From contig NZ_CCBB010000001.1 of assembly GCF_000613185.1 (NCBI RefSeq), positions 2,108,001 to 2,172,000 on the forward strand: 64,000 nt of DNA, read 5' to 3'. A program made the position numbers and the translations under genes. Shown piece after piece: positions 1 to 64,000 of this stretch (its first letter is position 1; each line of letters opens with the position of its first letter). The stretch comes from Mycolicibacterium cosmeticum. Its GTDB lineage: Bacteria; Actinomycetota; Actinomycetes; Mycobacteriales; Mycobacteriaceae. The notes beneath the pieces were generated by a model. That model was not told where the DNA came from. It made no database searches and saw only the letters and a program-made list of their open reading frames with translations.

Positions 1-614
1 TGCATATTGCGCACGGTGCTGAAGATGTCGGTGCTGTGGTCGCCGAGCGCCGAAAGTGCCTGGGACAGCTTGATCACCGTGTCGTGGGCGGTGTCGCCCT
101 CGCCGCGCAGGTTCTCCGCGGTGCTGTTGATGAGCTCGCCGACGGAGTTGGGGCCGCCGGGGGTTTGTGGCTGCAGGGACGCGGTGAGCTTTTCCAGCTG
201 TTGGCGGAAATCGTCCCATTCCACCGGGACGGCGGTGCGGTCTTGCGGGATGGCGGCTCCCGCAGCCAGTTTCGGTCCGCCGTCGTAGGCGGGCACCAGT
301 TGGATGGCGCGGGCGCTGACCAGTGACGGCGACAGGATGGCCGCTTTCACGTCGGCGGGCACCGGGTACTGCGCGTCGACGGAGAAGGTCACCTTGGTGG
401 TGTGCGGTTGCGGTTCGATCTTGTCGACGGTGCCGACGGCCACGCCGAGGATGCGCACCTCGTCGCCGGTGTAGAGGCCGTTGGCGTTGGCGAAGTACGC
501 GATGAAGGTGTCCTTGGCGACGTGTTTCCACCAGGGGGTGGCCACCACCGAGATCCCGGCGGCCAGGATGACCACCAGGGCCGCTGCCGTCAGCAGGCGT
601 GCGTGACCTCTCAT
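1..614 (-). CDS. mceD: MceD-type MCE/MlaD-family protein, cut by window edge
   Basis: Only the first 204 codons are in the window; the gene runs off the left end. The product is a lipid-binding subunit of an Mce transport complex in the cell envelope. An N-terminal membrane anchor (about residues 6-27) is followed by an MlaD-type domain with the pattern AYFANANGLYTGDEVRILGV. The ATG overlaps the mceC stop as ATGA, so the two genes are translationally coupled. It is the fourth mce gene of the operon, hence the letter D. Which numbered mce operon this is cannot be fixed from this fragment. Confidence 0.9.
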   Translation of the reverse strand, partial: MRGHARLLTAAALVVILAAGISVVATPWWKHVAKDTFIAYFANANGLYTGDEVRILGVAVGTVDKIEPQPHTTKVTFSVDAQYPVPADVKAAILSPSLVSARAIQLVPAYDGGPKLAAGAAIPQDRTAVPVEWDDFRQQLEKLTASLQPQTPGGPNSVGELINSTAENLRGEGDTAHDTVIKLSQALSALGDHSTDIFSTVRNM

Positions 615-1936
615 GGTTGGCCTCCGGGCTCGCCGGGGGCGGGGACGTACACCGGGGTGGGGCCGGTGTACGGCACCGGGCCGACGATCCCCGGTGGTGC
701 CGGGGCCGGCGGTCCGGGCGGTGGTCCGCCGGGCGCCGGCGCGGGCAGCGGTTCCCGGTAGGGATAGCGCGGATCTCCGGGGTTGCCCGTGATGGCGTCG
801 GGCAGGGTGAGATTCGGTTCGCCGCCTTGACCGGTGCGCGGGTAGGGCACCGGCAGCGCGGGGGTGCCCGGCTGCCCGATCGCGGGGTCGACCAGTTCCG
901 AGGGTAGTTTGACGTTCGGGTCCAGGCCGAGGTCGGAGAACGCGGCGTCGATGAACGGCTGGACGAATTGGCCGGGCAGCAGGTTCACCAGGGACGCCTT
1001 GAAGTACGGTCCCGACCCGAGCACCTCGCCGAAGGACATCGCGTACCGGCGGAACAGCGTCACGGTGCGCTGCAGTTCCTTCTTGCGGTTGTCCAGGATG
1101 GACAGCACGCCGTTGAGTTTGTCGAGTGCGGGTTTGAGGGCGGCCTTGTTGTCGGCGACCAGCCCGGAGATCTGCTGCGCCACCGCGGTCAGGTTGGTCA
1201 TGAAACCGTCCACCGCGTCGCGTTGGGCCACCAGTTCGGCCAGCAGCGCGTTGGCATTGACCACCAGGCCGGCGATCTGGTCGCTGCGCTTGGCCAGCAC
1301 CGCGGTGACCTTGTTGGCGTTGCCAAGCAGGTTGCGCAGCTGCGCGTCACGCGCGTTGAGGGTGTCGGAGAATTGCGCGACACCGTCCAGGGCGAGTTTG
1401 AGGTCGGCCGGCGTCTGCTTGAAGGTGTCGGCCAATGTGGTGAGCGCCGAGGACAATTGGGTGGTGTCCAGGCCGCTGATGGCGGTGGTCAGGTCGCCGA
1501 GCGCGCTCGGCAGGTCGTAGGGCGAGGTGGTGCGCTCCAGCGGGATGGTGCCGGTCAGCGTGCCGTCGCCGCGCGGGGTGACCTCCAGCATCTTGGTGCC
1601 GAGCACGGTCTCGGTCTTGATCGCGGCCTCGGTGCGGTCACCGAGGCCGACGCCGTCCTTGACGGTGAAATCCACGCGGACCTTGGTGCCTTCCAGATGG
1701 ATGTCGGACACCCGCCCGACCGACAGGCCCGAGACGCGCACATCGCTGCCGGGTTTGATGCCGCCGGCCTCGGCGAAGTAGGCCGAATAATCGGAGGTGC
1801 CTTTGATGAACGGCAGCCGGTCATAGGAGAACGCGGCGACGACCACCAGCGCGACGATGACGGTGCCGACGACACCGACGGTGATCCGGTTGCGCTCGGC
1901 GAGGGGTGTGAAGGTGGGTTTCTTCAGCTTCATCAT
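611..1936 (-). CDS. mceC: MceC-type MCE/MlaD-family protein
   Basis: This 441-residue protein has an N-terminal membrane helix (about residues 18-38), an MlaD domain (about 43-125, with SVGRV) and a long helical region typical of MCE proteins that form a lipid-conducting tube. A proline/glycine-rich tail covers about the last 70 residues. I chose the ATG at 1936 because two adjacent ATG codons (1936 and 1933) overlap the mceB stop; starting further upstream would run back into mceB. It belongs to the yrbEA-yrbEB-mceA-D operon. Confidence 0.9.
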   Translation of the reverse strand: MMKLKKPTFTPLAERNRITVGVVGTVIVALVVVAAFSYDRLPFIKGTSDYSAYFAEAGGIKPGSDVRVSGLSVGRVSDIHLEGTKVRVDFTVKDGVGLGDRTEAAIKTETVLGTKMLEVTPRGDGTLTGTIPLERTTSPYDLPSALGDLTTAISGLDTTQLSSALTTLADTFKQTPADLKLALDGVAQFSDTLNARDAQLRNLLGNANKVTAVLAKRSDQIAGLVVNANALLAELVAQRDAVDGFMTNLTAVAQQISGLVADNKAALKPALDKLNGVLSILDNRKKELQRTVTLFRRYAMSFGEVLGSGPYFKASLVNLLPGQFVQPFIDAAFSDLGLDPNVKLPSELVDPAIGQPGTPALPVPYPRTGQGGEPNLTLPDAITGNPGDPRYPYREPLPAPAPGGPPPGPPAPAPPGIVGPVPYTGPTPVYVPAPGEPGGQP

Positions 1937-2991
1937 CGTCCCCCGTCGCTGCGCTCGCCCCGTTCGGGTGTGCACCGTCCCGTGTCCTGGCCGGCGAGTT
2001 TGATGAACACCGGTTGGCCGCCTTTGCCGTTGACCTTGAGGATGGCGTCACACAGGTAGAAGCCGAAGTAGTCGCCGTAGAGCCCGTTGCGGGCCAGGAT
2101 CTGGTAAGCGTCGGGCAGTGTCTTCACCAGATCGTCGACGTAGGCATGGTCGGCCTCGATCTGGCCGGACACCCGATCAGTCTGCACCACGGCCTCTTTC
2201 AGTGGCGGTCGCATGTCGGTGAACAGATCGGCGATGGTGGCCGTCGCGGCGCTGATGTGCGCGACACCGTGCGCGATGTCGGTTCTGCGGTCCGACAAGC
2301 CCTGGACCAACTCCGAGAGCTTGTCCAGCCCTGCCGAGAACTGTTCGTCCCGTGCGGCGAAGGTGCCCAGCACCGTATTGAGATTGGTGATCACCTGACC
2401 GATCAGCTGATCGCGCCCGGCCAGCGTGGTCGTCAGCGCGGAGGTTTGCGCCAGCACCGACGAGATGGTCCCGCCCTGGCCCTGGAACACCTTGAGCAGT
2501 TCCCCGGACAGCGCGTTGACCTGGTCGGGATCCAGTGCCCGGAACAGTGGGCGGAATCCACCGATGAGGGCGTCGACGTCGAGGGCGGGTGAGGTGCGTT
2601 CCTTGGGGATGGTCTCGCCGGGGGTCAGCCGGCGCACCGATCCGGCGCCCTCCTCCAGGGCCAGATACCGGTCACCGATCAGGTTTTCGTAGCGCACCGC
2701 CGCGGTGGTGCCCTCGGTAAGGGTCAGGTTCTTGTCGATGGCGAAGTCGACGTGCACGGTGCCGTCCTTCTGCAGTGTCATCGAGCCGACCTTGCCGACC
2801 TCGACGCCGGCGATGCGGACGAAGTTGCCTTCTTTGAGCCCGGACACGTTGGTGAACACGGCGTGGAAGGTGGCGCGGGAATCGAACCGGAACTGCCCGA
2901 ACACCGTCAACAGCACGAACAGGAAGACCAGGCACATGGCGGTGAACAGCGCCACGCGTATCACCGTGCCGGCGATGCTGGCTCGTCGCAT
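1933..2991 (-). CDS. mceB: MceB-type MCE/MlaD-family protein
   Basis: The protein has 352 residues, with a hydrophobic anchor at about residues 12-32 followed by an MlaD domain with FVRIAGVEVGKV. It is expected to act in the periplasm as one of six paralogous subunits of an Mce lipid importer. The last residues (GERSDGGR) are encoded by a 21-base motif that also occurs twice at the end of the MarR gene near 40.7 kb, so the tail looks like an added short repeat. It starts 8 bases after the mceA stop and overlaps mceC by a few bases. Confidence 0.9.
   Translation of the reverse strand: MRRASIAGTVIRVALFTAMCLVFLFVLLTVFGQFRFDSRATFHAVFTNVSGLKEGNFVRIAGVEVGKVGSMTLQKDGTVHVDFAIDKNLTLTEGTTAAVRYENLIGDRYLALEEGAGSVRRLTPGETIPKERTSPALDVDALIGGFRPLFRALDPDQVNALSGELLKVFQGQGGTISSVLAQTSALTTTLAGRDQLIGQVITNLNTVLGTFAARDEQFSAGLDKLSELVQGLSDRRTDIAHGVAHISAATATIADLFTDMRPPLKEAVVQTDRVSGQIEADHAYVDDLVKTLPDAYQILARNGLYGDYFGFYLCDAILKVNGKGGQPVFIKLAGQDTGRCTPERGERSDGGR
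1941..1961. repeat. Third copy of the GERSDG-encoding repeat core
   Basis: The 21-base core identical to that at 40702-40722 and 40730-40750 forms the last codons of mceB. Confidence 0.8.
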
Positions 2992-2999
2992 GAGATGTC

Positions 3000-4298
3000 C
3001 TAGGGATTCGGGGTTTCGGGTGCCGGAGGTGGTGGCGGACCGGGTGCGAACTGGGGTGGGAAGGGCCCGGGGGCGGGCGGGCCGTTGTACCGGATGCTGG
3101 GTGGCTCCGGCACCGCCCGGGTGACCGGCAAGTAGTTGGCCCAGCCCGGGAAACCGATACCCGGGTTGGTCCGGATATCCGGTCCGGTGCCGAATCCGGT
3201 GTCGGTGACCAGGTATTTGACCGGGAAGTTCTTGCTGACGTCGGGAAGCGAGCCGCAGCCGGGTTTACCGCCGGGTCCGCCCTTGGCGTTGACGATGGGC
3301 AGGTTGTCCGGGAAGCGGTAGGGATCGTCGCCGGCGAGCATCGCGGCGTCCATGATGACGGATTTACCGTTGCCGCCCATGGCATCCCGGCCGCCGTGCT
3401 CCAGGAACCACTGTGCGCCCTGGAACAGGCAGGTGTAGGTGGGCGAGTACTTCAGCAGCAGGTTGGTGGTGGGGTCCAGGATGTTCATGGCGCGCACCAG
3501 GTTTGTCTGGTTGCCGCCGACGGTGTCGATACCGGAGCGGGCGAATCCGATCGCGGACAGCAGCAGGGTGTCCAGCGCCTGGGCGTTCGTGGTGATGGTG
3601 GTGCTGGTGGTTGCGGCCGAGTCGAGGATCGACAGGATGTCCTGGGCGGCGGCGGAGTAGGCGGCGGTGGTCTGGCCGAAGAGCTGCCAGTCGCGCTGGA
3701 CGGTGGGCATCCGCGGGTTCACGGTCAGCAGCAGGTTGTTGGCCGAGGTGATGGCCTCGCCGATGCGGTCCCCCTTGCCGCGCAACGATTGTGCGACGGC
3801 CGACAGCACCGAGTTGAGCTTCGCCGGGTCGATGGCGTGCACCACCGACTGCAGGTTCTCGAAGACGGTGTTCACCTCGACGGTGACGTTGCGGGACTGC
3901 AGCACCGCGCCGGAGCGCAGCGGCTGGGAGCTGGGGTCGTCCGGGATGATCAGGTCGACGTATTTGGCGCCGAAGGCGGTGCTGGACTTGATCTCTGCTT
4001 CGACGTTGCTGGGCAGGTAGGCGAACGGCCCGGGGTCGAGCTTGAGGTCCAAAGCGGCGAGCCCGTCGTGCGTGCCGATGGCCCCGACCTCGCCGATCTG
4101 GATCCCGCGCAGTTTGACCTTGGCGCCGTTCTCCATCACCAGGCCGGCCCGGTCGGATACCAGGGTGACCGGCACGAAGGAACGCAGTGTCCCGTTGAAC
4201 AGCAGGGCGGTCAGTGCGATCAGTGCCCCGATCACGACGAAGAGGATGGGCGCGTACCAGATCGGGTCGATCTTCTCGCGGCGGGCGCTGTCGGTCAT
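3000..4298 (-). CDS. mceA: MceA-type MCE/MlaD-family protein
   Basis: The protein has 432 residues, with an N-terminal helix at about 16-36, an MlaD domain with KVKLRGIQIGEV, and the C-terminal motif PGCGSLPDVSKNFPVKYL followed by a proline-rich tail. From memory this C-terminal pattern is closer to Mce2A/Mce3A than to Mce1A or Mce4A; that assignment is an inference. The start MTDSARREK at 4298 lies just after the yrbEB stop (4304). A longer open frame extends back through yrbEB in another frame and was not used. Confidence 0.9.
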   Translation of the reverse strand: MTDSARREKIDPIWYAPILFVVIGALIALTALLFNGTLRSFVPVTLVSDRAGLVMENGAKVKLRGIQIGEVGAIGTHDGLAALDLKLDPGPFAYLPSNVEAEIKSSTAFGAKYVDLIIPDDPSSQPLRSGAVLQSRNVTVEVNTVFENLQSVVHAIDPAKLNSVLSAVAQSLRGKGDRIGEAITSANNLLLTVNPRMPTVQRDWQLFGQTTAAYSAAAQDILSILDSAATTSTTITTNAQALDTLLLSAIGFARSGIDTVGGNQTNLVRAMNILDPTTNLLLKYSPTYTCLFQGAQWFLEHGGRDAMGGNGKSVIMDAAMLAGDDPYRFPDNLPIVNAKGGPGGKPGCGSLPDVSKNFPVKYLVTDTGFGTGPDIRTNPGIGFPGWANYLPVTRAVPEPPSIRYNGPPAPGPFPPQFAPGPPPPPAPETPNP

Positions 4299-4303
4299 GC
4301 GGC

Positions 4304-5131
4304 CTAGCCCGACAGGTGGAAGTTGCCCGACTGGCCGTAGACGGACAGTGTGATGGTGAGCAGGACGAATACCGTTGCGGTGACCGAGGTTCGCACCGCC
4401 CGACCGACGGCCTCCCCCACGCCCGCCGGGCCGCCGGAGGCGGTGAAGCCGTAGTAGGTGTGCACCACCATGACCGCGGCCGCCATGGACAGCGCGGCGA
4501 CGAACGACCACACCAGGTCCATCGGCCGCAGGAAGGTGGAGAAGTAGTGCTGGTAGACGCCGTTGGACTGGCCATAGATGACGGTGGTGCCGAATTGGGT
4601 GGCCAGGAACGACATCAGCACGGCCACGGTGTAGAGCGGGATGACCACGACGACCCCGGCGACGATGCGGGTGGACACCAGATAGGTGATGGCCCGGATG
4701 CCCATGACCTCCAGGGCGTCGATCTCCTCGTTGATCCGCATGGCGCCCAGCTGTGCGGTGGCGCCGGCGCCGATGGTGGCGGCCAGGGCGACCCCCGCGG
4801 TGGCGGGGGCGATGAACCGGACGTTGAGGAAGGCGGACAGGAAGCCCGTCAGCGCCTCGATGCCGACATTGGACAAGGTGTTGTAGCCCTGCACCGCGAT
4901 GAGGGCACCGGTGGACAGGGTGAGGAAGCCGATGATGACGACGGTGCCGCCGATGACGGCCAGCGCGCCGGTGCCCATACCCATGACGGCGATGAGCCGC
5001 AGCACCTCGCCGGGGTAGCGCCGAACGGCGTCGCCGATGAAGGCCAGTGACTGGCCGTAGAAGGCCGTCTGCTCCCCCAGGGTCCGCAGCCGGTCGACGA
5101 CGGTGCGTCTGGTGGCGGTGGAGTCGGTCAT
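4304..5131 (-). CDS. yrbEB: YrbEB/MlaE-family ABC permease
   Basis: This 275-residue integral membrane protein of the MlaE permease family forms, with YrbEA, the inner-membrane channel of the Mce lipid transporter. It carries the conserved cytoplasmic motif INEEIDALEVMGI. There are about five to six hydrophobic segments. Its ATG overlaps the yrbEA TAA by one base (TAATG), which indicates coupling. The length is typical of the family. Confidence 0.93.
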   Translation of the reverse strand: MTDSTATRRTVVDRLRTLGEQTAFYGQSLAFIGDAVRRYPGEVLRLIAVMGMGTGALAVIGGTVVIIGFLTLSTGALIAVQGYNTLSNVGIEALTGFLSAFLNVRFIAPATAGVALAATIGAGATAQLGAMRINEEIDALEVMGIRAITYLVSTRIVAGVVVVIPLYTVAVLMSFLATQFGTTVIYGQSNGVYQHYFSTFLRPMDLVWSFVAALSMAAAVMVVHTYYGFTASGGPAGVGEAVGRAVRTSVTATVFVLLTITLSVYGQSGNFHLSG

Positions 5132-5898
5132 TACGGCGCCACCTTGACGCCCAGTGCTGTCGCCAGGATGTTGATCAGGAACAGGGCCATGAAGGCGAAC
5201 ACCACCGTCTCGTTGACGGCGTTGCCGACACCGGTCGGGCCGCCGCCCACGGAAAGGCCCTTGTAGCAGGCGATCAGCCCGGCCGACAGGCCGAACAGCA
5301 GGGCCTTCACCAGCGACACGATCACCTGGGGCAGCCCGGTCAGCAGGGTGAGGCCGGCGACGAAGGCACCGGGGGTGACGTGCTGGACGTAGACCACGAA
5401 GATGTAGCTGCCGGTGAGCCCGACGACGGCGACCACCGAGTACAACATCAACGCCACGAAGGTGGCGGCGATGACGCGGGGAACCACTAGGGCCTGAATG
5501 GGATTGACGCCGATCACCTTCATCGCGTCGATCTCCTCGCGGATGGTGCGGGCGCCCAGGTCGGCGCACATCGCGGTGGCTCCGGCCCCGGAGACGACGA
5601 TGGCGGTGACGACCGGCCCGACCTGGGTCACCGAGGCCAGTGCCGCCCCCGCCCCGGAGAGGTCGCCCGCGCCGATTTCCAGCAGCACGATGTTGAGGGT
5701 GAAGACGATCAGCACGGTGTAGGGGATGGACAGCATGATGGTCGGGAAGATGGACACCCGGGCGACGAACGAGATCTGTTCGAACAGTTCCCGCCAGGCG
5801 AACGGCCGTCGGAACGTGTGGGTGAGAGTCTCCGCGGACAGCACGACGAACTCGCCCACGGCATCCATGGACTTGCTCAGCTGCGCCGACCCGCTCAT
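5131..5898 (-). CDS. yrbEA: YrbEA/MlaE-family ABC permease, first gene of mce operon
   Basis: This 255-residue MlaE-family permease has the signature IREEIDAMKVIG. I chose the ATG at 5898 (MSGSAQLSK) because a TAACGT hexamer lies 7 bases before it, fitting a leaderless mycobacterial promoter, and because the length then matches other YrbE proteins. Upstream in-frame codons up to 6216 would overlap the divergent gene. It probably leads the whole mce operon. The dedicated ATPase of such systems (MceG) is normally encoded elsewhere, and none is seen here. Confidence 0.92.
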   Translation of the reverse strand: MSGSAQLSKSMDAVGEFVVLSAETLTHTFRRPFAWRELFEQISFVARVSIFPTIMLSIPYTVLIVFTLNIVLLEIGAGDLSGAGAALASVTQVGPVVTAIVVSGAGATAMCADLGARTIREEIDAMKVIGVNPIQALVVPRVIAATFVALMLYSVVAVVGLTGSYIFVVYVQHVTPGAFVAGLTLLTGLPQVIVSLVKALLFGLSAGLIACYKGLSVGGGPTGVGNAVNETVVFAFMALFLINILATALGVKVAP

Positions 5899-5905
5899 CG
5901 CGCGG

Positions 5906-5911
5906 ACGTTA
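5906..5911 (-). promoter_or_regulatory. -10 hexamer of yrbEA (leaderless)
   Basis: On the minus strand TAACGT stands 7 bases before the yrbEA ATG, so transcription should begin at or next to the start codon. The 160-base gap to the divergent gene at 6060 carries both promoters; a 10-base palindrome ACGTCGACGT lies at 5952-5961. Confidence 0.5.
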
Positions 5912-6047
5912 AGGCCGCACAAGTTAGCTGTCAAAAGCAGTAATCGGAGGAACGTCGACGTCAATATCGAATTTTGCAGGTGGGTTTCACGGGAACGGTT
6001 TTGCTCAGGCTGATTCCATCTCATCGATGCAAACGCTTGTCGGCCAG

Positions 6048-6053
6048 TAAGCT
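6048..6053 (+). promoter_or_regulatory. -10 hexamer of UBP zinc-finger gene (leaderless)
   Basis: TAAGCT stands 6 bases before the ATG at 6060, the spacing of leaderless mycobacterial promoters. It supports this start codon. Confidence 0.5.
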
Positions 6054-6059
6054 CGAGCC

Positions 6060-6422
6060 ATGGCCTCTGCTGCGCCCGACGTCGACCCGAATGTGCCACC
6101 CAGCGGTACCGGATGTGTGGAATGTGAGGACGCCGGAGGGTGGTGGGTGCACCTGCGGCGCTGCGCGGCGTGCGGACACATCGGCTGCTGCGACGATTCC
6201 CTCGCGCGTCACGCACAGGCGCATTGGCGCCAGTCCGGGCATCCCGTCATCCGCAGCTTCGAGCCGGATGAGGACTGGTTCTGGAATTACGACACCAACG
6301 CCTACTATGACGGTCCGGAACTGGCTGCCCCGCAATGCCATCCGGTCGAGCAGCCGGTGCCGGGGCCGCGTGGGCGGGTGCCCAGGGATTGGATGGCCCA
6401 GCTGCAGGAGCGCCAGGACTGA
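6060..6422 (+). CDS. UBP-type zinc-finger domain protein
   Basis: This 120-residue soluble protein consists mainly of a UBP-type (ZnF-UBP) zinc finger. Visible metal ligands are C19, C22, C35, C38, C43, H51 and H55 in the pattern CVEC...CAACGHIGCC...H...H, followed by a conserved WFWNY segment. In eukaryotes the fold binds the C-terminus of ubiquitin; in actinobacteria the ligand is unknown. It is divergent from the mce operon and convergent with the oxidoreductase gene, whose stop lies 12 bases away; a weak stem (CTGAGC/GCTCAG, 6419-6438) covers that junction. Confidence 0.88.
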   Translation: MASAAPDVDPNVPPSGTGCVECEDAGGWWVHLRRCAACGHIGCCDDSLARHAQAHWRQSGHPVIRSFEPDEDWFWNYDTNAYYDGPELAAPQCHPVEQPVPGPRGRVPRDWMAQLQERQD

Positions 6423-6434
6423 GCCATCGGACGC

Positions 6435-8000
6435 TCAGCCGCCCAGCACCGCCTGGGCGGCGTTGTAGCCCGGGATGAAGGTGATGCCGGGTCCGCCGTG
6501 GCAGCCGGCGCTGCCGAGGTACAGGCCGTCGATCGGGAGGGGTTGGTCGGCATAGCCGCATGCGCCGGGCCGGTTCGGTCCCATCTGTTCGGGATGGATG
6601 AGGCCGTGGCAGTAGTCCCCGCCGGGCGCGCCGAACATGGTGCCCATGTGTTTGGGCGTGAAGGTGGTGTGCCGGGTAATCAGCTTCTCGAAATCCGGTG
6701 CGATGCGGGTGATCTTCTCGATGACGCGCCGGCCCATCTCGGCTTTGAGTTCACCGTAGGACGCCGCACCGGCTTGGATGGGGAACCACAGCGAGAACGC
6801 CGACACCGCGTGCTTCCCCGGCGGCGCGAGGTCGGGGTCGTGCACCGACGGCAGCTGCATCGCGATCGCCGGGTCGGCGGGCACGATGCCGCGCCGGCTG
6901 TCCTCCCACTGCTGCTGCAACTCCTCAGGGGTGTTGAAAAGACCGATGGCCGATTGCATCTCGGGATCGTTGAGGATGCCGTAGGGCTCGGCGAAGGTGG
7001 GAATACCGTCCAGCGCGAAGTGCATCTGCAGATAGCTGCCGCGGTGGTCGATACGGGCGAAGCGTTCCCGGATGTCGGCGGGAAGGGCGGCGGGGTCGAC
7101 CAGTTCGTTGACGGTGAGGTCGGGGGCGACACCCGAGATCACCACCGGCGCGGTGACGGTGGACCCGTCCTCCAGTCGCACCCCGGTGACGCGGCCGCCG
7201 TCGACCAGGATCTGCTCCACCTTGGCCCGCAGGCGCAGTTCGCCGCCGGCGTCGGTGAGCCGGCGCTGCAGGTGGCCGGTGAGCGCCCCGATACCGCCGC
7301 GCAGCTTCTTCATCAGCACGGCATTCTCGTCCGGGACTGCCAGCCCGAAGGCCAGCGCCGCGGCACTGCCCGGGGTGTCGGGGCCGCGGTAGGTGGTGTT
7401 GACGGCGAGGAAGGACAGCATGCCGCGCAGCGCGCCGTGTTTCTCGCCGTCCGGCAGATAGCGGTTCAGCACATCGGTGACCGAGCCGAACAGCATGTCG
7501 CTGATCGCGGAGCGCTCGAATTCATTTGTGGCGCAGGCATACATCTCGTCGAGTGTGCGGGGCGGCCGCCCCGCGTCGAAGCGGCCCAGCGCCCGGGTGG
7601 GTGCCTGACTCCAGGCCATCAGCCCTGCCATGCCGTTGACCGCTTCGGCGCCGTGCACCTCGTTGAGATGGGTGAGCAACCGCATCGGGTCGGTGTAATA
7701 GACCACCGGATCGTCGCCGATTCCGCGTAGCGACACCGACATCACGTCGACATCGACGCAGGGCAGTTCGTCGAGCCCGAGTTCGGCGCTGACCACCGCC
7801 GAGGTCGGGAACTGCAGCGACCCGGCGATCTCGAACTTGTACCCGTCGAACAATTCGACGGTGGAGGCCATGCCACCGGCGTAGAGCTTGGCGTCCAGGC
7901 ACGCGGTGTGCAGCCCGGCGCGTTGCAACAGCGCGGCGGCGGCCAGGCCGTTGTGGCCCGCACCGATGACGATGGCATCGAAATCCGTGGAAACCGGCAT
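6435..8000 (-). CDS. FAD-dependent phytoene-desaturase-like oxidoreductase
   Basis: The 521-residue product begins with an FAD-binding Rossmann motif (AIVIGAGHNGLAAAALL) and has the layout of CrtI/carotenoid-isomerase-like NAD(P)/FAD oxidoreductases. A C-terminal FAD-binding segment (GLYLGSAGCHGGPGITFI) is also present. The substrate is unknown; the family acts on isoprenoid or other lipophilic polyenes. The gene starts 46 bases downstream of a TetR gene on the same strand, and a perfect 24-base palindrome (8025-8048) lies just before its start, so TetR control is likely. Confidence 0.85.
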   Translation of the reverse strand: MPVSTDFDAIVIGAGHNGLAAAALLQRAGLHTACLDAKLYAGGMASTVELFDGYKFEIAGSLQFPTSAVVSAELGLDELPCVDVDVMSVSLRGIGDDPVVYYTDPMRLLTHLNEVHGAEAVNGMAGLMAWSQAPTRALGRFDAGRPPRTLDEMYACATNEFERSAISDMLFGSVTDVLNRYLPDGEKHGALRGMLSFLAVNTTYRGPDTPGSAAALAFGLAVPDENAVLMKKLRGGIGALTGHLQRRLTDAGGELRLRAKVEQILVDGGRVTGVRLEDGSTVTAPVVISGVAPDLTVNELVDPAALPADIRERFARIDHRGSYLQMHFALDGIPTFAEPYGILNDPEMQSAIGLFNTPEELQQQWEDSRRGIVPADPAIAMQLPSVHDPDLAPPGKHAVSAFSLWFPIQAGAASYGELKAEMGRRVIEKITRIAPDFEKLITRHTTFTPKHMGTMFGAPGGDYCHGLIHPEQMGPNRPGACGYADQPLPIDGLYLGSAGCHGGPGITFIPGYNAAQAVLGG

Positions 8001-8024
8001 CGATCGAGGCTCGCAGCCGGAACA

Positions 8025-8048
8025 AGTTTTGTCAATATTGACAAAACT
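8025..8048. promoter_or_regulatory. 24-base perfect palindrome, TetR operator candidate
   Basis: Left half AGTTTTGTCAAT is followed directly by its exact reverse complement. It sits 24 bases upstream of the FAD oxidoreductase ATG and overlaps the stop codon of the TetR gene. Its size and position fit the operator of that TetR protein controlling the oxidoreductase. Confidence 0.7.
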
Positions 8049-8646
8049 ATGTCGGCAGGATGCCTGTCTCCAGTGAGTTCAGCGCGGTCTTGCACAGCCG
8101 CGCCAATTCGGGCAGCGACCGCTCGCCCAGCATCCACACCTCCATGGCCCCGAACACCGCGGCCGCGATGCACCGGGCCGCCACCGTCACCCGCAGCTGG
8201 TCGTCGGTACCCGGCCGGGGCGGATGGTCGCGGCGCAGATGCTCCTCGACCACCTCGGCGAAATCGGCCTCGACCTGCCGGATGTGCCGCACGATCCGGC
8301 CCGGCTCCAATTCCTCGGCGCGCAGCTCGGCGATCTTGGCCACCGCCTCCACGTCGTACGGCGAGGCCAGGATCGCCGAGTGCACCGACTCCACGATCGA
8401 CTCTCCGGAGGACCGTTCGGCCAGGGCCGCGCGGAACCATTCCAGGCCGGCGTCGTAGTCCACGAACAGCAGGTCGTGCTTGGACGAGAAGTGTCGGTAG
8501 AAGGTCCGCAGTGACACCCCGGCATCGGCGGCGATCTGCTCGGCCGAGGTGTCCTCGACGCCTTGTGCCAGGAAGCGGACCAGGGCGGCCTGCCGGAGCG
8601 CTTCGCGGGTGCGCTCACTGCGCGCCGTTTGAGCTGGCCGGACCAT
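8047..8646 (-). CDS. TetR-family transcriptional regulator
   Basis: The 199-residue protein has an N-terminal TetR helix-turn-helix (about residues 14-60, with DAGVSLRTFYRHFSSKHDLL) and a variable C-terminal ligand domain. I chose the ATG at 8646 because TACGTT lies 6 bases upstream on the minus strand, a leaderless arrangement. The likely operator is the 24-base palindrome at its own 3' end; a second inverted repeat (GTCACC-4-GGTGAC, 8674-8689) lies upstream of its promoter. It probably represses the downstream oxidoreductase and perhaps itself. Confidence 0.88.
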   Translation of the reverse strand: MVRPAQTARSERTREALRQAALVRFLAQGVEDTSAEQIAADAGVSLRTFYRHFSSKHDLLFVDYDAGLEWFRAALAERSSGESIVESVHSAILASPYDVEAVAKIAELRAEELEPGRIVRHIRQVEADFAEVVEEHLRRDHPPRPGTDDQLRVTVAARCIAAAVFGAMEVWMLGERSLPELARLCKTALNSLETGILPT

Positions 8647-8652
8647 CTTTTC

Positions 8653-8658
8653 AACGTA
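8653..8658 (-). promoter_or_regulatory. -10 hexamer of TetR gene (leaderless)
   Basis: TACGTT on the minus strand is separated from the ATG at 8646 by six bases. The inverted repeat GTCACC-4-GGTGAC at 8674-8689 lies about 15 bases further upstream, between the -35 and -10 positions, and may be an autoregulatory site. Confidence 0.45.
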
Positions 8659-8717
8659 CCGCAGCACTAGCTCGTCACCTCACGGTGACAAACGGCGACT
8701 TTTGGCAACCCGACGGT

Positions 8718-9566
8718 TCAGCGGCGAGCGCGGCGGCGCAGCACCGACTCGACGCGGCCCATCACGTCGTAGTAGCGCGTCGGGGCGATCCGGGTGAGCG
8801 CGTCGAACAGGTACGCGTCCGGACCCACCAGCACCCGGGCCTTGCCGGCCTCGACGCCGCGGTGGATGATCGCGGCCGCCTTGTCCGGTTCGGTCATGGT
8901 CAGGGCCGCGAACTCGGCGACCATCTGATCGTGGGTGCGGCCGCGGCCGTCGGGATCCTTGCGGAAGCGGGCGTTGCGCACGATGTTGGTGTTGATTCCG
9001 CCCGGGTGCACGTTGACCGCGGAGACCCCGGTGCCGCGCAGCTCCTGGCGCAACGCATCGGTGAAGCCGCGTACCGCGAATTTGGCTGCGCAGTAGGCAC
9101 TCTGGTTCGGCATGCCGGCCAGCCCGAACACACTGGAGGTGTTGACGATGACGCCGGAATCCTGTCGCACCAACAGCGGCAGGAAGGCCCGGGTGCCGTT
9201 GACCACACCGTGAAAGTTGATGTTCCACAACCAGTTGTCGTCGTCGGGGTTGGCGTCGAGCACGCTGGAGGCCACCGCCACGCCGGCGTTGTTGAACACC
9301 GCGGCGATCGGCACCGGCGCCCAGTCGGCAACCTGGGCGGCGAAGTCGCGCTGCGCCTGCGCGTCGGCGACATCGAGCACCGTACTCAGTACCGGCCCGG
9401 GCAGCGACGCGTCGGTCTCCTTGAGCCCGGCCTCGTCGATGTCCGAGATCGCCACCGGGCAACCGTGTGCCGAAAGGCGCTGCGCCAGTGCGCGCCCGAT
9501 GCCGGAGGCGGCGCCGCTGATGACGGCGGTGCGGCCGCTGATGGTTCTACGCGTGGACCTGCTCAC
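8718..9566 (-). CDS. SDR-family oxidoreductase
   Basis: This 282-residue classical short-chain dehydrogenase has the cofactor motif SGAASGIG, the NNAG motif and the catalytic YCAAK with an upstream Ser (NTSSVFG). It should oxidise or reduce an alcohol/ketone with NAD(P). The GTG start at 9566 lies inside the 3' end of the P450 gene, a 20-base overlap, so both are on one mRNA. A P450 next to an SDR suggests hydroxylation followed by oxidation of the same lipophilic substrate; this is inference. Confidence 0.88.
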   Translation of the reverse strand: MSRSTRRTISGRTAVISGAASGIGRALAQRLSAHGCPVAISDIDEAGLKETDASLPGPVLSTVLDVADAQAQRDFAAQVADWAPVPIAAVFNNAGVAVASSVLDANPDDDNWLWNINFHGVVNGTRAFLPLLVRQDSGVIVNTSSVFGLAGMPNQSAYCAAKFAVRGFTDALRQELRGTGVSAVNVHPGGINTNIVRNARFRKDPDGRGRTHDQMVAEFAALTMTEPDKAAAIIHRGVEAGKARVLVGPDAYLFDALTRIAPTRYYDVMGRVESVLRRRARR

Positions 9567-10893
9567 GGTGCTCCTTCTGGGTTGTCGGGTTCGGTGGCCG
9601 GCGGCGGAAGACCACCGCGCGCCCGCCGTCGGCGGGGGCGATCGCCACCCCGCGGGAATGTTGGCGTTCCCCGGCCGCGGTGGTGGTACCGAAGGTGAAG
9701 TCCTGCAACAGCGTTCGCAGCGTGACGGTCATCTCCATGTTGGCGAAGGCCGCGCCGATGCAGCGCCGGATGCCGCCGCCGTACGGGATCCAGGTGTAAT
9801 TGTCGGGGTTCGCGCCCAGGAACCGGTCCGGGTCGAAGGTGGCGGCGTCCCGGAAGTTGGCCTCCGACCCGTGCGACAAGCCGAAGCTGGCGATGATCGC
9901 AGTGCCGGCCGGAACCACCCACTCCCCCAGCCTGATGCGCTGGTCGGCGATCCGGGCGGTGAACTCCACCACGGGCCGGGTGCGCTGCACCTCCCAGATG
10001 ACGGCCTGGCGCAGTTCGGCGTCGTCGCGCTCCAGCCGCTGCAGCAGGGCGGGATGCCGGCGCAACCGCTCGACGGTCCAGGCCAGGGTCGTCGCGGTCG
10101 TCTCATGGCCGGCGGCCAGCAGGGTGAGCAGTTCGTCGGCGACGTGGTCGTCGGCGATCGGGGAGCCGTCCTCGTAGCGGGCACCCAACAGCAGCGCCAG
10201 CACGTCGTTGCGGTCGTCCGAGCGCGGATCGGCGCGCGCCTCGGCGATCAACCCGGCGATGATCTCGTTGTAGCGGCGCCGGGCCCGCTGCACCCGACCC
10301 CAGGGGCTGTACGGGCCCAGGTCACGGCGCAGTGCGGGCGGCAGGATCGCCATCTTCGAGGCCAGCGGCACCATCGGGGGCAACAGCTCACGCAAGGCGT
10401 CCAGCGCGGGGCCGCGGGCACCGAACACGGTGCGCAGGATGGCGTTGAGGGTGATGCGCATCATCGGTTCCAGCGTGGGGAATTCGACGCCCTCGGGCCA
10501 GGTCGCCGTCTCGCGGCGGACCTCCTCCTCGACGATGGTCTCGTAGGCCGACATCCGCTTGCCGTGGAAGGGCGGCACCAGCAGCTTGCGGCGCTGCCGG
10601 TGCTCGTCGCCGTTGAGGCTGAACGTCGATCCGGGACCGAGCACCGCGCCCAGGGTGGTGGCGCGGCTGACCAGGTCGGGGCCGGTGGTGAACAGCTCCT
10701 TGATCAAAGCGCGATCACCGAGCACCACCGCGCTGCCGAACAACGGCACGTGCACGGTGAAGGCGCTGCCGTAGCGGCGGGCGGCGACGCCGAGCACGCG
10801 TTGCCGCGCGCTCAGGAACGCCAGCCCCTGGATCAGGCCGGGTAACCGGGGACCGTCCGGCAGCCGGACCGGGTCGGTCGTCGCTTCGGCCAT
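9547..10893 (-). CDS. Cytochrome P450 monooxygenase
   Basis: The 448-residue P450 shows the I-helix oxygen motif AAGHETT, the K-helix ExxR (EVQR) and the heme-ligand loop YGGGIRRCIGAAF with the axial cysteine. It has no membrane anchor. I chose the ATG at 10893 (MAEATTD) because the sequence upstream is the operator region. Two identical palindromic operators lie 20-60 bases upstream, between this gene and the TetR gene, so it is very probably under TetR control. Confidence 0.92.
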   Translation of the reverse strand: MAEATTDPVRLPDGPRLPGLIQGLAFLSARQRVLGVAARRYGSAFTVHVPLFGSAVVLGDRALIKELFTTGPDLVSRATTLGAVLGPGSTFSLNGDEHRQRRKLLVPPFHGKRMSAYETIVEEEVRRETATWPEGVEFPTLEPMMRITLNAILRTVFGARGPALDALRELLPPMVPLASKMAILPPALRRDLGPYSPWGRVQRARRRYNEIIAGLIAEARADPRSDDRNDVLALLLGARYEDGSPIADDHVADELLTLLAAGHETTATTLAWTVERLRRHPALLQRLERDDAELRQAVIWEVQRTRPVVEFTARIADQRIRLGEWVVPAGTAIIASFGLSHGSEANFRDAATFDPDRFLGANPDNYTWIPYGGGIRRCIGAAFANMEMTVTLRTLLQDFTFGTTTAAGERQHSRGVAIAPADGGRAVVFRRRPPNPTTQKEHREQVHA

Positions 10894-10912
10894 GTACGCA
10901 CACCCATCATGT

Positions 10913-10952
10913 CGGTACTGCGATGTACCGACCACGGTACTGCGATGTACCG
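10913..10952. promoter_or_regulatory. Two identical palindromic operators upstream of the P450 gene
   Basis: The 18-base inverted repeat CGGTACTGCGATGTACCG occurs twice, at 10913-10930 and 10935-10952, with a 22-base period, so the two copies lie on nearly the same face of the helix. They occupy the gap between the TetR gene and the P450 gene and are the obvious binding sites for that regulator. Confidence 0.8.
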
Positions 10953-10969
10953 CGGCCCACAAGCAGGAG

Positions 10970-11584
10970 TTACGACGCCGGCGTGATGAGCGCGATGGTG
11001 GCCGCCACCGCCTCCTCGGTGAAATCGCTCATCGCCCCGCCGTTTTCCACGGTGACGGCGGTGAGTTCACGAAGCCCGCCCAAGAGCATGATCAACCGCT
11101 GCCGCGAGATGGGGCCGATCCCGGCGGCCCGGAACATCTCGCTGTCCACCAGGCCGTGCACCATGCCGACGAACTGCTCCATGGCGTCGCGGGTGAGTTG
11201 GCGGCCGGCGGCGCCCAGCGAGGGGCCGTCGCGGATCCAGCTCAGCGTCAGGTCGGGCCGGGCCTCGGCCGAGGCGATCCATGCCTCGATGGCCTGTCGG
11301 GCCTGCTGCTGCCACGGCGCCGCCGGGTCGACCGCCGCGGCGATCTGGCGCACCTGTTCGGCGTTGGCCTCGCTGAGCAGCCCGACGAAACACTCTTCCT
11401 TGCTGGCGAAGTGCTCGTAGAAGGTGCGCCGGGAGGTGCGCGCCCGACGCACGATGTCGGCGATCGTCGTCTTGGCATAACCAATTTCGGCGATCGACTC
11501 CTCGAAGGCCGTGAGCAGACGCTGCCGGAAGTCGGGCGCAGCAGGTTCGGTCGTCACCAGGTCCACCTCATATCGGGCAGTCAT
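10970..11584 (-). CDS. TetR-family transcriptional regulator of the P450-SDR operon
   Basis: The 204-residue TetR protein has its helix-turn-helix at about residues 30-62 (ADIVRRARTSRRTFYEHFAS). It is encoded directly upstream of the P450 and SDR genes on the same strand. Its ATG (11582-11584) lies inside an inverted repeat (11574-11595), and two further palindromes lie between it and the P450, so autoregulation plus control of the operon is likely. The ligand is unknown. Confidence 0.9.
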   Translation of the reverse strand: MTARYEVDLVTTEPAAPDFRQRLLTAFEESIAEIGYAKTTIADIVRRARTSRRTFYEHFASKEECFVGLLSEANAEQVRQIAAAVDPAAPWQQQARQAIEAWIASAEARPDLTLSWIRDGPSLGAAGRQLTRDAMEQFVGMVHGLVDSEMFRAAGIGPISRQRLIMLLGGLRELTAVTVENGGAMSDFTEEAVAATIALITPAS

Positions 11585-11595
11585 CGTACTGCCCG
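11574..11595. promoter_or_regulatory. Inverted repeat over the TetR start codon
   Basis: The arms CGGGCAGT and ACTGCCCG are perfect 8-base complements around a 6-base centre. The site covers the ATG of the TetR gene and shares the CATCGTAC/GTAC elements of the operators at 10913-10952, which suggests the same protein binds here to repress itself. Confidence 0.6.
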
Positions 11596-11640
11596 GCGAC
11601 GCGCAGGTGATGCACAGCGAACGCCCGCATACTGGCCGCC

Positions 11641-12561
11641 ATGAATCCGGCGGTGGCTCCGCTGACGCTGTCCACCGCGCTCACCTCGTGGACGGTCGAC
11701 GCGGCTTCGGCGACGGCGCTCGTGCTGGCGAGCGGCGCCTACGCATGGTGCTGTCACCGCGCGCCGATGACCGCGGCACGACGGACGGCCTACTGGGCGG
11801 GTGTCGCGGTCTGGGCTGTGGCCACCATGAGCATGGTCGGGGTGTACGCCCCGGTGCTGTTCTGGGTGCGGGCGCTGCAGGTACTGCTGTTGCTGTTCGT
11901 GGTCCCGATGCTGCTGGCGCTGGGCACCCCGCTGACGGCGCTGCGCCGGGCCGGCGGGGCCGACGTCGTCGACCGGGTGCTCGCCGGGCGCGCCGCGCGG
12001 GCCCTCACCCACCCCGCCACCACCTCGATTCTGATGCTGGCCGCCCCGTGGCTGCTGTACCTCACGCCGTGGTACGTCGCGTCGCTGGAGAACTCGACAC
12101 TCGGGGCACTGACCCGAATCACCCTGGCGCTCATCGGTTTCGGCTACTTCTACGCGCGCATCCAGGCCGACCCGGTGCCACGTCGGTACCCCCAGATGCT
12201 GTCGCTGGTGATCAGCATTGCCGAGACCCTGGGCGACGGCCTGCTGGGCCTCGTGCTGTGGCTGGGCCCGCTGATCGCCACGGACTACTACCTGGCCGTC
12301 GATCGGACCTGGGGGCCGAGCCCGCGGGTGGACCAGTCGGTCGGCGCCGGCATCCTGTGGATCCTCGGCGATGTGCTGGGCCTGCCGTTCCTCATGGTGC
12401 TCATGCGCGCGATGTCGTCCGACGAGAAGAGGCAGGCCGCGGTCATCGATGCCGAACTGGATGCCGAACTGGACGCCGAGTCCGAAGCCGCCGCTCCGGC
12501 GCTGTGGTGGGAGGCCGATCCACAGCTGCGGGACCGATTCCACCGTCGCACAACCGAATAG
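11641..12561 (+). CDS. CtaG-family (cytochrome c oxidase assembly) membrane protein
   Basis: The 306-residue polytopic membrane protein of the caa3-CtaG family has about seven hydrophobic segments and conserved features such as MSMVGVYAP and PWLLYLTPWY. The family is linked to copper supply for cytochrome oxidase. The tail has a short acidic repeat (DAELDAELDAE). It is followed after 6 bases by uppP. Upstream, CATACT stands 7 bases before the ATG and may be a weak leaderless promoter. Assignment to copper handling is by family only. Confidence 0.8.
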   Translation: MNPAVAPLTLSTALTSWTVDAASATALVLASGAYAWCCHRAPMTAARRTAYWAGVAVWAVATMSMVGVYAPVLFWVRALQVLLLLFVVPMLLALGTPLTALRRAGGADVVDRVLAGRAARALTHPATTSILMLAAPWLLYLTPWYVASLENSTLGALTRITLALIGFGYFYARIQADPVPRRYPQMLSLVISIAETLGDGLLGLVLWLGPLIATDYYLAVDRTWGPSPRVDQSVGAGILWILGDVLGLPFLMVLMRAMSSDEKRQAAVIDAELDAELDAESEAAAPALWWEADPQLRDRFHRRTTE

Positions 12562-12567
12562 GCGTCC

Positions 12568-13419
12568 ATGCTCACCTATCTCCAAGCCGTCGTCATCGGC
12601 GCTCTGCAGGGTGTCACCGAGCTGTTCCCCATCTCCAGCCTGGGTCACTCGGTGCTCGTCCCGGCCTGGCTCGGCGGGTCGTGGAGCGACCTTGTCACAC
12701 AGGGCAATTCGCACGGCCACACCCCTTACCTGGCGTTCGTGGTGGGCCTGCACGTGGCCACCGCGCTGGCGCTGCTGGTGTTCTATCGGCGGGACTGGGT
12801 GCGCATCGTGGGTGCGCTGGTGACGTCGGTGCGGACCCGCCGGATCGACACCTCAGCGCAGCGGTTGGGCTGGCTGCTGGTCATCGCCACGGTTCCCACC
12901 GGCCTGCTGGGCTTGGCCCTCGAACATCCCTTGCGCACACTGTTCGCCACCCCGCTGGTGGCCGCGGTGTTCCTCGCCCTCAACGGTGTGATTCTTGCCA
13001 TAGGCGAGGTGCTGCAGCGCCGGCGCGCGGGCACCCGGACCATCGTCGAGTTGCGGGCGGTGGAGGCCGCCGGCATCGGCTTGGCACAGAGCCTGGCCCT
13101 GCTGGCCGGGATCAGCCGGTCCGGGGTCACCATGGTCGGCGGCCTGCTGCGCGGCCTGGACCACGAGGACGCCGCGAAGTTCGCGTTTCTGCTGGCCACG
13201 CCGATCATCCTGGCCGCCGGCGTGCTCAAGCTGCCGGAGCTGGCCGGCCCGGCCGGGGACGGTATCGGCGGTCAGGTGCTGGCCGGGTCGGCCGTCGCAG
13301 CGGCGACGGCGTATCTGTCGGTGCGGTTCCTGACGCGCTATTTCCAGCACCGCACCTTGCTGCCGTTCGCCGTCTATTGCGTTATCGCAGGAGCGGCCTC
13401 GGTCGTACACTTCGCCTGA
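12568..13419 (+). CDS. Undecaprenyl-diphosphate phosphatase (UppP/BacA family), divergent paralog
   Basis: This 283-residue integral membrane enzyme is expected to dephosphorylate C55-PP (decaprenyl-PP in mycobacteria) for peptidoglycan and polymer carrier recycling. The two catalytic motifs are visible: GVTELFPISSLGH near the N-terminus and AGISRSGVTMVGG in the second half. The sequence is clearly different from what I recall of the housekeeping Rv2136c, so it is likely a second copy. It sits one base upstream of an LCP ligase gene, and the pairing suggests coupled polymer transfer and carrier recycling. Confidence 0.87.
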   Translation: MLTYLQAVVIGALQGVTELFPISSLGHSVLVPAWLGGSWSDLVTQGNSHGHTPYLAFVVGLHVATALALLVFYRRDWVRIVGALVTSVRTRRIDTSAQRLGWLLVIATVPTGLLGLALEHPLRTLFATPLVAAVFLALNGVILAIGEVLQRRRAGTRTIVELRAVEAAGIGLAQSLALLAGISRSGVTMVGGLLRGLDHEDAAKFAFLLATPIILAAGVLKLPELAGPAGDGIGGQVLAGSAVAAATAYLSVRFLTRYFQHRTLLPFAVYCVIAGAASVVHFA

Positions 13420-13420
13420 T

Positions 13421-14965
13421 ATGCCCGACGCCGCCCGGCACCGAATGCCCGAACCGCCTCGGCGCCGGTTCCACTGGGCCCGCGCCGTCCTTGCCGTGGT
13501 TTCCACCGTGCTGGTGGCGGTGTCCGGCGCGGCATGGTGGACCACCCGCGGCGTGCTGACCGGATTCACCGTCTCCCAGGCGCTGGCCGAGACCGCCCAC
13601 ACCAATGGCGGCCCGATCACCATCCTGCTCATCGGCTTGGATTCGCGGAAAGATCAGCACGGCAACGACCTGCCGCAGGAGGTGCTGGACCAGTTGCACG
13701 CCGGCGACTCCGAGACCGGCGGCTACAACACCAACACGCTGATCCTGGTGCACATCGACGCCGCCAACAAGGTCACCGCGTTCTCGATCCCGCGCGACGA
13801 CTACGTCGAGTTCCACCGCCTGCCCGGCTACACCAACATCAAGATCAAAGAGGCGTACGGGCTGACGAAGTTCTACACCGAGCAGCACCTGGCCGACCAA
13901 GGCATCGACGACCGCGAACAGCTGGAGATGGCGGGTCGCGAAGCCGGCCGGGCCGCCACCCTGGGCGCGGTGCGCAACCTGGTCGGCGTGCCCATCGACT
14001 ACTTCGCCGAGATCAACCTGGCCGGCTTCTACGATCTGGCCTCCAGCCTGGGCGGCATCCAGGTGTGCCTCAATCATGCTGTGCACGACGAGTATTCGGG
14101 TGCCGACTTCCCCGCCGGCCAGCAGACCCTGAACGCCGCGCAGGCACTGGCCTTCGTCCGGCAGCGGCACGGCCTGGAGAACGGTGACCTGGACCGGACC
14201 CACCGCCAGCAGGCGTTCCTGGTCGCGGTGATGCGCCAACTCCAGGATTCCGGCGCGTTCACCGATATCGGCAAGCTCAACGAGTTGATGGCCATCGCGC
14301 ACAAGGACATCGTGTTGTCCGGCGGCTGGGACTCCGACCTGTTCCGCAGGCTCGGCGCGATCAGCGGCTCCGACGTCGTCTACCGGACGCTGCCGGTGCT
14401 GCGCTATGACACCCGAAACGGCCAGGACGTCAACATCATCGACCCCGACGCCATCAAAACGCAGGTGCGCGAAGCATTTTCCGACGGCAACCCGGTCACC
14501 ACCACGGAGGCCGTCCCCACCAACCCGGTCCAGGTGGTCAACGCCGAGAGCAACTGGACGGCATCCACGGTCGCGAACGCACTGGAGAAGCGCGGATTCC
14601 AGGTGGAAAAGCCCGATGTGCAGCTCGAAGACAAGCCCGCCCTGACCACCATCAGCTACGGGACCGGCGCCGAGGACGTGGCCCAGCAGCTGTCGGGGTT
14701 GCTCGGCGATGTGGTCACCGTGCCCGGCAAGGACCTGCCCGCCGGCCAGGTCCGCGTGGTGATCGGCAACGGCTACCTGGTGCCGACCAAGCTGACGGCG
14801 TCGGAGTCCGAGACGACCAGCAGCACGACAACCTCGTCGACGTCCACGACCACCACCACGTCGACACACTCGCCGTGGTTCGGCACCGAGGACGGCTCCG
14901 ACAACGACCCGACCCCCGACCATGGGCTGCCGGTCAGCGGCGACCGCACGCCCTGCGTGAACTGA
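13421..14965 (+). CDS. LCP (LytR-CpsA-Psr) family cell-wall ligase
   Basis: This 514-residue membrane-anchored protein is expected to join prenyl-phosphate-linked polymers such as arabinogalactan to peptidoglycan outside the membrane. A transmembrane helix at about 19-39 is followed by the LCP domain (about 65-250; LLIGLDSR, FSIPRDDYVEF, DLDRTHRQQAFL with the phosphate-binding arginines) and a LytR_C domain (about 375-455). A Ser/Thr-rich tail ends the protein. It begins one base after uppP, so co-translation is likely. Confidence 0.9.
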   Translation: MPDAARHRMPEPPRRRFHWARAVLAVVSTVLVAVSGAAWWTTRGVLTGFTVSQALAETAHTNGGPITILLIGLDSRKDQHGNDLPQEVLDQLHAGDSETGGYNTNTLILVHIDAANKVTAFSIPRDDYVEFHRLPGYTNIKIKEAYGLTKFYTEQHLADQGIDDREQLEMAGREAGRAATLGAVRNLVGVPIDYFAEINLAGFYDLASSLGGIQVCLNHAVHDEYSGADFPAGQQTLNAAQALAFVRQRHGLENGDLDRTHRQQAFLVAVMRQLQDSGAFTDIGKLNELMAIAHKDIVLSGGWDSDLFRRLGAISGSDVVYRTLPVLRYDTRNGQDVNIIDPDAIKTQVREAFSDGNPVTTTEAVPTNPVQVVNAESNWTASTVANALEKRGFQVEKPDVQLEDKPALTTISYGTGAEDVAQQLSGLLGDVVTVPGKDLPAGQVRVVIGNGYLVPTKLTASESETTSSTTTSSTSTTTTTSTHSPWFGTEDGSDNDPTPDHGLPVSGDRTPCVN

Positions 14966-15031
14966 GGTCACAGCCGGTTGACATTCATCGCGGAGTCAGC
15001 CGTCAGCACGCCGCCCTAGCCTGGCGCAGCG

Positions 15032-16039
15032 ATGACGCTGCCATTTCTGGGCCCGATCACGCTGGCGGGTTTCGCCCACGCCTGGTTCTTCCTGTTCGCG
15101 TTGGTCGCCGCGGCGGTGGCGGTGCTGTACGTGGTGATGCTGCGCAAGCGACGGACCCAGGTGCTGCGCTTTGCGAACCTGCACGTCCTGGACCAGGTGG
15201 CGCGGGTGCAGCGGGACCGCTGGCGGCACGTCTCGGCGGTGCTGCTGGTGGCCGCCCTGCTGCTGTTGACGTGTGCCCTGGCCGGGCCCACGCACGACGT
15301 GCGGATCCCGCGGGACCGGGCGGTGGTCATGCTGGTGATCGATGTGTCGGAGTCCATGCGGGCCACCGACGTGGCGCCCAACCGGCTGGCCGCGGCGCAG
15401 GCGGCCGGGAAGAAGTTCACCGACGAGCTCACCCCGGGCATCAACCTCGGGTTGATCGCCTTCGGCGGGTCGGCGACGGTGTTGGTGGCGCCGACCACCG
15501 ACCGCGCCAAGATGCGCAACGCCATCGACGGGCTCAAGCCGGAGGAACGCACCGCGACCGGTGAAGCGATCTTCACCGCACTGCAGGCCATCTCCACCGC
15601 CGACGCGATCGTCGGCGGTGGAGACGGTCCGCCGCCGTCGCGGATCGTGCTGGAGTCCGACGGCAAGGAGACGGTGCCCTCGGAGCCCGATGAGCCACGG
15701 GGCGCGTTCACCGCGGCCCGGGCGGCCCGCGATCAGGGGGTGCCGATCTCGACGATCTCGTTCGGCACGCCGGACGGTTACGTCGAGCTCAACGGCATCC
15801 GTCAGCCGGTGCCGGTCGACGACGCCACCCTGAAGAAGATCTCCGAGATCACCAAGGGGCAGATGTTCCACGCGTCGAACCTCGACGAGCTCAACGGGGT
15901 CTACGACACCCTGCAGCAGCAGATCGGGTACCAAACGGTGCCCGGTGACGCCAGCGCCGGCTGGCTGCGGTTGGCTGTGCTGGTGACGGTTGCGTCGGCG
16001 GTGACAGCGCTGACACGCAACCGGCGGCTGCCCGCCTGA
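15032..16039 (+). CDS. VWA-domain membrane protein (BatA/Rv1481-like)
   Basis: The 335-residue protein has two N-terminal transmembrane helices (about 10-32 and 67-86), a von Willebrand A domain with the MIDAS motif DVSESM, and a C-terminal helix at about 312-330. It closely resembles my memory of M. tuberculosis Rv1481, which lies beside moxR and moxR-like genes; here it stands alone, so it is probably a paralog. The role is likely chaperone-like or metal-dependent adhesion at the envelope. It ends just before a strong terminator shared with the convergent secreted-protein gene. Confidence 0.85.
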
Positions 16040-16048
16040 GGACATAAG

Positions 16049-16080
16049 AAAAGCCCGGGGCGTCTGCGGCCCGGGCTTTT
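16049..16080. terminator. Bidirectional intrinsic terminator
   Basis: The arms AAAAGCCCGGG (16049-16059) and CCCGGGCTTTT (16070-16080) form an 11-base-pair stem with T or A runs on both sides. It serves the VWA gene on plus and the secreted-protein gene on minus. Confidence 0.85.
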
Positions 16081-16094
16081 CTCGAGGAGGGTGG

Positions 16095-16358
16095 TCAGAA
16101 GGTGGGGACGAAGGTGCCGTCGACCCAGACACCCCAGTGGTTCCAGCCGGCGTCCCACACCTGCGGGTTGCCGTTGGCCCAGTCGGGATCGACCGGCTTG
16201 GGCGGCGCCCACGCCGGCGGCGAGGCAACAGTCGGACCGGCCGGCGGGGCCGGCGGCATCGGGACGGGCTCGGCACTGGCGGTGCCGGCCAGCACGACGG
16301 GCCCGGCGAACAGGGCGGTGGCCACGGCGGCACCGGCGCACACGTTCTTGATCCTCAT
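16095..16358 (-). CDS. Small secreted proline-rich protein, function unknown
   Basis: The 87-residue product has a classical signal peptide ending in TASA-EP (cleavage after about residue 29). The mature part is a proline-rich stretch followed by a Trp-rich segment (WDAGWNHWGVWVDG). There are no cysteines in the mature part. I do not recognise a named family, though similar short secreted proteins are common in mycobacteria. It is convergent with the VWA gene across a strong terminator. Confidence 0.75.
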   Translation of the reverse strand: MRIKNVCAGAAVATALFAGPVVLAGTASAEPVPMPPAPPAGPTVASPPAWAPPKPVDPDWANGNPQVWDAGWNHWGVWVDGTFVPTF

Positions 16359-16714
16359 CGATCGTTCCTCTCCAAGCGGGTTGTCTCCAAACGCGCTGAA
16401 CGCGACGGTGGATACCGTTTTGGTGGGCTAGGTAAACCTGGGAGTGATCTAGATCTCAGCATGCCAACTCCCCCGCACTGCCGGCATATACATAATCCAT
16501 GGAACTAATTGTCTCCACGTGCAGAAATCACGACGATCGGCGGCCACCCGAACTGCATCTGCCGACACCGCACAGGTGCCCCAATCCGGCCCGAGCGATT
16601 TGGGTTAAGCCGGTGCAACCGCACCACTTCAGAGAAAGTTCGCAGCCTGAACCGACCGTGAAGAGCGTGCGCAACGTCACTCAGATACATAGCGTAGTGA
16701 TGTATATTAGGCGT
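16359..16714. other. 356-base intergenic region with divergent promoters
   Basis: No convincing gene is seen. It should contain the promoter of the secreted-protein gene on the left and the operator/promoter of the MarR gene on the right. An isolated ATACAT half-site (16488-16493) matches the arms of the MarR palindrome. Confidence 0.6.
16685..16708 (+). promoter_or_regulatory. MarR operator overlapping a leaderless -10 element
   Basis: ATACAT and ATGTAT are perfect inverted arms separated by 9 bases (16685-16705). They overlap the likely -10 hexamer TATATT (16703-16708), which stands 6 bases before the MarR ATG at 16715. This arrangement fits autorepression. Confidence 0.65.
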
Positions 16715-17188
16715 ATGGCCAAGCGGGAAGACGATATCGACAGGATCGCCGAAGCCATCAGAGACACTGCGCTCCTGGCCACGCGCAACTTGCTCAATCG
16801 CGAGGAGCTCAGCGTCTCCGCGATGGAGGTGTTACATACGTTGAGCGTCGACGGCCCAACACGTCTCACGACCCTTTGCGAGACCATTCGTGTCAGCCAG
16901 CCGGCAATGACCCAGTTGATCCAGCGCCTCGACCGCCGCAACTTGGTCGCGCGCGCGCCCGATCCCGAGGACGGCCGCGCCACGATCATCGAATTGACCG
17001 AGAACGCGCGGGAACTGCTGGACCGCTTGCTCGACGAGGACAACCAAAAACTCGCCACCCTGATGGGGACGCTCTCTACGAGTGATCAAGAGGCGTTACG
17101 GCTGGCCATGTTCGTCGCCGGGCCGATCATTCGACGGCTCAACGAGAACGCCGCACTTCTTGCGCAGACCGCCACCACGTCTCGCTAG
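16715..17188 (+). CDS. MarR-family transcriptional regulator
   Basis: The 157-residue regulator has a winged-helix domain at about residues 30-110 (IRVSQPAMTQLIQRLDRRNLV...DPEDGRA). I chose the ATG at 16715 from the TATATT hexamer 6 bases upstream; longer in-frame starts would lie in the operator region. It precedes an NmrA-like gene and an arylsulfotransferase-like lipoprotein gene on the same strand and probably controls them. The ligand is unknown. Confidence 0.88.
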   Translation: MAKREDDIDRIAEAIRDTALLATRNLLNREELSVSAMEVLHTLSVDGPTRLTTLCETIRVSQPAMTQLIQRLDRRNLVARAPDPEDGRATIIELTENARELLDRLLDEDNQKLATLMGTLSTSDQEALRLAMFVAGPIIRRLNENAALLAQTATTSR

Positions 17189-17272
17189 CAGCAGCTGCAC
17201 CGACGACAGAACCCGTCACCGACCGCGCAGGCGATGCCCGCCTACCGCATGCATTTCATTGGAGGAACAACC

Positions 17273-17929
17273 ATGACCACCCTGCTCGTCCTCGGCGGCA
17301 GCGGCCGCACCGGGATCCATGTACTCGAGTACGCCGCCGCGCGCGGTCATCGCGTTCGCGCCTTGGTGCGCAACCCCGACGTCGTCCGCGCTCCGGCCGG
17401 AGTGGAACTGATTGCGGGCACGCCGTCCAACATCGACGATATCCGCACGGCCGCGCACGGTACCGAGGCGGTGATCAGCACCCTGAACAATGCGCGCGCC
17501 TCGGACAATCCCTGGGCCAAGCCCGTCAGCCCGCCGATGTTCATGACCGACGCGACCCGAAATGTCCTGACCGTGATGGGCGAGCAGAACATCCGCCGGA
17601 TCGTCATCAACTCCACGATGGGTGCGGGTGACGACTGGGCTCGCATCAACCCGTTGTTCAAACTCATCGTCAACATCTCCAACATCAAGGCGGGCTTCGT
17701 CGACCACACCGGTGTCGACAAGCTCGTGCGCGCCTCCGATACCGACTGGACTCTCGTCAGGGCGGTCGCCCTCACCGACAAGCCGGCCGGCGGGCCCGTG
17801 CGGGCCGCGGAAGCAGGCACCGAAAAACCCGGCATGCGGATCAACCGCGCCGACCTCGCCGCTTTCCTCGTCGACACCGCCGAGGACGGCATGTGGATTC
17901 GTCATGCACCGATCGTCTGGAACTCGTGA
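17273..17929 (+). CDS. NmrA/NAD(P)-binding atypical SDR protein
   Basis: The 218-residue protein begins with a Rossmann fold (LLVLGGSGRTGIHVLEYA) typical of NmrA-like or NAD(P)H-binding atypical SDR proteins. There is no clear YxxxK catalytic motif, so it may be a redox sensor or a reductase of the flavin-reductase-like type. A strong Shine-Dalgarno GGAGG lies 10 bases before the ATG at 17273. Its stop overlaps the next ATG (TGATG). Confidence 0.82.
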   Translation: MTTLLVLGGSGRTGIHVLEYAAARGHRVRALVRNPDVVRAPAGVELIAGTPSNIDDIRTAAHGTEAVISTLNNARASDNPWAKPVSPPMFMTDATRNVLTVMGEQNIRRIVINSTMGAGDDWARINPLFKLIVNISNIKAGFVDHTGVDKLVRASDTDWTLVRAVALTDKPAGGPVRAAEAGTEKPGMRINRADLAAFLVDTAEDGMWIRHAPIVWNS

Positions 17930-19509
17930 TGCACACACGGTTGAAATCAGTGAAGTCGTCATCGGCTGTCGCCGTGGCAGCCGTGGTGTTGGTATCTGCA
18001 TGCTCGGCGACACCCGGTAAAGCGCCTGAATCCACAGGCTCTGCAGCGCCCAACGCAGCCGCAGTACCCAGCCTGAAAGATCTTGCGGCGGTGGCGCAGA
18101 CGCAGCTGGTGGCGCCGCCGCTCAACGTCACGGTGAACCAGCCGGATGGCGGTGCGGGTTTTGTGTTCATCAATGGTGGCGCGCCCTGCGCGGCGAATCT
18201 GTTCGGCAGCGGGAACCCCGGAATTCCGTCCGGCCCTGAAATCCTGGATAAACAAGGACGGCCGGTGTGGTTCTTGCAGATCCCCGGTGATCAGGATGCC
18301 ATGAACCTCCAGGTGCAGACCTACCAAGGGAAGCCGGTGCTGACGTGGTTCCAGGGCGACAAACTCTCCGGTGCCGACTACATCGCCGATACGGACTACA
18401 CCATCATCAAGAAGATCACTCCGGCGGGTGTCGCGTCGGATCCACACGAGTTTCGGCTCACCCCTGATGGAAAGGCGCTGATCACCTCGGTGAAGCAGGT
18501 CGATGCCGACCTGTCCGGTATCGGCGGGCCCACAACCGCGAAGATCGCCGACAGCTTTGTCGACGTCATTGATGTCGCTTCGGGTAAGACATTGCTGTCG
18601 TGGGATTCGGCGCAACACCTTCCCGTGACCGATAGCGTGCTCAATTATGCTCAGCTGCAGGGTGTTCCGGGCGAAGGTGTGCTCCCGCTGCATGTCAACT
18701 CGGCTGCCCCTGACCCAGATGGCAACATGTTGGTGTCGGTGCGCTCGGCCAACGAGCTGGTCGATGTGAATATGCAAACGGGCGCCATCAACTGGAAGCT
18801 GGGCGGGAAGAAATCCGATTTCACCCTCGGCCCGGGAGTGAACTTCGCCGGACAACACGACGCGACATTCGTGGACGACAACACGATCATGTTTTTCAAC
18901 AACAACGTCGACCTGGGCGGGAAACGCCACGGCCCCTCGAGCATCATGTGGATCCGGCTGGACCGGCAGGCCAAGACCGCGACCCTGCTGCGCAACTGGG
19001 TCCAACCCCAGCCGGTAGACACCTTCACCCAAGGCAGCGCACAAGCACTCCCCAACGGCAACACCTTCAGCGGCTGGGGCGACGCCAACCACATCACCGA
19101 GTTCGCCCCCGACGGACGCATCGTCTGGAACGCCACCCAGCCCATCACCTCGACACAACAAGTCGGCACCGGCCCCAAGGCCATGACCGTCGGGGATGGG
19201 ACATACCGTGCGTTCTTGCAGCAATGGAGCGGGCATCCCACCCAGAAGCCCGAGCTGACCGTGTCCAACGACAACGGCCGGCCCACCGTGCACGCGGTGT
19301 GGAACGGCGCCACCGACGTCACCCAATGGCGAGTCCTGTCCGGTACCTCACCTGACAAGCTCACGCCAGTGGCAACCACAGCCTGGAACGGCCTCAACAC
19401 CCCGGTGGTACTGCCCGCGGGAACCGCGACCACAGGCAACTACTTCACCATCGAGGCGCTGGACAAGACCGGCGCCATCATCGGCTCCAGTAATCCCACC
19501 AAGATCTGA
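17929..19509 (+). CDS. Arylsulfotransferase-like (ASST) beta-propeller lipoprotein
   Basis: The 526-residue product has a lipoprotein signal with lipobox VSAC (C25), followed by a Ser/Ala-rich linker. The rest is a beta-propeller with many histidine and tryptophan loop motifs (DPHEFRLTPDG, GQHDATFVDDNT, SGWGDANHITEF) typical of the arylsulfotransferase/ASST superfamily. Enzymes of this group transfer sulfate between phenols, but many actinobacterial members are untested. Translation is coupled to the upstream NmrA-like gene by TGATG overlap. Confidence 0.8.
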   Translation: MHTRLKSVKSSSAVAVAAVVLVSACSATPGKAPESTGSAAPNAAAVPSLKDLAAVAQTQLVAPPLNVTVNQPDGGAGFVFINGGAPCAANLFGSGNPGIPSGPEILDKQGRPVWFLQIPGDQDAMNLQVQTYQGKPVLTWFQGDKLSGADYIADTDYTIIKKITPAGVASDPHEFRLTPDGKALITSVKQVDADLSGIGGPTTAKIADSFVDVIDVASGKTLLSWDSAQHLPVTDSVLNYAQLQGVPGEGVLPLHVNSAAPDPDGNMLVSVRSANELVDVNMQTGAINWKLGGKKSDFTLGPGVNFAGQHDATFVDDNTIMFFNNNVDLGGKRHGPSSIMWIRLDRQAKTATLLRNWVQPQPVDTFTQGSAQALPNGNTFSGWGDANHITEFAPDGRIVWNATQPITSTQQVGTGPKAMTVGDGTYRAFLQQWSGHPTQKPELTVSNDNGRPTVHAVWNGATDVTQWRVLSGTSPDKLTPVATTAWNGLNTPVVLPAGTATTGNYFTIEALDKTGAIIGSSNPTKI

Positions 19510-19568
19510 CCCACGCGACCCTCCCGGAACCGGCAGCGGTTCCAGGCGTTCTGCGCACAGCCTACCGA

Positions 19569-19599
19569 TCCGACAACAACTTTGTAATCTGTTGTCGGA
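19569..19599. promoter_or_regulatory. Long inverted repeat upstream of the first amidase
   Basis: TCCGACAACA and TGTTGTCGGA are perfect 10-base arms around an 11-base centre. The site lies about 40 bases before the -10 hexamer of the amidase gene, where a repressor or activator would act. It differs from the operator next to the GntR gene at 28274. Confidence 0.6.
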
Positions 19600-19636
19600 C
19601 AGTCTATTTCGATCTGCAGACGGGCGGTCCACGCCC

Positions 19637-19642
19637 TACGAT
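19637..19642 (+). promoter_or_regulatory. -10 hexamer of first amidase (leaderless)
   Basis: TACGAT lies 6 bases before the ATG at 19649, fixing the start (MPDNELCW). Confidence 0.5.
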
Positions 19643-19648
19643 GCCAGC

Positions 19649-21067
19649 ATGCCCGACAACGAATTGTGCTGGACTCCCGCAACCGAACTCGCCGACGACG
19701 TCCGTACCCGCTCGATCACGGTCACCGAGATCGCGACCGCGTTCGCCGATCGCATCGAGTCGGTGAACCCCGGTCTGAACGCCTATATCCACTTCGACCG
19801 GGACCAGGTACTGGCCGACGCCGCCGCACTGCACGACGAGTTGACCAGCGGCGCGCCGCGCGGGCCCCTGCACGGCGTCCCGTTCTCGATCAAAGGCCTG
19901 ACCACCATGGCCGGACTGCCGTTCGACTCCTCGCTCAAACCACTGGCGGGACAGGTGGGCAGTCACGATGCCACCGTGGTGACGCGGTTGAAGGAGGCCG
20001 GCGGGCTGTTCCTGGGCAAGACCAACGCCCCGGAGTTCGGTTACTACGGCGGCACCGACAGTCACCTCTACGGCCCCACCCACAACCCGTGGAAGCACGG
20101 CCACACCGCGGGTGGATCCAGCGGCGGCGCGGCCGCGGCCGTCGCAGCGGGCCTGGGACCACTGGCCGAAGGTGCCGACGGTGCCGGATCGGTGCGCATC
20201 CCGGCGGCGATGTGCGGCGTGGTGGGCTTCAAACCGTCGCTGGGCCGCATCCCGCACACGCTCCTGGACGGCAGGCACTACACCCACATCTTCCACGGTC
20301 CGATCACCCGCACCGTCGCCGATGCGGCGCTGATGTTCTCGGTGATGGCGGGGCCGTCGGACTACGACCCGAACAGCGTGCCCGCCGACGGCATCGACTA
20401 CGCGGCAGCCACCGCCGGTGACGTCACGGGGTGGCGGGTCGCCTGGTCGCCCGATCTCGGCCTGGGCCATGTCGATCCAGAGGTGGTGGCGGTATGCGCA
20501 GAAGCGGTGCGGGCCTTCGAATCTCTGGGCGCCACCGTCGAAGAGGCCACCCCGGCATGGGGCAACCCGGAAGAAGCCATGTGGAAGGGGCTGTGGGTTC
20601 CGGGGTACTCGTGTGAGTACGACGTCCTGGACTGGAAATCCCAGCACGGCCAGGTCGACGACAACCTGATCGAGATTTTCGAGCAGGCCGAGACCCTGAC
20701 CGCAGTGGACATCGGCCGGGCTGAGGCGTTCCGCGGCCAGATGTGGGACACCTTCAGCGAATTCATGCGGACCTATGACATTCTGGTCAGCCCGACGCTG
20801 GCGACCCCCACGTTTCCGTTGGAGCGCTTCGCCCCGCACTGGCTCGAAGGGCAGTCGCTGCAACGCCAGCTCCTCGGTTGGCTGCTCACCTACCCGTACA
20901 ACATGACCACCACACCCGCCATCACCGTGCCCGCGGGATTCACCGCCGACGGCCGGCCCGTCGGGCTGCAGATCGCCGGGGCGCACCGCGCCGATGCCGC
21001 CGTCCTGCGCGCCGCGGCCAACTACGAGGCGGCCCGGCCCTGGGCCGACACCAGGCCGGCCGTCTAG
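19649..21067 (+). CDS. Amidase (amidase-signature family)
   Basis: The 472-residue amidase-signature hydrolase has a complete Ser-cisSer-Lys triad: Lys in FSIKG, cis-Ser in the motif TAGGSSGGAAAA, and nucleophilic Ser in GADGAGSVRIPA. It should hydrolyse a carboxamide to acid and ammonia/amine. It faces the seven-gene minus-strand catabolic operon; its TAG stop overlaps the opposing TAG within a shared CTAG (21064-21067). An operator-like inverted repeat precedes it, so it is probably separately regulated but part of the same island. Confidence 0.9.
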   Translation: MPDNELCWTPATELADDVRTRSITVTEIATAFADRIESVNPGLNAYIHFDRDQVLADAAALHDELTSGAPRGPLHGVPFSIKGLTTMAGLPFDSSLKPLAGQVGSHDATVVTRLKEAGGLFLGKTNAPEFGYYGGTDSHLYGPTHNPWKHGHTAGGSSGGAAAAVAAGLGPLAEGADGAGSVRIPAAMCGVVGFKPSLGRIPHTLLDGRHYTHIFHGPITRTVADAALMFSVMAGPSDYDPNSVPADGIDYAAATAGDVTGWRVAWSPDLGLGHVDPEVVAVCAEAVRAFESLGATVEEATPAWGNPEEAMWKGLWVPGYSCEYDVLDWKSQHGQVDDNLIEIFEQAETLTAVDIGRAEAFRGQMWDTFSEFMRTYDILVSPTLATPTFPLERFAPHWLEGQSLQRQLLGWLLTYPYNMTTTPAITVPAGFTADGRPVGLQIAGAHRADAAVLRAAANYEAARPWADTRPAV

Positions 21068-22038
21068 AGTGACGCGAGCCAGAACGGCCAACGCGGGTCC
21101 GCCATTTTCAACCGGGCGCGCATCAGCTTCCAGCAGCCGTACTTGTGATAGTCGAAATCCCATGCCGTACTGAGCTGTTGGTTGACGCATGCCCATAGGC
21201 CCCATTTGGTGTCGGCCAGCGCCCCGCAGACCTGTACCCGGGCGAGCAGGCCGAAATCACTACGACCGTAGAAGTCCTCGACGAGTTCGATGATCTGTTC
21301 CTCGGTATAGAACATCTCGGTGGTCAGCAACGCCAGCTCGTAGGCGCGCTCGTTGTTCGAGGCGAACTCGTAGTCGACCAACTTCATCGGCCCGCCGTCG
21401 GCGACGAGGAAATTACCGGGCATCGGATCGTTGTGGCAGGCAGCCAGATCCAGCCCCGAGGCAAGCAGCGCCGACTTGGCCACCTGGTACTCGCCGAGGA
21501 TCAACTCGGCATCGGCGGGCAGCCGCACCCCGAGCTCGCCGACCTGAGCCAGGTGCTCGTCGATCATGTCGAACATCGTCTTGGTGACGCTGAGCAGCCC
21601 GCCGTCGTGCAGCACCCGGTAGATGTCGATGATCTGATGGGCGACGGCGATATCCTTGAAATCACCGTTGGTGCAGGCCCGGTAGCCCTCCAGGAACTCG
21701 ATCACCTCGACACCGGTGTCGGCATCGAAGTACACCAACTGCGCGCCGATCCCCTTTTCGCCGGCCCGTCGTGCGGCTTCGTTGGCCAGCACCCGGTCGA
21801 TGAAGGTATCGCTGCCCTCGCCGGGGATCTTGAGGAAGTAGCGGGTGTCGGTGCCGGCGACGGTGATGCGCCAGTTGCTGTTCTGCAGGCCACCGAACAC
21901 CGGAGCGTATTCGATGTGCTTGCCGCGCCAGATCTCGATCGCCGCCAACGCGGCTTCCACGCGTCGTTCGACATCGTTGCGTGCGCTGCCGAGCACCCGG
22001 TTACCGGTGGTGTCGCGTGTGGTCGGTGCGGCGGTCAC
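21064..22038 (-). CDS. Choline/aminoglycoside-kinase-like phosphotransferase
   Basis: This 324-residue APH/choline-kinase-fold protein shows the catalytic loop CHNDPMPGNFLV and the metal-binding LVDYEFA. In this superfamily the HxDxxxxN and DxE motifs carry out ATP-dependent phosphorylation of an alcohol. I chose the GTG at 22038 because it overlaps the upstream stop (GTGA). It is the last gene of the operon. A second, quite different kinase of the same fold lies directly upstream, so the two may form a pair or act on two steps. Confidence 0.85.
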   Translation of the reverse strand: MTAAPTTRDTTGNRVLGSARNDVERRVEAALAAIEIWRGKHIEYAPVFGGLQNSNWRITVAGTDTRYFLKIPGEGSDTFIDRVLANEAARRAGEKGIGAQLVYFDADTGVEVIEFLEGYRACTNGDFKDIAVAHQIIDIYRVLHDGGLLSVTKTMFDMIDEHLAQVGELGVRLPADAELILGEYQVAKSALLASGLDLAACHNDPMPGNFLVADGGPMKLVDYEFASNNERAYELALLTTEMFYTEEQIIELVEDFYGRSDFGLLARVQVCGALADTKWGLWACVNQQLSTAWDFDYHKYGCWKLMRARLKMADPRWPFWLASL

Positions 22039-22979
22039 AGGTTGTTCACCCGATCGAAGAACGCTTTCTCGCCGAGACCGGCCCGCGCCCGCAGGAACTG
22101 CCAGTCGGAGAGTTTCGAGTATTCGAGGGTGCCCGGACGCGCGTGGTCCGCGTAGGCGCCGATCAGTCCCCAACGGACACAGTCGGCGACACCGTAGACC
22201 CGCGCGCGGTCGAACAGCGCTTGATCGAAACTCCCCCAGGCCGCCGCGAACACCTCACGCGCCGTCGAGTCGAACGGGCGGACCTCAGCCAGCAGAACGC
22301 CGATATCCTGCAGTGGATCCATCAACGCCGCGACATCCCAATCCACCAGCAACATCCGGCCGTCGTCGGCAAGCAGCACATTCGACACGTTGCCGTCACC
22401 GTGGCACGGCACCAGGTCGAAACCCGTTGCCGCTATCCGCTTCTCGGCCATGACCAGCATGCGCAGCATCCAGTCGAAGTCGGCAGGCAGGGTCACCCCG
22501 TTGGTCGTGGCCAGTGCGGTCAAGGTGCGGATGTCGTCGAAGACGGTGGCCGTGCGGGTAATCGCGCCGAAATCGTGTACCTGCGCCCGTAGCGCGATCA
22601 GCTGTTCCAGCCGGGCGTCGTCGTCGAAGATATCCAGAGTCGCCGTGGATGAGGTGTCGACCAGGTTCTCCAGGACCAGGATTCCGGCGGTGGGATCGGC
22701 CGCGTACACCGCGGGACCCACCCCGCGCAGACCGGCCTCCGCCGCGGCGGCGAATGCGTGCGGAATGTCGATATAGGCGCCCGCGTGGCCGATCATCGAC
22801 TTGACGAAAGCAGCTGACGTCGTGCCGGACTCGTCGTCACCGCGCACATCGAAACACTCGGAGTCCGCACCCCACCAACTCGGGCTGGCCATCGTGGGGG
22901 CGGGATCGGCCGTGATGGCGCCGGTGAACAGGCCCATGGCCCGCAACGGCTGCGCTATCGGCGGCGCGGTGGCACTCAT
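22035..22979 (-). CDS. APH-family phosphotransferase
   Basis: The 314-residue protein has the APH/choline-kinase core motifs PCHGDGNVSNVLL and LLVDWDVA. It starts one base after the second amidase stop and overlaps the next gene by GTGA. It is not close in sequence to its downstream neighbour, so the pair is not a recent duplication. The substrate is probably an alcohol-bearing intermediate of the pathway rather than an antibiotic, given the amidase, hydrolase and symporter context. Confidence 0.84.
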   Translation of the reverse strand: MSATAPPIAQPLRAMGLFTGAITADPAPTMASPSWWGADSECFDVRGDDESGTTSAAFVKSMIGHAGAYIDIPHAFAAAAEAGLRGVGPAVYAADPTAGILVLENLVDTSSTATLDIFDDDARLEQLIALRAQVHDFGAITRTATVFDDIRTLTALATTNGVTLPADFDWMLRMLVMAEKRIAATGFDLVPCHGDGNVSNVLLADDGRMLLVDWDVAALMDPLQDIGVLLAEVRPFDSTAREVFAAAWGSFDQALFDRARVYGVADCVRWGLIGAYADHARPGTLEYSKLSDWQFLRARAGLGEKAFFDRVNNL

Positions 22980-22980
22980 G

Positions 22981-24393
22981 TCAGTTACCTCCTCCGGTGG
23001 AAACGGCCGCCGCGGGCGCAGGCCAGACGATGGTGACGGGACGTTGCTGCTCAAGCCATTTCGTCAAGCGCAACACCTCGCGGTCGGCAAAGCGCGGCCC
23101 GATCACCTGGACACCGACCGGCATGCCGGCGCTCATACCGAAACACAGCGCGCTGGCCGGTTGTGCTGTCTGGTTGAACCACGCGGTGAAACCGCAGTGC
23201 GCCAGCGGATATGCCGGGTCCAGACCGCTGTCCTCGGCGGCGAATCCCACCACCGGCAGGACCGGGGCGATGACGTAGTCGAACGACGCGCAGGCGACCC
23301 GCATCCGCTCGGCCGAGCGGACGACCGCCTCACCATCACGGGCGAAGTCGGTTGCGCGGTAGCCTGCGCCGGGAGCACACCAGTGCCGGATCGCCTGATG
23401 CACCAGGGGCCGCAGATCGGCCCGGATCGACTCGAGCTCGGTGGCCGCGCGCACCTGGAACAGCCGGTCCAGAGCCGGGTAGGGGTCATCGGAGAACACC
23501 GGCGGCATCACCGACACCTCGGCGCCGGCGTCGCGCAACGCGGCCGCCGCATCCTCGACCACCGCCAGCACCTGATCGTCGGCACCGAAGCCGGCACCCA
23601 GCTCGGTGAGCACACCGATGCGAAGGCCCCTGGGCGACAGGGCTTCCCGGGTGTCCGGTGCCGGCTCGGGTGCCAGGCTCCACAGGTCACGGGCGTCCGG
23701 CCGGCTCAGCACCTCGAACATGTCCATCACCTCGTCGACAGTGCGGCCCATCGGCCCGGCGGAACGCATGGTCGACGGCGCGGTGTGTGGTATCCGGCCC
23801 TGGGTGGGTTTGAGGGCCACCAGACCGCAGTGCCCGGCGGGCAGCCGGACCGACCCCGCGATGTCACTGCCGACGGCGCCGAACCCGATACCGGCCGCAA
23901 GCGCGGCGCCGGCACCGGAACTGGACCCGCCGGTGCTGCGCGATAAATCCCACGGGTTGCGGGTGATGCCGTACAACGAGCTGACACCGGCTGCCATCAT
24001 GCCGAAGTCGGGCATGGTGGTCTTACCGAGGATGACGGCACCGGCCTCCTTGAGCCGGGCGGCCGGCGGGGCGTCGACGCTTGCGTCGGGCAGGTCCGCA
24101 TTGGCGGCGCAGCCGTGCCGCCACGGCATCCCGATCGCATTCACGCTGTCCTTGATGGTGACGGGCACGCCGTCCAACGCGCTCAGCGGCGTGCCGTCGG
24201 CCCAGCGTCGCGCCGATGCCTGCGCCGCGGCGTGCGCCCCCGCGGCGTCCAGGTGGGCCATGGCGTTGACGGCCGGGTTGCGGGCTTCGATACGCGCCAG
24301 CGTCAACTCCAGGACCTCTACCGGACTCGTTGCGCCGCTGCGGTATTCGCTGCGCAGGGCATCGGCGTGGCCGTCCAGGATCGAATCGCTCAT
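22981..24393 (-). CDS. Amidase (amidase-signature family), second copy
   Basis: The 470-residue amidase has the triad Lys (VTIKDS), cis-Ser ([12 protein letters not shown]) and nucleophile Ser ([12 protein letters not shown]). It is distinct from the amidase at 19649, so the cluster has two amide hydrolases of one superfamily. The start ATG overlaps the M20 hydrolase stop (ATGA). Expected reaction: hydrolysis of an amide or carbamoyl group in the cytoplasm. Confidence 0.9.
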
Positions 24394-25637
24394 GGGAGTG
24401 TGGCCGCCTCCAGAGCCCCGGTCACCAGCTGCCGCGCGGTGGCCGTCAGCATGCGCAGCCCGGCCAGCAGGTGAGCATCGGTGCTGTACTCATTCTCGTT
24501 GTGGGACACACCGTCGACGCTGGGCACGAACAGCATGACCGTCGGCACCAGCGACTTGAGGTTCACCGAATCGTGCCCGGCCATCGTCGGTAGCGTCCGC
24601 CACCGCAGTCCGAGCTCATCGGCGACGCCACCGGCCAGGGCGATCCCGGCGTCCTGATAGCGGGTGGAGGGTCGCAGGGCCGCCGATTCGATGTCGATGC
24701 GAACCTCGCCGGCCCCGGTGATCGCCGAAATGCGTTGCAGGAAAGATCGGTGCGCAGCTTCGACGGTTTCACCGTCGAGGGCGCGCAGATCCGCCGCCAG
24801 CCGGACCCGCGCCGGCACCACCACGGGAGAGTTGGGCTCGACGGTGAAGCTGCCGACCGAGCCGAGCACCGTGTCGGGGCCGAACTCGTCGGCGACGGCC
24901 CGGACCGCCAGCACCACCTGACTGGCACCCACCAGCGCGTCACGCCGGTAGCGCATATGCGTCGCGCCGGTGTGGGCCTGCTCGCCGTGCACGGTGATGG
25001 CGTACTTGTAGGCCGCCCAGTTCTCGGTGACCACCCCGATATCGAGGTCTTGGTCGATCAGCGTGCGGCCCTGCTCGATGTGGATCTCGGCGAAGGCGCC
25101 GGCCTGCGGCGGGCTATCACCGCCGTGGAACCCGATGGATTGCAATGCTTCCCGGACCGTGATGCCGTCTTTTCCGACGGTGTCGAGGACGGCGTCGGCG
25201 GTCAGCTTGCGGGTGTACACCGCGCTGCCCATCAGGCTCGGCGAGAAGCGCGAGCCCTCCTCGTTGAACCAGTTCACCGCCGCGATGTTGAAGCGGGCCC
25301 CCTCGGGTCGGCTCGCGGCCGCTGCCGCGGCGTAGGCCCCGGCCAGTACCCCGTAGGCGCCGTCGAAACGACCGGATGTCGGTTGACTGTCGAGATGCGA
25401 GCCGAGCAGGACGTACGGTGCGCCCGCGACGATCTCGGCGCAGCCGTACATGTTGCCGACGGCGTCGACACGGCAATCCAGCCCGTGGTGAAAGAACCAG
25501 TCGCGCAACCACTCCCGGGCCCGCCCGTCGGCGGAGGTGGCCGCTTCGCGGTCCACGCCGCCTGCCGCGGTCGCGCCGATCGCCGACAGGGCGGCGAAAT
25601 CGGCGAGAAACGCGGAGTCGGTCAGGCCTGAGGTCAT
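24390..25637 (-). CDS. M20-family Zn-dependent hydrolase (carbamoylase/allantoate-amidohydrolase type)
   Basis: This 415-residue hydrolase of the hydantoinase/carbamoylase branch of M20 shows the metal-ligand motifs [35 protein letters not shown] and TMAGHDSVN. Enzymes of this group split N-carbamoyl amino acids or ureides to release ammonia and CO2. Overlaps at both ends (ATGA with the symporter and with the amidase) place it firmly in the operon. Confidence 0.9.
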
Positions 25638-27190
25638 CGGGTCTCTTCGGCCAGCTCGTGCACCTGGTCCTCCAGCGATACCGGCGCAGTGGGCGCCGCG
25701 ATCCGCATCTTGGTCTTGGCGGCTTCGAACATCTCGTTGACGCGGGCCTTATCGGCATCGTCGGTGCCGATCAGCGCGGCGGCGGCGAGGAAGACGGCCA
25801 GGTTGACCACCAAGCCGACGATACCGCCGGTCAAGCTGCCCAGCCAGCGCACGTCGTCGGGGTAGATCCAGGTCATGACCATCGCGACCAGGAAGCCCGA
25901 GAGCATGCCGGCCACCGCGCCCTGCTTGTTGCCGCCCCGCCAGAAGATGCCCAGGAACAGCGGCACCGCCAGCTGGATCACGCCTTGATAGGAGATCTGG
26001 GCCAGCAGCTGCAGGCGGGTCATGTTGAACGTGGCGTAGGCGACGACACCCGCGGCGATCATGAAGACCAGCATCGAGGTCTTGGCGACCTGGGTCAGCC
26101 GCTTGTCCGACAGCGGCCGCTTGGTCGTGTTGACGAGATCGTTGGCGATCTGCAGACCGCACACCTGCACGCTGCCGTCGATGTGGCCCATGGAGGCCGC
26201 GAAGACGATGGTGATACCGAGGCCGAGCAGCCAGGTGCCGCCGTAGTCGCTCATGATGGTGAACCAGCCCGCCTGTGGGCTCTCGGCGACGTCGGGCATC
26301 ACCGTCGCCGCGATGCCGACCAGCATCAGCAGGGTGTAGAAGACGCCGGAGATCAGCACCGTGCACAGCGTGCCGGACTTGACCGAGCGCACGCTGGAGG
26401 CGGTGTAGATACGCTGGAAACTCGTCGGCCAGCACAGCGATCCGATGACGCCGGTGAAGATCAGGGCGAAGATGTAGAGCGGCCCGTACTTGTCGCCGTC
26501 CCCGGGCAGCACCAGGTACTGGTGTGCGACGTCGTTGAGGTTGGCGATGCTGATCGGACCACCGGCGATGCCGGAGAGCAGAACGACGCACACCACGGCC
26601 GAGAACACGTAGGCCACGGTGCCCTGGAAGGCGTCGGTCATGATCAGACCGCGCATACCCATCCGGACGGTCCAGTACTGCCGGAGCAGGATCACGGCCA
26701 GCCCGACGATCAGGCAGGTGGTGACCGACCAGGCGCCGTCGCTGGCGAGCTCGAAAACCGTTCCGAGGGCCTGCATCCCCAGCACCACCCAGGGGAACAG
26801 GGACACGATGCCGATGACGCTGGCGATGATGCGCACCGCCGGTGAGTCGAAGCGCTTGCCGAGCAGGTCGGGTTGGGACCGCAGGTCGTACTTCTTGCCC
26901 CAGCGCCATGCCCGGGTGGCCATGAAGTACATCATCGCCACACCCAGACTGGAGTACGCCAGGCCGTAGAGGCCGAATACCCCAGCGCCAGTGGCCAATC
27001 CGAAGAAGGCGATGAAGGTCGACCCGGGCCACCACGAGTTCACGTAGCTCATGGCGACATACCACGGTCCGTAGCTGCGACCGCCGACGGCGTACTCGTC
27101 GAAGGTCGGTGATGTCTTCTGTTGGGTCACATAGAGAATGGCGATCACGATGGCGTAGAACACAGCCAGCATGGCGAGCATGATCCACAT
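25634..27190 (-). CDS. Sodium:solute symporter (SSS family)
   Basis: The 518-residue membrane protein of the SSS family has about 13 hydrophobic segments and an N-terminal TM1 with [10 protein letters not shown], typical of SSS permeases. It should import the pathway substrate with Na+. The substrate cannot be told from sequence. It begins one base after the small membrane protein gene and overlaps the hydrolase start. Confidence 0.9.
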
Positions 27191-27191
27191 G

Positions 27192-27470
27192 TCAGCCTCC
27201 GAGGGTTTCTGCGAGTGGTTCCAACGAGTCGTCGTCGAGCTCGCCGCGAATGTCTTCGACGATGTAGAACGCCGCCAGGGTCAGCCCGAGCACGAGGGCG
27301 TCGATGATCCAGTACATGACCGCGAACGGAATGCCGAGCACCAAGGCGCTGCTGCCGCTGCCCCACAGGTAGAGCGGCGGAAAGATGGCGAACAGCAGCG
27401 CGACGGCATAGAGGGTGCCGAAGAAGATGACGATCGACCGGCGGCTGAGCCCTCGAATGAAATCTTTCAC
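27192..27470 (-). CDS. Small two-helix membrane protein associated with the symporter
   Basis: The 92-residue product has two predicted transmembrane helices (about 12-37 and 47-70) with PPLYLW between them and an acidic tail. Small proteins of this type (DUF3311/DUF485-like) are often encoded next to SSS symporters and are thought to be accessory subunits; the family call here is tentative. The GTG start at 27470 overlaps the phosphatase stop as GTGA. Confidence 0.72.
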   Translation of the reverse strand: MKDFIRGLSRRSIVIFFGTLYAVALLFAIFPPLYLWGSGSSALVLGIPFAVMYWIIDALVLGLTLAAFYIVEDIRGELDDDSLEPLAETLGG

Positions 27471-28258
27471 AATGGAATTCCTTGTCGCTCGGGGGTTTCG
27501 GATCCCACATGGGACAACAGCGTGTCGTGCAGGAGACCGTTGCTGGCGATTCCGTTGCCGGCGTCGAACACCCGCCGACGGTCCAGGCTGGTGAAGCGGC
27601 CGCCGGCTTCCTCGATGATGACCGGCATCGGTGCCAGGTCGTACGGTTGCGCCCGGTAGTCCACCACGGCGTCCGCCTGTCCGCAGGCCACCATCGCGTA
27701 TCCGAACGCGTCGCCCCAGGTGCGCAGCACGGCACCCTGGGTGTGCAGGCCGTCGATGATCTCTGGATCCCAGTCCTCCAGCCAGGTGGCCATCACGTAC
27801 GCGCCGTCGAGGGCCTCGTGACGCGAGACCCGGGCCGGTGCGCCGTTGCGCCAGCACCCCCCACCGCGCTCGGCGTGCACCAGGGTGTCGGCGCTGGGCA
27901 GGTTGATCAGCCCGAAGACGATCTCGTCACCCTCTTGGACGGCGATGAGATTGGCGTACAGCGGTACCCCGCGGATGAAGGATTTGGTTCCGTCGATCGG
28001 GTCGACGATCCACCGATACGCCGAGGTGCCCTGGGTGTCCGGGTATTCCTCGCCGGTGAAACTGTCCGCGGGGAACGCGCCGGCCACCGCCTCGCGCATC
28101 GCCAACTCGATCTCCCGGTCGGCCCGGGTGATCGGCGATCCGTCGGTCTTGGCCTGGACCGAGAGGTCCGGTGTGGCGAAGTACCGGCGCGAGATATCGC
28201 CGGCGACCTCGGCCAGCTCGAGGGCGAGCCGGACACGATCAGCACGGTTGTCGCTCAC
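27467..28258 (-). CDS. Inositol-monophosphatase-family phosphatase (HisN/IMPase-like)
   Basis: The 263-residue Mg-dependent phosphatase has the IMPase motifs GEEYPD, WIVDPIDGTKSF and QPYDLAPMPVIIEEAGG. Relatives act on inositol phosphate, histidinol phosphate or PAP. I chose the GTG at 28258 because the length then fits the family; an ATG further upstream (about 28294) lies in the operator. It is the first gene of the operon, which also contains two kinases, so a phosphorylated intermediate seems likely. It might instead be a second histidinol phosphatase. Confidence 0.85.
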   Translation of the reverse strand: MSDNRADRVRLALELAEVAGDISRRYFATPDLSVQAKTDGSPITRADREIELAMREAVAGAFPADSFTGEEYPDTQGTSAYRWIVDPIDGTKSFIRGVPLYANLIAVQEGDEIVFGLINLPSADTLVHAERGGGCWRNGAPARVSRHEALDGAYVMATWLEDWDPEIIDGLHTQGAVLRTWGDAFGYAMVACGQADAVVDYRAQPYDLAPMPVIIEEAGGRFTSLDRRRVFDAGNGIASNGLLHDTLLSHVGSETPERQGIPL

Positions 28259-28273
28259 ACGTAACACCCTTGG

Positions 28274-28295
28274 GATGAACCATTTCTGGTTCATC
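28274..28295. promoter_or_regulatory. Palindromic operator between GntR regulator and catabolic operon
   Basis: GATGAACCA and TGGTTCATC are perfect 9-base arms around TTTC. The site lies 16 bases before the operon start codon and between two divergent genes, one of them the GntR/HutC regulator, whose family binds such palindromes. Confidence 0.75.
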
Positions 28296-28422
28296 GGGCC
28301 ACTTGTAAACGTTGCGTAACACATCCGACGCGGATCTTTACATCGCCAACACGCGGACACGACACGCCCGGGCTAGCGTGACATGACGGTCCCCGCGCGG
28401 ATGACACAGGAAGGGGTACGTC

Positions 28423-29196
28423 ATGCTCGTGCACGAGCAAGCGCAGCAGGCCCTGCGTCGGCTGACCGAGGAACTCGCCGAGCGCGGCGAGCACCGGTTG
28501 CCGACCGAACGCGCGCTGGCCGAACGCCTGGGAATGTCGCGGACCACGGTGCGCCGGGCACTCGATCTGCTCGAACGCGAGCACCGGATTCGCCGGGTCA
28601 AGGGCCGCGCCGGCGGCGCCTACCTGACCGACGTCACCCAACGCGAGGCGTCACCGCAGGCGGCCCGGCCGTTCTGCCAGTCCCACAGCATCGTGCGCAG
28701 CTTGAACACCGTGAAGGGAATCCCGGAGATCCTGCACGATCAGGGCTTCCGGGACGGCACCACCGTCATCCGGGCCGGACTGGTGGCCGCGCCGGCGCCG
28801 GTCGGTTCGATCCTCGGGGTCGCCGACGGCGAGGCGGTGGTGTCGCTGCTGCGGTTGCGGCATGCCGACGGGGAGACCCTCTCCCTGGAGCAGATGTACC
28901 TGCGGCCCGAGTTGGCCGGCGTGTTGCGCACCGGGATGACCTCGGTTTACCGCACCTTGCGCACCCAGTTCGGGGTGGAGATCTGTGTCGCCGACGAGTC
29001 GATCGAGGTGGCCAGCGTCTCCAGTGCGGAAGGGAAGTTGCTCGGGCGGCCCGCTGGCACGCCGGTCCTGAAACTGGAACGCCGGGGTTTTGACCAGCGC
29101 GGCCGGGCAATCGAGTATTCCGTCGACCTGTTCCGCGCCGACCGCACCCGCCTGCACGTGCGGACGCAATCTCCGGTGACCGCGCAGGCGATGTGA
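28423..29196 (+). CDS. GntR-family (HutC subfamily) transcriptional regulator
   Basis: The 257-residue protein has an N-terminal GntR winged helix (about residues 5-70; LPTERALAERLGMSRTTVRRA) and a C-terminal UTRA ligand domain (about 85-245). HutC-type repressors usually respond to a pathway substrate or sugar phosphate. It is divergent from the catabolic operon, with a perfect palindrome in the 164-base gap. A good Shine-Dalgarno (AAGGGG) precedes the ATG. Confidence 0.9.
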   Translation: MLVHEQAQQALRRLTEELAERGEHRLPTERALAERLGMSRTTVRRALDLLEREHRIRRVKGRAGGAYLTDVTQREASPQAARPFCQSHSIVRSLNTVKGIPEILHDQGFRDGTTVIRAGLVAAPAPVGSILGVADGEAVVSLLRLRHADGETLSLEQMYLRPELAGVLRTGMTSVYRTLRTQFGVEICVADESIEVASVSSAEGKLLGRPAGTPVLKLERRGFDQRGRAIEYSVDLFRADRTRLHVRTQSPVTAQAM

Positions 29197-29401
29197 GGCT
29201 AGCGGGCGGGGTGTGTGGAAGACCGTTTTACCCCAGTGGGTTTCGACGGGCGCATGGCGCTGTCGTACGTCGATGAGCCGAACGGCTTCTCCCGGATCGC
29301 CCGCTCGTTTACTGCCTCTGAGGCAGGGGCCTGGGTAAGCCATCTGCCTCGATGTCGCGGATCGCGCGGCACTTGCAGAATCTCGCGATGACCCTCAATC
29401 T

Positions 29402-29833
29402 TCACGGTTGGAGATCTACGAGGTGTGCGACTGCGACCGCACTCAGGGGTGTCGCGCGGCGCGTCTCGTCGTCGACTTGCACGATGACTGTACGGGCGGA
29501 GGCTACACATCGGTCTCGTTGAAAGAGAGCTTGCGCCAGGGTGAATGAGGTGCGGCCGACCGACTCAACGCTCGTGCCGATAGCGACCTCGCCGGGCCAG
29601 GTCAACTCCCCGCGAAAGTCCAGCTCCAGACGGGCGATAACAAAGGACTTGTTTGGTTCGACGATGCCACCGTCAGCAGCGTAAAGAAGTTCGACGCGAC
29701 CGGTTTCCAGCGCCGTCGAAAAGACCGAATTGTTGACGTGCCCTTGCCGATCGGTATCTGCGTAACGCAACTTGTCGTAGGCATGCAAGGAAAACTGTGA
29801 CAGCGTCGGGGCTTCGTCCATGGCGGTGTCCAC
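29402..29833 (-). CDS. Acyl-CoA thioesterase (4HBT hotdog family)
   Basis: The 143-residue hotdog-fold protein has the 4-hydroxybenzoyl-CoA thioesterase motif YADTDRQGHVNNSVF with the catalytic Asp. It should hydrolyse an acyl-CoA. An alternative ATG lies at 29821. The gene stands alone, with a palindrome (29872-29889) about 40 bases upstream. The 205-base gap on its 3' side to the GntR gene has no gene that I can support. Confidence 0.85.
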   Translation of the reverse strand: MDTAMDEAPTLSQFSLHAYDKLRYADTDRQGHVNNSVFSTALETGRVELLYAADGGIVEPNKSFVIARLELDFRGELTWPGEVAIGTSVESVGRTSFTLAQALFQRDRCVASARTVIVQVDDETRRATPLSAVAVAHLVDLQP

Positions 29834-29860
29834 TTCTGTCGGTTGATCGCGGAGCGGTCA

Positions 29861-30052
29861 TCACAAGGCGTGACCATCCTGGGATGGTCGCACGGCGGCG
29901 AATGTCGCGGCGATAGCGGCGCTGAGTGTGGTCTCGAATGGAGCGCCGTCGCGCTGCACTTTGGCGCGCTGCAGCGTTGGGGCAGAGTTCGCCGCCGAGA
30001 TCGTGACCGCCGCGGCTGGGCAGCTCGACGTGTCGCGGCGGCCCTCGACCAC
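29861..30052 (-). CDS. Possible small ORF upstream of thioesterase, unknown
   Basis: The frame encodes 63 residues from a GTG and ends 28 bases before the thioesterase start. Codon third positions are mostly G or C, as in a real gene, and the C-terminal half is alanine-rich with a plausible helix. There is no recognised domain and no clear ribosome site, so it may be chance or a decayed gene. Confidence 0.25.
   Translation of the reverse strand: MVEGRRDTSSCPAAAVTISAANSAPTLQRAKVQRDGAPFETTLSAAIAATFAAVRPSQDGHAL
29872..29889. promoter_or_regulatory. Inverted repeat upstream of thioesterase
   Basis: GACCATCC and GGATGGTC are perfect 8-base arms separated by two bases, about 40 bases before the thioesterase ATG. 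It could be an operator; the protein that binds is unknown. Confidence 0.45.
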
Positions 30053-30238
30053 GGGATCTGGCGGTTCAGCGGGGGCGACGGTGACTGTCGGATATTCGGC
30101 TGGCTTCTGTCACCTCGCGCTCATACGATCTCTACCCATGCATGCGCTGTTCTCGGCCGGCGGCCTACCGCTCATGCCGTAGCCCCATCCCGCGGCGAAC
30201 TGCGGACTCGGTGGGGCTACTTGTCCGAGGAGACCGCC
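30053..30238. other. Non-coding stretch with a stable hairpin
   Basis: No supported gene is seen here. At 30179-30220 the arms GTAGCCCCA and TGGGGCTAC (9 perfect pairs) enclose a 24-base loop with an inner CCGC/GCGG pairing. The structure ends 18 bases before the GTG of the following small gene, so it may be a structured leader. Confidence 0.45.
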
Positions 30239-30532
30239 GTGTCCCGTAACGATGCCCACGCCCCTTACCGCGTCCGCGTCGCTCGCCGTGAAGTGGCGGT
30301 GCGCGTCGTCCACCGTTGCGGTGGCCGCGACTGCGACTTGCCCGACCTCGATCCCGCCTGGTCGACCGGCCAGATCGGCCGCTGCTACCGGGAGTTCGTC
30401 TTCACCGCCACCAATGTGTGCAGCTGCTGGATGTGCCACTGGCACTCGCGTCCGCAGGTGCGCCGCGCAGCGCTGCGCGCTGAGTTGCGTCGGGCGGCTC
30501 GGGAGTGGAACGCCGCGGTGCCTATCGACTGA
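30239..30532 (+). CDS. Small cysteine-rich protein, function unknown
   Basis: This 97-residue basic protein begins with GTG after GAGGAG. Its cysteines are clustered: CGGRDC near residue 29 and CSCWMCHWH near residue 61, a spacing that could bind zinc. The C-terminal part is a strongly charged helix (RRAALRAELRRAAREW). I do not recognise a family. It lies between a thioesterase and the tRNA cluster, a site where foreign genes often enter. Confidence 0.5.
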   Translation: MSRNDAHAPYRVRVARREVAVRVVHRCGGRDCDLPDLDPAWSTGQIGRCYREFVFTATNVCSCWMCHWHSRPQVRRAALRAELRRAAREWNAAVPID

Positions 30533-30734
30533 GACTGGAACGCCCCTCCCCAACGATCCAACGGTAGCCTCGGCTCGGGCCGAGGCGTGGGCGCGTGACG
30601 ACCGCGCCGAGTCCGCACGGTGCAACTCCGAGCAGGACCCGCCGGCCACACCGATTGGCTCAGGTGAGGCAAGCGATCACTGCGGGCCCAAAAGTGGAGT
30701 GCCGGCGGCACTGGCAATAGGCACCGTCCGTCGT

Positions 30735-30854
30735 GTGGAGCAGATCCCCCAGTACGCCGACGAACGGCTGACCGCCGAGTGGGACGGTCGATGCCTGTAC
30801 TGCGGGCACGAAGTGAGACGGTCTGTGTCAGTTCGTGCCGCGCCGGAGGATTAA
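30735..30854 (+). CDS. Possible short CxxC peptide or gene remnant
   Basis: GTG to TAA gives 39 residues containing CLYCGH, which resembles a zinc-knuckle end. No Shine-Dalgarno is evident. Because the frame is also open upstream, this may be the 3' end of a broken gene instead of a complete one. Confidence 0.2.
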   Translation: MEQIPQYADERLTAEWDGRCLYCGHEVRRSVSVRAAPED

Positions 30855-30916
30855 GGAATCCGATGTGTCACCTCGTGTCACCTCGGGCCGATCACGAACT
30901 GACCCAGAAACGAGAA

Positions 30917-30940
30917 AAACCACCCGTCAACAGGTGGTTT
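30917..30940 (-). terminator. Intrinsic terminator of the Glu-Asp-Phe tRNA cluster
   Basis: On the minus strand AAACCACC and GGTGGTTT pair around an 8-base loop, followed by a run of five T. It stands directly after tRNA-Phe. Confidence 0.85.
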
Positions 30941-30943
30941 CTA

Positions 30944-31020
30944 TGGTGGCCAGGGCCGGGATCGAACCGGCGACCTTCCGCTTTTCAGGCGGACGCTCGT
31001 ACCAACTGAGCTACCTGGCC
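30944..31020 (-). tRNA. tRNA-Phe (GAA)
   Basis: The cloverleaf is complete: acceptor GGCCAGG/CCTGGCC, anticodon loop CTGAAAA giving anticodon GAA, and T loop TTCGATC. The 3' CCA is encoded in the DNA. It is the last of three tRNA genes on the minus strand. Confidence 0.95.
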
Positions 31021-31067
31021 GGAAGGCGCCGGTCTCTCGACCGAGCAAGCCTTACGCCGCAATACTG

Positions 31068-31141
31068 CGACCCTGACGGGACTCGAACCCGCGACCTCCG
31101 CCGTGACAGGGCGGCGCGCTAACCAACTGCGCCACAGGGCC
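31068..31141 (-). tRNA. tRNA-Asp (GTC)
   Basis: The acceptor GGCCCTG/CAGGGTC and anticodon loop CTGTCAC give anticodon GTC. The discriminator base is G and CCA is not encoded. It lies between tRNA-Glu and tRNA-Phe, an order seen in mycobacteria. Confidence 0.95.
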
Positions 31142-31179
31142 TTGCTCTTCCTGCGTGCTCCGACGTTGCCGTCGTTGCG

Positions 31180-31252
31180 TACCCCCAACGGGATTCGAAC
31201 CCGTGCTACCGCCGTGAAAGGGCGGCGTCCTAGGCCACTAGACGATGGGGGC
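31180..31252 (-). tRNA. tRNA-Glu (TTC)
   Basis: The acceptor GCCCCCA pairs with TGGGGGT (a G-T pair at the end), and anticodon loop CTTTCAC gives anticodon TTC. It is the first tRNA of the minus-strand cluster. CCA is not encoded. Confidence 0.95.
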
Positions 31253-31410
31253 CTAATCCGAATTCCTCCGGGGTACTCGCAACTTCGTTCCGTTGGGAGC
31301 TTCGATAGCTTAGGACACGGCCGCCAGAAATCCCAAACGGGGTCCCCCCGCACTGCTCACCCCGGCCCTGCGGCGGCCCCGCGACGGCAGGCAGTATCCT
31401 GTTGCTCCAC

Positions 31411-31486
31411 GCCCCTATAGCTCAGTCGGTAGAGCTACGGACTTTTAATCCGCAGGTCCCAGGTTCGAGCCCTGGTGGGGGCACCA
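31411..31486 (+). tRNA. tRNA-Lys (TTT)
   Basis: The tRNA reads from GCCCCTA to the encoded CCA; anticodon loop CTTTTAA gives TTT. A TATCCT hexamer at 31395-31400 fits its -10 element. It is divergent from the tRNA-Glu cluster. Confidence 0.95.
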
Positions 31487-31499
31487 CACGTGGTCACGA

Positions 31500-31862
31500 T
31501 CACGCGCTCCGCGCGGTGGCGATCTCGTCGGCCAGCGGCGCAACGGCGGCGATGATCTGGGCCACCAACTCATCGGGCACCCCGGCGGCCGACAGGCTGT
31601 CGGACAGGTGCCCGGCGACCAGATTGAAATGATGCAAGGTGATGCCCCGGCCTTGATGGACCTGCCGCATCGGGGCGCCGGTGTAGGGTTCCGGTCCGCC
31701 GAGTGCGGCGGCGAAGAATTCGGCCTGCTTACCCTTCAGCCGCGCCATGTTGGTGCCGGTGAAAAACCCGGCCAGTTCGTCGTCGGCGAGCACGCGAACG
31801 TAGAAGTCCGCCACCACCGCTTCGATGGCGGGGGCGCCGCCGATCTGCTCGTAGATGCTCAT
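31500..31862 (-). CDS. glbN: Group I truncated haemoglobin (HbN)
   Basis: The 120-residue protein matches mycobacterial HbN: IYEQIGG...[16 protein letters not shown]...[13 protein letters not shown] and the proximal-His segment QVHQGRGI. HbN in M. tuberculosis dioxygenates nitric oxide to nitrate. The protein lacks the short charged pre-A extension of the M. tuberculosis form, because it starts at MSIYEQ. It is followed 14 bases later by the convergent tRNA-Lys and preceded by the kinase gene on the same strand. Confidence 0.93.
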
Positions 31863-31941
31863 GGCACCAGCACACCGCGGCGCCGTTGCCCGGCAATTTC
31901 GGCGGCGTTCACGCCACGCTACGAGGACCTCACAGCCGCGC

Positions 31942-33087
31942 TCAGCCCTCACCGTGTTTGGGCTTGTGCCCGTTGCCGTTTCCCTTGCCGTTCCCGTTGC
32001 CACGGCCCTTGGGTGGCCCCTGCTCGTCGACGGGGGCGGGCACCAGCGAGGTCGGCGGCGGCGCCGAGGTGGTGACCGGCGGCGGGGGCGCCTCGGAGGT
32101 GGCCGTGCCGGCCGGTCGCGGCGCCACGTTGCGCGACGCGGCGTCGACGACGAAGGCCAGCACCACCAACACCACGACGACGAACGCGCCGATCGCCGCG
32201 AGCACCGGCCGGCGCCTGCGCTGCCGCGGCAGCACCGTCGTCGCCGGATCGGGCAGCGGGTGTGCCAGCACCCGCGTCGGCGGGCGCATGGGCGCCTGGC
32301 CGGCCAGTACCGCCCGCATCTCGGCGGCGCTGCCGAAGCCACCGGATAATCCTTGTTCGATGGCGGCCACCAGCACCGGGTCGGCGTCGGGGCGCAGGGT
32401 GGCCAACGGCGGATACCGCCGCTCCGCCACGGCGCGGGCCAGCTCGGCGAGGTTCTGCTGAGGAAACGGCCGCCGGCCGGACAGCGCCTCATACCCGACC
32501 ACCGCGACGGCGTACAGATCGTCGGCCACCGTGGCCGGCCGGCCCGCGATCCGGTCGGCGGACAGGTAGGCCACGGTGCCGATGACCTCACCGGTCACAG
32601 TGTCGGCCGAGTCGACACTCTTGGCGATGCCGAAGTCGGCCACCTTCGCCGAGCCGTCCTCGGTGAGCAGGATGTTCGCCGGTTTGATGTCCCGGTGCAG
32701 CACGCCGGCGCCGTGCGCGGCCGACAACGCCGACAGCACCTGGTCCAGCACCGCACGCACGTGCGGCACAGGCAGCGGGCCATGGTCGAGGGCATCGGCG
32801 AGGGTGCGTCCCGGCAGCCGCTCCATGACGATGTACGGCGTCGTGCGATGCTCGCCGACATCGTGTACCGCGACGACGTGGGGATGGCTCAGCCCCGCGG
32901 CCGCGCGCGCCTCCACCGCGAACCGCCTGCGGCTGTCCGGCTGCGCGCTCAGCTGTGGATAGAGCATTTTGATCGCGACCGCGCGCCCGAGCCTGACATC
33001 CCAGCCCGCGCGGACCTCCGCCATACCGCCGCGGCCCAGCACCCCCCGCAGTTCATATCGGCCGCCGAGAAGTTCCGGCCCCTGCAT
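31942..33087 (-). CDS. Membrane Ser/Thr protein kinase (PknB-like)
   Basis: The 381-residue kinase has a glycine loop (LGRGGMAEV), catalytic Lys40 (VAIKML), [11 protein letters not shown] and DFGIAKS, then a transmembrane helix at about 298-318. The extracellular part is short: a Pro/Thr stretch and a Gly-Asn-Lys repeat ([13 protein letters not shown]), with no PASTA or sensor domain. A TAGCGT hexamer 7 bases before the ATG suggests a leaderless mRNA. The neighbouring haemoglobin may be co-transcribed. Confidence 0.9.
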
Positions 33088-33094
33088 GCCCTCA

Positions 33095-33100
33095 ACGCTA
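33095..33100 (-). promoter_or_regulatory. -10 hexamer of the Ser/Thr kinase gene (leaderless)
   Basis: TAGCGT on the minus strand stands 7 bases before the kinase ATG at 33087. Confidence 0.5.
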
Positions 33101-33121
33101 GCTGTCCGCGGGCCGGCGGTG

Positions 33122-34129
33122 TCAGCCGACGTTCGGGCAGTAGAAGTTCGGGCTGTCGCGGTATTCGACCGGCGGCAGGTTGCGCGCGGGCGTGTGCACC
33201 AGCGGCGCGTCGGCGGGCAGCCGGCCCGTGGCGCGGTCCATCGCGGAGCGCTTGCGCGGGTGCATCAGCCGGCGCTTGGGTCCGTACTTGGACACCAGGG
33301 TGATCACGCTGCACAGCCGGTCGTGCCACCACTGTTGCCGGGGCGACCAGGTGTACCCCATGAGTTCGCGCACCGGCGGGTCATACAGTGCGACGGTCAT
33401 GAAGGTCAGGAAGCGCTGCATCACTTTCAGGTTCAGCGCCCACAACCGATCCGGAACCCATTGCAGCGACGGATGTTTGGGCATGGTCGACAGATCCATC
33501 ACCTCGCGTGCGGCCCAGTTGTTCTCCAGCACGTTGCGGCACATGTGGTCCCAATACGCCTGGAACTCCTCCCAGCTCTTGGGTACGGGGCGCATGCTCA
33601 TCCCGTACATGCGGTACCAGGTGACGTGCTCGTCGAACAGTTGGCGTTTGTCCGCCTCGGTCAGTCCGCCGCCGAACTTCTCGGCGGCCAGCAGCGTCGA
33701 CTTGAAGAAGGTGGCGTGCGCCCAGTAGAAGACGTCGGGATTCAGCGCGCTGTACCGCCGCCCCTGCTCGTCGACCCCTTTGATGCCGATGTGATAGTCG
33801 CGCACCTCGGCACCGGTCTGCGGCGCCCGCTCACCGTCGAACACGACGCCGCCGATCGGGTAGATGGACCGCAGCAGCCGTGGGATCCGCTCCATGAAGA
33901 AGATCGAGTGCTGCTGCACCGCCGCGCCCAGCTGGGGATGCATGTTCTGCATCGAGCCCGCCCAGGTGCCCTGGAACAACCCCGTCCACTGACCGAAGTA
34001 CTTCCAGGTCAGCGAGTCCGGGCCGAGCGGGATCGGCGGTGCGTCGTACCCGCCGGACGTCACCGGGCATCCTGCGGCCGGCATCTCGTCCTCGGCCGCC
34101 GGGCATGACTGCGACATTTCCTGCGTCAC
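33122..34129 (-). CDS. MpaB-like/latex-clearing-type oxygenase (DUF2236)
   Basis: The protein has about 335 residues and belongs to the ER-bound oxygenase MpaB/DUF2236 group, heme-type oxygenases related to rubber oxygenase. Visible conserved parts are the DSLTWKYFG N-terminal motif, FFMERIPR and many His/Trp residues. I chose the GTG at 34129 because GAGGGGA lies upstream; alternatives are ATG 34117 and GTG 34180. From memory it corresponds to Rv0826. It is divergent from a TetR gene, with an imperfect operator between them. Confidence 0.8.
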   Translation of the reverse strand: MTQEMSQSCPAAEDEMPAAGCPVTSGGYDAPPIPLGPDSLTWKYFGQWTGLFQGTWAGSMQNMHPQLGAAVQQHSIFFMERIPRLLRSIYPIGGVVFDGERAPQTGAEVRDYHIGIKGVDEQGRRYSALNPDVFYWAHATFFKSTLLAAEKFGGGLTEADKRQLFDEHVTWYRMYGMSMRPVPKSWEEFQAYWDHMCRNVLENNWAAREVMDLSTMPKHPSLQWVPDRLWALNLKVMQRFLTFMTVALYDPPVRELMGYTWSPRQQWWHDRLCSVITLVSKYGPKRRLMHPRKRSAMDRATGRLPADAPLVHTPARNLPPVEYRDSPNFYCPNVG

Positions 34130-34161
34130 GGGCGCTGTTCCCCTCGCCTCCGAGCCAATTC

Positions 34162-34179
34162 TGACTACACTCGTTGTCA
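34162..34179. promoter_or_regulatory. Imperfect inverted repeat between MpaB-like gene and TetR gene
   Basis: TGACTAC and GTTGTCA form a 7-base pair arm with one mismatch around ACTC, ending 2 bases before the TetR ATG. It is a plausible TetR operator. Confidence 0.4.
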
Positions 34180-34181
34180 CT

Positions 34182-34817
34182 ATGGAGCTTAGGAGCCGAG
34201 AGGCATCCGGTCAACGACGCGGCCGATGGTCGGGTGTCCCCCTGGCCGATCGCCAGGCATTGCGGCGCACGGAGTTGATCGCGGCCGGCATCGAGCTGCT
34301 CGGCGGTCCGCAGGGCCCGAGCCTGACCGTCCGCGCGGTATGCCGGGCGGCCGCGTTGACCGAACGCTACTTCTACGAAAGTTTCGGTGACAGAGACGAA
34401 TTCGTGCGCGCCGTGTACGACGAGGTGTGTACGACGGCGATGTCCACGCTGGCGTCGGCGACCACACCGCGGGAGGCGGTGGAACGCTTCGTCGCCCTGA
34501 TGGTCGACGATCCCACGCGCGGACGGGTGCTACTGCTGGCACCGGAGCGCGAACCGGTGCTCACCAAGTCGGGTGCCGACTGGATGCCGTCGTTCATCGG
34601 CCTGCTGCACAGCAGGCTGCGCCACGTGAGCGATCCCGCCCGCCAGGAGATGATCGCCACCGGCCTGGTGGGCGCGCTGACGGCACTGTTCACCGGCTAT
34701 CTCAACGGACGGCTGAGCGCGACGCGGGGACAGTTCATCGAGTACTGCAGTGACCTGGTGTTACACCAGGCCCGGGAACAGGAAGAGAGCCCGCTGACTA
34801 CTGGTCAGGCGTGCTGA
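34182..34817 (+). CDS. TetR-family regulator
   Basis: The 211-residue protein has a TetR helix-turn-helix at about 28-75 (VRAVCRAAALTERYFYESFGDRDEF) and a hydrophobic C-terminal domain. It is divergent from the MpaB-like oxygenase and overlaps the 3' end of the convergent secreted-protein gene by 20 bases. The pairing with an oxygenase gene suggests local control of it. From memory it matches the position of Rv0825c. Confidence 0.87.
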   Translation: MELRSREASGQRRGRWSGVPLADRQALRRTELIAAGIELLGGPQGPSLTVRAVCRAAALTERYFYESFGDRDEFVRAVYDEVCTTAMSTLASATTPREAVERFVALMVDDPTRGRVLLLAPEREPVLTKSGADWMPSFIGLLHSRLRHVSDPARQEMIATGLVGALTALFTGYLNGRLSATRGQFIEYCSDLVLHQAREQEESPLTTGQAC

Positions 34818-35265
34818 CCTGGGCCAGCTCCTGCTCCTGCTGGCTGGCGGCCTGCTGCTCGGCGGCCTGCTGCTCGGCCAGCGCCTTGGCTTCGGCCTCG
34901 TCGGCGGCGGCCTTGGCGGCCCGGCCCTCCGGGCTGGCCACGGAGGCGCCCGGGTTGGTGGCGGTCGCGACGCCGCCGTTGCAGTTCAGGTAGAACTGCA
35001 CGGTGTTGGACACGTGCGCACCGTCGTTCGCGCTGGCGAACGGCGCCGTCTGAGAACGGGTGACGATGCAGTCGCCCTGGTCCAGCTTGTCCCCGACCCG
35101 GGCGGCGACGACGACCGTCTGACCGGCGTCGCCGGCCGCGGAGCTGGCATCGCTGTAGGTCTGCCCGGCGTAATCATCGGCGGCGGCCACACCCGTACCG
35201 AACAACGCGGTAGTGGCTGCCAGCGCACCGACGGTGCCCGACCCCAGAACGATCAGCTTTTTCAC
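34798..35265 (-). CDS. Secreted protein with coiled-coil Glu/Gln/Ala tail, unknown
   Basis: The 155-residue protein starts with a signal peptide (MKKLIVLGSGTVGALAA...GVAAADD; cleavage about residue 30). The mature part has two Cys (likely one disulfide) and ends with a Glu/Gln/Ala-rich helix (AEQQAAEQQAASQQEQE). I chose the GTG at 35265 because it gives a normal signal peptide; an ATG at 35283 is possible. The family is unknown to me; secreted Ala/Gln-rich proteins are common in mycobacteria. Confidence 0.72.
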   Translation of the reverse strand: MKKLIVLGSGTVGALAATTALFGTGVAAADDYAGQTYSDASSAAGDAGQTVVVAARVGDKLDQGDCIVTRSQTAPFASANDGAHVSNTVQFYLNCNGGVATATNPGASVASPEGRAAKAAADEAEAKALAEQQAAEQQAASQQEQELAQVSTPDQ

Positions 35266-35475
35266 GTGTGGCCCTACTCCCATTACTCAGGGTCTTGATG
35301 TATGCCGGGCATCGTAACGCGCTGCGCAACCGATCGCAGCCCGTCTGCCGAGCCTGTTTGGTTCCTGAAAAAGAGTGGCAACCGTTACACGACGGGCCCG
35401 GCGAGAAACTTGATGTAACCGGGGTCCACAGATATATTGACTGCAACCAACAGGTACAGATAACTGGGAGTGACC

Positions 35476-36486
35476 GTGTCACAGGACTTGACCGATCTCC
35501 AGCTCTTGCACGAGCTGGAGCCCGTGGTCGAAAAGCAGATCAACCGGCATCTGTCCATGCGCAAGGACTGGAATCCGCACGACTACATCCCGTGGTCGGA
35601 CGGTAAGAACTTTTACGCCTTGGGCGGCGAAGAATGGCATCCCGAGCAGTCGAAGCTGTCCGAGGTCGCCCGCATCGCGATGGTCACCAACCTGCTGACC
35701 GAGGACAACCTGCCCTCGTATCACCGTGAGATCGCGATGAACTTCACCATGGACGGCCCGTGGGGCTTTTGGGTGAACCGCTGGACCGCCGAGGAGAACC
35801 GGCACGGCATCGCGCTGCGCGACTATCTGTTGGTGACCCGCGCCATCGACCCCATCGAACTCGAGGAGCTGCGCGTCGAGCAGGTCACCCGTGGCTTCTC
35901 CCCCGGGCAGAACCAGCAGGGTGGCGACGAGCTGTTCGCCGAGAGCCTGTTCGACTCCGTCATCTACGTGACGTTCCAGGAACTGGCCACCCGAGTCAGC
36001 CACCGCAACACCGGCAAGGCCTGCAACGAGCCCATCGCCGATCAGCTGCTCGGCCGCATCTCGGCCGACGAGAACCTGCACATGATCTTCTACCGGGACG
36101 TGTCGGCCGCCGGCCTGGACATCGCCCCCAACCAGGCGATGAAGTCGCTGCACAAGGTGCTGACCAACTTCAAGATGCCCGGCTACACGATTCCGGACTT
36201 CCGCCGCAAGGCCGTCGTCATCGCCACCGGCGGTGTCTACGACCCGCGTATCCACCTCGACGACATCGTGATGCCGGTGCTCAAGAAGTGGCGCATCTTC
36301 GAGCGTGAGGACTTCACCGGCGAGGGCGCCAAGCTGCGCGACGAGATCGGCAAGCACGTCGAGGAGCTCGAGGAGACCTGCGTGAAGTTCGAGATCGCCA
36401 AGGAGCGTCGCCTGGAGCGCGAGCGCAAGGTCGCCGAGAAGAAGGCGATGAAGAACCTTCTGGTCAGCTCCTCCGCGGCCGGATGA
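35476..36486 (+). CDS. desA1: Acyl-[acyl-carrier-protein] desaturase DesA1
   Basis: The 336-residue soluble diiron desaturase introduces double bonds into acyl-ACP for mycolic acid synthesis. Visible iron ligands are in ENRHG (EExxH-type) and DENLHM, together with RWTAEENRHGIALRDYL. The GTG at 35476 follows GGGAG and gives MSQDLTDLQLLHELEP, matching the start of mycobacterial DesA1. Its stop overlaps the dus gene start (ATGA). Confidence 0.93.
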   Translation: MSQDLTDLQLLHELEPVVEKQINRHLSMRKDWNPHDYIPWSDGKNFYALGGEEWHPEQSKLSEVARIAMVTNLLTEDNLPSYHREIAMNFTMDGPWGFWVNRWTAEENRHGIALRDYLLVTRAIDPIELEELRVEQVTRGFSPGQNQQGGDELFAESLFDSVIYVTFQELATRVSHRNTGKACNEPIADQLLGRISADENLHMIFYRDVSAAGLDIAPNQAMKSLHKVLTNFKMPGYTIPDFRRKAVVIATGGVYDPRIHLDDIVMPVLKKWRIFEREDFTGEGAKLRDEIGKHVEELEETCVKFEIAKERRLERERKVAEKKAMKNLLVSSSAAG

Positions 36487-37661
36487 CCCTGACCGCCGTT
36501 CAACCGCTTCCGACCCGGTCCGCAGCTTTGCGGATCGGGTCGATCGCGTTGCACAGCCCCGTCGTGCTGGCCCCGATGGCCGGCGTCACCAACGTCGCGT
36601 TCCGCACGCTGTGCCGCGAACTGGAGCTGGCCCGCGCAGGTACGGTGAGCGGGCTGTACGTCTGCGAGATGGTCACCGCGCGGGCGCTCGTCGAGCGCCA
36701 CCCGGTCACCCTGCACATGACCACCTTCGGCCCGACCGAGTCGCCGCGGTCGCTGCAGCTCTACACCGTCGACCCGGATACCACCTACGCCGCGGCCAAG
36801 ATGATCGTCGACGAGAACATGGCCGACCACATCGACATGAACTTCGGCTGCCCCGTGCCGAAGGTGACCCGGCGCGGCGGCGGCTCGGCCATCCCGTACA
36901 AGCGCCGGCTGTTCGGCAAGATCGTCGCGGCCGCGGTGCGCGCCACCGAAGGCACCGACATCCCGGTCACGGTGAAATTCCGCATCGGGATCGACGACGC
37001 CCACCACACCCACCTGGATGCCGGCCGGATCGCCGAACAGGAAGGCGCGGCGGCGGTGGCCCTGCACGCCCGCACCGCGGCCCAGCGTTATTCGGGTTCC
37101 GCCGACTGGAGCCAGATCGCCGCGCTCAAGCAGCACGTCACCTCGATCCCGGTGCTGGGCAACGGGGACATCTTCAACGCCGACGACGCGCTGGCCATGA
37201 TGGAGCAGACCGGCTGCGACGGTGTCGTCATCGGCCGCGGTTGCCTGGGCCGGCCCTGGTTGTTCGCCGAATTGTCGGCCGCATTCACCGGCCGGCCGGT
37301 CGCGACCCCGCCCACGCTCGGTGAGGTGGCCGACATCATGCGCCGGCACGGTGAGCTGCTGGCCGCCCACTTCGGCGAGGACAAGGGCATGCGCGATATG
37401 CGCAAGCACATCGCCTGGTACCTGCACGGATTCCCGGCCGGCGCCGACACCCGCCGGGCGCTGGCCCTGGTGAAGACCCTCGACGAGCTCGACGCCCTGC
37501 TGCGCCAGCTCGACGCGGACGTCCCGTTCCCTCCGCACGCCGCCGGTCCGCGCGGCAGGCAGGGCTCGCCGTCGTCGGTGACACTGCCCGAAGGCTGGCT
37601 CGACGATCCGGATGACGTCACCGTCCCCGAAGGGGCCGATGTGATGCATTCCGGCGGTTGA
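36483..37661 (+). CDS. dusB: tRNA-dihydrouridine synthase (DusB family)
   Basis: The 392-residue FMN enzyme reduces uridine to dihydrouridine in tRNA. It has the TIM-barrel start LAPMAGVTNVAFRT and the catalytic cysteine segment NFGCPVPKVTRRGGGSA, with HARTAAQRYSG further on. It is co-translated with desA1 through ATGA overlap, an arrangement conserved in mycobacteria (Rv0824c-Rv0823c by memory). Confidence 0.92.
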   Translation: MTLTAVQPLPTRSAALRIGSIALHSPVVLAPMAGVTNVAFRTLCRELELARAGTVSGLYVCEMVTARALVERHPVTLHMTTFGPTESPRSLQLYTVDPDTTYAAAKMIVDENMADHIDMNFGCPVPKVTRRGGGSAIPYKRRLFGKIVAAAVRATEGTDIPVTVKFRIGIDDAHHTHLDAGRIAEQEGAAAVALHARTAAQRYSGSADWSQIAALKQHVTSIPVLGNGDIFNADDALAMMEQTGCDGVVIGRGCLGRPWLFAELSAAFTGRPVATPPTLGEVADIMRRHGELLAAHFGEDKGMRDMRKHIAWYLHGFPAGADTRRALALVKTLDELDALLRQLDADVPFPPHAAGPRGRQGSPSSVTLPEGWLDDPDDVTVPEGADVMHSGG

Positions 37662-37885
37662 ATCGAAGCCCCCTGGATAGTTGCGTCCGAAACAAGATCG
37701 AGACGGCCTCGTCACATCTTCGGACTGGCTGGCGCTCGGGTTGTCTCAGTACGATGGGGACCCACTTGACCGCTTCCGGTTGGCGGAAGCGGGTGCCGGG
37801 CTGCTAGACAACAATGCAGCCCCCACGACCCCCGCGTGTGCAACGGCGCGCACGTCCCCGCGAAAGAGTCGAAGGCCGGTAGGAC

Positions 37886-39922
37886 ATGAGTGACGGCGAC
37901 AACGCCACTCCCGGTCTTTGGGGTCCCCCCGATCACACGCCGTCCACCCCGAGGCTTACCCGATCGACACCGCCGGCACCAGGCGCCGCGCCGTGGGAAC
38001 GCGCCCAGGGCGTGTTGCCGCCCGATCCCCGGCCCGACGCGGCGGGTACCGGCAACCACACCGACGGCGTGGCGGTCGCCGACCTCATCGCCAAACTTGC
38101 CAACGAATCCGGCTCCGGTGGCCGGCGGCGGCGCCGTGCCGACCCGGAAGCCGAACCCGAGCCGGCGCCGCCCGCCGAACCAGCGGTCGAGCACGTCGAA
38201 CCACCGGTCGCGGCCGAGGCACCCGAACCCCGCGACGAGTCCGGCGATTCCGACACCGAGGTCATGCACGTCGCCCCGGCGTTCGGATCCGGGTACGCGT
38301 CCGAGCTTCCGGACCTGGCGCTGTTCACCCATCCCGATCGGCCGACGCCGACCCTGCCCACCGCACCCGCAGCCCGGCGCAGGCACCCGCGGGTGCGCCT
38401 CATGGGCCGGGTCGCGGCGGCACTCATCGCGGTGTCCGCCCTGGTGCTGACCGGCGGCGCCTGGCAGTGGCAGTCGATGAAGAACAACAGCCTCAACAAG
38501 GTCTCGGCGCTGGACCTCAACTCCCGCGACATCATCGACCCCAACGCCCAGTTCGGTGACGAGAACTTCCTCATCGTCGGGGTGGACAGCCGCATCGGTG
38601 CCAACAGCGACATGGGCGCCGGCACCACCGACGACGCCGCCGGGGCGCGGTCGGACACGGTGATGCTGGTGAACATCCCGGCCAACCGCAAACGCGTGGT
38701 GGCGGTGTCCTTCCCGCGCGACCTGGCCATCACCCCCACCCAATGCCAGGCGTGGAACCCCGACACCGGGCAGTACGGCCCGGTGTACGACGAGGACACC
38801 GGTGAGTACGGGCCCGACGAGGTCTACACCGAGACCAAGTTGAACTCGGCCTACGCGTTCGGCGGCCCCAAGTGCCTGGTGAAGGTCATCCAGAAGCTGT
38901 CCGGCCTGTCGATCAACCGCTTCATGGCCGTCGACTTCGCCGGCTTCGCCAAGATGGTCGACGCGCTCGGCGGCGTGGAGGTGTGCAGCACCACCCCGCT
39001 GGAAGATTACGAACTCGGGACCGTGCTGGCCCACGCCGGACGGCAGATGGTCGACGGGCACACCGCGCTGCAGTACGTCCGTGCCCGCCAGGTCACCACG
39101 GAGGTCAACGGTGACTACGGCCGGATCAAACGCCAGCAACTGTTCCTGTCCTCGCTGCTGCGGTCGCTGATCTCCAAGGACACGTTCTTCTCGCTGAGCA
39201 AGCTCAACAACGTCGTCAACATGTTCATCCAGGACAGCTATGTCGACAACATCAGGACCAAGGACCTGGTCGACCTGGGCCAGTCCATCCAGGGCGTGAA
39301 CGCCGGGCGCATCAGCTTCATCACCGTGCCCACCACCGGCGTGACGGACGCCGACGGTAACGAGCCACCCCGAACCGACGACGTGCACGCCCTGTTCGAC
39401 GCGATCATCAACGACGACCCGCTGCCCGAGGAACGCAATCCGGACAACACGCCCGTGCCGCAGACCCCGGAGATGCCGGTGGGTCCGGCGGCGGTCGACG
39501 CCGAACTCGTCGACGCGGTGGCCACCGATCCCGGTTCGGTGACCGTGCGGGTGTCGAACTCCACCGGCGAGAACGGCCTGGCCGCCGACGCCGCCGCGGC
39601 GCTGCAGCAGCATGGCTTCAACGTCGACACCCCCGACGACTACCCCGGTCCGCTGGACGCGACGACGGTGTTCTTCGCGCCGGGCAACGAGCAGGCCGCC
39701 GCCACCGTGGCATCGTCGTTCGCCAACGCGACCATCGAGCGGGCCACCGGGCTGGGCGATGTGGTGCGGGTGGTGCTGGGCTCGGACTACCGCGCCGTCG
39801 CCCCGCCGTCGCCGAGCGGATCGGCGGTGAAGGTGCACCTGGTGCAGGGCACCGCGGCCGAGCCGACGCACCTGCCCGAGGACCTGACCGTCACCAACGC
39901 GGCCGACACCACCTGCGAATAG
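37886..39922 (+). CDS. LCP family ligase with LytR_C domain (Rv0822c-like)
   Basis: The 678-residue protein has a long cytoplasmic, acidic and disordered N-terminus (about 1-165), a transmembrane helix at about 170-192, an LCP domain (about 220-430; FLIVGVDSR, VSFPRDLAI, YGRIKRQQLFL) and a C-terminal LytR_C domain (about 540-640). It should transfer polyprenyl-linked glycan to peptidoglycan outside the cell. It is the second LCP protein in this window, after the one at 13421. There is a 224-base gap before it without a gene. Confidence 0.9.
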   Translation: MSDGDNATPGLWGPPDHTPSTPRLTRSTPPAPGAAPWERAQGVLPPDPRPDAAGTGNHTDGVAVADLIAKLANESGSGGRRRRRADPEAEPEPAPPAEPAVEHVEPPVAAEAPEPRDESGDSDTEVMHVAPAFGSGYASELPDLALFTHPDRPTPTLPTAPAARRRHPRVRLMGRVAAALIAVSALVLTGGAWQWQSMKNNSLNKVSALDLNSRDIIDPNAQFGDENFLIVGVDSRIGANSDMGAGTTDDAAGARSDTVMLVNIPANRKRVVAVSFPRDLAITPTQCQAWNPDTGQYGPVYDEDTGEYGPDEVYTETKLNSAYAFGGPKCLVKVIQKLSGLSINRFMAVDFAGFAKMVDALGGVEVCSTTPLEDYELGTVLAHAGRQMVDGHTALQYVRARQVTTEVNGDYGRIKRQQLFLSSLLRSLISKDTFFSLSKLNNVVNMFIQDSYVDNIRTKDLVDLGQSIQGVNAGRISFITVPTTGVTDADGNEPPRTDDVHALFDAIINDDPLPEERNPDNTPVPQTPEMPVGPAAVDAELVDAVATDPGSVTVRVSNSTGENGLAADAAAALQQHGFNVDTPDDYPGPLDATTVFFAPGNEQAAATVASSFANATIERATGLGDVVRVVLGSDYRAVAPPSPSGSAVKVHLVQGTAAEPTHLPEDLTVTNAADTTCE

Positions 39923-39994
39923 CCGCTGAGCGAAAGCCTCCGGCATTCATCGTTCGTTCACCTGCACCATCGTGACGATCCCGGCTCGCAACCG

Positions 39995-40000
39995 TAGGCT
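39995..40000 (+). promoter_or_regulatory. -10 hexamer of phoU (leaderless)
   Basis: TAGGCT lies 7 bases before the phoU ATG at 40008. Confidence 0.5.
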
Positions 40001-40007
40001 TTAACCC

Positions 40008-40673
40008 ATGCGTACCGCGTACCACGAGCAGCTGGACGGCCTCAACGATCGACTCGGCGAGATGTGCGGCCTGGCAGGTCAGGCCATGGAGCGCGCCACT
40101 CAGGCCCTGCTGCAAGCCGATCTGGTGTTGGCCGAGCAGGTCATCACCGATCACGAGCGCATCACCGAGGTCAGCAAGCTGGCCGAGGAGGAGGCTTTCG
40201 TCATCCTGGCGCTGCAGGCGCCGGTGGCCGGTGACTTGCGGGCGATCGTCAGTTCCATCCAGATCGTCGCCGATGTCGACCGGATGGGCGCGCTGGCCCT
40301 GCACGTCGCCAAGATCGCCCGCCGTCGGCACCCGCAGCACGCGCTGCCCGAAGAGGTGAACGGATACTTCGCCGAAATGGGGCGTGTCGCAGTCGAATTG
40401 GGCAACAGCGCGCAGGAGGTACTGCGCACACTGGATCCGCAGAAGGCCGCTCAGATCCGCGAAGAAGACGATGCGATGGACGATCTGCATCGCCACCTGT
40501 TCTCGGTCCTGATGGACAAGGAGTGGAAGCACGGCGTCACCGCGGCGGTCGACGTGACGCTGCTGAGCCGGTTCTACGAGCGCTTCGCCGACCACGCGGT
40601 CGAGGTGGCCCGCCGGGTGATCTTCCAGGTCACCGGTCAGCTGCCCGAGGACGACGACCTCGCCGCACGCTGA
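40008..40673 (+). CDS. phoU: Phosphate signalling protein PhoU (PhoY2-like)
   Basis: The 221-residue all-helical PhoU protein restrains the SenX3-RegX3 response and Pst uptake when phosphate is high. It has two PhoU three-helix repeats with the metal-binding DRMGALA and [15 protein letters not shown] motifs. It is separated from the pst operon by the MarR and dehydrogenase genes. A leaderless promoter precedes it. Confidence 0.93.
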
Positions 40674-40682
40674 GGGCCGTCG

Positions 40683-41252
40683 CTACCCCCGGGGGGTCAT
40701 TCCCCGTCGCTGCGCTCGCCCCGGCCATTCCCCGTCGCTGCGCTCGCCCCCTGGAACGATCCGCACCCCGTCCTTGCGTGCGGCCAACAGGTCGCGCAGC
40801 ACTTTCTCCAGCACCTGCAGGTCCGCATTGCTGTAGCGCTGCAGGAATTCCCGAACGCCGCGGTCCATTTCGTCGTGCAGTTCGGCGTGCGCCGCGGTCA
40901 GCAGCTTTCCGTCGACGGTGAGCCCCAGCTGGATCTCCTTGCGGTTTCCCGGAACCGGTGAGCGCTGCACCAGACCGGCGTCCACCAGGCGCTGCACGTG
41001 TTTGGACACCGTGCCCTTGAGCTGACCCGACCGGGCGGCCAGCCCGACCAGGCTGGACGGCTCGTCGGCGATGGCGGCGAGCAGGTGCATCGACAACGTG
41101 GGCAGCCCGCGGATGACGGGCTCCAACCGCTTGGGGCAGCGCTGCACCATGAAATCGCGTTCCGGGTCACCATCCTCGCCGGTGTCGAACTTGTCCCCGA
41201 CCGCGCCGACCAGCGTGTTGACCGCGTCGATCAAGGCCGACTTGGTTTTCAT
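40683..41252 (-). CDS. MarR-family transcriptional regulator
   Basis: The 189-residue winged-helix regulator has its recognition segment at about 70-100 (RSGQLKGTVSKHVQRLVDAGLVQRS...GNRKEI). I chose the ATG at 41252, though one at 41261 is possible; both lie in or beside an operator palindrome. The C-terminus (GGERSDGEWPGRAQRRG) comes from two copies of a 25-base repeat and looks added on. It is divergent from the zinc-type dehydrogenase, which it probably controls. Confidence 0.85.
   Translation of the reverse strand: MKTKSALIDAVNTLVGAVGDKFDTGEDGDPERDFMVQRCPKRLEPVIRGLPTLSMHLLAAIADEPSSLVGLAARSGQLKGTVSKHVQRLVDAGLVQRSPVPGNRKEIQLGLTVDGKLLTAAHAELHDEMDRGVREFLQRYSNADLQVLEKVLRDLLAARKDGVRIVPGGERSDGEWPGRAQRRGMTPRG
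40698..40750. repeat. Two tandem copies of a 25-base repeat
   Basis: A 25-base unit occurs at 40698-40722 and 40726-40750 (28-base period); its core is CCCCGTCGCTGCGCTCGCCC. A 21-base core is also found at 1941-1961 in mceB. In both places it reads as GERSDG at or near the protein C-terminus on the minus strand. Confidence 0.85.
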
Positions 41253-41260
41253 GGAAACCA
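41243..41260. promoter_or_regulatory. MarR operator over its own start
   Basis: TGGTTTTCATGGAAACCA is a near-perfect 18-base palindrome covering the MarR start codon. It shares GTTTYCAT/ATGGAAAC arms with the larger palindrome at 41291-41321. Confidence 0.7.
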
Positions 41261-41290
41261 TATTGCCATCCGCGGCGCGTCGCCGTACAT

Positions 41291-41321
41291 TGTTTCCATA
41301 GAAACGATTTCTATGGAAACA
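41291..41321. promoter_or_regulatory. MarR operator upstream of the dehydrogenase
   Basis: The 14-base arm TGTTTCCATAGAAA is followed by CGA and its exact reverse complement. It ends 9 bases before the dehydrogenase ATG and overlaps the Shine-Dalgarno AGGAG, so binding should block expression. Confidence 0.8.
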
Positions 41322-41330
41322 GGAGTTCGG

Positions 41331-42305
41331 ATGAAAGCCGCCGTCGTCACCGAATGGGGCCAGGTGCCCGTCTACACCGAGTTCGCCGAGCCCGAAGCCG
41401 GCGACGGGACGGTCGTCGCGGCCGTCGAGGCCTCGGCGCTGACCAACCTCACCCGCGGCATCGTCTCGGGACAGCACTACGCCAGCAAGGAGATTCAGTT
41501 ACCGGCGATTCCCGGGGTGGACGGCGTGGTCCGGCTCCCCGACGGTCGCCGGGTCTATGCCAGCGTGATCGGAGCGCACGGATTGATGGCCGAGCGCGCC
41601 GCGATCAACGCCGAGGGCACCTTCGAGGTGCCCGACGGCGTCGACTCCGTCACCGCCGCAGCCGTTCCCAACCCCGGGATGTCGGCGTGGATGGCACTGC
41701 AGCACGGCGCCGCACTGCAGCCGGGCCAGCATGTGCTGGTGCTCGGCGCCACCGGTGTCACCGGTGCGACCGCCGTCCAGGTGGCCAAGTCGCTGTTCGG
41801 CGCGGGCCGGGTGGTGGTGGCCGGCCGCGACACCGCTCGCCTGGACTGGTTGGGCACCGTCGGCGCCGACGAGGCCATCGCCATGCGCGAAGAAGACCTC
41901 GCCGCCCGCGTGGCCGCCCTGCACACCGAGCGGCCGTTCGACGCCGTGCTGGACTACCTGTGGGGCGAACCGGCGGCCACCGTGCTGCGGGCCCTGGCCG
42001 GCAGCCATCCGTCCACGCACTATCACCCGACTCGCTGGGTGCAGATCGGCTCCATGGCCGGACCGGATATCACGTTGCCCGCCGGCCTGCTGCGGGGCAC
42101 GGCGATCACGTTGTCCGGCATCGGTTTCGGCAGTGTCCCGCCCGACGTACTGGGCCGCGCCCGCACGGAGGCCCTGCCGCTGCTGCTGGACATGGTGGCC
42201 GACGGCCGGCTGCACCTGGGCACCACGGCCCGGCCGCTGGCGGAGGTGGCCGAAGTCTGGACCGCCGCCGAGCCGTCCGGTACCCGGGTGGTGCTGGTGC
42301 CGTAG
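41331..42305 (+). CDS. Zinc-type/quinone oxidoreductase (MDR family)
   Basis: The 324-residue medium-chain dehydrogenase/reductase has an N-terminal GroES-like part and a nucleotide motif VLVLGATGVTGATAVQVAK at about 135-153. The zinc-binding cysteines of alcohol dehydrogenases are not evident, so a quinone oxidoreductase type is more likely. I chose the ATG at 41331, preceded by AGGAG. It is convergent with pstB across a 10-base palindrome (CGGCTAGCCG, 42306-42315) and is probably repressed by the divergent MarR protein. Confidence 0.85.
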   Translation: MKAAVVTEWGQVPVYTEFAEPEAGDGTVVAAVEASALTNLTRGIVSGQHYASKEIQLPAIPGVDGVVRLPDGRRVYASVIGAHGLMAERAAINAEGTFEVPDGVDSVTAAAVPNPGMSAWMALQHGAALQPGQHVLVLGATGVTGATAVQVAKSLFGAGRVVVAGRDTARLDWLGTVGADEAIAMREEDLAARVAALHTERPFDAVLDYLWGEPAATVLRALAGSHPSTHYHPTRWVQIGSMAGPDITLPAGLLRGTAITLSGIGFGSVPPDVLGRARTEALPLLLDMVADGRLHLGTTARPLAEVAEVWTAAEPSGTRVVLVP

Positions 42306-42308
42306 CGG

Positions 42309-43085
42309 CTAGCCGAAGCGGCCGGAGATGTAGTCCTCGGTGGCCTTCTGCGTCGGGTTGGAGAAGATCTTCTCGGTGTCGTCGATCTCGATCAGCTTGC
42401 CGGGCTTACCCGTCGCCTCGAGGTTGAAGAACGCGGTCTGATCGCTGACCCGGGCGGCCTGCTGCATGTTGTGCGTGACGATCACGATGGTGAAGTCCTG
42501 CTTGAGTTCCGCGATCAGATCCTCGATGGCCAGCGTCGAGATCGGGTCCAGGGCCGAGCAGGGCTCGTCCATCAGCAGCACGTCGGGTTGCACGGCGATG
42601 GCCCGGGCGATACACAGCCGCTGCTGCTGACCGCCGGACAGGCCGCCACCGGGCTTGTCGAGGCGGTCCTTCACCTCGTTCCACAGGTTGGCGCCCTTGA
42701 GCGAGCGCTCGGCGACCTCGTCGAGGGTCTTCTTGTTGCGCACGCCCTGCAGCTTCAGGCCGGCCACCACATTGTCGCGAATCGACATGGTGGGGAACGG
42801 GTTCGGCCGCTGGAACACCATGCCGATGGTCTTGCGCACACCGACCGGGTCCACTCCGGCCCCGTAGATGTCCTCCCCGTCGAGCAGCACCGAGCCCTCG
42901 ACACGGGCACCCGGAATGACCTCGTGCATGCGATTGAGGGTGCGCAGCACGGTCGACTTGCCGCAGCCGGACGGCCCGATGAAGGCCATCACGCTGCGCG
43001 GCTGCACCGACAGTGAGACGTTGGAGACCGCGTGGAACGCGCCGTAATAGATGTTGACGTCTTTGAGATCAAGCCGTTTTGCCAT
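42309..43085 (-). CDS. pstB: Phosphate ABC transporter ATP-binding protein PstB
   Basis: The 258-residue ATPase shows Walker A (GPSGCGKST), signature [14 protein letters not shown] and Walker B with DEPCSALDP. It powers high-affinity phosphate uptake together with PstA/PstC. It is the last gene of the pstSCAB operon. Confidence 0.95.
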
Positions 43086-43103
43086 GACGAGCTCCTAAAC
43101 CTA

Positions 43104-44018
43104 CTAAACCTTCTTGGGGGCAAAGATTTTGGCGACGAACCGGGCGCCGATGTTGAGCACCGCGACCAGCAGGATCAGCGTGAGGGCCGCTCCCCAGAGC
43201 CGGTCGGTGGGCACCGGGTTGGCCCCCGCACCGGCGGAGATCTGGTCGTACATCATGCCGGGCAGCGAGCCCATGAAACCGCCGAACATGTCGAAGTTCA
43301 TCGCCTGCGCGTACCCGACCAGGATGAGCAGCGGTGCCGTCTCACCCATCACCCGGGCCAGCGCCAGCATGATGCCGGTGACGATGCCCGACAGCGCCGT
43401 CGGGATGACGATGCGCATGATGGTCTTCCATTTCGGCACGCCCAGTGCGTAACTGGCCTCGCGCAGGTCCATCGGGACGATGCGCAGCATCTCCTCGGTG
43501 GCGCGCACGATCACCGGGATCATCAGCAGCACCAGCGCCAGCGACACGGCGAAACCGGATCGCTCGAACCCCAGCGTGGCCACCCAGAGCGCGTAGATGA
43601 ACAGTGCCGCGACGATGGACGGCACACCGGTGAGGATGTCCACCATGAACGTGGTGACCCTGCCGAGCCGGGTGCCGCCGCCGTACTCGACCAGGTAGAC
43701 CGCCACCAACACCCCGATCGGGATGGAGATCAGCGAGCACACCAGCCCTTGCAACAGGGTGCCGACGATCGCGTGGTACACGCCGCCGCCCGCGGTGAAC
43801 GTCGTCATGCCGGCCTGCGAGTTGGTGAACCACACCGGCGAGGTGATCGCCTTGAAACCCTTGACGACCACCGAGTACAGCACCCACGCCAGCGGCACCA
43901 GGGCCACCAGCACCGACGCCGTCACCAGCACCGTCGCGATGTTGTTGGTCAGCTTCCGGCGGGCACTGACGCCCTGGAAGACCGGCGCCTTGACCGGCTG
44001 CTCGAGCGTGGAGGTCAT
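43104..44018 (-). CDS. pstA: Phosphate ABC transporter permease PstA
   Basis: The 304-residue membrane permease has six hydrophobic segments and the EAA-like loop near [15 protein letters not shown]. Its ATG overlaps the pstC stop (ATGA). It forms the phosphate channel with PstC. Confidence 0.95.
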
Positions 44019-45070
44019 TTGGCGCCCCTTCCGGCAACCACGGCGCGGGCCAGTGAGTTCACGATGAAGGTCAGGATGAACAGCACCAGGCCGGCCGCGA
44101 TGTAGGCGCCCGCCTTGTACTGGTCGTTGAATTCGCTTGCGGTGGCCGCGATCTTGCTGGCGAACGTGTAGCCACCGTCGAACAGCGACCACCCAAACGC
44201 GGTCTGCGTACCGCGCAGGATGATCAGCAGCGCGATGGTCTCGCCGAGCGCACGGCCGAGGCCGAGCATGGCGCCGCTGATGTAGCCGGACAGGCCGAAC
44301 GGCAGCACGGTGGTGCGCACCACCTCCCAGCGGGTGGCGCCCAGCGCCAGCGCCGCCTCGATCTGGCCGCGCGGCGTCTGGATGAACACCTCGCGGGTGA
44401 CCGCGGTGATGATGGGCAGGATCATCACCGCGAGCACGATGCCGGCGGTGAAGATGGTGCCGCCGCCGGCCACCGACGCCGTTCCGGTCTTGAACAGGAA
44501 CAGCCAGTCCAGGTTCTTGTTGAGCCACACGGCCAGCGGTTTGAGCACGGGGGCCAGCACGTACAGGCCCCACACGCCGTAGACGATGGAGGGCACCGCA
44601 GCCAGCAGGTCCACCAGGTAGGCCAGCGGGCCGCGCACTCGCTTGCCGGCGTACTGCGTGAGGAAGATCGCGATGCCCAGCGCCACCGGCATCGCCAGCA
44701 CCAGCGCGAAGACCGAGACGAACACCGTCACCTGCAGCAGGTCGAAGATGCCGAAGTGCATCGCCGACGTGTCGGTGGTGATCCAGTTGCCGCCGTAGGT
44801 GAAGAAGTTCTCCTCGTTGCGGGTCAGCGCCGGGACTGCCCGCCACAGGAGGAACACCCCGATCGCCGCGATGAGCGCGACGATCAGGATGCCCGAACCT
44901 TCTGCCAGACCGCGGAAGATGCGGTCTCCCAAGCGCACTTTCGCGCCCTTGGAGGGGTTGGTGGAGATGGGCTCCGGCTCAGGGATGGGCGAGGCGAGTA
45001 CCTCGCCCGATCCCGCATCGGCTGGATTAGGTGTCGTCACTGTTATCCCGTCAGGGACCTGTTTGGTCAT
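44015..45070 (-). CDS. pstC: Phosphate ABC transporter permease PstC
   Basis: The 351-residue permease has an extended N-terminal cytoplasmic region and about six hydrophobic segments, with the ABC permease loop [14 protein letters not shown]. It follows pstS after a 47-base gap. Confidence 0.95.
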
Positions 45071-45117
45071 CGGTCCGCAAGTCCATCCTCACCAAAATGG
45101 CTGTTGTCCGCCAGCCG

Positions 45118-46239
45118 TCAGGCGATCGCCGACACGGAGGCCAGCAGGCGCTGCTTGAAGGCGTCCGGCAGGGCGACGTAACCGGCCTGGGACAGGCTGG
45201 CCTGCCCCTGGTTGGCGGCCACCGTCAGGAACGACTTGACCGCGGCGGCGGTGTCGGCGTCGTACCCCTTGGAGCAGACGATCTCGTAGGTGGCCAGCAT
45301 CAGCGGGTAGGCGCCGGCTTCCTTGGAGGCGTAGAGCGCGTTCAGGTCCAGGGTGAGGTCCTTGCCCTCGGCCTTGAACTTGGCGGCGCCGACGGCCTTG
45401 GCGGTGGACTCGTCGGTCAGCGCGACCGCGCCGGCCCCGCTGTCGATCTGGGCGTAGGGCAGACCCGCGGCCGCGGCCGGGCTCTTCTCCACGTAGCCGA
45501 TGGCGCCCGGGGTGGCCTGCACGGCCTGCACCACACCGGAGGACTTCTGCGCGCCCTCACCGGCACCGCCCTGGAATTCCTTGCCCGCACCCTTGGTCCA
45601 GGTCTGCGGGGCGGCGGCGGCCAGGTACTTCTGGAAGTTGTCGGTGGTGCCCGACGAGTCCGACCGGTAGATCGGGGTGATGTCCGCATCCGGCAGGGTG
45701 GTGCCCGCGTTCAGCGCGGCGATGGCCGGGTCGTTCCACTTCTTGATCTGGCCCTGGAAGATCTTGGCGAGCACGTCGGGGTTGACGACGAGCTTGTCGA
45801 CGCCCTCGATGTTGTAGGCCAGCGCGACGGGGCCGAAGACCAGCGGCAGGTTCCAGGCCTCGTTGCCGCCGCAGCGGTCGGCGGCCTTCTTGACCTGGTC
45901 GTCCTTGAGGGCCGAGTCGGATCCGGCGAAGTCGACCTGCTTGGCGATGAACTGGTCCACACCCGCACCGGAACCGGTCGGGTTGTACGCCAGGGACTTG
46001 CCCGAGCAGACCTGGCCCCACACCTTGTTGAACTCGGCGATCGCGTTCTGCTGCGCGGTCGAGCCCTCGGCGGTCAGGCTGTTCTTGCCGGCGCAATCGG
46101 CGGCCGAGGCCGAGCTGCCGGAGGCGGCCGACGACGAGGCGGTGCCGGCGTTGTTGTCGCTGCCACAGGCGGCCAGGGTCAGAGCGGCCGCGGCCGACAG
46201 CGTGACACCAAAGACCTTGCCAAAGCGATTGAGCTTCAC
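45118..46239 (-). CDS. pstS: Phosphate-binding lipoprotein PstS
   Basis: This 373-residue substrate-binding lipoprotein has a signal with lipobox LAAC (Cys about residue 25), followed by a Ser/Ala/Gly linker and the phosphate-binding fold (AEGSTAQQNAI, FAGSDSAL, YRSDSSGTTDNF). It starts with GTG. A PHO-box-like tandem lies about 72-93 bases upstream, consistent with RegX3 induction under low phosphate. Confidence 0.95.
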   Translation of the reverse strand: MKLNRFGKVFGVTLSAAAALTLAACGSDNNAGTASSSAASGSSASAADCAGKNSLTAEGSTAQQNAIAEFNKVWGQVCSGKSLAYNPTGSGAGVDQFIAKQVDFAGSDSALKDDQVKKAADRCGGNEAWNLPLVFGPVALAYNIEGVDKLVVNPDVLAKIFQGQIKKWNDPAIAALNAGTTLPDADITPIYRSDSSGTTDNFQKYLAAAAPQTWTKGAGKEFQGGAGEGAQKSSGVVQAVQATPGAIGYVEKSPAAAAGLPYAQIDSGAGAVALTDESTAKAVGAAKFKAEGKDLTLDLNALYASKEAGAYPLMLATYEIVCSKGYDADTAAAVKSFLTVAANQGQASLSQAGYVALPDAFKQRLLASVSAIA

Positions 46240-46310
46240 TTATCCCACTTTCGGTTGACGGCTTCAGACTCTCCGGCAACGTATGCGCTGGTGGTGGACT
46301 CTTCGCAGAT

Positions 46311-46332
46311 GGAAAGTGAACGGAAGGTGAAT
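46311..46332 (-). promoter_or_regulatory. RegX3/PHO-box-like 11-base tandem upstream of pstS
   Basis: On the minus strand ATTCACCTTCC and GTTCACTTTCC stand in tandem with an 11-base period, as in the direct repeats bound by RegX3/PhoP regulators. It lies about 80 bases before the pstS start. Confidence 0.65.
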
Positions 46333-46408
46333 AGGTCCAGGGTGTTCACAGGATGCTGAGAATCCGACGCGGACACCCGAGTCGCGGCTCCGCGGGAGCG
46401 ATTCGGCC

Positions 46409-46861
46409 TCAGCGCGCGTAGAGCTCGGAGAGCGCGTGCACCAGCGGTGCGAGCTCGGGGAGCTCGCGCGCTTGCGCCAGGGCGGCCTCGAGTGTGGCGT
46501 CATGCGTGGGGCGAGCCTCCTGGAGTAACCGGCGGCCCGAATCGGTGAGTTCGGTGTAGATCCCGCGGCGATCCTCGGCACACAGGATCCGCCTGAGCAG
46601 CCCGCGGTCCTCGAGGCGGTTGACCAGCCGGGTGGTCGCGCTACTACTCAGGGCGGTGGCCCTGGCGAGCTGCGACATGCGCATATGCCACCCGTCTTGG
46701 CGGCTCAATGCGTCGAGCACCGTGTATTCGACGACCGACAGGCTGTGGGCGCGCTGCAACGCCCGCTCGAGATCGGTGTCCAGGGCGCCGTACAGCGCTG
46801 CCAGGGTGCGCCAGCCCTGCGCACGGATCTCGACGGCGTCGTCGGCAATCCCCACGGTCAT
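46409..46861 (-). CDS. MarR-family regulator of divergent MFS gene
   Basis: The 150-residue MarR protein has its helix-turn-helix at about 60-95 (QLARATALSSSATTRLVNRLEDRGLL). It is divergent from the MFS transporter; the 136-base gap between them contains paired GCGTGTGCA/TGCACACGC arms. This is the usual layout of a drug- or metabolite-sensing regulator and its exporter. Confidence 0.88.
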   Translation of the reverse strand: MTVGIADDAVEIRAQGWRTLAALYGALDTDLERALQRAHSLSVVEYTVLDALSRQDGWHMRMSQLARATALSSSATTRLVNRLEDRGLLRRILCAEDRRGIYTELTDSGRRLLQEARPTHDATLEAALAQARELPELAPLVHALSELYAR

Positions 46862-46911
46862 CTCCTCGGTCGACGGCTACATCACACCTTATCAGCTTGC
46901 GCCGATATAGC

Positions 46912-46976
46912 GCGTGTGCAACATTAATGACCGGCGTCTGCAATTACTGCACACGCATGTAACCGGCGTATGCACG
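46912..46976. promoter_or_regulatory. Repeats between MarR and MFS genes
   Basis: GCGTGTGCA (46912-46920) and TGCACACGC (46948-46956) are perfect but widely spaced inverted arms. TGCA-5-TGCA (46939-46951) and a direct repeat ACCGGCGTNTGCA (starting near 46930 and 46962) are also present. Together they probably hold the MarR sites and the two promoters. Confidence 0.5.
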
Positions 46977-46997
46977 CTTGTAGTGAAAGGAATCGCG

Positions 46998-48209
46998 ATG
47001 CCCATAGGTCTGCTCGCACTGGCCATCGGCGGATTCGGTATCGGGCTCACCGAGTTCGTCATCATGGGGTTGCTTCCCGAAGTGGCGACCGACTTTGCGG
47101 TGAGCGAGGCCACCGCGGGCTATCTGATCTCCGGATACGCCCTCTCGGTGGCGGTCGGCGCCGTCCTGCTCACCGCCGCAGTGACCCGATTCGACCGCAA
47201 GCGGGTGCTGCTGGGGCTGATGGTGCTGTTCATCGTGGGCAACCTGATGTCGGCGGTCGCGCCCACCTACGGCGTGATGTTGGGCGGCAGGATCGTCGCC
47301 GCCCTGTGCCACGGCGCCTTCTTCGGGATCGGCTCGGTCGTTGCGGCCGACCTGGTGGCCGAGAACAAGCGCGCGAGTGCGATCGCCATGATGTTCGCCG
47401 GGCTCACCGTTGCCAATGTGCTCGGCGTTCCCCTGGGTACGCTGCTGGGCCAACAGCTGGGATGGCGTTCGACCTTCTGGGCGATCACCGTCATCGGCGT
47501 GATCGCGATGATCGGGATCGCCGCCCTGGTCCCCGATATCGAGCGCGACAACTACACCGGCCTGCGCGGCGAGCTCAGGGCCTTCCGCCATCCCCAGGTG
47601 TGGCTGTCCAAGGTGATCACCATTCTCGGCTACGGCGGGATGTTCGGCGCCTTCACCTACATCGCCTTCACCCTCACCGAGGTGAGTGGCTTTGCGTCGT
47701 CAAGTGTTCCGTGGCTGCTGGTGCTGTTCGGCGTCGGCCTACTGGTCGGAAACACGTTGGGCGCCAAGGCCGCCGACCGTGCCCTGACCCCCGCCCTGAT
47801 GTCGATCCTGGCGCTGTTGACCGTCGTGCTGGTCGGGTTCGCGGCCACCGCGCAGTACAAGGTGAGCGCGGTCATCGCCCTGTTCCTCATGGGCGCCTTC
47901 GGTTTTGCCACCGTGCCGGGACTTCAGATGCGCATCATGAACTACGCCGCGGGCGCACCCACCCTCGCTTCGGGCGCCAACATCGCCGCGTTCAACGTCG
48001 GCAATGCGCTCGGGGCCTGGCTGGGTGGGTTGACCATCGCGGCGGGCCTGGGATTCACCTCACCGATCTGGATGGGCGCCGTCGTCACCGTGGTCGGCCT
48101 GATCGTCCTGGTGGGCGCCACGGCCCTGGATCGTTCCGGTGGCCGGACGCCGGCAGCCGGACCCGACAGCAGCGTCGACGCTCACCAGCCGGTGGTGTCC
48201 AAGGGCTGA
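46998..48209 (+). CDS. MFS transporter (DHA1, AraJ/YdhP-like)
   Basis: The 403-residue product has 12 predicted transmembrane helices and begins GFGIGLTEFVIMGLLPEVA, typical of the AraJ/drug:H+ antiporter-1 group. FDRKRVLLGLM is the cytoplasmic loop 2-3 motif. I chose the ATG at 46998 because GAAAGG precedes it. It probably exports a toxic compound sensed by the divergent MarR protein. Confidence 0.88.
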   Translation: MPIGLLALAIGGFGIGLTEFVIMGLLPEVATDFAVSEATAGYLISGYALSVAVGAVLLTAAVTRFDRKRVLLGLMVLFIVGNLMSAVAPTYGVMLGGRIVAALCHGAFFGIGSVVAADLVAENKRASAIAMMFAGLTVANVLGVPLGTLLGQQLGWRSTFWAITVIGVIAMIGIAALVPDIERDNYTGLRGELRAFRHPQVWLSKVITILGYGGMFGAFTYIAFTLTEVSGFASSSVPWLLVLFGVGLLVGNTLGAKAADRALTPALMSILALLTVVLVGFAATAQYKVSAVIALFLMGAFGFATVPGLQMRIMNYAAGAPTLASGANIAAFNVGNALGAWLGGLTIAAGLGFTSPIWMGAVVTVVGLIVLVGATALDRSGGRTPAAGPDSSVDAHQPVVSKG

Positions 48210-48212
48210 GCG

Positions 48213-49828
<1,616 letters not shown>

Positions 49829-50013
49829 AAGGCCCTCCGGCGCCCTGGCGGATTCCCTGGGACAACGGTGTCGAAGGTCATCTTCCAGATTCATGGCTGA
49901 CACGTGGCCGTTACGACCGACGATCACCTGAGGATAGCGTGCTACCTGGTGGTTAGCTGACTTGAATGAGCGCCTGCGGCTGCGGTCGGGCTGCGGTGCG
50001 CCAGAATGTCCCG

Positions 50014-50811
50014 GTGCGCAAACTGCTGGCCGGTCTCATCGCCACCCTCACCGCCGTGGTGGTCGGGGCCGTCGCGGCCGATTTCGGCGCGGCGATCTAC
50101 GCGGAGTACCGGCTGGCGCGCAGTGTCCGGACCGCGGCGGACCTGTCCTTCGACCCGTGGGCCAGCATCCTGAGCTTTCCGTTCGTCACCCAGGCCGAAA
50201 ACCATCGCTACAAAGAGGTGGAGATCCGGGCCGCGGGCGTCGATCACCCGGTCACCGGGAAGGTGTCCCTGGAAGCCACCATGCACCGCGTCGACCTGCA
50301 TGACTCGTCGTGGCTGATCGGCCCCGGCGCCGTCCTGCCGGTCGGCAAGCTGGAGAGCCGGATCATCATCGACTCCCGGCACATCGGCAATGTCATGGGC
50401 ATCAAAGATCTGCAGATCGAGGCGCCACCGCGGGAATCCAACGATGCCAGCGACAACACCACCGAGTCGGGTATCTCCAGCGGTAACGGGCTGGTGTTCA
50501 CCGGCACCCCGACCGCCGCGGGCTTCGCCAAGCGGGTCAGCGTGTCGGTCGACCTCACCCTCGACGGCCCCAACCAGTCGACGCTGGTGCTCACCCCGAC
50601 CGGCGTGCTGACCGGTCCCGGCACCGCGGACCAAACCGTCCCGGAGGACCGGGCCGCGGCGGTGCTGCAGGCCTTCACCTCCCGGGTACCCGGCCAGAAG
50701 CTGCCCTTCGGTCTCACGCCCACCTCGGCGGGTGTCCGCGGATCCGACATCATCGTGGAAGGCATAACCGAGGGAGTAACCATCACGCTCGACGGGTTTC
50801 GACAGTCATGA
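50014..50811 (+). CDS. lmeA: LmeA-like envelope protein (DUF2993)
   Basis: The 265-residue protein has an N-terminal hydrophobic signal or anchor (about 3-25) and a DUF2993 beta-rich domain. LmeA (MSMEG_5785/Rv0817c, from memory) is a periplasmic phospholipase-like factor needed for lipomannan elongation. I chose the GTG at 50014 because it places basic residues directly before the hydrophobic segment. An ATG at 49966 is possible. Its stop overlaps the thiX start (ATGA). Confidence 0.82.
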
Positions 50812-51239
50812 ACACTTCCATGGCCCTGGCCATCGTCGTGGTGATCGGCGTGCTGGGCATCGGCTATATCGTCGGCCGGCTGGTGACCCTGCGCGCCGGC
50901 CTGCTGCGGGCCGCCGCCGAGGATGCCGCCGTCGAGGACGTCGACACCTCCGATCTCGGGCTGTCCGGCACAGGCCCGACGATCGTGCATTTCACCGCCG
51001 TCTGGTGCGGCCCGTGCGCGGCAGTGCGCCGCGTCGTCACCCAGGTCTGCGCCGAGCTGCCGGCGGTCGCCCACGTCGAGATCGACATGGACGCCAATCC
51101 GGCGGCCGCCCGGCGGCTTTCGGTGTTGTCGCTGCCGACCACGTTCATCTTCGACGCGCAGGGCCGGCAACGCTATCGCGCCACCGGGGTTCCCAAGGCC
51201 GCTGACCTGCGTTCGGCGCTGGAACCGCTATTGGCCTGA
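50808..51239 (+). CDS. thiX: Membrane-anchored thioredoxin-like protein ThiX
   Basis: The 143-residue protein has an N-terminal helix (about 3-22) and a thioredoxin domain with the active site AVWCGPCAAV, followed by the cis-Pro segment LPTTF. It probably works as a thiol oxidoreductase at the membrane. It is coupled to lmeA and stands directly before the cysA2 operon promoter. Confidence 0.88.
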   Translation: MNTSMALAIVVVIGVLGIGYIVGRLVTLRAGLLRAAAEDAAVEDVDTSDLGLSGTGPTIVHFTAVWCGPCAAVRRVVTQVCAELPAVAHVEIDMDANPAAARRLSVLSLPTTFIFDAQGRQRYRATGVPKAADLRSALEPLLA

Positions 51240-51255
51240 CCACGGGGTCAACAGG

Positions 51256-51261
51256 TATTGT
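51256..51261 (+). promoter_or_regulatory. -10 hexamer of the cysteine-leader/cysA2 operon
   Basis: TATTGT lies 7 bases before the GTG at 51269, fitting a leaderless transcript that begins with the polycysteine ORF. Confidence 0.6.
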
Positions 51262-51268
51262 GTGCGTC

Positions 51269-51364
51269 GTGTCCGCCCGCCTTGAGCTGCTGCTCACCAA
51301 GCGCCGCGCAGTCGATCTGTGCCGCGTCGCGGGTTGTTGCTGTTGTTGTTGTTGTAGCTGCTGA
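51269..51364 (+). CDS. Leaderless polycysteine uORF (cysteine attenuator) of cysA2 operon
   Basis: A 31-codon ORF starts with GTG (in-frame GTG also at 51260) and contains seven Cys codons in a row (51335-51355), then Ser-Cys and TGA. Polycysteine leaderless uORFs before cysA2-type operons are described in mycobacteria as cysteine-responsive attenuators: ribosomes stalling on scarce Cys-tRNA raise expression downstream. It lies 101 bases before the DUF4395 gene. Confidence 0.9.
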   Translation: MSARLELLLTKRRAVDLCRVAGCCCCCCCSC

Positions 51365-51465
51365 GTAGCCGCGCCTCTTTCACTGCGCCGCGCTCGGGGC
51401 CGGGCCTGACTGGCCGGACGTGCCCCAATTCAGCCCCAACCCAGCCACGCAACAGGAGCACGAAC

Positions 51466-51927
51466 ATGTCCACCAGCACCACCACCGCCCTCGATCAGGT
51501 TGATGTCCGCGGCCCACGCTTCGCCGCCTGGGTCACCACCGCGGTCCTGATCGTCACGCTGCTCGTCGCGCCGATCAGCGCGCCCGCCGCGGCCGTCATC
51601 CTCGGCCTGCAAGCCGCCGTCTTCGCGATCGGGGCCACCCTCGGACCCCGCAAGCATCCCTACGGCCGGGTGTTCGCCACCTTCGTCGCGCCGCGGCTGG
51701 GCCCGGTCACCGAGAAGGAGCCGGTACCCCCGCTGAAGTTCGCCCAGCTGGTCGGCTTCGTCTTCGCCGTCGTCGGCACCGCGGGTTTCGCGGCCGGACT
51801 CGATGCGCTCGGCCTGGTTGCGACCGCGTTCGCCCTGTTCGCGGCGTTCCTGAACGCGGCCTTCGGCATCTGCCTGGGCTGCCAGATCTACCCGTTCGTC
51901 GCTCGCCTGCGACGCGCAACCCCCTGA
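51466..51927 (+). CDS. DUF4395 membrane protein
   Basis: The 153-residue product has about four transmembrane helices, grouped in pairs, and ends with GICLGCQIYPF containing a CxxC pair. DUF4395 proteins are often linked to rhodanese/sulfur genes. It is the first structural gene after the polycysteine leader and lies 29 bases before cysA2, so it may move a sulfur or thiol compound, which is untested. Confidence 0.85.
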   Translation: MSTSTTTALDQVDVRGPRFAAWVTTAVLIVTLLVAPISAPAAAVILGLQAAVFAIGATLGPRKHPYGRVFATFVAPRLGPVTEKEPVPPLKFAQLVGFVFAVVGTAGFAAGLDALGLVATAFALFAAFLNAAFGICLGCQIYPFVARLRRATP

Positions 51928-51956
51928 CAAGCGGATAACCCGAAAGGAACCACTAC

Positions 51957-52790
51957 ATGGCACGCTCCGACGTCCTGGTCTCCACCGACTGGGCCGAGAG
52001 CAATCTCGACGCGCCGAACACCGTCTTCGTCGAGGTCGACGAGGACACGTCGGCCTACGAAGGCGGCCACATCGCCGGCGCCGTCCGGCTGGACTGGAAG
52101 ACCGAGCTGCAGGATCAGGTCAAGCGCGACTTCGTCGACCAGCAGCAGTTCTCGAAGCTGTTGTCCGACAAGGGAATCAGCAACGACGACACCGTGATCC
52201 TGTACGGCGGCAACAACAACTGGTTCGCCGCGTACGCGTACTGGTACTTCAAGCTGTACGGCCACGAGAACGTCAAGCTGCTCGACGGTGGCCGCAAGAA
52301 GTGGGAACTGGACGGCCGCCCGCTGGTGACGGATGTGCCGGATCGGCCCGCCACCAGCTACACGGCCAAGGCACCCAACAACGCCATCCGCGCCTTCCGC
52401 GACGAGGTCATCGCCGCGATCGGCGCCAAGAACCTGGTCGACGTGCGCTCTCCCGACGAGTTCTCCGGCAAGATCCTGGCCCCGGCGCACCTGCCGCAGG
52501 AACAGAGCCAGCGGCCCGGCCACATCCCCGGCGCCATCAACGTGCCGTGGAGCAAGGCGGCCAACGAGGACGGCACCTTCAAGTCCGACGAGGACCTGGC
52601 CAAGCTGTACGCCGAGGCCGGCCTGGACGGGCAGAAGGAGACCATCGCGTACTGCCGCATCGGTGAGCGTTCCTCGCACACCTGGTTCGTGCTGCAGGAG
52701 CTGCTGGGTCACCAGAACGTCAAGAACTACGACGGCAGTTGGACGGAATACGGCTCCCTGGTGGGTGCCCCGATCGAGTTGGGAAGTTGA
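51957..52790 (+). CDS. cysA2: Thiosulfate sulfurtransferase CysA2
   Basis: The 277-residue enzyme has two rhodanese domains (about 10-125 and 150-270). The catalytic Cys lies in AYCRIGERSSHTW of the second domain. It transfers sulfane sulfur from thiosulfate to a thiol. AAAGGAACC precedes the ATG. Co-transcription with sseC and regulation by the polycysteine leader are expected. Confidence 0.94.
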   Translation: MARSDVLVSTDWAESNLDAPNTVFVEVDEDTSAYEGGHIAGAVRLDWKTELQDQVKRDFVDQQQFSKLLSDKGISNDDTVILYGGNNNWFAAYAYWYFKLYGHENVKLLDGGRKKWELDGRPLVTDVPDRPATSYTAKAPNNAIRAFRDEVIAAIGAKNLVDVRSPDEFSGKILAPAHLPQEQSQRPGHIPGAINVPWSKAANEDGTFKSDEDLAKLYAEAGLDGQKETIAYCRIGERSSHTWFVLQELLGHQNVKNYDGSWTEYGSLVGAPIELGS

Positions 52791-52791
52791 T

Positions 52792-53094
52792 ATGTGCTCT
52801 GCACCGAAGCAAGGCGTGACGCTGCCGGCCGGCGTCGACCTGGAGAAGGAAACCGTCATCACCGGTCGCGTGGTGGACGGCAGCGGCCAGGCCGTCGGCG
52901 GGGCATTCGTCCGGCTGCTGGACGGCTCTGACGAGTTCACCGCCGAGGTGGTCGCCTCGGCAACCGGTGATTTCCGGTTCTTCGCCGCGCCGGGCACCTG
53001 GACCGTGCGGGCGCTCTCGCCCGCCGGTAACGGCGACGCCAGCGTGACCCCGTCGGGCGCCGGTATCCACGAAGTGGACATCAAGGTCGCCTGA
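52792..53094 (+). CDS. sseC: SseC-like DUF1416 protein
   Basis: The 100-residue protein (MCSAPKQGVTLPAGVDLEKE) matches SseC/DUF1416, a beta-sandwich protein encoded after cysA2 in mycobacteria and of unknown exact role in sulfur metabolism. The ATG is one base beyond the cysA2 stop. Confidence 0.9.
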   Translation: MCSAPKQGVTLPAGVDLEKETVITGRVVDGSGQAVGGAFVRLLDGSDEFTAEVVASATGDFRFFAAPGTWTVRALSPAGNGDASVTPSGAGIHEVDIKVA

Positions 53095-53163
53095 CGCCGA
53101 TCAAGGCGAGGCACGAGCCGATGAGAAGTCAGGCCATCGTGCACCGCCTGACGCCGATCGTGT

Positions 53164-53199
53164 GCCGCTGCGCCCGGACTCCGGTTCGAGCGCAGCGGC
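53164..53199. terminator. Hairpin after the cysA2-sseC operon
   Basis: GCCGCTGCGC and GCGCAGCGGC (10 perfect pairs) enclose a 16-base loop. No U-run follows, so it may slow or process RNA more than act as a classical terminator. The short direct repeat GCCTGACGCCGATC near 53089 and 53146 flanks the left side. Confidence 0.5.
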
Positions 53200-53209
53200 C
53201 CTCGGCAGT

Positions 53210-53215
53210 TAGACT
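53210..53215 (+). promoter_or_regulatory. -10 hexamer of small membrane gene (leaderless)
   Basis: TAGACT lies 6 bases before the GTG at 53222. Confidence 0.55.
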
Positions 53216-53221
53216 CCTGAC

Positions 53222-53320
53222 GTGGTCCTCTTCTTCGAATTCATGCTCGTGGCGGCCGTTGTCGTCATCACCTGGTTCGCGCTGTACGCCCTGTACCGTC
53301 TGATCACCGACGAGGCGTGA
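53222..53320 (+). CDS. 32-residue single-helix membrane peptide
   Basis: GTG to TGA encodes [18 protein letters not shown] followed by [14 protein letters not shown]: one membrane helix with an acidic end. A leaderless promoter precedes it and its stop overlaps the next start (GTGA), so it is very likely translated and coupled to the nitrobindin-like gene. No name known to me. Confidence 0.65.
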
Positions 53321-53970
53321 GCGCCGGCGACGCGGTCGAGCCCGGCTCGGGTGACCGGGCCGTGGCCGCTGCCGCCGAGCGGGCCAGGATCACCGCCTCC
53401 CGCAACATCCCCACCTTCGACGATCTGCCGTTACCGGCCGATACGGCGAACCTGCGCGAGGGTGCGGACCTCAACCCAGCCTTGCTGGCACTGCTGCCGC
53501 TGGTCGGCGTGTGGCGCGGTGAGGGCGAAGGCCGCGACACCCATGGTGATTACCGGTTCGGCCAGCAGATCATCGTCTCCCACGACGGTGGCGATTACCT
53601 GAACTGGGACAGCCGGTCCTGGCGCCTCGGCCCGGAGGGCGAGTTCGCCTCCACCGGCTTCCGCGAGACCGGGTTCTGGCGCTTCGTCAACGACCCGACG
53701 GACCCGTCCGAAACCCAGGCCATCGAGCTGCTGCTGGCCCATTCGGCCGGCTATATCGAACTGTTCTACGGCCGCCCGCGCAATCAATCCTCCTGGGAAC
53801 TGGCCACCGATGCCTTGGCGCGCAGCAAGTCCGGTCTGTTGGTCGGCGGCGCCAAGCGGTTGTACGGCATCGTCGAGGACGGTGACCTGGCCTACGTCGA
53901 GGAGCGGGTGGACGCCGACGGCGGGCTGGTGCCGCACCTGTCGGCACGGCTGAGCCGCTTCGTCGGATAA
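53317..53970 (+). CDS. Nitrobindin-like heme-binding beta-barrel protein (Rv0813c-like)
   Basis: The 217-residue FABP-like/nitrobindin-family protein has the GVWRGEGEG motif and a C-terminal [10 protein letters not shown] segment that carries the probable heme-ligand His. Family members bind ferric heme and isomerise peroxynitrite. The GTG start overlaps the small membrane gene stop (GTGA). Confidence 0.88.
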
Positions 53971-54065
53971 CCCTCGCAGCACATAACCCACGCCCAGCCT
54001 GGCTATATCGGTCGCCCAGCACCGGCCCATACCGTCGTCTCCGTCAATTCGAGAACGGAGAACTC

Positions 54066-54458
54066 ATGGCTCTGACAGCACTACGCACCGCGGCGCTGGG
54101 CGTCACCGGGGCGGCCTTGATCGCCGGCGTGGTCGGTTGTTCGTCGGGCGGAACGTCCACGGAATCAACGACTTCGGCGACGGCATCGTCCTCGACTGCC
54201 ACGTCGGAATCGACGTCGGCAGCGGCCGCGCCGGACGGTCACGATGCTTTCACCGCCTGCATGACAGAGCACGGCGTGCCCGCACCACCGGAGGGTGGTC
54301 CACCCGCCGGGATGACCCCGCCGAGCGGTCCGCCGCCTTCGGGCGCACCCCAGCCCGGCGAGGGCAAGACGCCGCCGGCACCGCAAGGCATCGACCAGGG
54401 GACGTGGGACAAAGCCAACGAGGCGTGCGCGTCGCTCGCGCCCGCACCCCCGAAGTAG
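54066..54458 (+). CDS. Small proline-rich lipoprotein, unknown
   Basis: The 130-residue protein has a lipoprotein signal with Cys25 in VVGCSSGG, followed by a Ser/Thr linker and a region with two Cys (FTACMTEHGVPAPP, NEACASL) and PP repeats. GGAGAAC precedes the ATG. I do not recognise a named family. Confidence 0.75.
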   Translation: MALTALRTAALGVTGAALIAGVVGCSSGGTSTESTTSATASSSTATSESTSAAAAPDGHDAFTACMTEHGVPAPPEGGPPAGMTPPSGPPPSGAPQPGEGKTPPAPQGIDQGTWDKANEACASLAPAPPK

Positions 54459-54472
54459 TCCGGAAATGGGGC

Positions 54473-54522
54473 GGCCCCCGAGCCGTGATTCCTGGTTGGA
54501 CAAAACCAAGGGCTCGGGGGCC
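54473..54522. terminator. Long hairpin after the lipoprotein gene
   Basis: GGCCCCCGAGCC (54473-54484) and GGCTCGGGGGCC (54511-54522) form 12 perfect pairs. The loop itself contains TGGTT/AACCA, so a branched structure is possible. No T-run follows. Confidence 0.6.
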
Positions 54523-54575
54523 GGGTGGCTGCTCGGAATTCGCCAGCGCTCGCAGGTGGATTCCTCGCGCCTGGT

Positions 54576-54591
54576 GCTGCTAGCTAGCAGC
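54576..54591. repeat. 16-base perfect palindrome
   Basis: GCTGCTAGCTAGCAGC is its own reverse complement, centred on CTAG, in the gap before pabC. No gene is seen in 54459-54692. Confidence 0.6.
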
Positions 54592-54692
54592 CACCTCACA
54601 TGTCCGTATGTCACTCAATTTGTCGGACCACCTCCTTCCCTGTGTACCGACGAACGTACCCGCGCCCGGCGGAGCCGACAACCGATTTTCGG

Positions 54693-55487
54693 TCAGGTTC
54701 GGCGCCCGACAGCGGCATCCACCCACGCGGTCAGCTGCGCATGCAGCGGTGCCTGCGCCAGCACCACCCCGTCCAGGGCGTGCACGCGGGCCACCAAGGT
54801 CACCGCCGACAGCAACCAAACACCTTGCGCTGCAAGGAGATCAGCGACGGTCAGCCGACGGTAGGCGACGCGCGGCGCGGTGCCGAACAACGCGGCCACG
54901 GTGGTCCCCGGCAGGATCGGCAGGGTGGGCGGCGGGCTGACCAGAGTTTCGCCGACAGCGATCACCACCGACGACCGCGGCCCCTCCAGCACCTGCCCGT
55001 CCGCGTCCAGATAGATCGCATCGCCGGCACCCCGGTGGGCGGCCTCGCGCAATGCGGCGCAATGCCGGGCGTAGGACAGCGATTTCGCACCGGCCAACGC
55101 CTGAGGCGGTGCGGCGTCCAGCGTCACCGCGGCCACGCCGTCGCGGCGCGCGGCGACCACCCGCTCTGGAACCGCCGAGATCGCCGCGAAACCCACACCG
55201 CCGCCGTGCACCAGCCGCAGCACCGCATCCCGGCCCGGCCACTCGGCCGTGGCCGCCGCGGCCGCCGCGCCGAACGCGCCCGCGTCCGGGTCCGGCAGGC
55301 CGGCGATCCGGGCCGAGGCCACCAGCCGGGCCAGGTGCTCCGACAACAGACACACATGGCCGTCGCGCACCAGCGCGGTCTCGAACACCGCATCACCATG
55401 GGTCAGCGCCGGGTCGGTGCCGCGCACCAGGGGCTCGTCGGCCCCGTGCACCCGGCCGTCGAGGGTCACGATCAGGCCGGTGGGCAT
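54693..55487 (-). CDS. pabC: Aminodeoxychorismate lyase-like class IV PLP enzyme
   Basis: The 264-residue fold-type IV PLP enzyme has the catalytic Lys in AGAKSLSYARHCAALREA and the segment GDAIYLDADGQVLEGPRSSV. It should yield p-aminobenzoate for folate from 4-amino-4-deoxychorismate. Its position matches Rv0812 as I recall it. It is divergent from ygfZ, with two promoters in a 41-base gap. Confidence 0.85.
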   Translation of the reverse strand: MPTGLIVTLDGRVHGADEPLVRGTDPALTHGDAVFETALVRDGHVCLLSEHLARLVASARIAGLPDPDAGAFGAAAAAATAEWPGRDAVLRLVHGGGVGFAAISAVPERVVAARRDGVAAVTLDAAPPQALAGAKSLSYARHCAALREAAHRGAGDAIYLDADGQVLEGPRSSVVIAVGETLVSPPPTLPILPGTTVAALFGTAPRVAYRRLTVADLLAAQGVWLLSAVTLVARVHALDGVVLAQAPLHAQLTAWVDAAVGRRT

Positions 55488-55495
55488 GAGGCCTG

Positions 55496-55501
55496 AGCCT
55501 A
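55496..55501 (-). promoter_or_regulatory. -10 hexamer of pabC
   Basis: TAGGCT on the minus strand lies 8 bases before the pabC ATG. Confidence 0.45.
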
Positions 55502-55516
55502 CTGACGGCGGCGTCG

Positions 55517-55522
55517 TAGTCT
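55517..55522 (+). promoter_or_regulatory. -10 hexamer of ygfZ (leaderless)
   Basis: TAGTCT lies 6 bases before the ATG at 55529. Confidence 0.5.
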
Positions 55523-55528
55523 GGGGAC

Positions 55529-56608
55529 ATGTCCGCAGTTCCCGCCCCCGAGAGCGGTCCCGACGCCGGGGCCGTCTGGCATTACGGCGACCCGTTCGGC
55601 GAGCAGCGCGCCGCGGCGGACGGCGCCGTCGTGGTCGACCGCTCGCATCGGGCGGTGCTCACCCTGACCGGCGGCGAGCGGCGCTCGTGGCTGCACACCA
55701 TCTCCAGCCAGCACGTCAGCGATCTGGCCGACGGCACCGTCGTGCAGAACCTCAGCCTCGACGGGCAGGGTCGTGTGGAAGATCACTGGGTGCAGTCCCA
55801 GCTCGACGGCGTCACCGTGCTGGACACCGAGCCGTGGCGCGGCGAACCGTTGCTGACATTCCTGCGCAAAATGATCTTCTGGGCCGATGTGGTGGTCGAG
55901 CCGGCCGAGCTGGCCGTGCTGTCCCTGCTGGGCCCCGCGCTGTCGGCTCCCGCGGTGCTGTCCGCGCTGGGCGTGGATGCGCTGCCCGCACCGTGGACCG
56001 CTGTCGGGCTGGCCGAGGGCGGGTTCCTGCGCGGCACCTTCCCCGGCGAATACGACCTGGTGGTGCCACGGTCTGCCGTCGACGGCTGGAAGCGCAAGCT
56101 CACCGGTGCCGGCGTGCTGCCGGCCGGGGTGTGGGCCTACGAGGCGCACCGGGTCGCCGCCCTGCGCCCGCGCCTGGGCGTGGATACCGATGAGCGCACC
56201 ATCCCGCACGAGGTCGGCTGGATCGGCGGCCCCGGCGAGGGGGCCGTGCACCTCGACAAGGGTTGCTACCGCGGCCAGGAAACCGTCGCTCGGGTGCACA
56301 ACCTGGGCAAACCGCCGCGCATGCTGGTGCTGCTGCAACTCGACGGCTCCGGGGACCGGCCGAGCACGGGTGATCCCCTGACCGCCGGCGGCCGCACGGT
56401 CGGCCGGCTGGGCACCGTGGTGGATCACGTGGACGACGGCCCCATCGGGTTGGGGCTGGTCAAGCGGGGTATTCCGGCCGATACAGAGCTGAGCACCGGC
56501 GGCGAGGTGACCGTCGCCGCGGTGATCGACCCGGATTCGGTGGCCGCCGACGACCACGTCGGCGCCGGCCGGATCGCGGTGGAACGGCTGCGCGGCGCCG
56601 GCCGCTGA
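55529..56608 (+). CDS. ygfZ: YgfZ/GcvT-family folate-binding protein
   Basis: The 359-residue GcvT-like protein has the hallmark KGCYRGQETVARVHNLGK with the conserved Cys. YgfZ helps assemble or repair certain Fe-S enzymes using folate. It is divergent from pabC, a folate gene, which fits the link with folate. Confidence 0.9.
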   Translation: MSAVPAPESGPDAGAVWHYGDPFGEQRAAADGAVVVDRSHRAVLTLTGGERRSWLHTISSQHVSDLADGTVVQNLSLDGQGRVEDHWVQSQLDGVTVLDTEPWRGEPLLTFLRKMIFWADVVVEPAELAVLSLLGPALSAPAVLSALGVDALPAPWTAVGLAEGGFLRGTFPGEYDLVVPRSAVDGWKRKLTGAGVLPAGVWAYEAHRVAALRPRLGVDTDERTIPHEVGWIGGPGEGAVHLDKGCYRGQETVARVHNLGKPPRMLVLLQLDGSGDRPSTGDPLTAGGRTVGRLGTVVDHVDDGPIGLGLVKRGIPADTELSTGGEVTVAAVIDPDSVAADDHVGAGRIAVERLRGAGR

Positions 56609-56749
56609 CCGTCGCGGCCCGGCCACCGGCAGGGCCTACCAGCGCGGCGCCGCTCGGCACGGTAAAGTGACGGCAGGACAATAAACACACACTCAGATCG
56701 GAGCCGCCTGCACGTTGGGCCGCTCCGTTATTGCGCGAGGGGGTCCCCC

Positions 56750-56926
56750 ATGGGCCGCGGCCGGGCGAAGGCGAAGCAGACAAAGGTTGCTCGTGACCTT
56801 AAGTACAGCTCGCCACAAACCGATTTCGAGCGGTTGCAGCGTGAGCTGTCCAACGCGCCCGAGTCTGATGACTTCAGCGACGGCCTGGCCGATCGCTACG
56901 TCGAAGACGACGACTGGCGCCGCTGA
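56750..56926 (+). CDS. DUF3073 small protein
   Basis: The 58-residue protein (MGRGRAKAKQTKVARDLKYS) matches DUF3073, conserved in mycobacteria (Rv0810c). It has a basic N-terminus and an acidic C-terminus. The ribosome site GAGGGGG is part of the palindrome GGGGGTCCCCC just before the ATG, so it may be hidden in a hairpin. Function unknown. Confidence 0.85.
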   Translation: MGRGRAKAKQTKVARDLKYSSPQTDFERLQRELSNAPESDDFSDGLADRYVEDDDWRR

Positions 56927-56946
56927 CTCCCACCGCGCGGGTAGCC

Positions 56947-56964
56947 CCGCGGTCCTGACCGAGA

Positions 56965-56976
<12 letters not shown>
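56947..56976. terminator. Hairpin between DUF3073 gene and purM
   Basis: CCGCGGT and ACCGCGG, extended by CTGA/TCAG with one mismatch, form a long stem that covers the purM stop. It may end both converging transcripts; there is no U-run. Confidence 0.5.
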
Positions 56977-58041
<1,065 letters not shown>

Positions 58042-58124
58042 CAGGCTAAAGGCTACCGGTCGCACCCCGGACTGGACACCGCTGGGCGGGTCAGTCGCCC
58101 GGTCCGTCGAGGGCGGTGCAGCGG

Positions 58125-59657
58125 CTAGGGCCGTCGCAGCGCCGACGCGTTGTCGTTCGCGTCCTGCAGCGGCATCCCGCTGCGCGCGGCGTTGGCCAGC
58201 ATGTGCTCGATCACGTTCTTACCGAGTGCGCTCTCACCGGGCAGTTCGATCGGGTAGTTGCCGTCGAAGCAGGCCGAGCACAACCGCGACGAGGGCTGCT
58301 CGGTGGCCGCGACCATGCCCTGCTGGCTGATGTAGCCCAGGGTGTCGGCGCCGATCGCGCGCCGCACGTCCTCGAGCATCTCGTCCTCGTCGCCGCTGGA
58401 GCCGTTGGCGATCAGCTCGGCGGGGGTGGCGAAGTCGATGCCGTAGAAGCACGGCCACTTCACCGGCGGTGACGCGATGCGGACGTGCACCTCCAGCGCA
58501 CCGGCCTCCCGCAGCATCCGGATCAGGGCGCGCTGGGTGTTGCCGCGCACGATCGAGTCGTCGACGACGATCAGCCGCTTGCCGCGGATGACTTCCTTGA
58601 GCGGGTTCAGCTTGAGCCGGATGCCGAGCTGGCGGATGGTCTGCGACGGTTGGATGAAGGTGCGGCCCACATAGGCGTTCTTCATCAGGCCCTGCCCGTA
58701 GGCGATACCGGAACCCTGCGCGTAGCCGACGGCCGCGGGGATGCCCGACTCGGGCACCCCGATCACCAGGTCGGCGTCCACCGGGTGCTCACTGGCCAGC
58801 CGGCGGCCGATCTCCACCCGGGTCGCATGCACGGACCGGCCACCGATCACGCTGTCCGGCCGGGCCAGGTAGACGTATTCGAACACGCAGCCCTTGGGCG
58901 TCGGGTTGGCGAACCGGGTGGAGCGCACGCCGTCCGCGTCGATGGCCAGGAGTTCGCCGGGTTCGATATCGCGGACGAAGGACGCGCCGACGATGTCGAG
59001 GGCCGCGGTCTCCGAGGCCACCACCCAGCCGCGGTCCAACCGGCCCAGCGACAGCGGCCGCACCCCGTACGGGTCACGCGCGGCGTACAGCGTGTTCTCG
59101 TCCATGAAGGTCAGGCAGAACGCGCCACGAACGGTGGGCAGCAGCTGGAGCGCGGCCTGTTCCAGCGTCGCGTCGGCGGCACCGTGCGCCAGCAGCGCGC
59201 CCAGGATGTCGGAGTCGGTGGTCGCGGTGGGCGCGCCCCGGGTCTCGATCAGGCCGGCCTCCCTGGCCTGTTTGGCCAGCTCGGCGGTGTTGACCAGATT
59301 GCCGTTGTGGCCCAAGGCAACACCGGTGCCCGCCGCCGTGTTGCGGAACACCGGCTGGGCGTTCTCCCACGTGGTGGAGCCGGTGGTCGAGTAGCGGCAG
59401 TGCCCGATGGCGACATGGCCGGGCATGGCGGCCAGGGTCTGCTCGTCGAACACCTGACTGACCAGGCCGAGATCCTTGAAGACCAGCACCTGCGAGCCGT
59501 CGGCGACGGCGATGCCGGCCGCCTCCTGCCCACGGTGTTGCAGCGCATACAGCCCGTAGTAAGCGAGCTTGGCCACATCTTCGCCTGGGGCCCAGACGCC
59601 GAAGACGCCGCATTCCTCTTTCGGGCTCTCTTCAGGCTCTACCGGCTCGAAGGTCAC
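58125..59657 (-). CDS. purF: Amidophosphoribosyltransferase PurF
   Basis: The 510-residue enzyme makes phosphoribosylamine in the first step of purine synthesis. The catalytic N-terminal Cys is exposed after processing at EECGVFGVW; the PRPP loop LIVVDDSIVRGNT and GQEAAGIAV are visible. I chose the GTG at 59657 because GGGAG precedes it; an ATG at 59717 has no such site. It begins the purF-purM pair. Confidence 0.92.
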   Translation of the reverse strand: MTFEPVEPEESPKEECGVFGVWAPGEDVAKLAYYGLYALQHRGQEAAGIAVADGSQVLVFKDLGLVSQVFDEQTLAAMPGHVAIGHCRYSTTGSTTWENAQPVFRNTAAGTGVALGHNGNLVNTAELAKQAREAGLIETRGAPTATTDSDILGALLAHGAADATLEQAALQLLPTVRGAFCLTFMDENTLYAARDPYGVRPLSLGRLDRGWVVASETAALDIVGASFVRDIEPGELLAIDADGVRSTRFANPTPKGCVFEYVYLARPDSVIGGRSVHATRVEIGRRLASEHPVDADLVIGVPESGIPAAVGYAQGSGIAYGQGLMKNAYVGRTFIQPSQTIRQLGIRLKLNPLKEVIRGKRLIVVDDSIVRGNTQRALIRMLREAGALEVHVRIASPPVKWPCFYGIDFATPAELIANGSSGDEDEMLEDVRRAIGADTLGYISQQGMVAATEQPSSRLCSACFDGNYPIELPGESALGKNVIEHMLANAARSGMPLQDANDNASALRRP

Positions 59658-59802
59658 GATGGCTGCTCCCTGGGGGCTGGGGGTGACGTAACTGAGTTTA
59701 CGGGCAACCACCGTCATTGACGGAATCGAACGGCCGATTGCCCCCTCGTGAACCTCAACAAGGTTGGCGGGTGCGCACATTCCGCCAGCACAGGCGACGG
59801 CT

Positions 59803-59808
59803 ACGGTA
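59803..59808 (+). promoter_or_regulatory. -10 hexamer of DoxX-like gene (leaderless)
   Basis: TACGGT lies 7 bases before the GTG at 59816. Confidence 0.5.
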
Positions 59809-59815
59809 AATGGAT

Positions 59816-61192
59816 GTGAGCCAAGACACCGTCGGCACCGAGAGCCGCCCCGACACGATCACCGAACCGAGCACGGACTGGCGGCCGCTGACGCGCATCG
59901 CGTTCCGATTCTGCTTCTTGTATTTCGGGTTGTTCTGCCTGTGGTTCGCCCAGATCACCTTCGTCTTCACCGGTCCGCTGGCCGTGCTGCTGCCCGCCGG
60001 TGCCGTGCAGTGGCAGATGCTGCTGACGGATCCGTCCAGTCGATGGGTGGGACGGCAGCTGTTCGGCGTGGACGCGCAGCTGCATCCGGGGTCGGGCAGC
60101 GGTGACCAGGCGGCCATCTGGATCGCCATGTTCTGCCTGCTGGTCATCGCCGTGCTGGGCACCGTGGTGTGGTCGCTGCTGGACCGCCGCACGAGCGGCT
60201 ATCCCGAGCTGGCCGTCTGGTTCCGGGTGTTCCTGCGGTTGTGCCTGGGCGGGCAGATGCTGTTCTACGGGGCAGCCAAGGTCGTTCCGACGCAGATGCC
60301 CGAGCCGCCGCTGACCGCGCTGTTGCAGCCGTTCGGGGAGTTCAGCCCCGCGTCGGTGCTGTGGTTGCAGGTCGGCAGCTCGCATCCCTACGAAATGGCG
60401 CTCGGCGCGGTCGAGGTGGTCGCGGGCTTGTTGTTGTTCGTCCCGCGGACCGCGACGTTCGGGGCGCTGCTGAGCCTGCTCAGCATGGCGCAGGTGTTCC
60501 TGCTCAACATGACCTTCGACGTGCCGGTCAAGATCCTGTCGTCCCATCTGCTGCTGATCAGCGCCGTACTGCTGGCGCCGCAGGCCCGGCGGCTGTTCGA
60601 CGCCGTGGTGCTGCAGCGGGCTTGCGAGCCGGTCCCGGTGCCGCCGTTGTTCGCCGGGGCGCGGGCCAACCGCTGGGCGGTCGGGGTGCAGGTGGCCCTG
60701 GGCATCTGGGTGCTGGCCGGTCTGCTGTTGCAGAGCTGGCAGGCGTGGGGCAGCTACGGCGGCGGCCGGCCGAAACCGGAGCTCTACGGGATCTGGTCGG
60801 TCCGTACCTTCGCCCTGGACGGCCACGCCGTCGCGCCCCTGACCACCGATGAAAATCGTTGGCAGCGTTTGGTTTTCGACGAGGTGGGGGCGGTGACCTT
60901 TCAGTCGATGGATGGCCGGCTACACACCGCGCCCGCCGCATTGGACGCCGGCGCCCGCACCCTGGCCCTGACCACACCGCTGCCGACGCCGGACGGCACC
61001 ACCGCACCCGTACCGGACCCGACACCATTCGCCGACCTGCACTATCAGCAGCCCGACCCCGACCGGCTGACGTTGACCGGGACGCTGCGATGTGCCCCGG
61101 TGCGCATCGAGCTGGACCGGGTGGACCCGAACACCTTCCCGCTGCGCAACCGCGGCTTCCACTGGGTGCAGGAATACCCGTACTTCCGCTGA
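59816..61192 (+). CDS. DoxX-like membrane protein
   Basis: The 458-residue protein has about seven hydrophobic segments in the first two-thirds and a soluble C-terminal domain (about 325-458). Segments such as FYGAAKVVPTQMPEPPL and LGAVEVVAGLLLFVPRTA suggest the DoxX/MauE-like group. I chose the GTG at 59816 because TACGGT stands 7 bases before it; an ATG at 59810 is possible. Function unknown. Confidence 0.75.
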   Translation: MSQDTVGTESRPDTITEPSTDWRPLTRIAFRFCFLYFGLFCLWFAQITFVFTGPLAVLLPAGAVQWQMLLTDPSSRWVGRQLFGVDAQLHPGSGSGDQAAIWIAMFCLLVIAVLGTVVWSLLDRRTSGYPELAVWFRVFLRLCLGGQMLFYGAAKVVPTQMPEPPLTALLQPFGEFSPASVLWLQVGSSHPYEMALGAVEVVAGLLLFVPRTATFGALLSLLSMAQVFLLNMTFDVPVKILSSHLLLISAVLLAPQARRLFDAVVLQRACEPVPVPPLFAGARANRWAVGVQVALGIWVLAGLLLQSWQAWGSYGGGRPKPELYGIWSVRTFALDGHAVAPLTTDENRWQRLVFDEVGAVTFQSMDGRLHTAPAALDAGARTLALTTPLPTPDGTTAPVPDPTPFADLHYQQPDPDRLTLTGTLRCAPVRIELDRVDPNTFPLRNRGFHWVQEYPYFR

Positions 61193-61197
61193 CGGCG

Positions 61198-61581
61198 TCA
61201 GTACGGTAGTGGCACCACCGGCAGCCAGTCGGCGATCTCGACGGCCCGGGAGCCGGACAGGCTCATCCCGGACGCCGCATCGATGCTCAGCAGGCCGGTG
61301 GCCACCCGCAGCCAGGTGCGCGGATCGGCTTCGACCACGTTCGGTGGGGTGCCGCGGGTGTGCCGCGGACCCTCGATGCACTGCACCGCGACGAACGGCG
61401 GGACGCGGACCTCGACGCTGGCCCCCGGGGCCAGCGCGGCCAGGGTGCGTGCGGTGAGCCGCACCGCCTCGGCGATCACCGGCCGATCGGGGGCCGGCAG
61501 ACTGTCGTCGCGCAACCAATCGGCGACCGCGAGCACCGCGGCCCGCGTCTGTTCAGGATCTACCGTGCGTCGCGCCGCCAT
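61198..61581 (-). CDS. SCP-like sterol-carrier-fold protein (Rv0807-like)
   Basis: The 127-residue product (MAARRTVDPEQTRAAVLAV) resembles the bacterial SCP-ortholog family found next to purF in mycobacteria. It lies between two genes on the other strand and starts 17 bases from the divergent orphan mce gene. Its role is not known; lipid binding is inferred from the fold. Confidence 0.75.
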   Translation of the reverse strand: MAARRTVDPEQTRAAVLAVADWLRDDSLPAPDRPVIAEAVRLTARTLAALAPGASVEVRVPPFVAVQCIEGPRHTRGTPPNVVEADPRTWLRVATGLLSIDAASGMSLSGSRAVEIADWLPVVPLPY

Positions 61582-61586
61582 CCCAT

Positions 61587-61592
61587 TAGTGT
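61587..61592 (+). promoter_or_regulatory. -10 hexamer of orphan mce gene (leaderless)
   Basis: TAGTGT lies 6 bases before the GTG at 61599. Confidence 0.5.
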
Positions 61593-61598
61593 CGCAAT

Positions 61599-62810
61599 GT
61601 GGCCGCCGACCGCTTCGCAGTGCCTCACCGCACGGTCGGGGCGGTCGCGCTGGCCTTGCTCACCGCGCTGGCGGTGCTCATCTATCTGCAGTTCCGTGGC
61701 GACTTCCGGTTCCGGGCGGAACTGACCGTGCTGTCCCCGCGGGCCGGCCTCGGCGTGGACCCGGGATCCAAGGTGACCTTCAACGGTGTGGAGATCGGCC
61801 GGGTGCACGCGGTGTCACCGTTCGACGTGGACGGGGTGCCGCACGCCCGGTTGACGGTGCAGATCGAGCCGCGCTATCTGGCCCTGATGCCGGCCAACGT
61901 CACCGCGGACATCAACGCCACCACCGTCTTCGGCAACAAGTACATCGCCTTCAGATCACCGGAACACCCTGCCCCGCAGCATATTTCCCCACATGGCGAG
62001 ATCACCGCCACGTGGGTGAGCACCGAGTTCAACTCGCTGTTCGAGACGGTGCTGGCCATCTCGGAGCGGGTCGACCCGGTCAAGCTCAATCTCACGCTGA
62101 CCGCCGCGGCGGACGCGCTGGCGGGAATGGGCAGCAGGTTCGGCCGCTCCCTGTCGGACGCCGGCGACATCCTCGCCGACGCCAACGCCCGCACCGAGGA
62201 CTTCGGGCGCGACCTCCGCGCGCTGGCCGCGCTGGGTGATCGCTACGCCGATGCCGCTCCCGATCTGTTCGACGGGCTGGGCCGGGCGGCGCGCACCGCG
62301 GCCACGCTCGACGACGAGCGCGACGCGATCGATCGCGCCCTGCTGGCCGCCGTCGGATTCGGCGCCGACGGCGGTGACATCCTGGAGCGCGGCGGGCCGT
62401 ATCTGGCGCGCGGGGCCGCCGACCTGATTCCGACGGCGACGCTGTTCGACCACTACAGCCCGCAGTTGCTCTGCACCATCCGCAACTACCACGACGTGGC
62501 ACCGCTGATGGAGGCGACGTTCGGCGGGGACAACGGTTACTCGCTGGATTCGGACGGCACGGTCTTCGGGTTCGGGCTGCCCAACGCCTACGTCTATCCG
62601 GACAACCTGCCCAGGGTGAACGCCCACGGCGGGCCGGAGGGCAGGCCCGGCTGCTGGCAGAAGATCACCAAGGATCTGTGGCCCGCACCGTACCTGGTGA
62701 TGGACACCGGACTGTCGATCGCGCCGTACAACCATTTCGAGTGGGGCTCACCGATTTTCACCGAGTACGTGTGGGGCCGTCAGGTCGGCGAGCCCACCAT
62801 CAACCCGTGA
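61599..62810 (+). CDS. Orphan MceA-type MCE/MlaD-family protein
   Basis: The 403-residue protein has an N-terminal helix (about 11-31), an MlaD domain (LQFRGDFRFRAELTVLSPRA, GSKVTFNGVEIGRV) and the C-terminal pattern GRPGCWQKITKDLWPAPYL seen in MceA proteins. It resembles Mce1A more than the mceA at 3000. No yrbE or other mce genes are nearby, so it must work with a complex encoded elsewhere or alone. Confidence 0.88.
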   Translation: MAADRFAVPHRTVGAVALALLTALAVLIYLQFRGDFRFRAELTVLSPRAGLGVDPGSKVTFNGVEIGRVHAVSPFDVDGVPHARLTVQIEPRYLALMPANVTADINATTVFGNKYIAFRSPEHPAPQHISPHGEITATWVSTEFNSLFETVLAISERVDPVKLNLTLTAAADALAGMGSRFGRSLSDAGDILADANARTEDFGRDLRALAALGDRYADAAPDLFDGLGRAARTAATLDDERDAIDRALLAAVGFGADGGDILERGGPYLARGAADLIPTATLFDHYSPQLLCTIRNYHDVAPLMEATFGGDNGYSLDSDGTVFGFGLPNAYVYPDNLPRVNAHGGPEGRPGCWQKITKDLWPAPYLVMDTGLSIAPYNHFEWGSPIFTEYVWGRQVGEPTINP

Positions 62811-62838
62811 GGGTTGACCTCAACCTTTCTTGAGCTCT

Positions 62839-62844
62839 TACCGT
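62839..62844 (+). promoter_or_regulatory. -10 hexamer of PPOX gene
   Basis: TACCGT lies 7 bases before the ATG at 62852; GGAGG is also present in that gap, so the site may be leaderless or have a short leader. Confidence 0.45.
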
Positions 62845-62851
62845 GGAGGCC

Positions 62852-63265
62852 ATGACCTTCAAACCACACGAACTGGACTTCCTGCGCAGCACGGTGTTGG
62901 GCCGGCTGGCGACAGTCGACCCGCACGGCGCACCTCAGAACAGCCCGGTCGGCTTCACCTACAACGACGAGCTGGGCACCATCGACATCGCCGGCTACCG
63001 GATGTCGGCCAGCCGCAAGTACCGGAATCTGGCGCACAACAACAAGGTGGCCTTCGTCGTCGACGACATCGCCTCGCGCGACCCGTGGCGGGTGCGCTGC
63101 CTGGAGATCCGGGGTACCGCCGAGCAGGTGACGGGCGCCTCCGACCCGGACGGGCAGCTGGATCCGGCGATCATCCGGGTGACACCGCGCCGGATCATCA
63201 GTTTCGGGATCGACGATCAGGACACCGCCCCGCACGACCTGGTGCCCGATATCCGCGACGCCTAG
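62852..63265 (+). CDS. PPOX-class F420/FMN-binding oxidoreductase
   Basis: The 137-residue split-barrel protein (pyridoxamine-oxidase-like, probably F420-dependent) has the motifs GRLATVDPHGAPQNSPVGF and RKYRNLAHNNKVAFVVDD. The substrate is unknown. It overlaps the convergent CPBP gene by four bases (63262-63265). Confidence 0.87.
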   Translation: MTFKPHELDFLRSTVLGRLATVDPHGAPQNSPVGFTYNDELGTIDIAGYRMSASRKYRNLAHNNKVAFVVDDIASRDPWRVRCLEIRGTAEQVTGASDPDGQLDPAIIRVTPRRIISFGIDDQDTAPHDLVPDIRDA

Positions 63266-63861
63266 CGCCGCCGCTGCACCACCAACGCCGCGACGGCACC
63301 CGCCTCGTTGATCGCCAGGTGCACCAACATGGGCGCCAGCAGACTGCCCGATCGCCGGTACAGCCAGTCGAATGCCCAGCCGGCCGCCGCGGTGGCCACG
63401 ACCGTGGCGGCTACTGGCTCTCGCGTACGCCGCGCGTCACCGATGTGGCTGAGCCCGAACGCGATCGCCTGGATCAGCCGGCCGGCGTGCGGGCCGAACG
63501 CCGCGGCGGTGACGCTGCCCAGGCCGGCCCGGAACGCCGCCTCCTCGGCCCACACGGTGGCCAGCGGGATGCGCAACACCAGCCAGCGCAGCGGGTCGGC
63601 GGGTAGCTCCCGGGCCGCCATCCCGGCGCGCACCGGCGGCAGCGCCGTCGAGGCGGCCACCCCGACCGCGATCGGCGTGGCCACCGCCAGACCCAGCCGT
63701 ACCCCGGAACGCAACGCCGGGCGCCGCACCCCGACGGTGGCACCGCTGAGGGCCAGCACGGCCGTCGCCGCGGCGGCCAGCGCGGGCGCGCGGGTCAGCA
63801 CCGACTTCCCCGCCGCCACCGCCACGGCCAGTGCGACGGCCCGGGTCATGGTGGCGGACAT
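63262..63861 (-). CDS. CPBP family intramembrane metalloprotease (Rv0804-like)
   Basis: The 199-residue membrane protein has about six hydrophobic segments and the CPBP motifs EEAAFR, FGLSH and HLAIN expected for the glutamate/histidine active site. Members process prenylated or other membrane substrates. Its ATG overlaps the stop of the upstream gene (TGATG). Confidence 0.87.
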   Translation of the reverse strand: MSATMTRAVALAVAVAAGKSVLTRAPALAAAATAVLALSGATVGVRRPALRSGVRLGLAVATPIAVGVAASTALPPVRAGMAARELPADPLRWLVLRIPLATVWAEEAAFRAGLGSVTAAAFGPHAGRLIQAIAFGLSHIGDARRTREPVAATVVATAAAGWAFDWLYRRSGSLLAPMLVHLAINEAGAVAALVVQRRR

Positions 63862-64000
63862 CAGTATTGGTCGTCGCTGTCGTCGCGGTGCAGGGCGGCC
63901 CGCACCCGTTCGGTGTCCGCCGGGGTCCAGCCGTCCGGCGGCGCGACGGCCACCCAGCCGTCGAGCACCGAGTCGCCGTAATTGTGGCCGTGGCCGCCCG
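63861..64000 (-). CDS. C-terminal end of an unidentified gene, cut by window edge
   Basis: An open frame enters from the right and ends at 63861, giving about 46 residues that finish with WTPADTERVRAALHRDDSDDQY. It overlaps the CPBP start by one base, so the two are coupled. Too little is visible to name it; it could be any gene on the purL side of the locus. Confidence 0.6.
   Translation of the reverse strand, partial: GGHGHNYGDSVLDGWVAVAPPDGWTPADTERVRAALHRDDSDDQY

Follow-up and report, generated by a model that had tools for sequence, protein, structure and literature searches.

A kinase and amide hydrolase operon of Mycolicibacterium cosmeticum that probably releases phosphoethanolamine from an imported amide or ureide

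Which compound would a bacterium break down with an importer, amide hydrolases, two kinases and a phosphatase encoded side by side? Such a gene set lies in the window analysed here, a stretch of 64,000 nucleotides from Mycolicibacterium cosmeticum, and a first-pass annotation had suggested that a nitrogenous compound is taken up and broken down in steps, by way of a phosphorylated intermediate. This idea is favoured by comparative evidence, namely the coupling of related loci to ethanolamine-degrading genes. It is probable, on the strength of gene comparisons, that an ethanolamine-containing amide or ureide is imported, phosphorylated by the kinases and hydrolysed to phosphoethanolamine, under the control of a GntR regulator acting at AACCAGAAATGGT. 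A literature search covering titles and the openings of abstracts found no description of the cluster.

The minus-strand unit starts with a HisN-like phosphatase of the inositol-monophosphatase family (27467-28258; PF00459, 164.9 bits). It is followed by a small membrane protein (27192-27470), presumably the partner of the next gene product, an SSS-family symporter (25634-27190; PF00474, 73.6 bits) that is the presumed importer. Next come an M20 amidohydrolase of the hydantoinase/carbamoylase family (24390-25637), an amidase-signature hydrolase (22981-24393; PF01425, 272.9 bits; NF005450, 471.2 bits with a cut-off of 458) and two kinases, kin2 (22035-22979) and kin1 (21064-22038; PF01633, 61.5 bits with a cut-off of 29). 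kin2 has the choline/ethanolamine kinase fold and is a tandem paralogue of kin1 (about 30%). These seven genes overlap or nearly touch from the phosphatase to the last kinase, as had been remarked before: gene calling places 4-base overlaps at 22035, 24390, 25634 and 27467 and 1-base gaps at 22980 and 27191, the start of kin2 being uncertain (22979 in one gene call, 22937 in another). The amidase-signature gene said to face them, an optional member on the plus strand (19649-21067; PF01425, 338.5 bits), converges on kin1, the two genes overlapping by 4 bases. At the divergent end are the HutC-subfamily GntR/UTRA regulator (28423-29196, plus strand; PF07702, 105.5 bits, and PF00392, 40.5 bits) and the perfect palindrome that the annotation had placed there. 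The palindrome, GATGAACCA-GAAA-TGGTTCATC (28274-28295, no strand), has the conserved core AACCAGAAATGGT, is the presumed GntR operator and overlaps an alternative phosphatase start, an in-frame ATG at 28294. A Pfam search (Amidase twice, Choline_kinase/APH, APH, Peptidase_M20, SSF, Inositol_P and GntR with UTRA) agrees with the identities first proposed: two amidases, an M20 enzyme, an SSS symporter, two APH-like kinases, an IMPase and a GntR regulator.

To which families do the enzymes belong? By profile, the best PDB match of kin1 is 3dxq, of the choline/ethanolamine kinase family, and K70, D204, N209 and D222 are invariant across 42 sequences. With this sequence and fold match and intact catalytic residues, kin1 is a member of that family. 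The earlier mention of choline-type compounds was close as regards the kinases, both of which are choline/ethanolamine-kinase-like. The product that carries the nitrogen is most probably ethanolamine or phosphoethanolamine. kin1 also matches the models of the guanitoxin kinase GntI (NF041256, 88 bits) and the thiamine kinase ThiK (TIGR02721, 39.8 bits), which would suit a thiamine-type or guanitoxin-type pathway with the M20 protein as a deformylase. However, both scores fall far under the cut-offs (357 and 299.45), and none of the genes named in the 12 plasmid regions read is a thiamine gene, so this pathway is very improbable.

Named catalytic motifs exist for amidases and for the M20 and inositol-phosphatase families. 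The nearest PDB sequence to the plus-strand amidase is an aryl acylamidase (4yj6, 236.6 bits). The M20 protein exceeds the curated cut-off of the hydantoinase/carbamoylase family (TIGR01879, 283.2 bits against 204) and that of NF006772 (427.9 against 424), while its score for allantoate deiminase AllC (TIGR03176) is 191.4 against 597.75. It keeps the metal-site motifs and the D-x-R arginine of its family and differs in the N-V-I-P motif, where Val replaces the usual Asn; this Asn and the D-x-R Arg have assigned roles in M20 relatives. A motif search found Val or Ile at the Asn position in 24 matched actinobacterial M20 sequences and Asn in eight other matched sequences. The change is confined to the matched actinobacterial sequences and is thus not pathway-defining, so it was discarded as a guide to specificity. 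The symporter scores 82.9 with the pantothenate symporter model PanF (TIGR02119, cut-off 328.05), and the phosphatase 232.6 with the HisN model (TIGR02067, cut-off 275.15). The small membrane protein has no Pfam or NCBIfam match. Transporter relatives gave no usable guess at the substrate: an Opp-type binding protein has matches among binders of peptides, nickel and opines, but no close one.

How widely is the gene set shared? The comparison set consists of 80 loci, kept from 294 stretches that encode a relative of kin1. The search for the same genes in actinobacterial genomes that the annotation had proposed finds the GntR gene and the seven minus-strand genes, in the same order, in all 14 mycobacterial loci. 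The plus-strand amidase adjoins kin1 in nine of these, is missing from four (L080, L081, L083 and L084) and is relocated in L082. The order is kept despite differing surroundings, and by such comparison the gene set behaves as a transferable module. The word "island" used earlier fits these surroundings, since the window's flanking genes recur only in L072 and L073 among the 14 loci, but not the base composition (GC of 0.674 in the cluster and 0.679 in the window). A core of two choline/ethanolamine-type kinases with the M20 enzyme, an amidase-signature hydrolase or both is also found in rhodococci, Gordonia, Bradyrhizobium, Rhizobium and Agrobacterium pAt and Ri plasmids, where importers and regulators differ. 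The cluster's M20 enzyme is found in 71/80 loci and a phosphatase relative in 40/80, and of the 31 loci among the 80 that carry the SSS gene, 30 also encode a relative of the small membrane protein. AmiC/AmiR-like genes and genes for a urea-type transporter in Caballeronia, and urease in Salipiger, fit an amide/urea theme and are not general.

Where would ethanolamine go in these organisms? A phospho-lyase gene lies within 10 kb of kin1 in 29 of the 80 loci, EutB in five and a glutamine-synthetase-like gene in eight. At least one of these is present in 33 loci, or 37 when copper amine oxidase is counted; none of the four exits occurs in the stretch examined (10 kb from kin1) in the other 43, some of which are cut by contig ends. 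The best PDB matches of the phospho-lyase are the "phospholyase" 5g4i (379 bits), which we take to be an Arthrobacter enzyme, and human ethanolamine-phosphate phospho-lyase (6tor, 340 bits). In Rhodococcus ruber (L093) the order is phosphatase, small membrane protein, SSS, M20, amidase, kin2, kin1, phospho-lyase, EutB, EutC, with 4-base overlaps from kin1 through EutC. In Paracoccus yeei, kin1 and EutB overlap by one base and EutB and EutC by four; Shinella sumterensis has kin1-hisN-EutB-EutC, and on Ach5 pAt EutB follows hisN at a distance of nine bases. Among the five EutB loci the gene is directly downstream only in L093, L146 and L150; in L139 and L143 it is near the edge, on the opposite strand. 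Glutamine-synthetase-like, gamma-glutamyl hydrolase and aldehyde dehydrogenase genes adjoin the core in Arthrobacter U41, and a glutamine-synthetase-like gene occurs together with an Fe-alcohol dehydrogenase gene in 7/80 loci. Thus, different lineages attach different ethanolamine exits: phospho-lyase, EutBC or gamma-glutamylation genes.

Do the kinases and hydrolases act on one compound at all? Two parallel modules might share a regulon, with kin1 and kin2 handling free ethanolamine (kinase, then phospho-lyase) and the amidases and M20 enzyme salvaging unrelated amides or ureides for nitrogen. The kinase matches are choline/ethanolamine kinases, kinase genes adjoin stand-alone phospho-lyases elsewhere (L190 and L194), and the M20 enzyme and the amidase are each absent from some of the 80 loci. 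Against this, at least one amide hydrolase is encoded near kin1 in 78 of the 80 loci; the contig ends at kin1 in one exception (L136) and just after kin1 in the other (L091), whose upstream 10 kb holds neither hydrolase nor kin2. Moreover, operons of the EutBC type would phosphorylate ethanolamine merely to dephosphorylate it again. Their kinases and phosphatase adjoin an enzyme for free ethanolamine, and we infer that phosphorylation must serve an earlier step. A pair of parallel modules is therefore unlikely. Still less likely is the release of another small amino alcohol (e.g., 1-amino-2-propanol or 2-aminopropanol) accepted by the same lyases. EutBC and phospho-lyase accept some ethanolamine homologues and copper amine oxidases are broad in substrate, the annotation here being only "primary-amine oxidase". 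Ethanolamine, by contrast, is the substrate common to EutBC, phospho-lyase and the GlnA4 route of PMC6529630.

The operon in the window contains neither a phospho-lyase gene nor EutB/EutC, the latter being part of the unit in R. ruber and on several plasmids. Elsewhere, the source genome has two EutB copies, in a permease-EutBC-aldehyde dehydrogenase operon and a second EutBC pair, and a phospho-lyase gene (C3:310748) in an operon with a permease and a nearby divergent kinase gene. A EutB or phospho-lyase match (E<=1e-100) exists in 32 of 35 genomes with the cluster, and at this threshold three (G454, G456 and G459) have neither. Ten cluster genomes lack EutB; seven of them have a phospho-lyase, in two cases inside the cluster. 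Among 296 genomes of the same genus, the phospho-lyase is present in 11/14 with the cluster and 87/282 without it (Fisher p=0.0005), while EutB alone is not enriched (7/14 and 114/282, p=0.33), both comparisons being uncorrected for genome size and kinship.

The 13-base palindrome core, which 25 of the 80 loci carry without mismatch, is probably the operator of the GntR protein. Copies with at most one mismatch start about 60 bases upstream of a small gene overlapping the copper amine oxidase gene in three of the four Rhodococcus loci whose sequence covers this stretch (L088, L089 and L097), and inside the small gene as called in the fourth (L087). Each of two Gordonia loci has copies with one or two mismatches at three promoter positions, one of which precedes an amidase-kin2-kin1-phospho-lyase-HAD unit. 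These mismatch counts leave out the amine oxidase loci L116 and L122. The element is also present in L092 and L095, where no GntR of the cluster's family was called. In Nocardioides L101 the plus-strand gene call that covers the element is spurious, and a GntR-like ORF (5960-6757, minus strand) adjoins the element. Could the core simply be phosphatase coding sequence? This is insufficient: of the 24 loci with both, 10 have the core in frame with the phosphatase and 14 out of frame. An ATG precedes it in only five of the 24, and in these and in the window translation of the phosphatase might begin within the palindrome. A wider regulon was rejected for six mycobacterial genomes: the source genome has three operator sites (one exact, one with one mismatch, one with two) against two for a reversed-pattern control, and none of the six has a 17-base operator match (up to two mismatches) at EutB or phospho-lyase genes, so co-regulation of these genes is unseen there. 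Genome G449 has seven sites and none in the control.

How might the parts work together? The symporter and its small partner would import a small ethanolamine-containing amide or ureide, the two kinases would phosphorylate it, and the M20 and amidase-signature hydrolases would cut its amide bond or bonds, presumably in that order. Phosphoethanolamine would be the product, which the HisN-like phosphatase could turn into ethanolamine; either would be finished by enzymes encoded outside the operon in the source genome and inside it in some relatives. The GntR protein would control the operon from the palindrome core. The acid half of the substrate is not apparent from any gene, and the retention of two kinases is not explained by this pathway. 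A more specific version, which we put forward tentatively and think somewhat doubtful, is that catabolism is gated by phosphate: the hydroxyethyl end of the amide or ureide receives its phosphate before the bond is cut, the M20 enzyme reads this phosphate where its relatives read a carboxylate, and interchangeable exits (phospho-lyase, phosphatase with EutBC, gamma-glutamylation and amine oxidase) branch off at phosphoethanolamine. If this is true, the module would be a transferable source of ethanolamine that is widespread among bacteria of soil and plants and also carried on Agrobacterium pAt and Ri plasmids. The proposed pathway as a whole would connect an unassigned actinobacterial and proteobacterial gene neighbourhood (80 loci) with the metabolism of ethanolamine. 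It would also offer a function for "choline kinase family" genes that occur in tandem, and would indicate that soil and plants provide a nutrient containing ethanolamine that has gone unrecognised, whose identity the conserved regulatory element and compact gene set make findable.

How does the cluster compare with known ethanolamine systems? It resembles the pathway of ethanolamine kinase and phospho-lyase (5g4i/5g4j; human ETNPPL, 6tor) in that a choline/ethanolamine-type kinase is found near a phospho-lyase of the class-III aminotransferase fold in the 29 relatives counted above. The cluster adds to this pathway an importer, the M20 enzyme, one or more amidases, a second kinase and a phosphatase, and the phospho-lyase of the window's organism is encoded elsewhere in the genome. 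The Eut pathway is echoed in R. ruber, P. yeei and S. sumterensis, where EutBC comes after the kinases, and on Ach5 pAt, where EutB comes after hisN. In contrast to that pathway, the cluster would feed on an amide, its EutBC lies outside the operon in the window, and the genes named in the 12 plasmid regions read include none for a microcompartment. Finally, the GlnA4/Puu-type gamma-glutamylation route (PMC6529630), which takes ethanolamine, has its likeness in the gene trio of Arthrobacter U41; among the relatives of the cluster it is only an exit module.

The first-pass annotation had read 19649..29196 of the window, which is part of a 6.46-Mb genome, as a candidate catabolic island, and the gene set and tight packing that it claimed hold up when ORFs are listed and translated and a codon-based gene caller is applied. 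The minus-strand operon encodes a HisN-like phosphatase, a small membrane protein, an SSS symporter, an M20 protein, an amidase and two choline/ethanolamine-kinase-like proteins (kin2 and kin1); gntR is divergent, and a second amidase gene faces kin1. Families were assigned with Pfam and NCBIfam. Inspection of the translations by eye shows that Lys-Ser-Ser motifs are kept in the amidases, that the M20 protein has the metal-site motifs GSHLDS, FDG, NEEG, HIEQ and SHNE, and that the phosphatase has DPIDGT. After gntR comes a thioesterase-like gene (29402-29833), and 1.1 kb past it lie genes for tRNA-Phe, -Asp and -Glu (minus strand) and tRNA-Lys (plus strand) at 30944-31486.

How widely is the gene set conserved? 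Scanning genomes with ten kin1 orthologues gave 294 stretches encoding a relative (tblastn E<=1e-3), of which the best 80 were kept and annotated by our own gene caller and clustering. By sequence, kin1 is closest to its relatives from Mycolicibacterium sp. J2 (99%), a groundwater Mycobacterium MAG (96%) and M. canariasense (95%). Of 296 genomes sampled evenly from the same genus, 14 have kin1 (E<=1e-80). GntR and all seven minus-strand genes are present again in 14 mycobacterial loci among the 80, with the facing amidase adjoining kin1 in nine. Of these 14 loci, only L072 and L073 have further window genes in the flanks (matches of ~33% identity set aside); thus, the module sits in varied surroundings. 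Plasmid records matching kin1 number 100 (33 Agrobacterium, 30 Rhizobium), and 12 annotated plasmid regions were inspected, among them Ach5 pAt, pAoF64/95, pRiA4b, pRi_26-59 and pRL12.

Four amine-disposal modules were found near the operon core in the 80 loci and plasmid regions. A class-III aminotransferase-fold protein (phospho-lyase) is present in 29 of the 80 loci. Among solved structures, one member best matches phospholyase 5g4i and the human ethanolamine-phosphate phospho-lyase, 6tor; its best NCBIfam matches are the PRK06148/PRK06149 models of ~1000 positions (485 bits), compared with 206 bits for the phosphonate ammonia-lyase PbfA. EutB occurs in five loci, immediately downstream in L093, L146 and L150, and in five of the 12 plasmid regions (L069, L071, L198, L199 and L202), lying in L069 and L202 on the opposite strand ~10 kb off; that of L069 is above the cut-off of its NCBIfam model. 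A glutamine-synthetase-like gene is found in eight loci, seven of them also with an Fe-alcohol dehydrogenase, and in Arthrobacter U41 it accompanies a gamma-glutamyl hydrolase and an aldehyde dehydrogenase. Copper amine oxidase occurs in 10. The first three kinds together cover 33 of the 80 loci, and 37 with copper amine oxidase added; the flanking sequence examined in the other 43 holds no exit gene of the four kinds.

The strongest single case for an ethanolamine link is Rhodococcus ruber L093, where the order is phosphatase, small protein, SSS symporter, M20, amidase, kin2, kin1, phospho-lyase, EutB and EutC, the last four joined by 4-base overlaps. In P. yeei, kin1 and EutB overlap by 1 base.

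Other neighbours of the kinases were also seen. In Salipiger L139 and L125, the kinase pair is adjoined by urease genes, a urea/amide-type binding protein and an amidase, and L144 and L148 have gene clusters in common with these. In Caballeronia/Burkholderia L145, L147 and L136, kin1 adjoins an AmiR-type regulator, a UrtA/AmiC-like protein, an acetamidase-family gene and a urea-type ABC transporter.

Are ethanolamine enzymes encoded elsewhere in cluster-bearing genomes? Among 35 genomes (that of the window and those of 34 actinobacterial loci), 25 have EutB, and seven of the 10 without it have a phospho-lyase (E<=1e-100), which in Corynebacterium L109 and Microbacterium L130 lies within the cluster. 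Two others match it only more weakly (G454, 1.9e-90; G456, 8.6e-83), and the search of G459 found neither EutB nor any phospho-lyase match. In the 296-genome sample, uncorrected for kinship and genome size, phospho-lyase is present in 11/14 genomes with the cluster versus 87/282 without (p=0.0005), and either enzyme in 12/14 versus 144/282 (p=0.0096); EutB alone does not differ (7/14 versus 114/282, p=0.33). Excluding the window genome and its near-twin, G697, changes these three values to 0.0027, 0.026 and 0.58, respectively. EutB is encoded twice in the window genome, in a permease-EutBC-aldehyde dehydrogenase operon and in a second EutBC pair; apart from both sites, a permease-phospho-lyase pair has a divergent APH-family kinase (L190:4876-8945, contig C3). 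On contig C1, L193:4651-7539 encodes a 962-aa protein with APH kinase and class-III aminotransferase domains, which resembles a kinase/phospho-lyase fusion.

GntR presumably binds the conserved core of the palindrome at 28274-28295. Exact copies of this 13-mer, AACCAGAAATGGT, are carried by 25 of the 80 loci (mycobacteria, rhodococci and one Nocardioides) and also by L037, which is apparently the same contig as L075. In phosphatase-first operons, the element lies directly upstream of the phosphatase gene, falling inside an over-extended gene call in L076, L083 and L084. Four Rhodococcus loci whose sequence extends upstream of the amine oxidase have an extra copy (<=1 mismatch), starting ~60 bases before a small gene-amine oxidase pair in three and inside the called small gene in L087. 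At L088:429-797 and L097:465-833, the small gene encodes a His-containing protein and shares 4 bases with the copper amine oxidase gene, with an element copy ahead. Two Gordonia loci have three copies each (1 to 2 mismatches): one precedes the second amidase, one the small protein-symporter pair and one an amidase-kin2-kin1-phospho-lyase-HAD unit. As a control, the reversed motif (up to 2 mismatches) occurred 16 times in 1.69 Mb. A search of six mycobacterial genomes found no element match at the EutB or phospho-lyase places, so neither gene shows signs of belonging to the regulon in these genomes.

What might the operon do? The kinases would act on an imported amide before cleavage, and the M20 protein, the amidase or both would then hydrolyse the phospho-amide to phosphoethanolamine, which may pass to the lyase or, via the phosphatase, to EutBC. 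The phospho-lyase needs phosphoethanolamine, whereas EutBC needs free ethanolamine, despite the two kinases that EutBC operons also hold (with the phosphatase too in those inspected); phosphorylation before cutting is therefore the simplest scheme that fits both. Candidate reasons for two kinases are two hydroxyl groups, two substrates in series or a heterodimer, and an N-acyl- or N-carbamoyl-ethanolamine-type compound is a candidate for the substrate. Overall, import, phosphorylation and cleavage of an amide to an ethanolamine-type product is probably the best explanation, held with very slightly less confidence because the operator was not seen at the mycobacterial EutB and phospho-lyase genes.

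How does the operon compare with known systems? A literature search, at the level of titles and abstract openings, found no characterised operon with the same gene set; the parts come from known families. The interest of the operon is that its product is now constrained and its substrate testable. We rate it as a catabolic operon that probably feeds ethanolamine metabolism.
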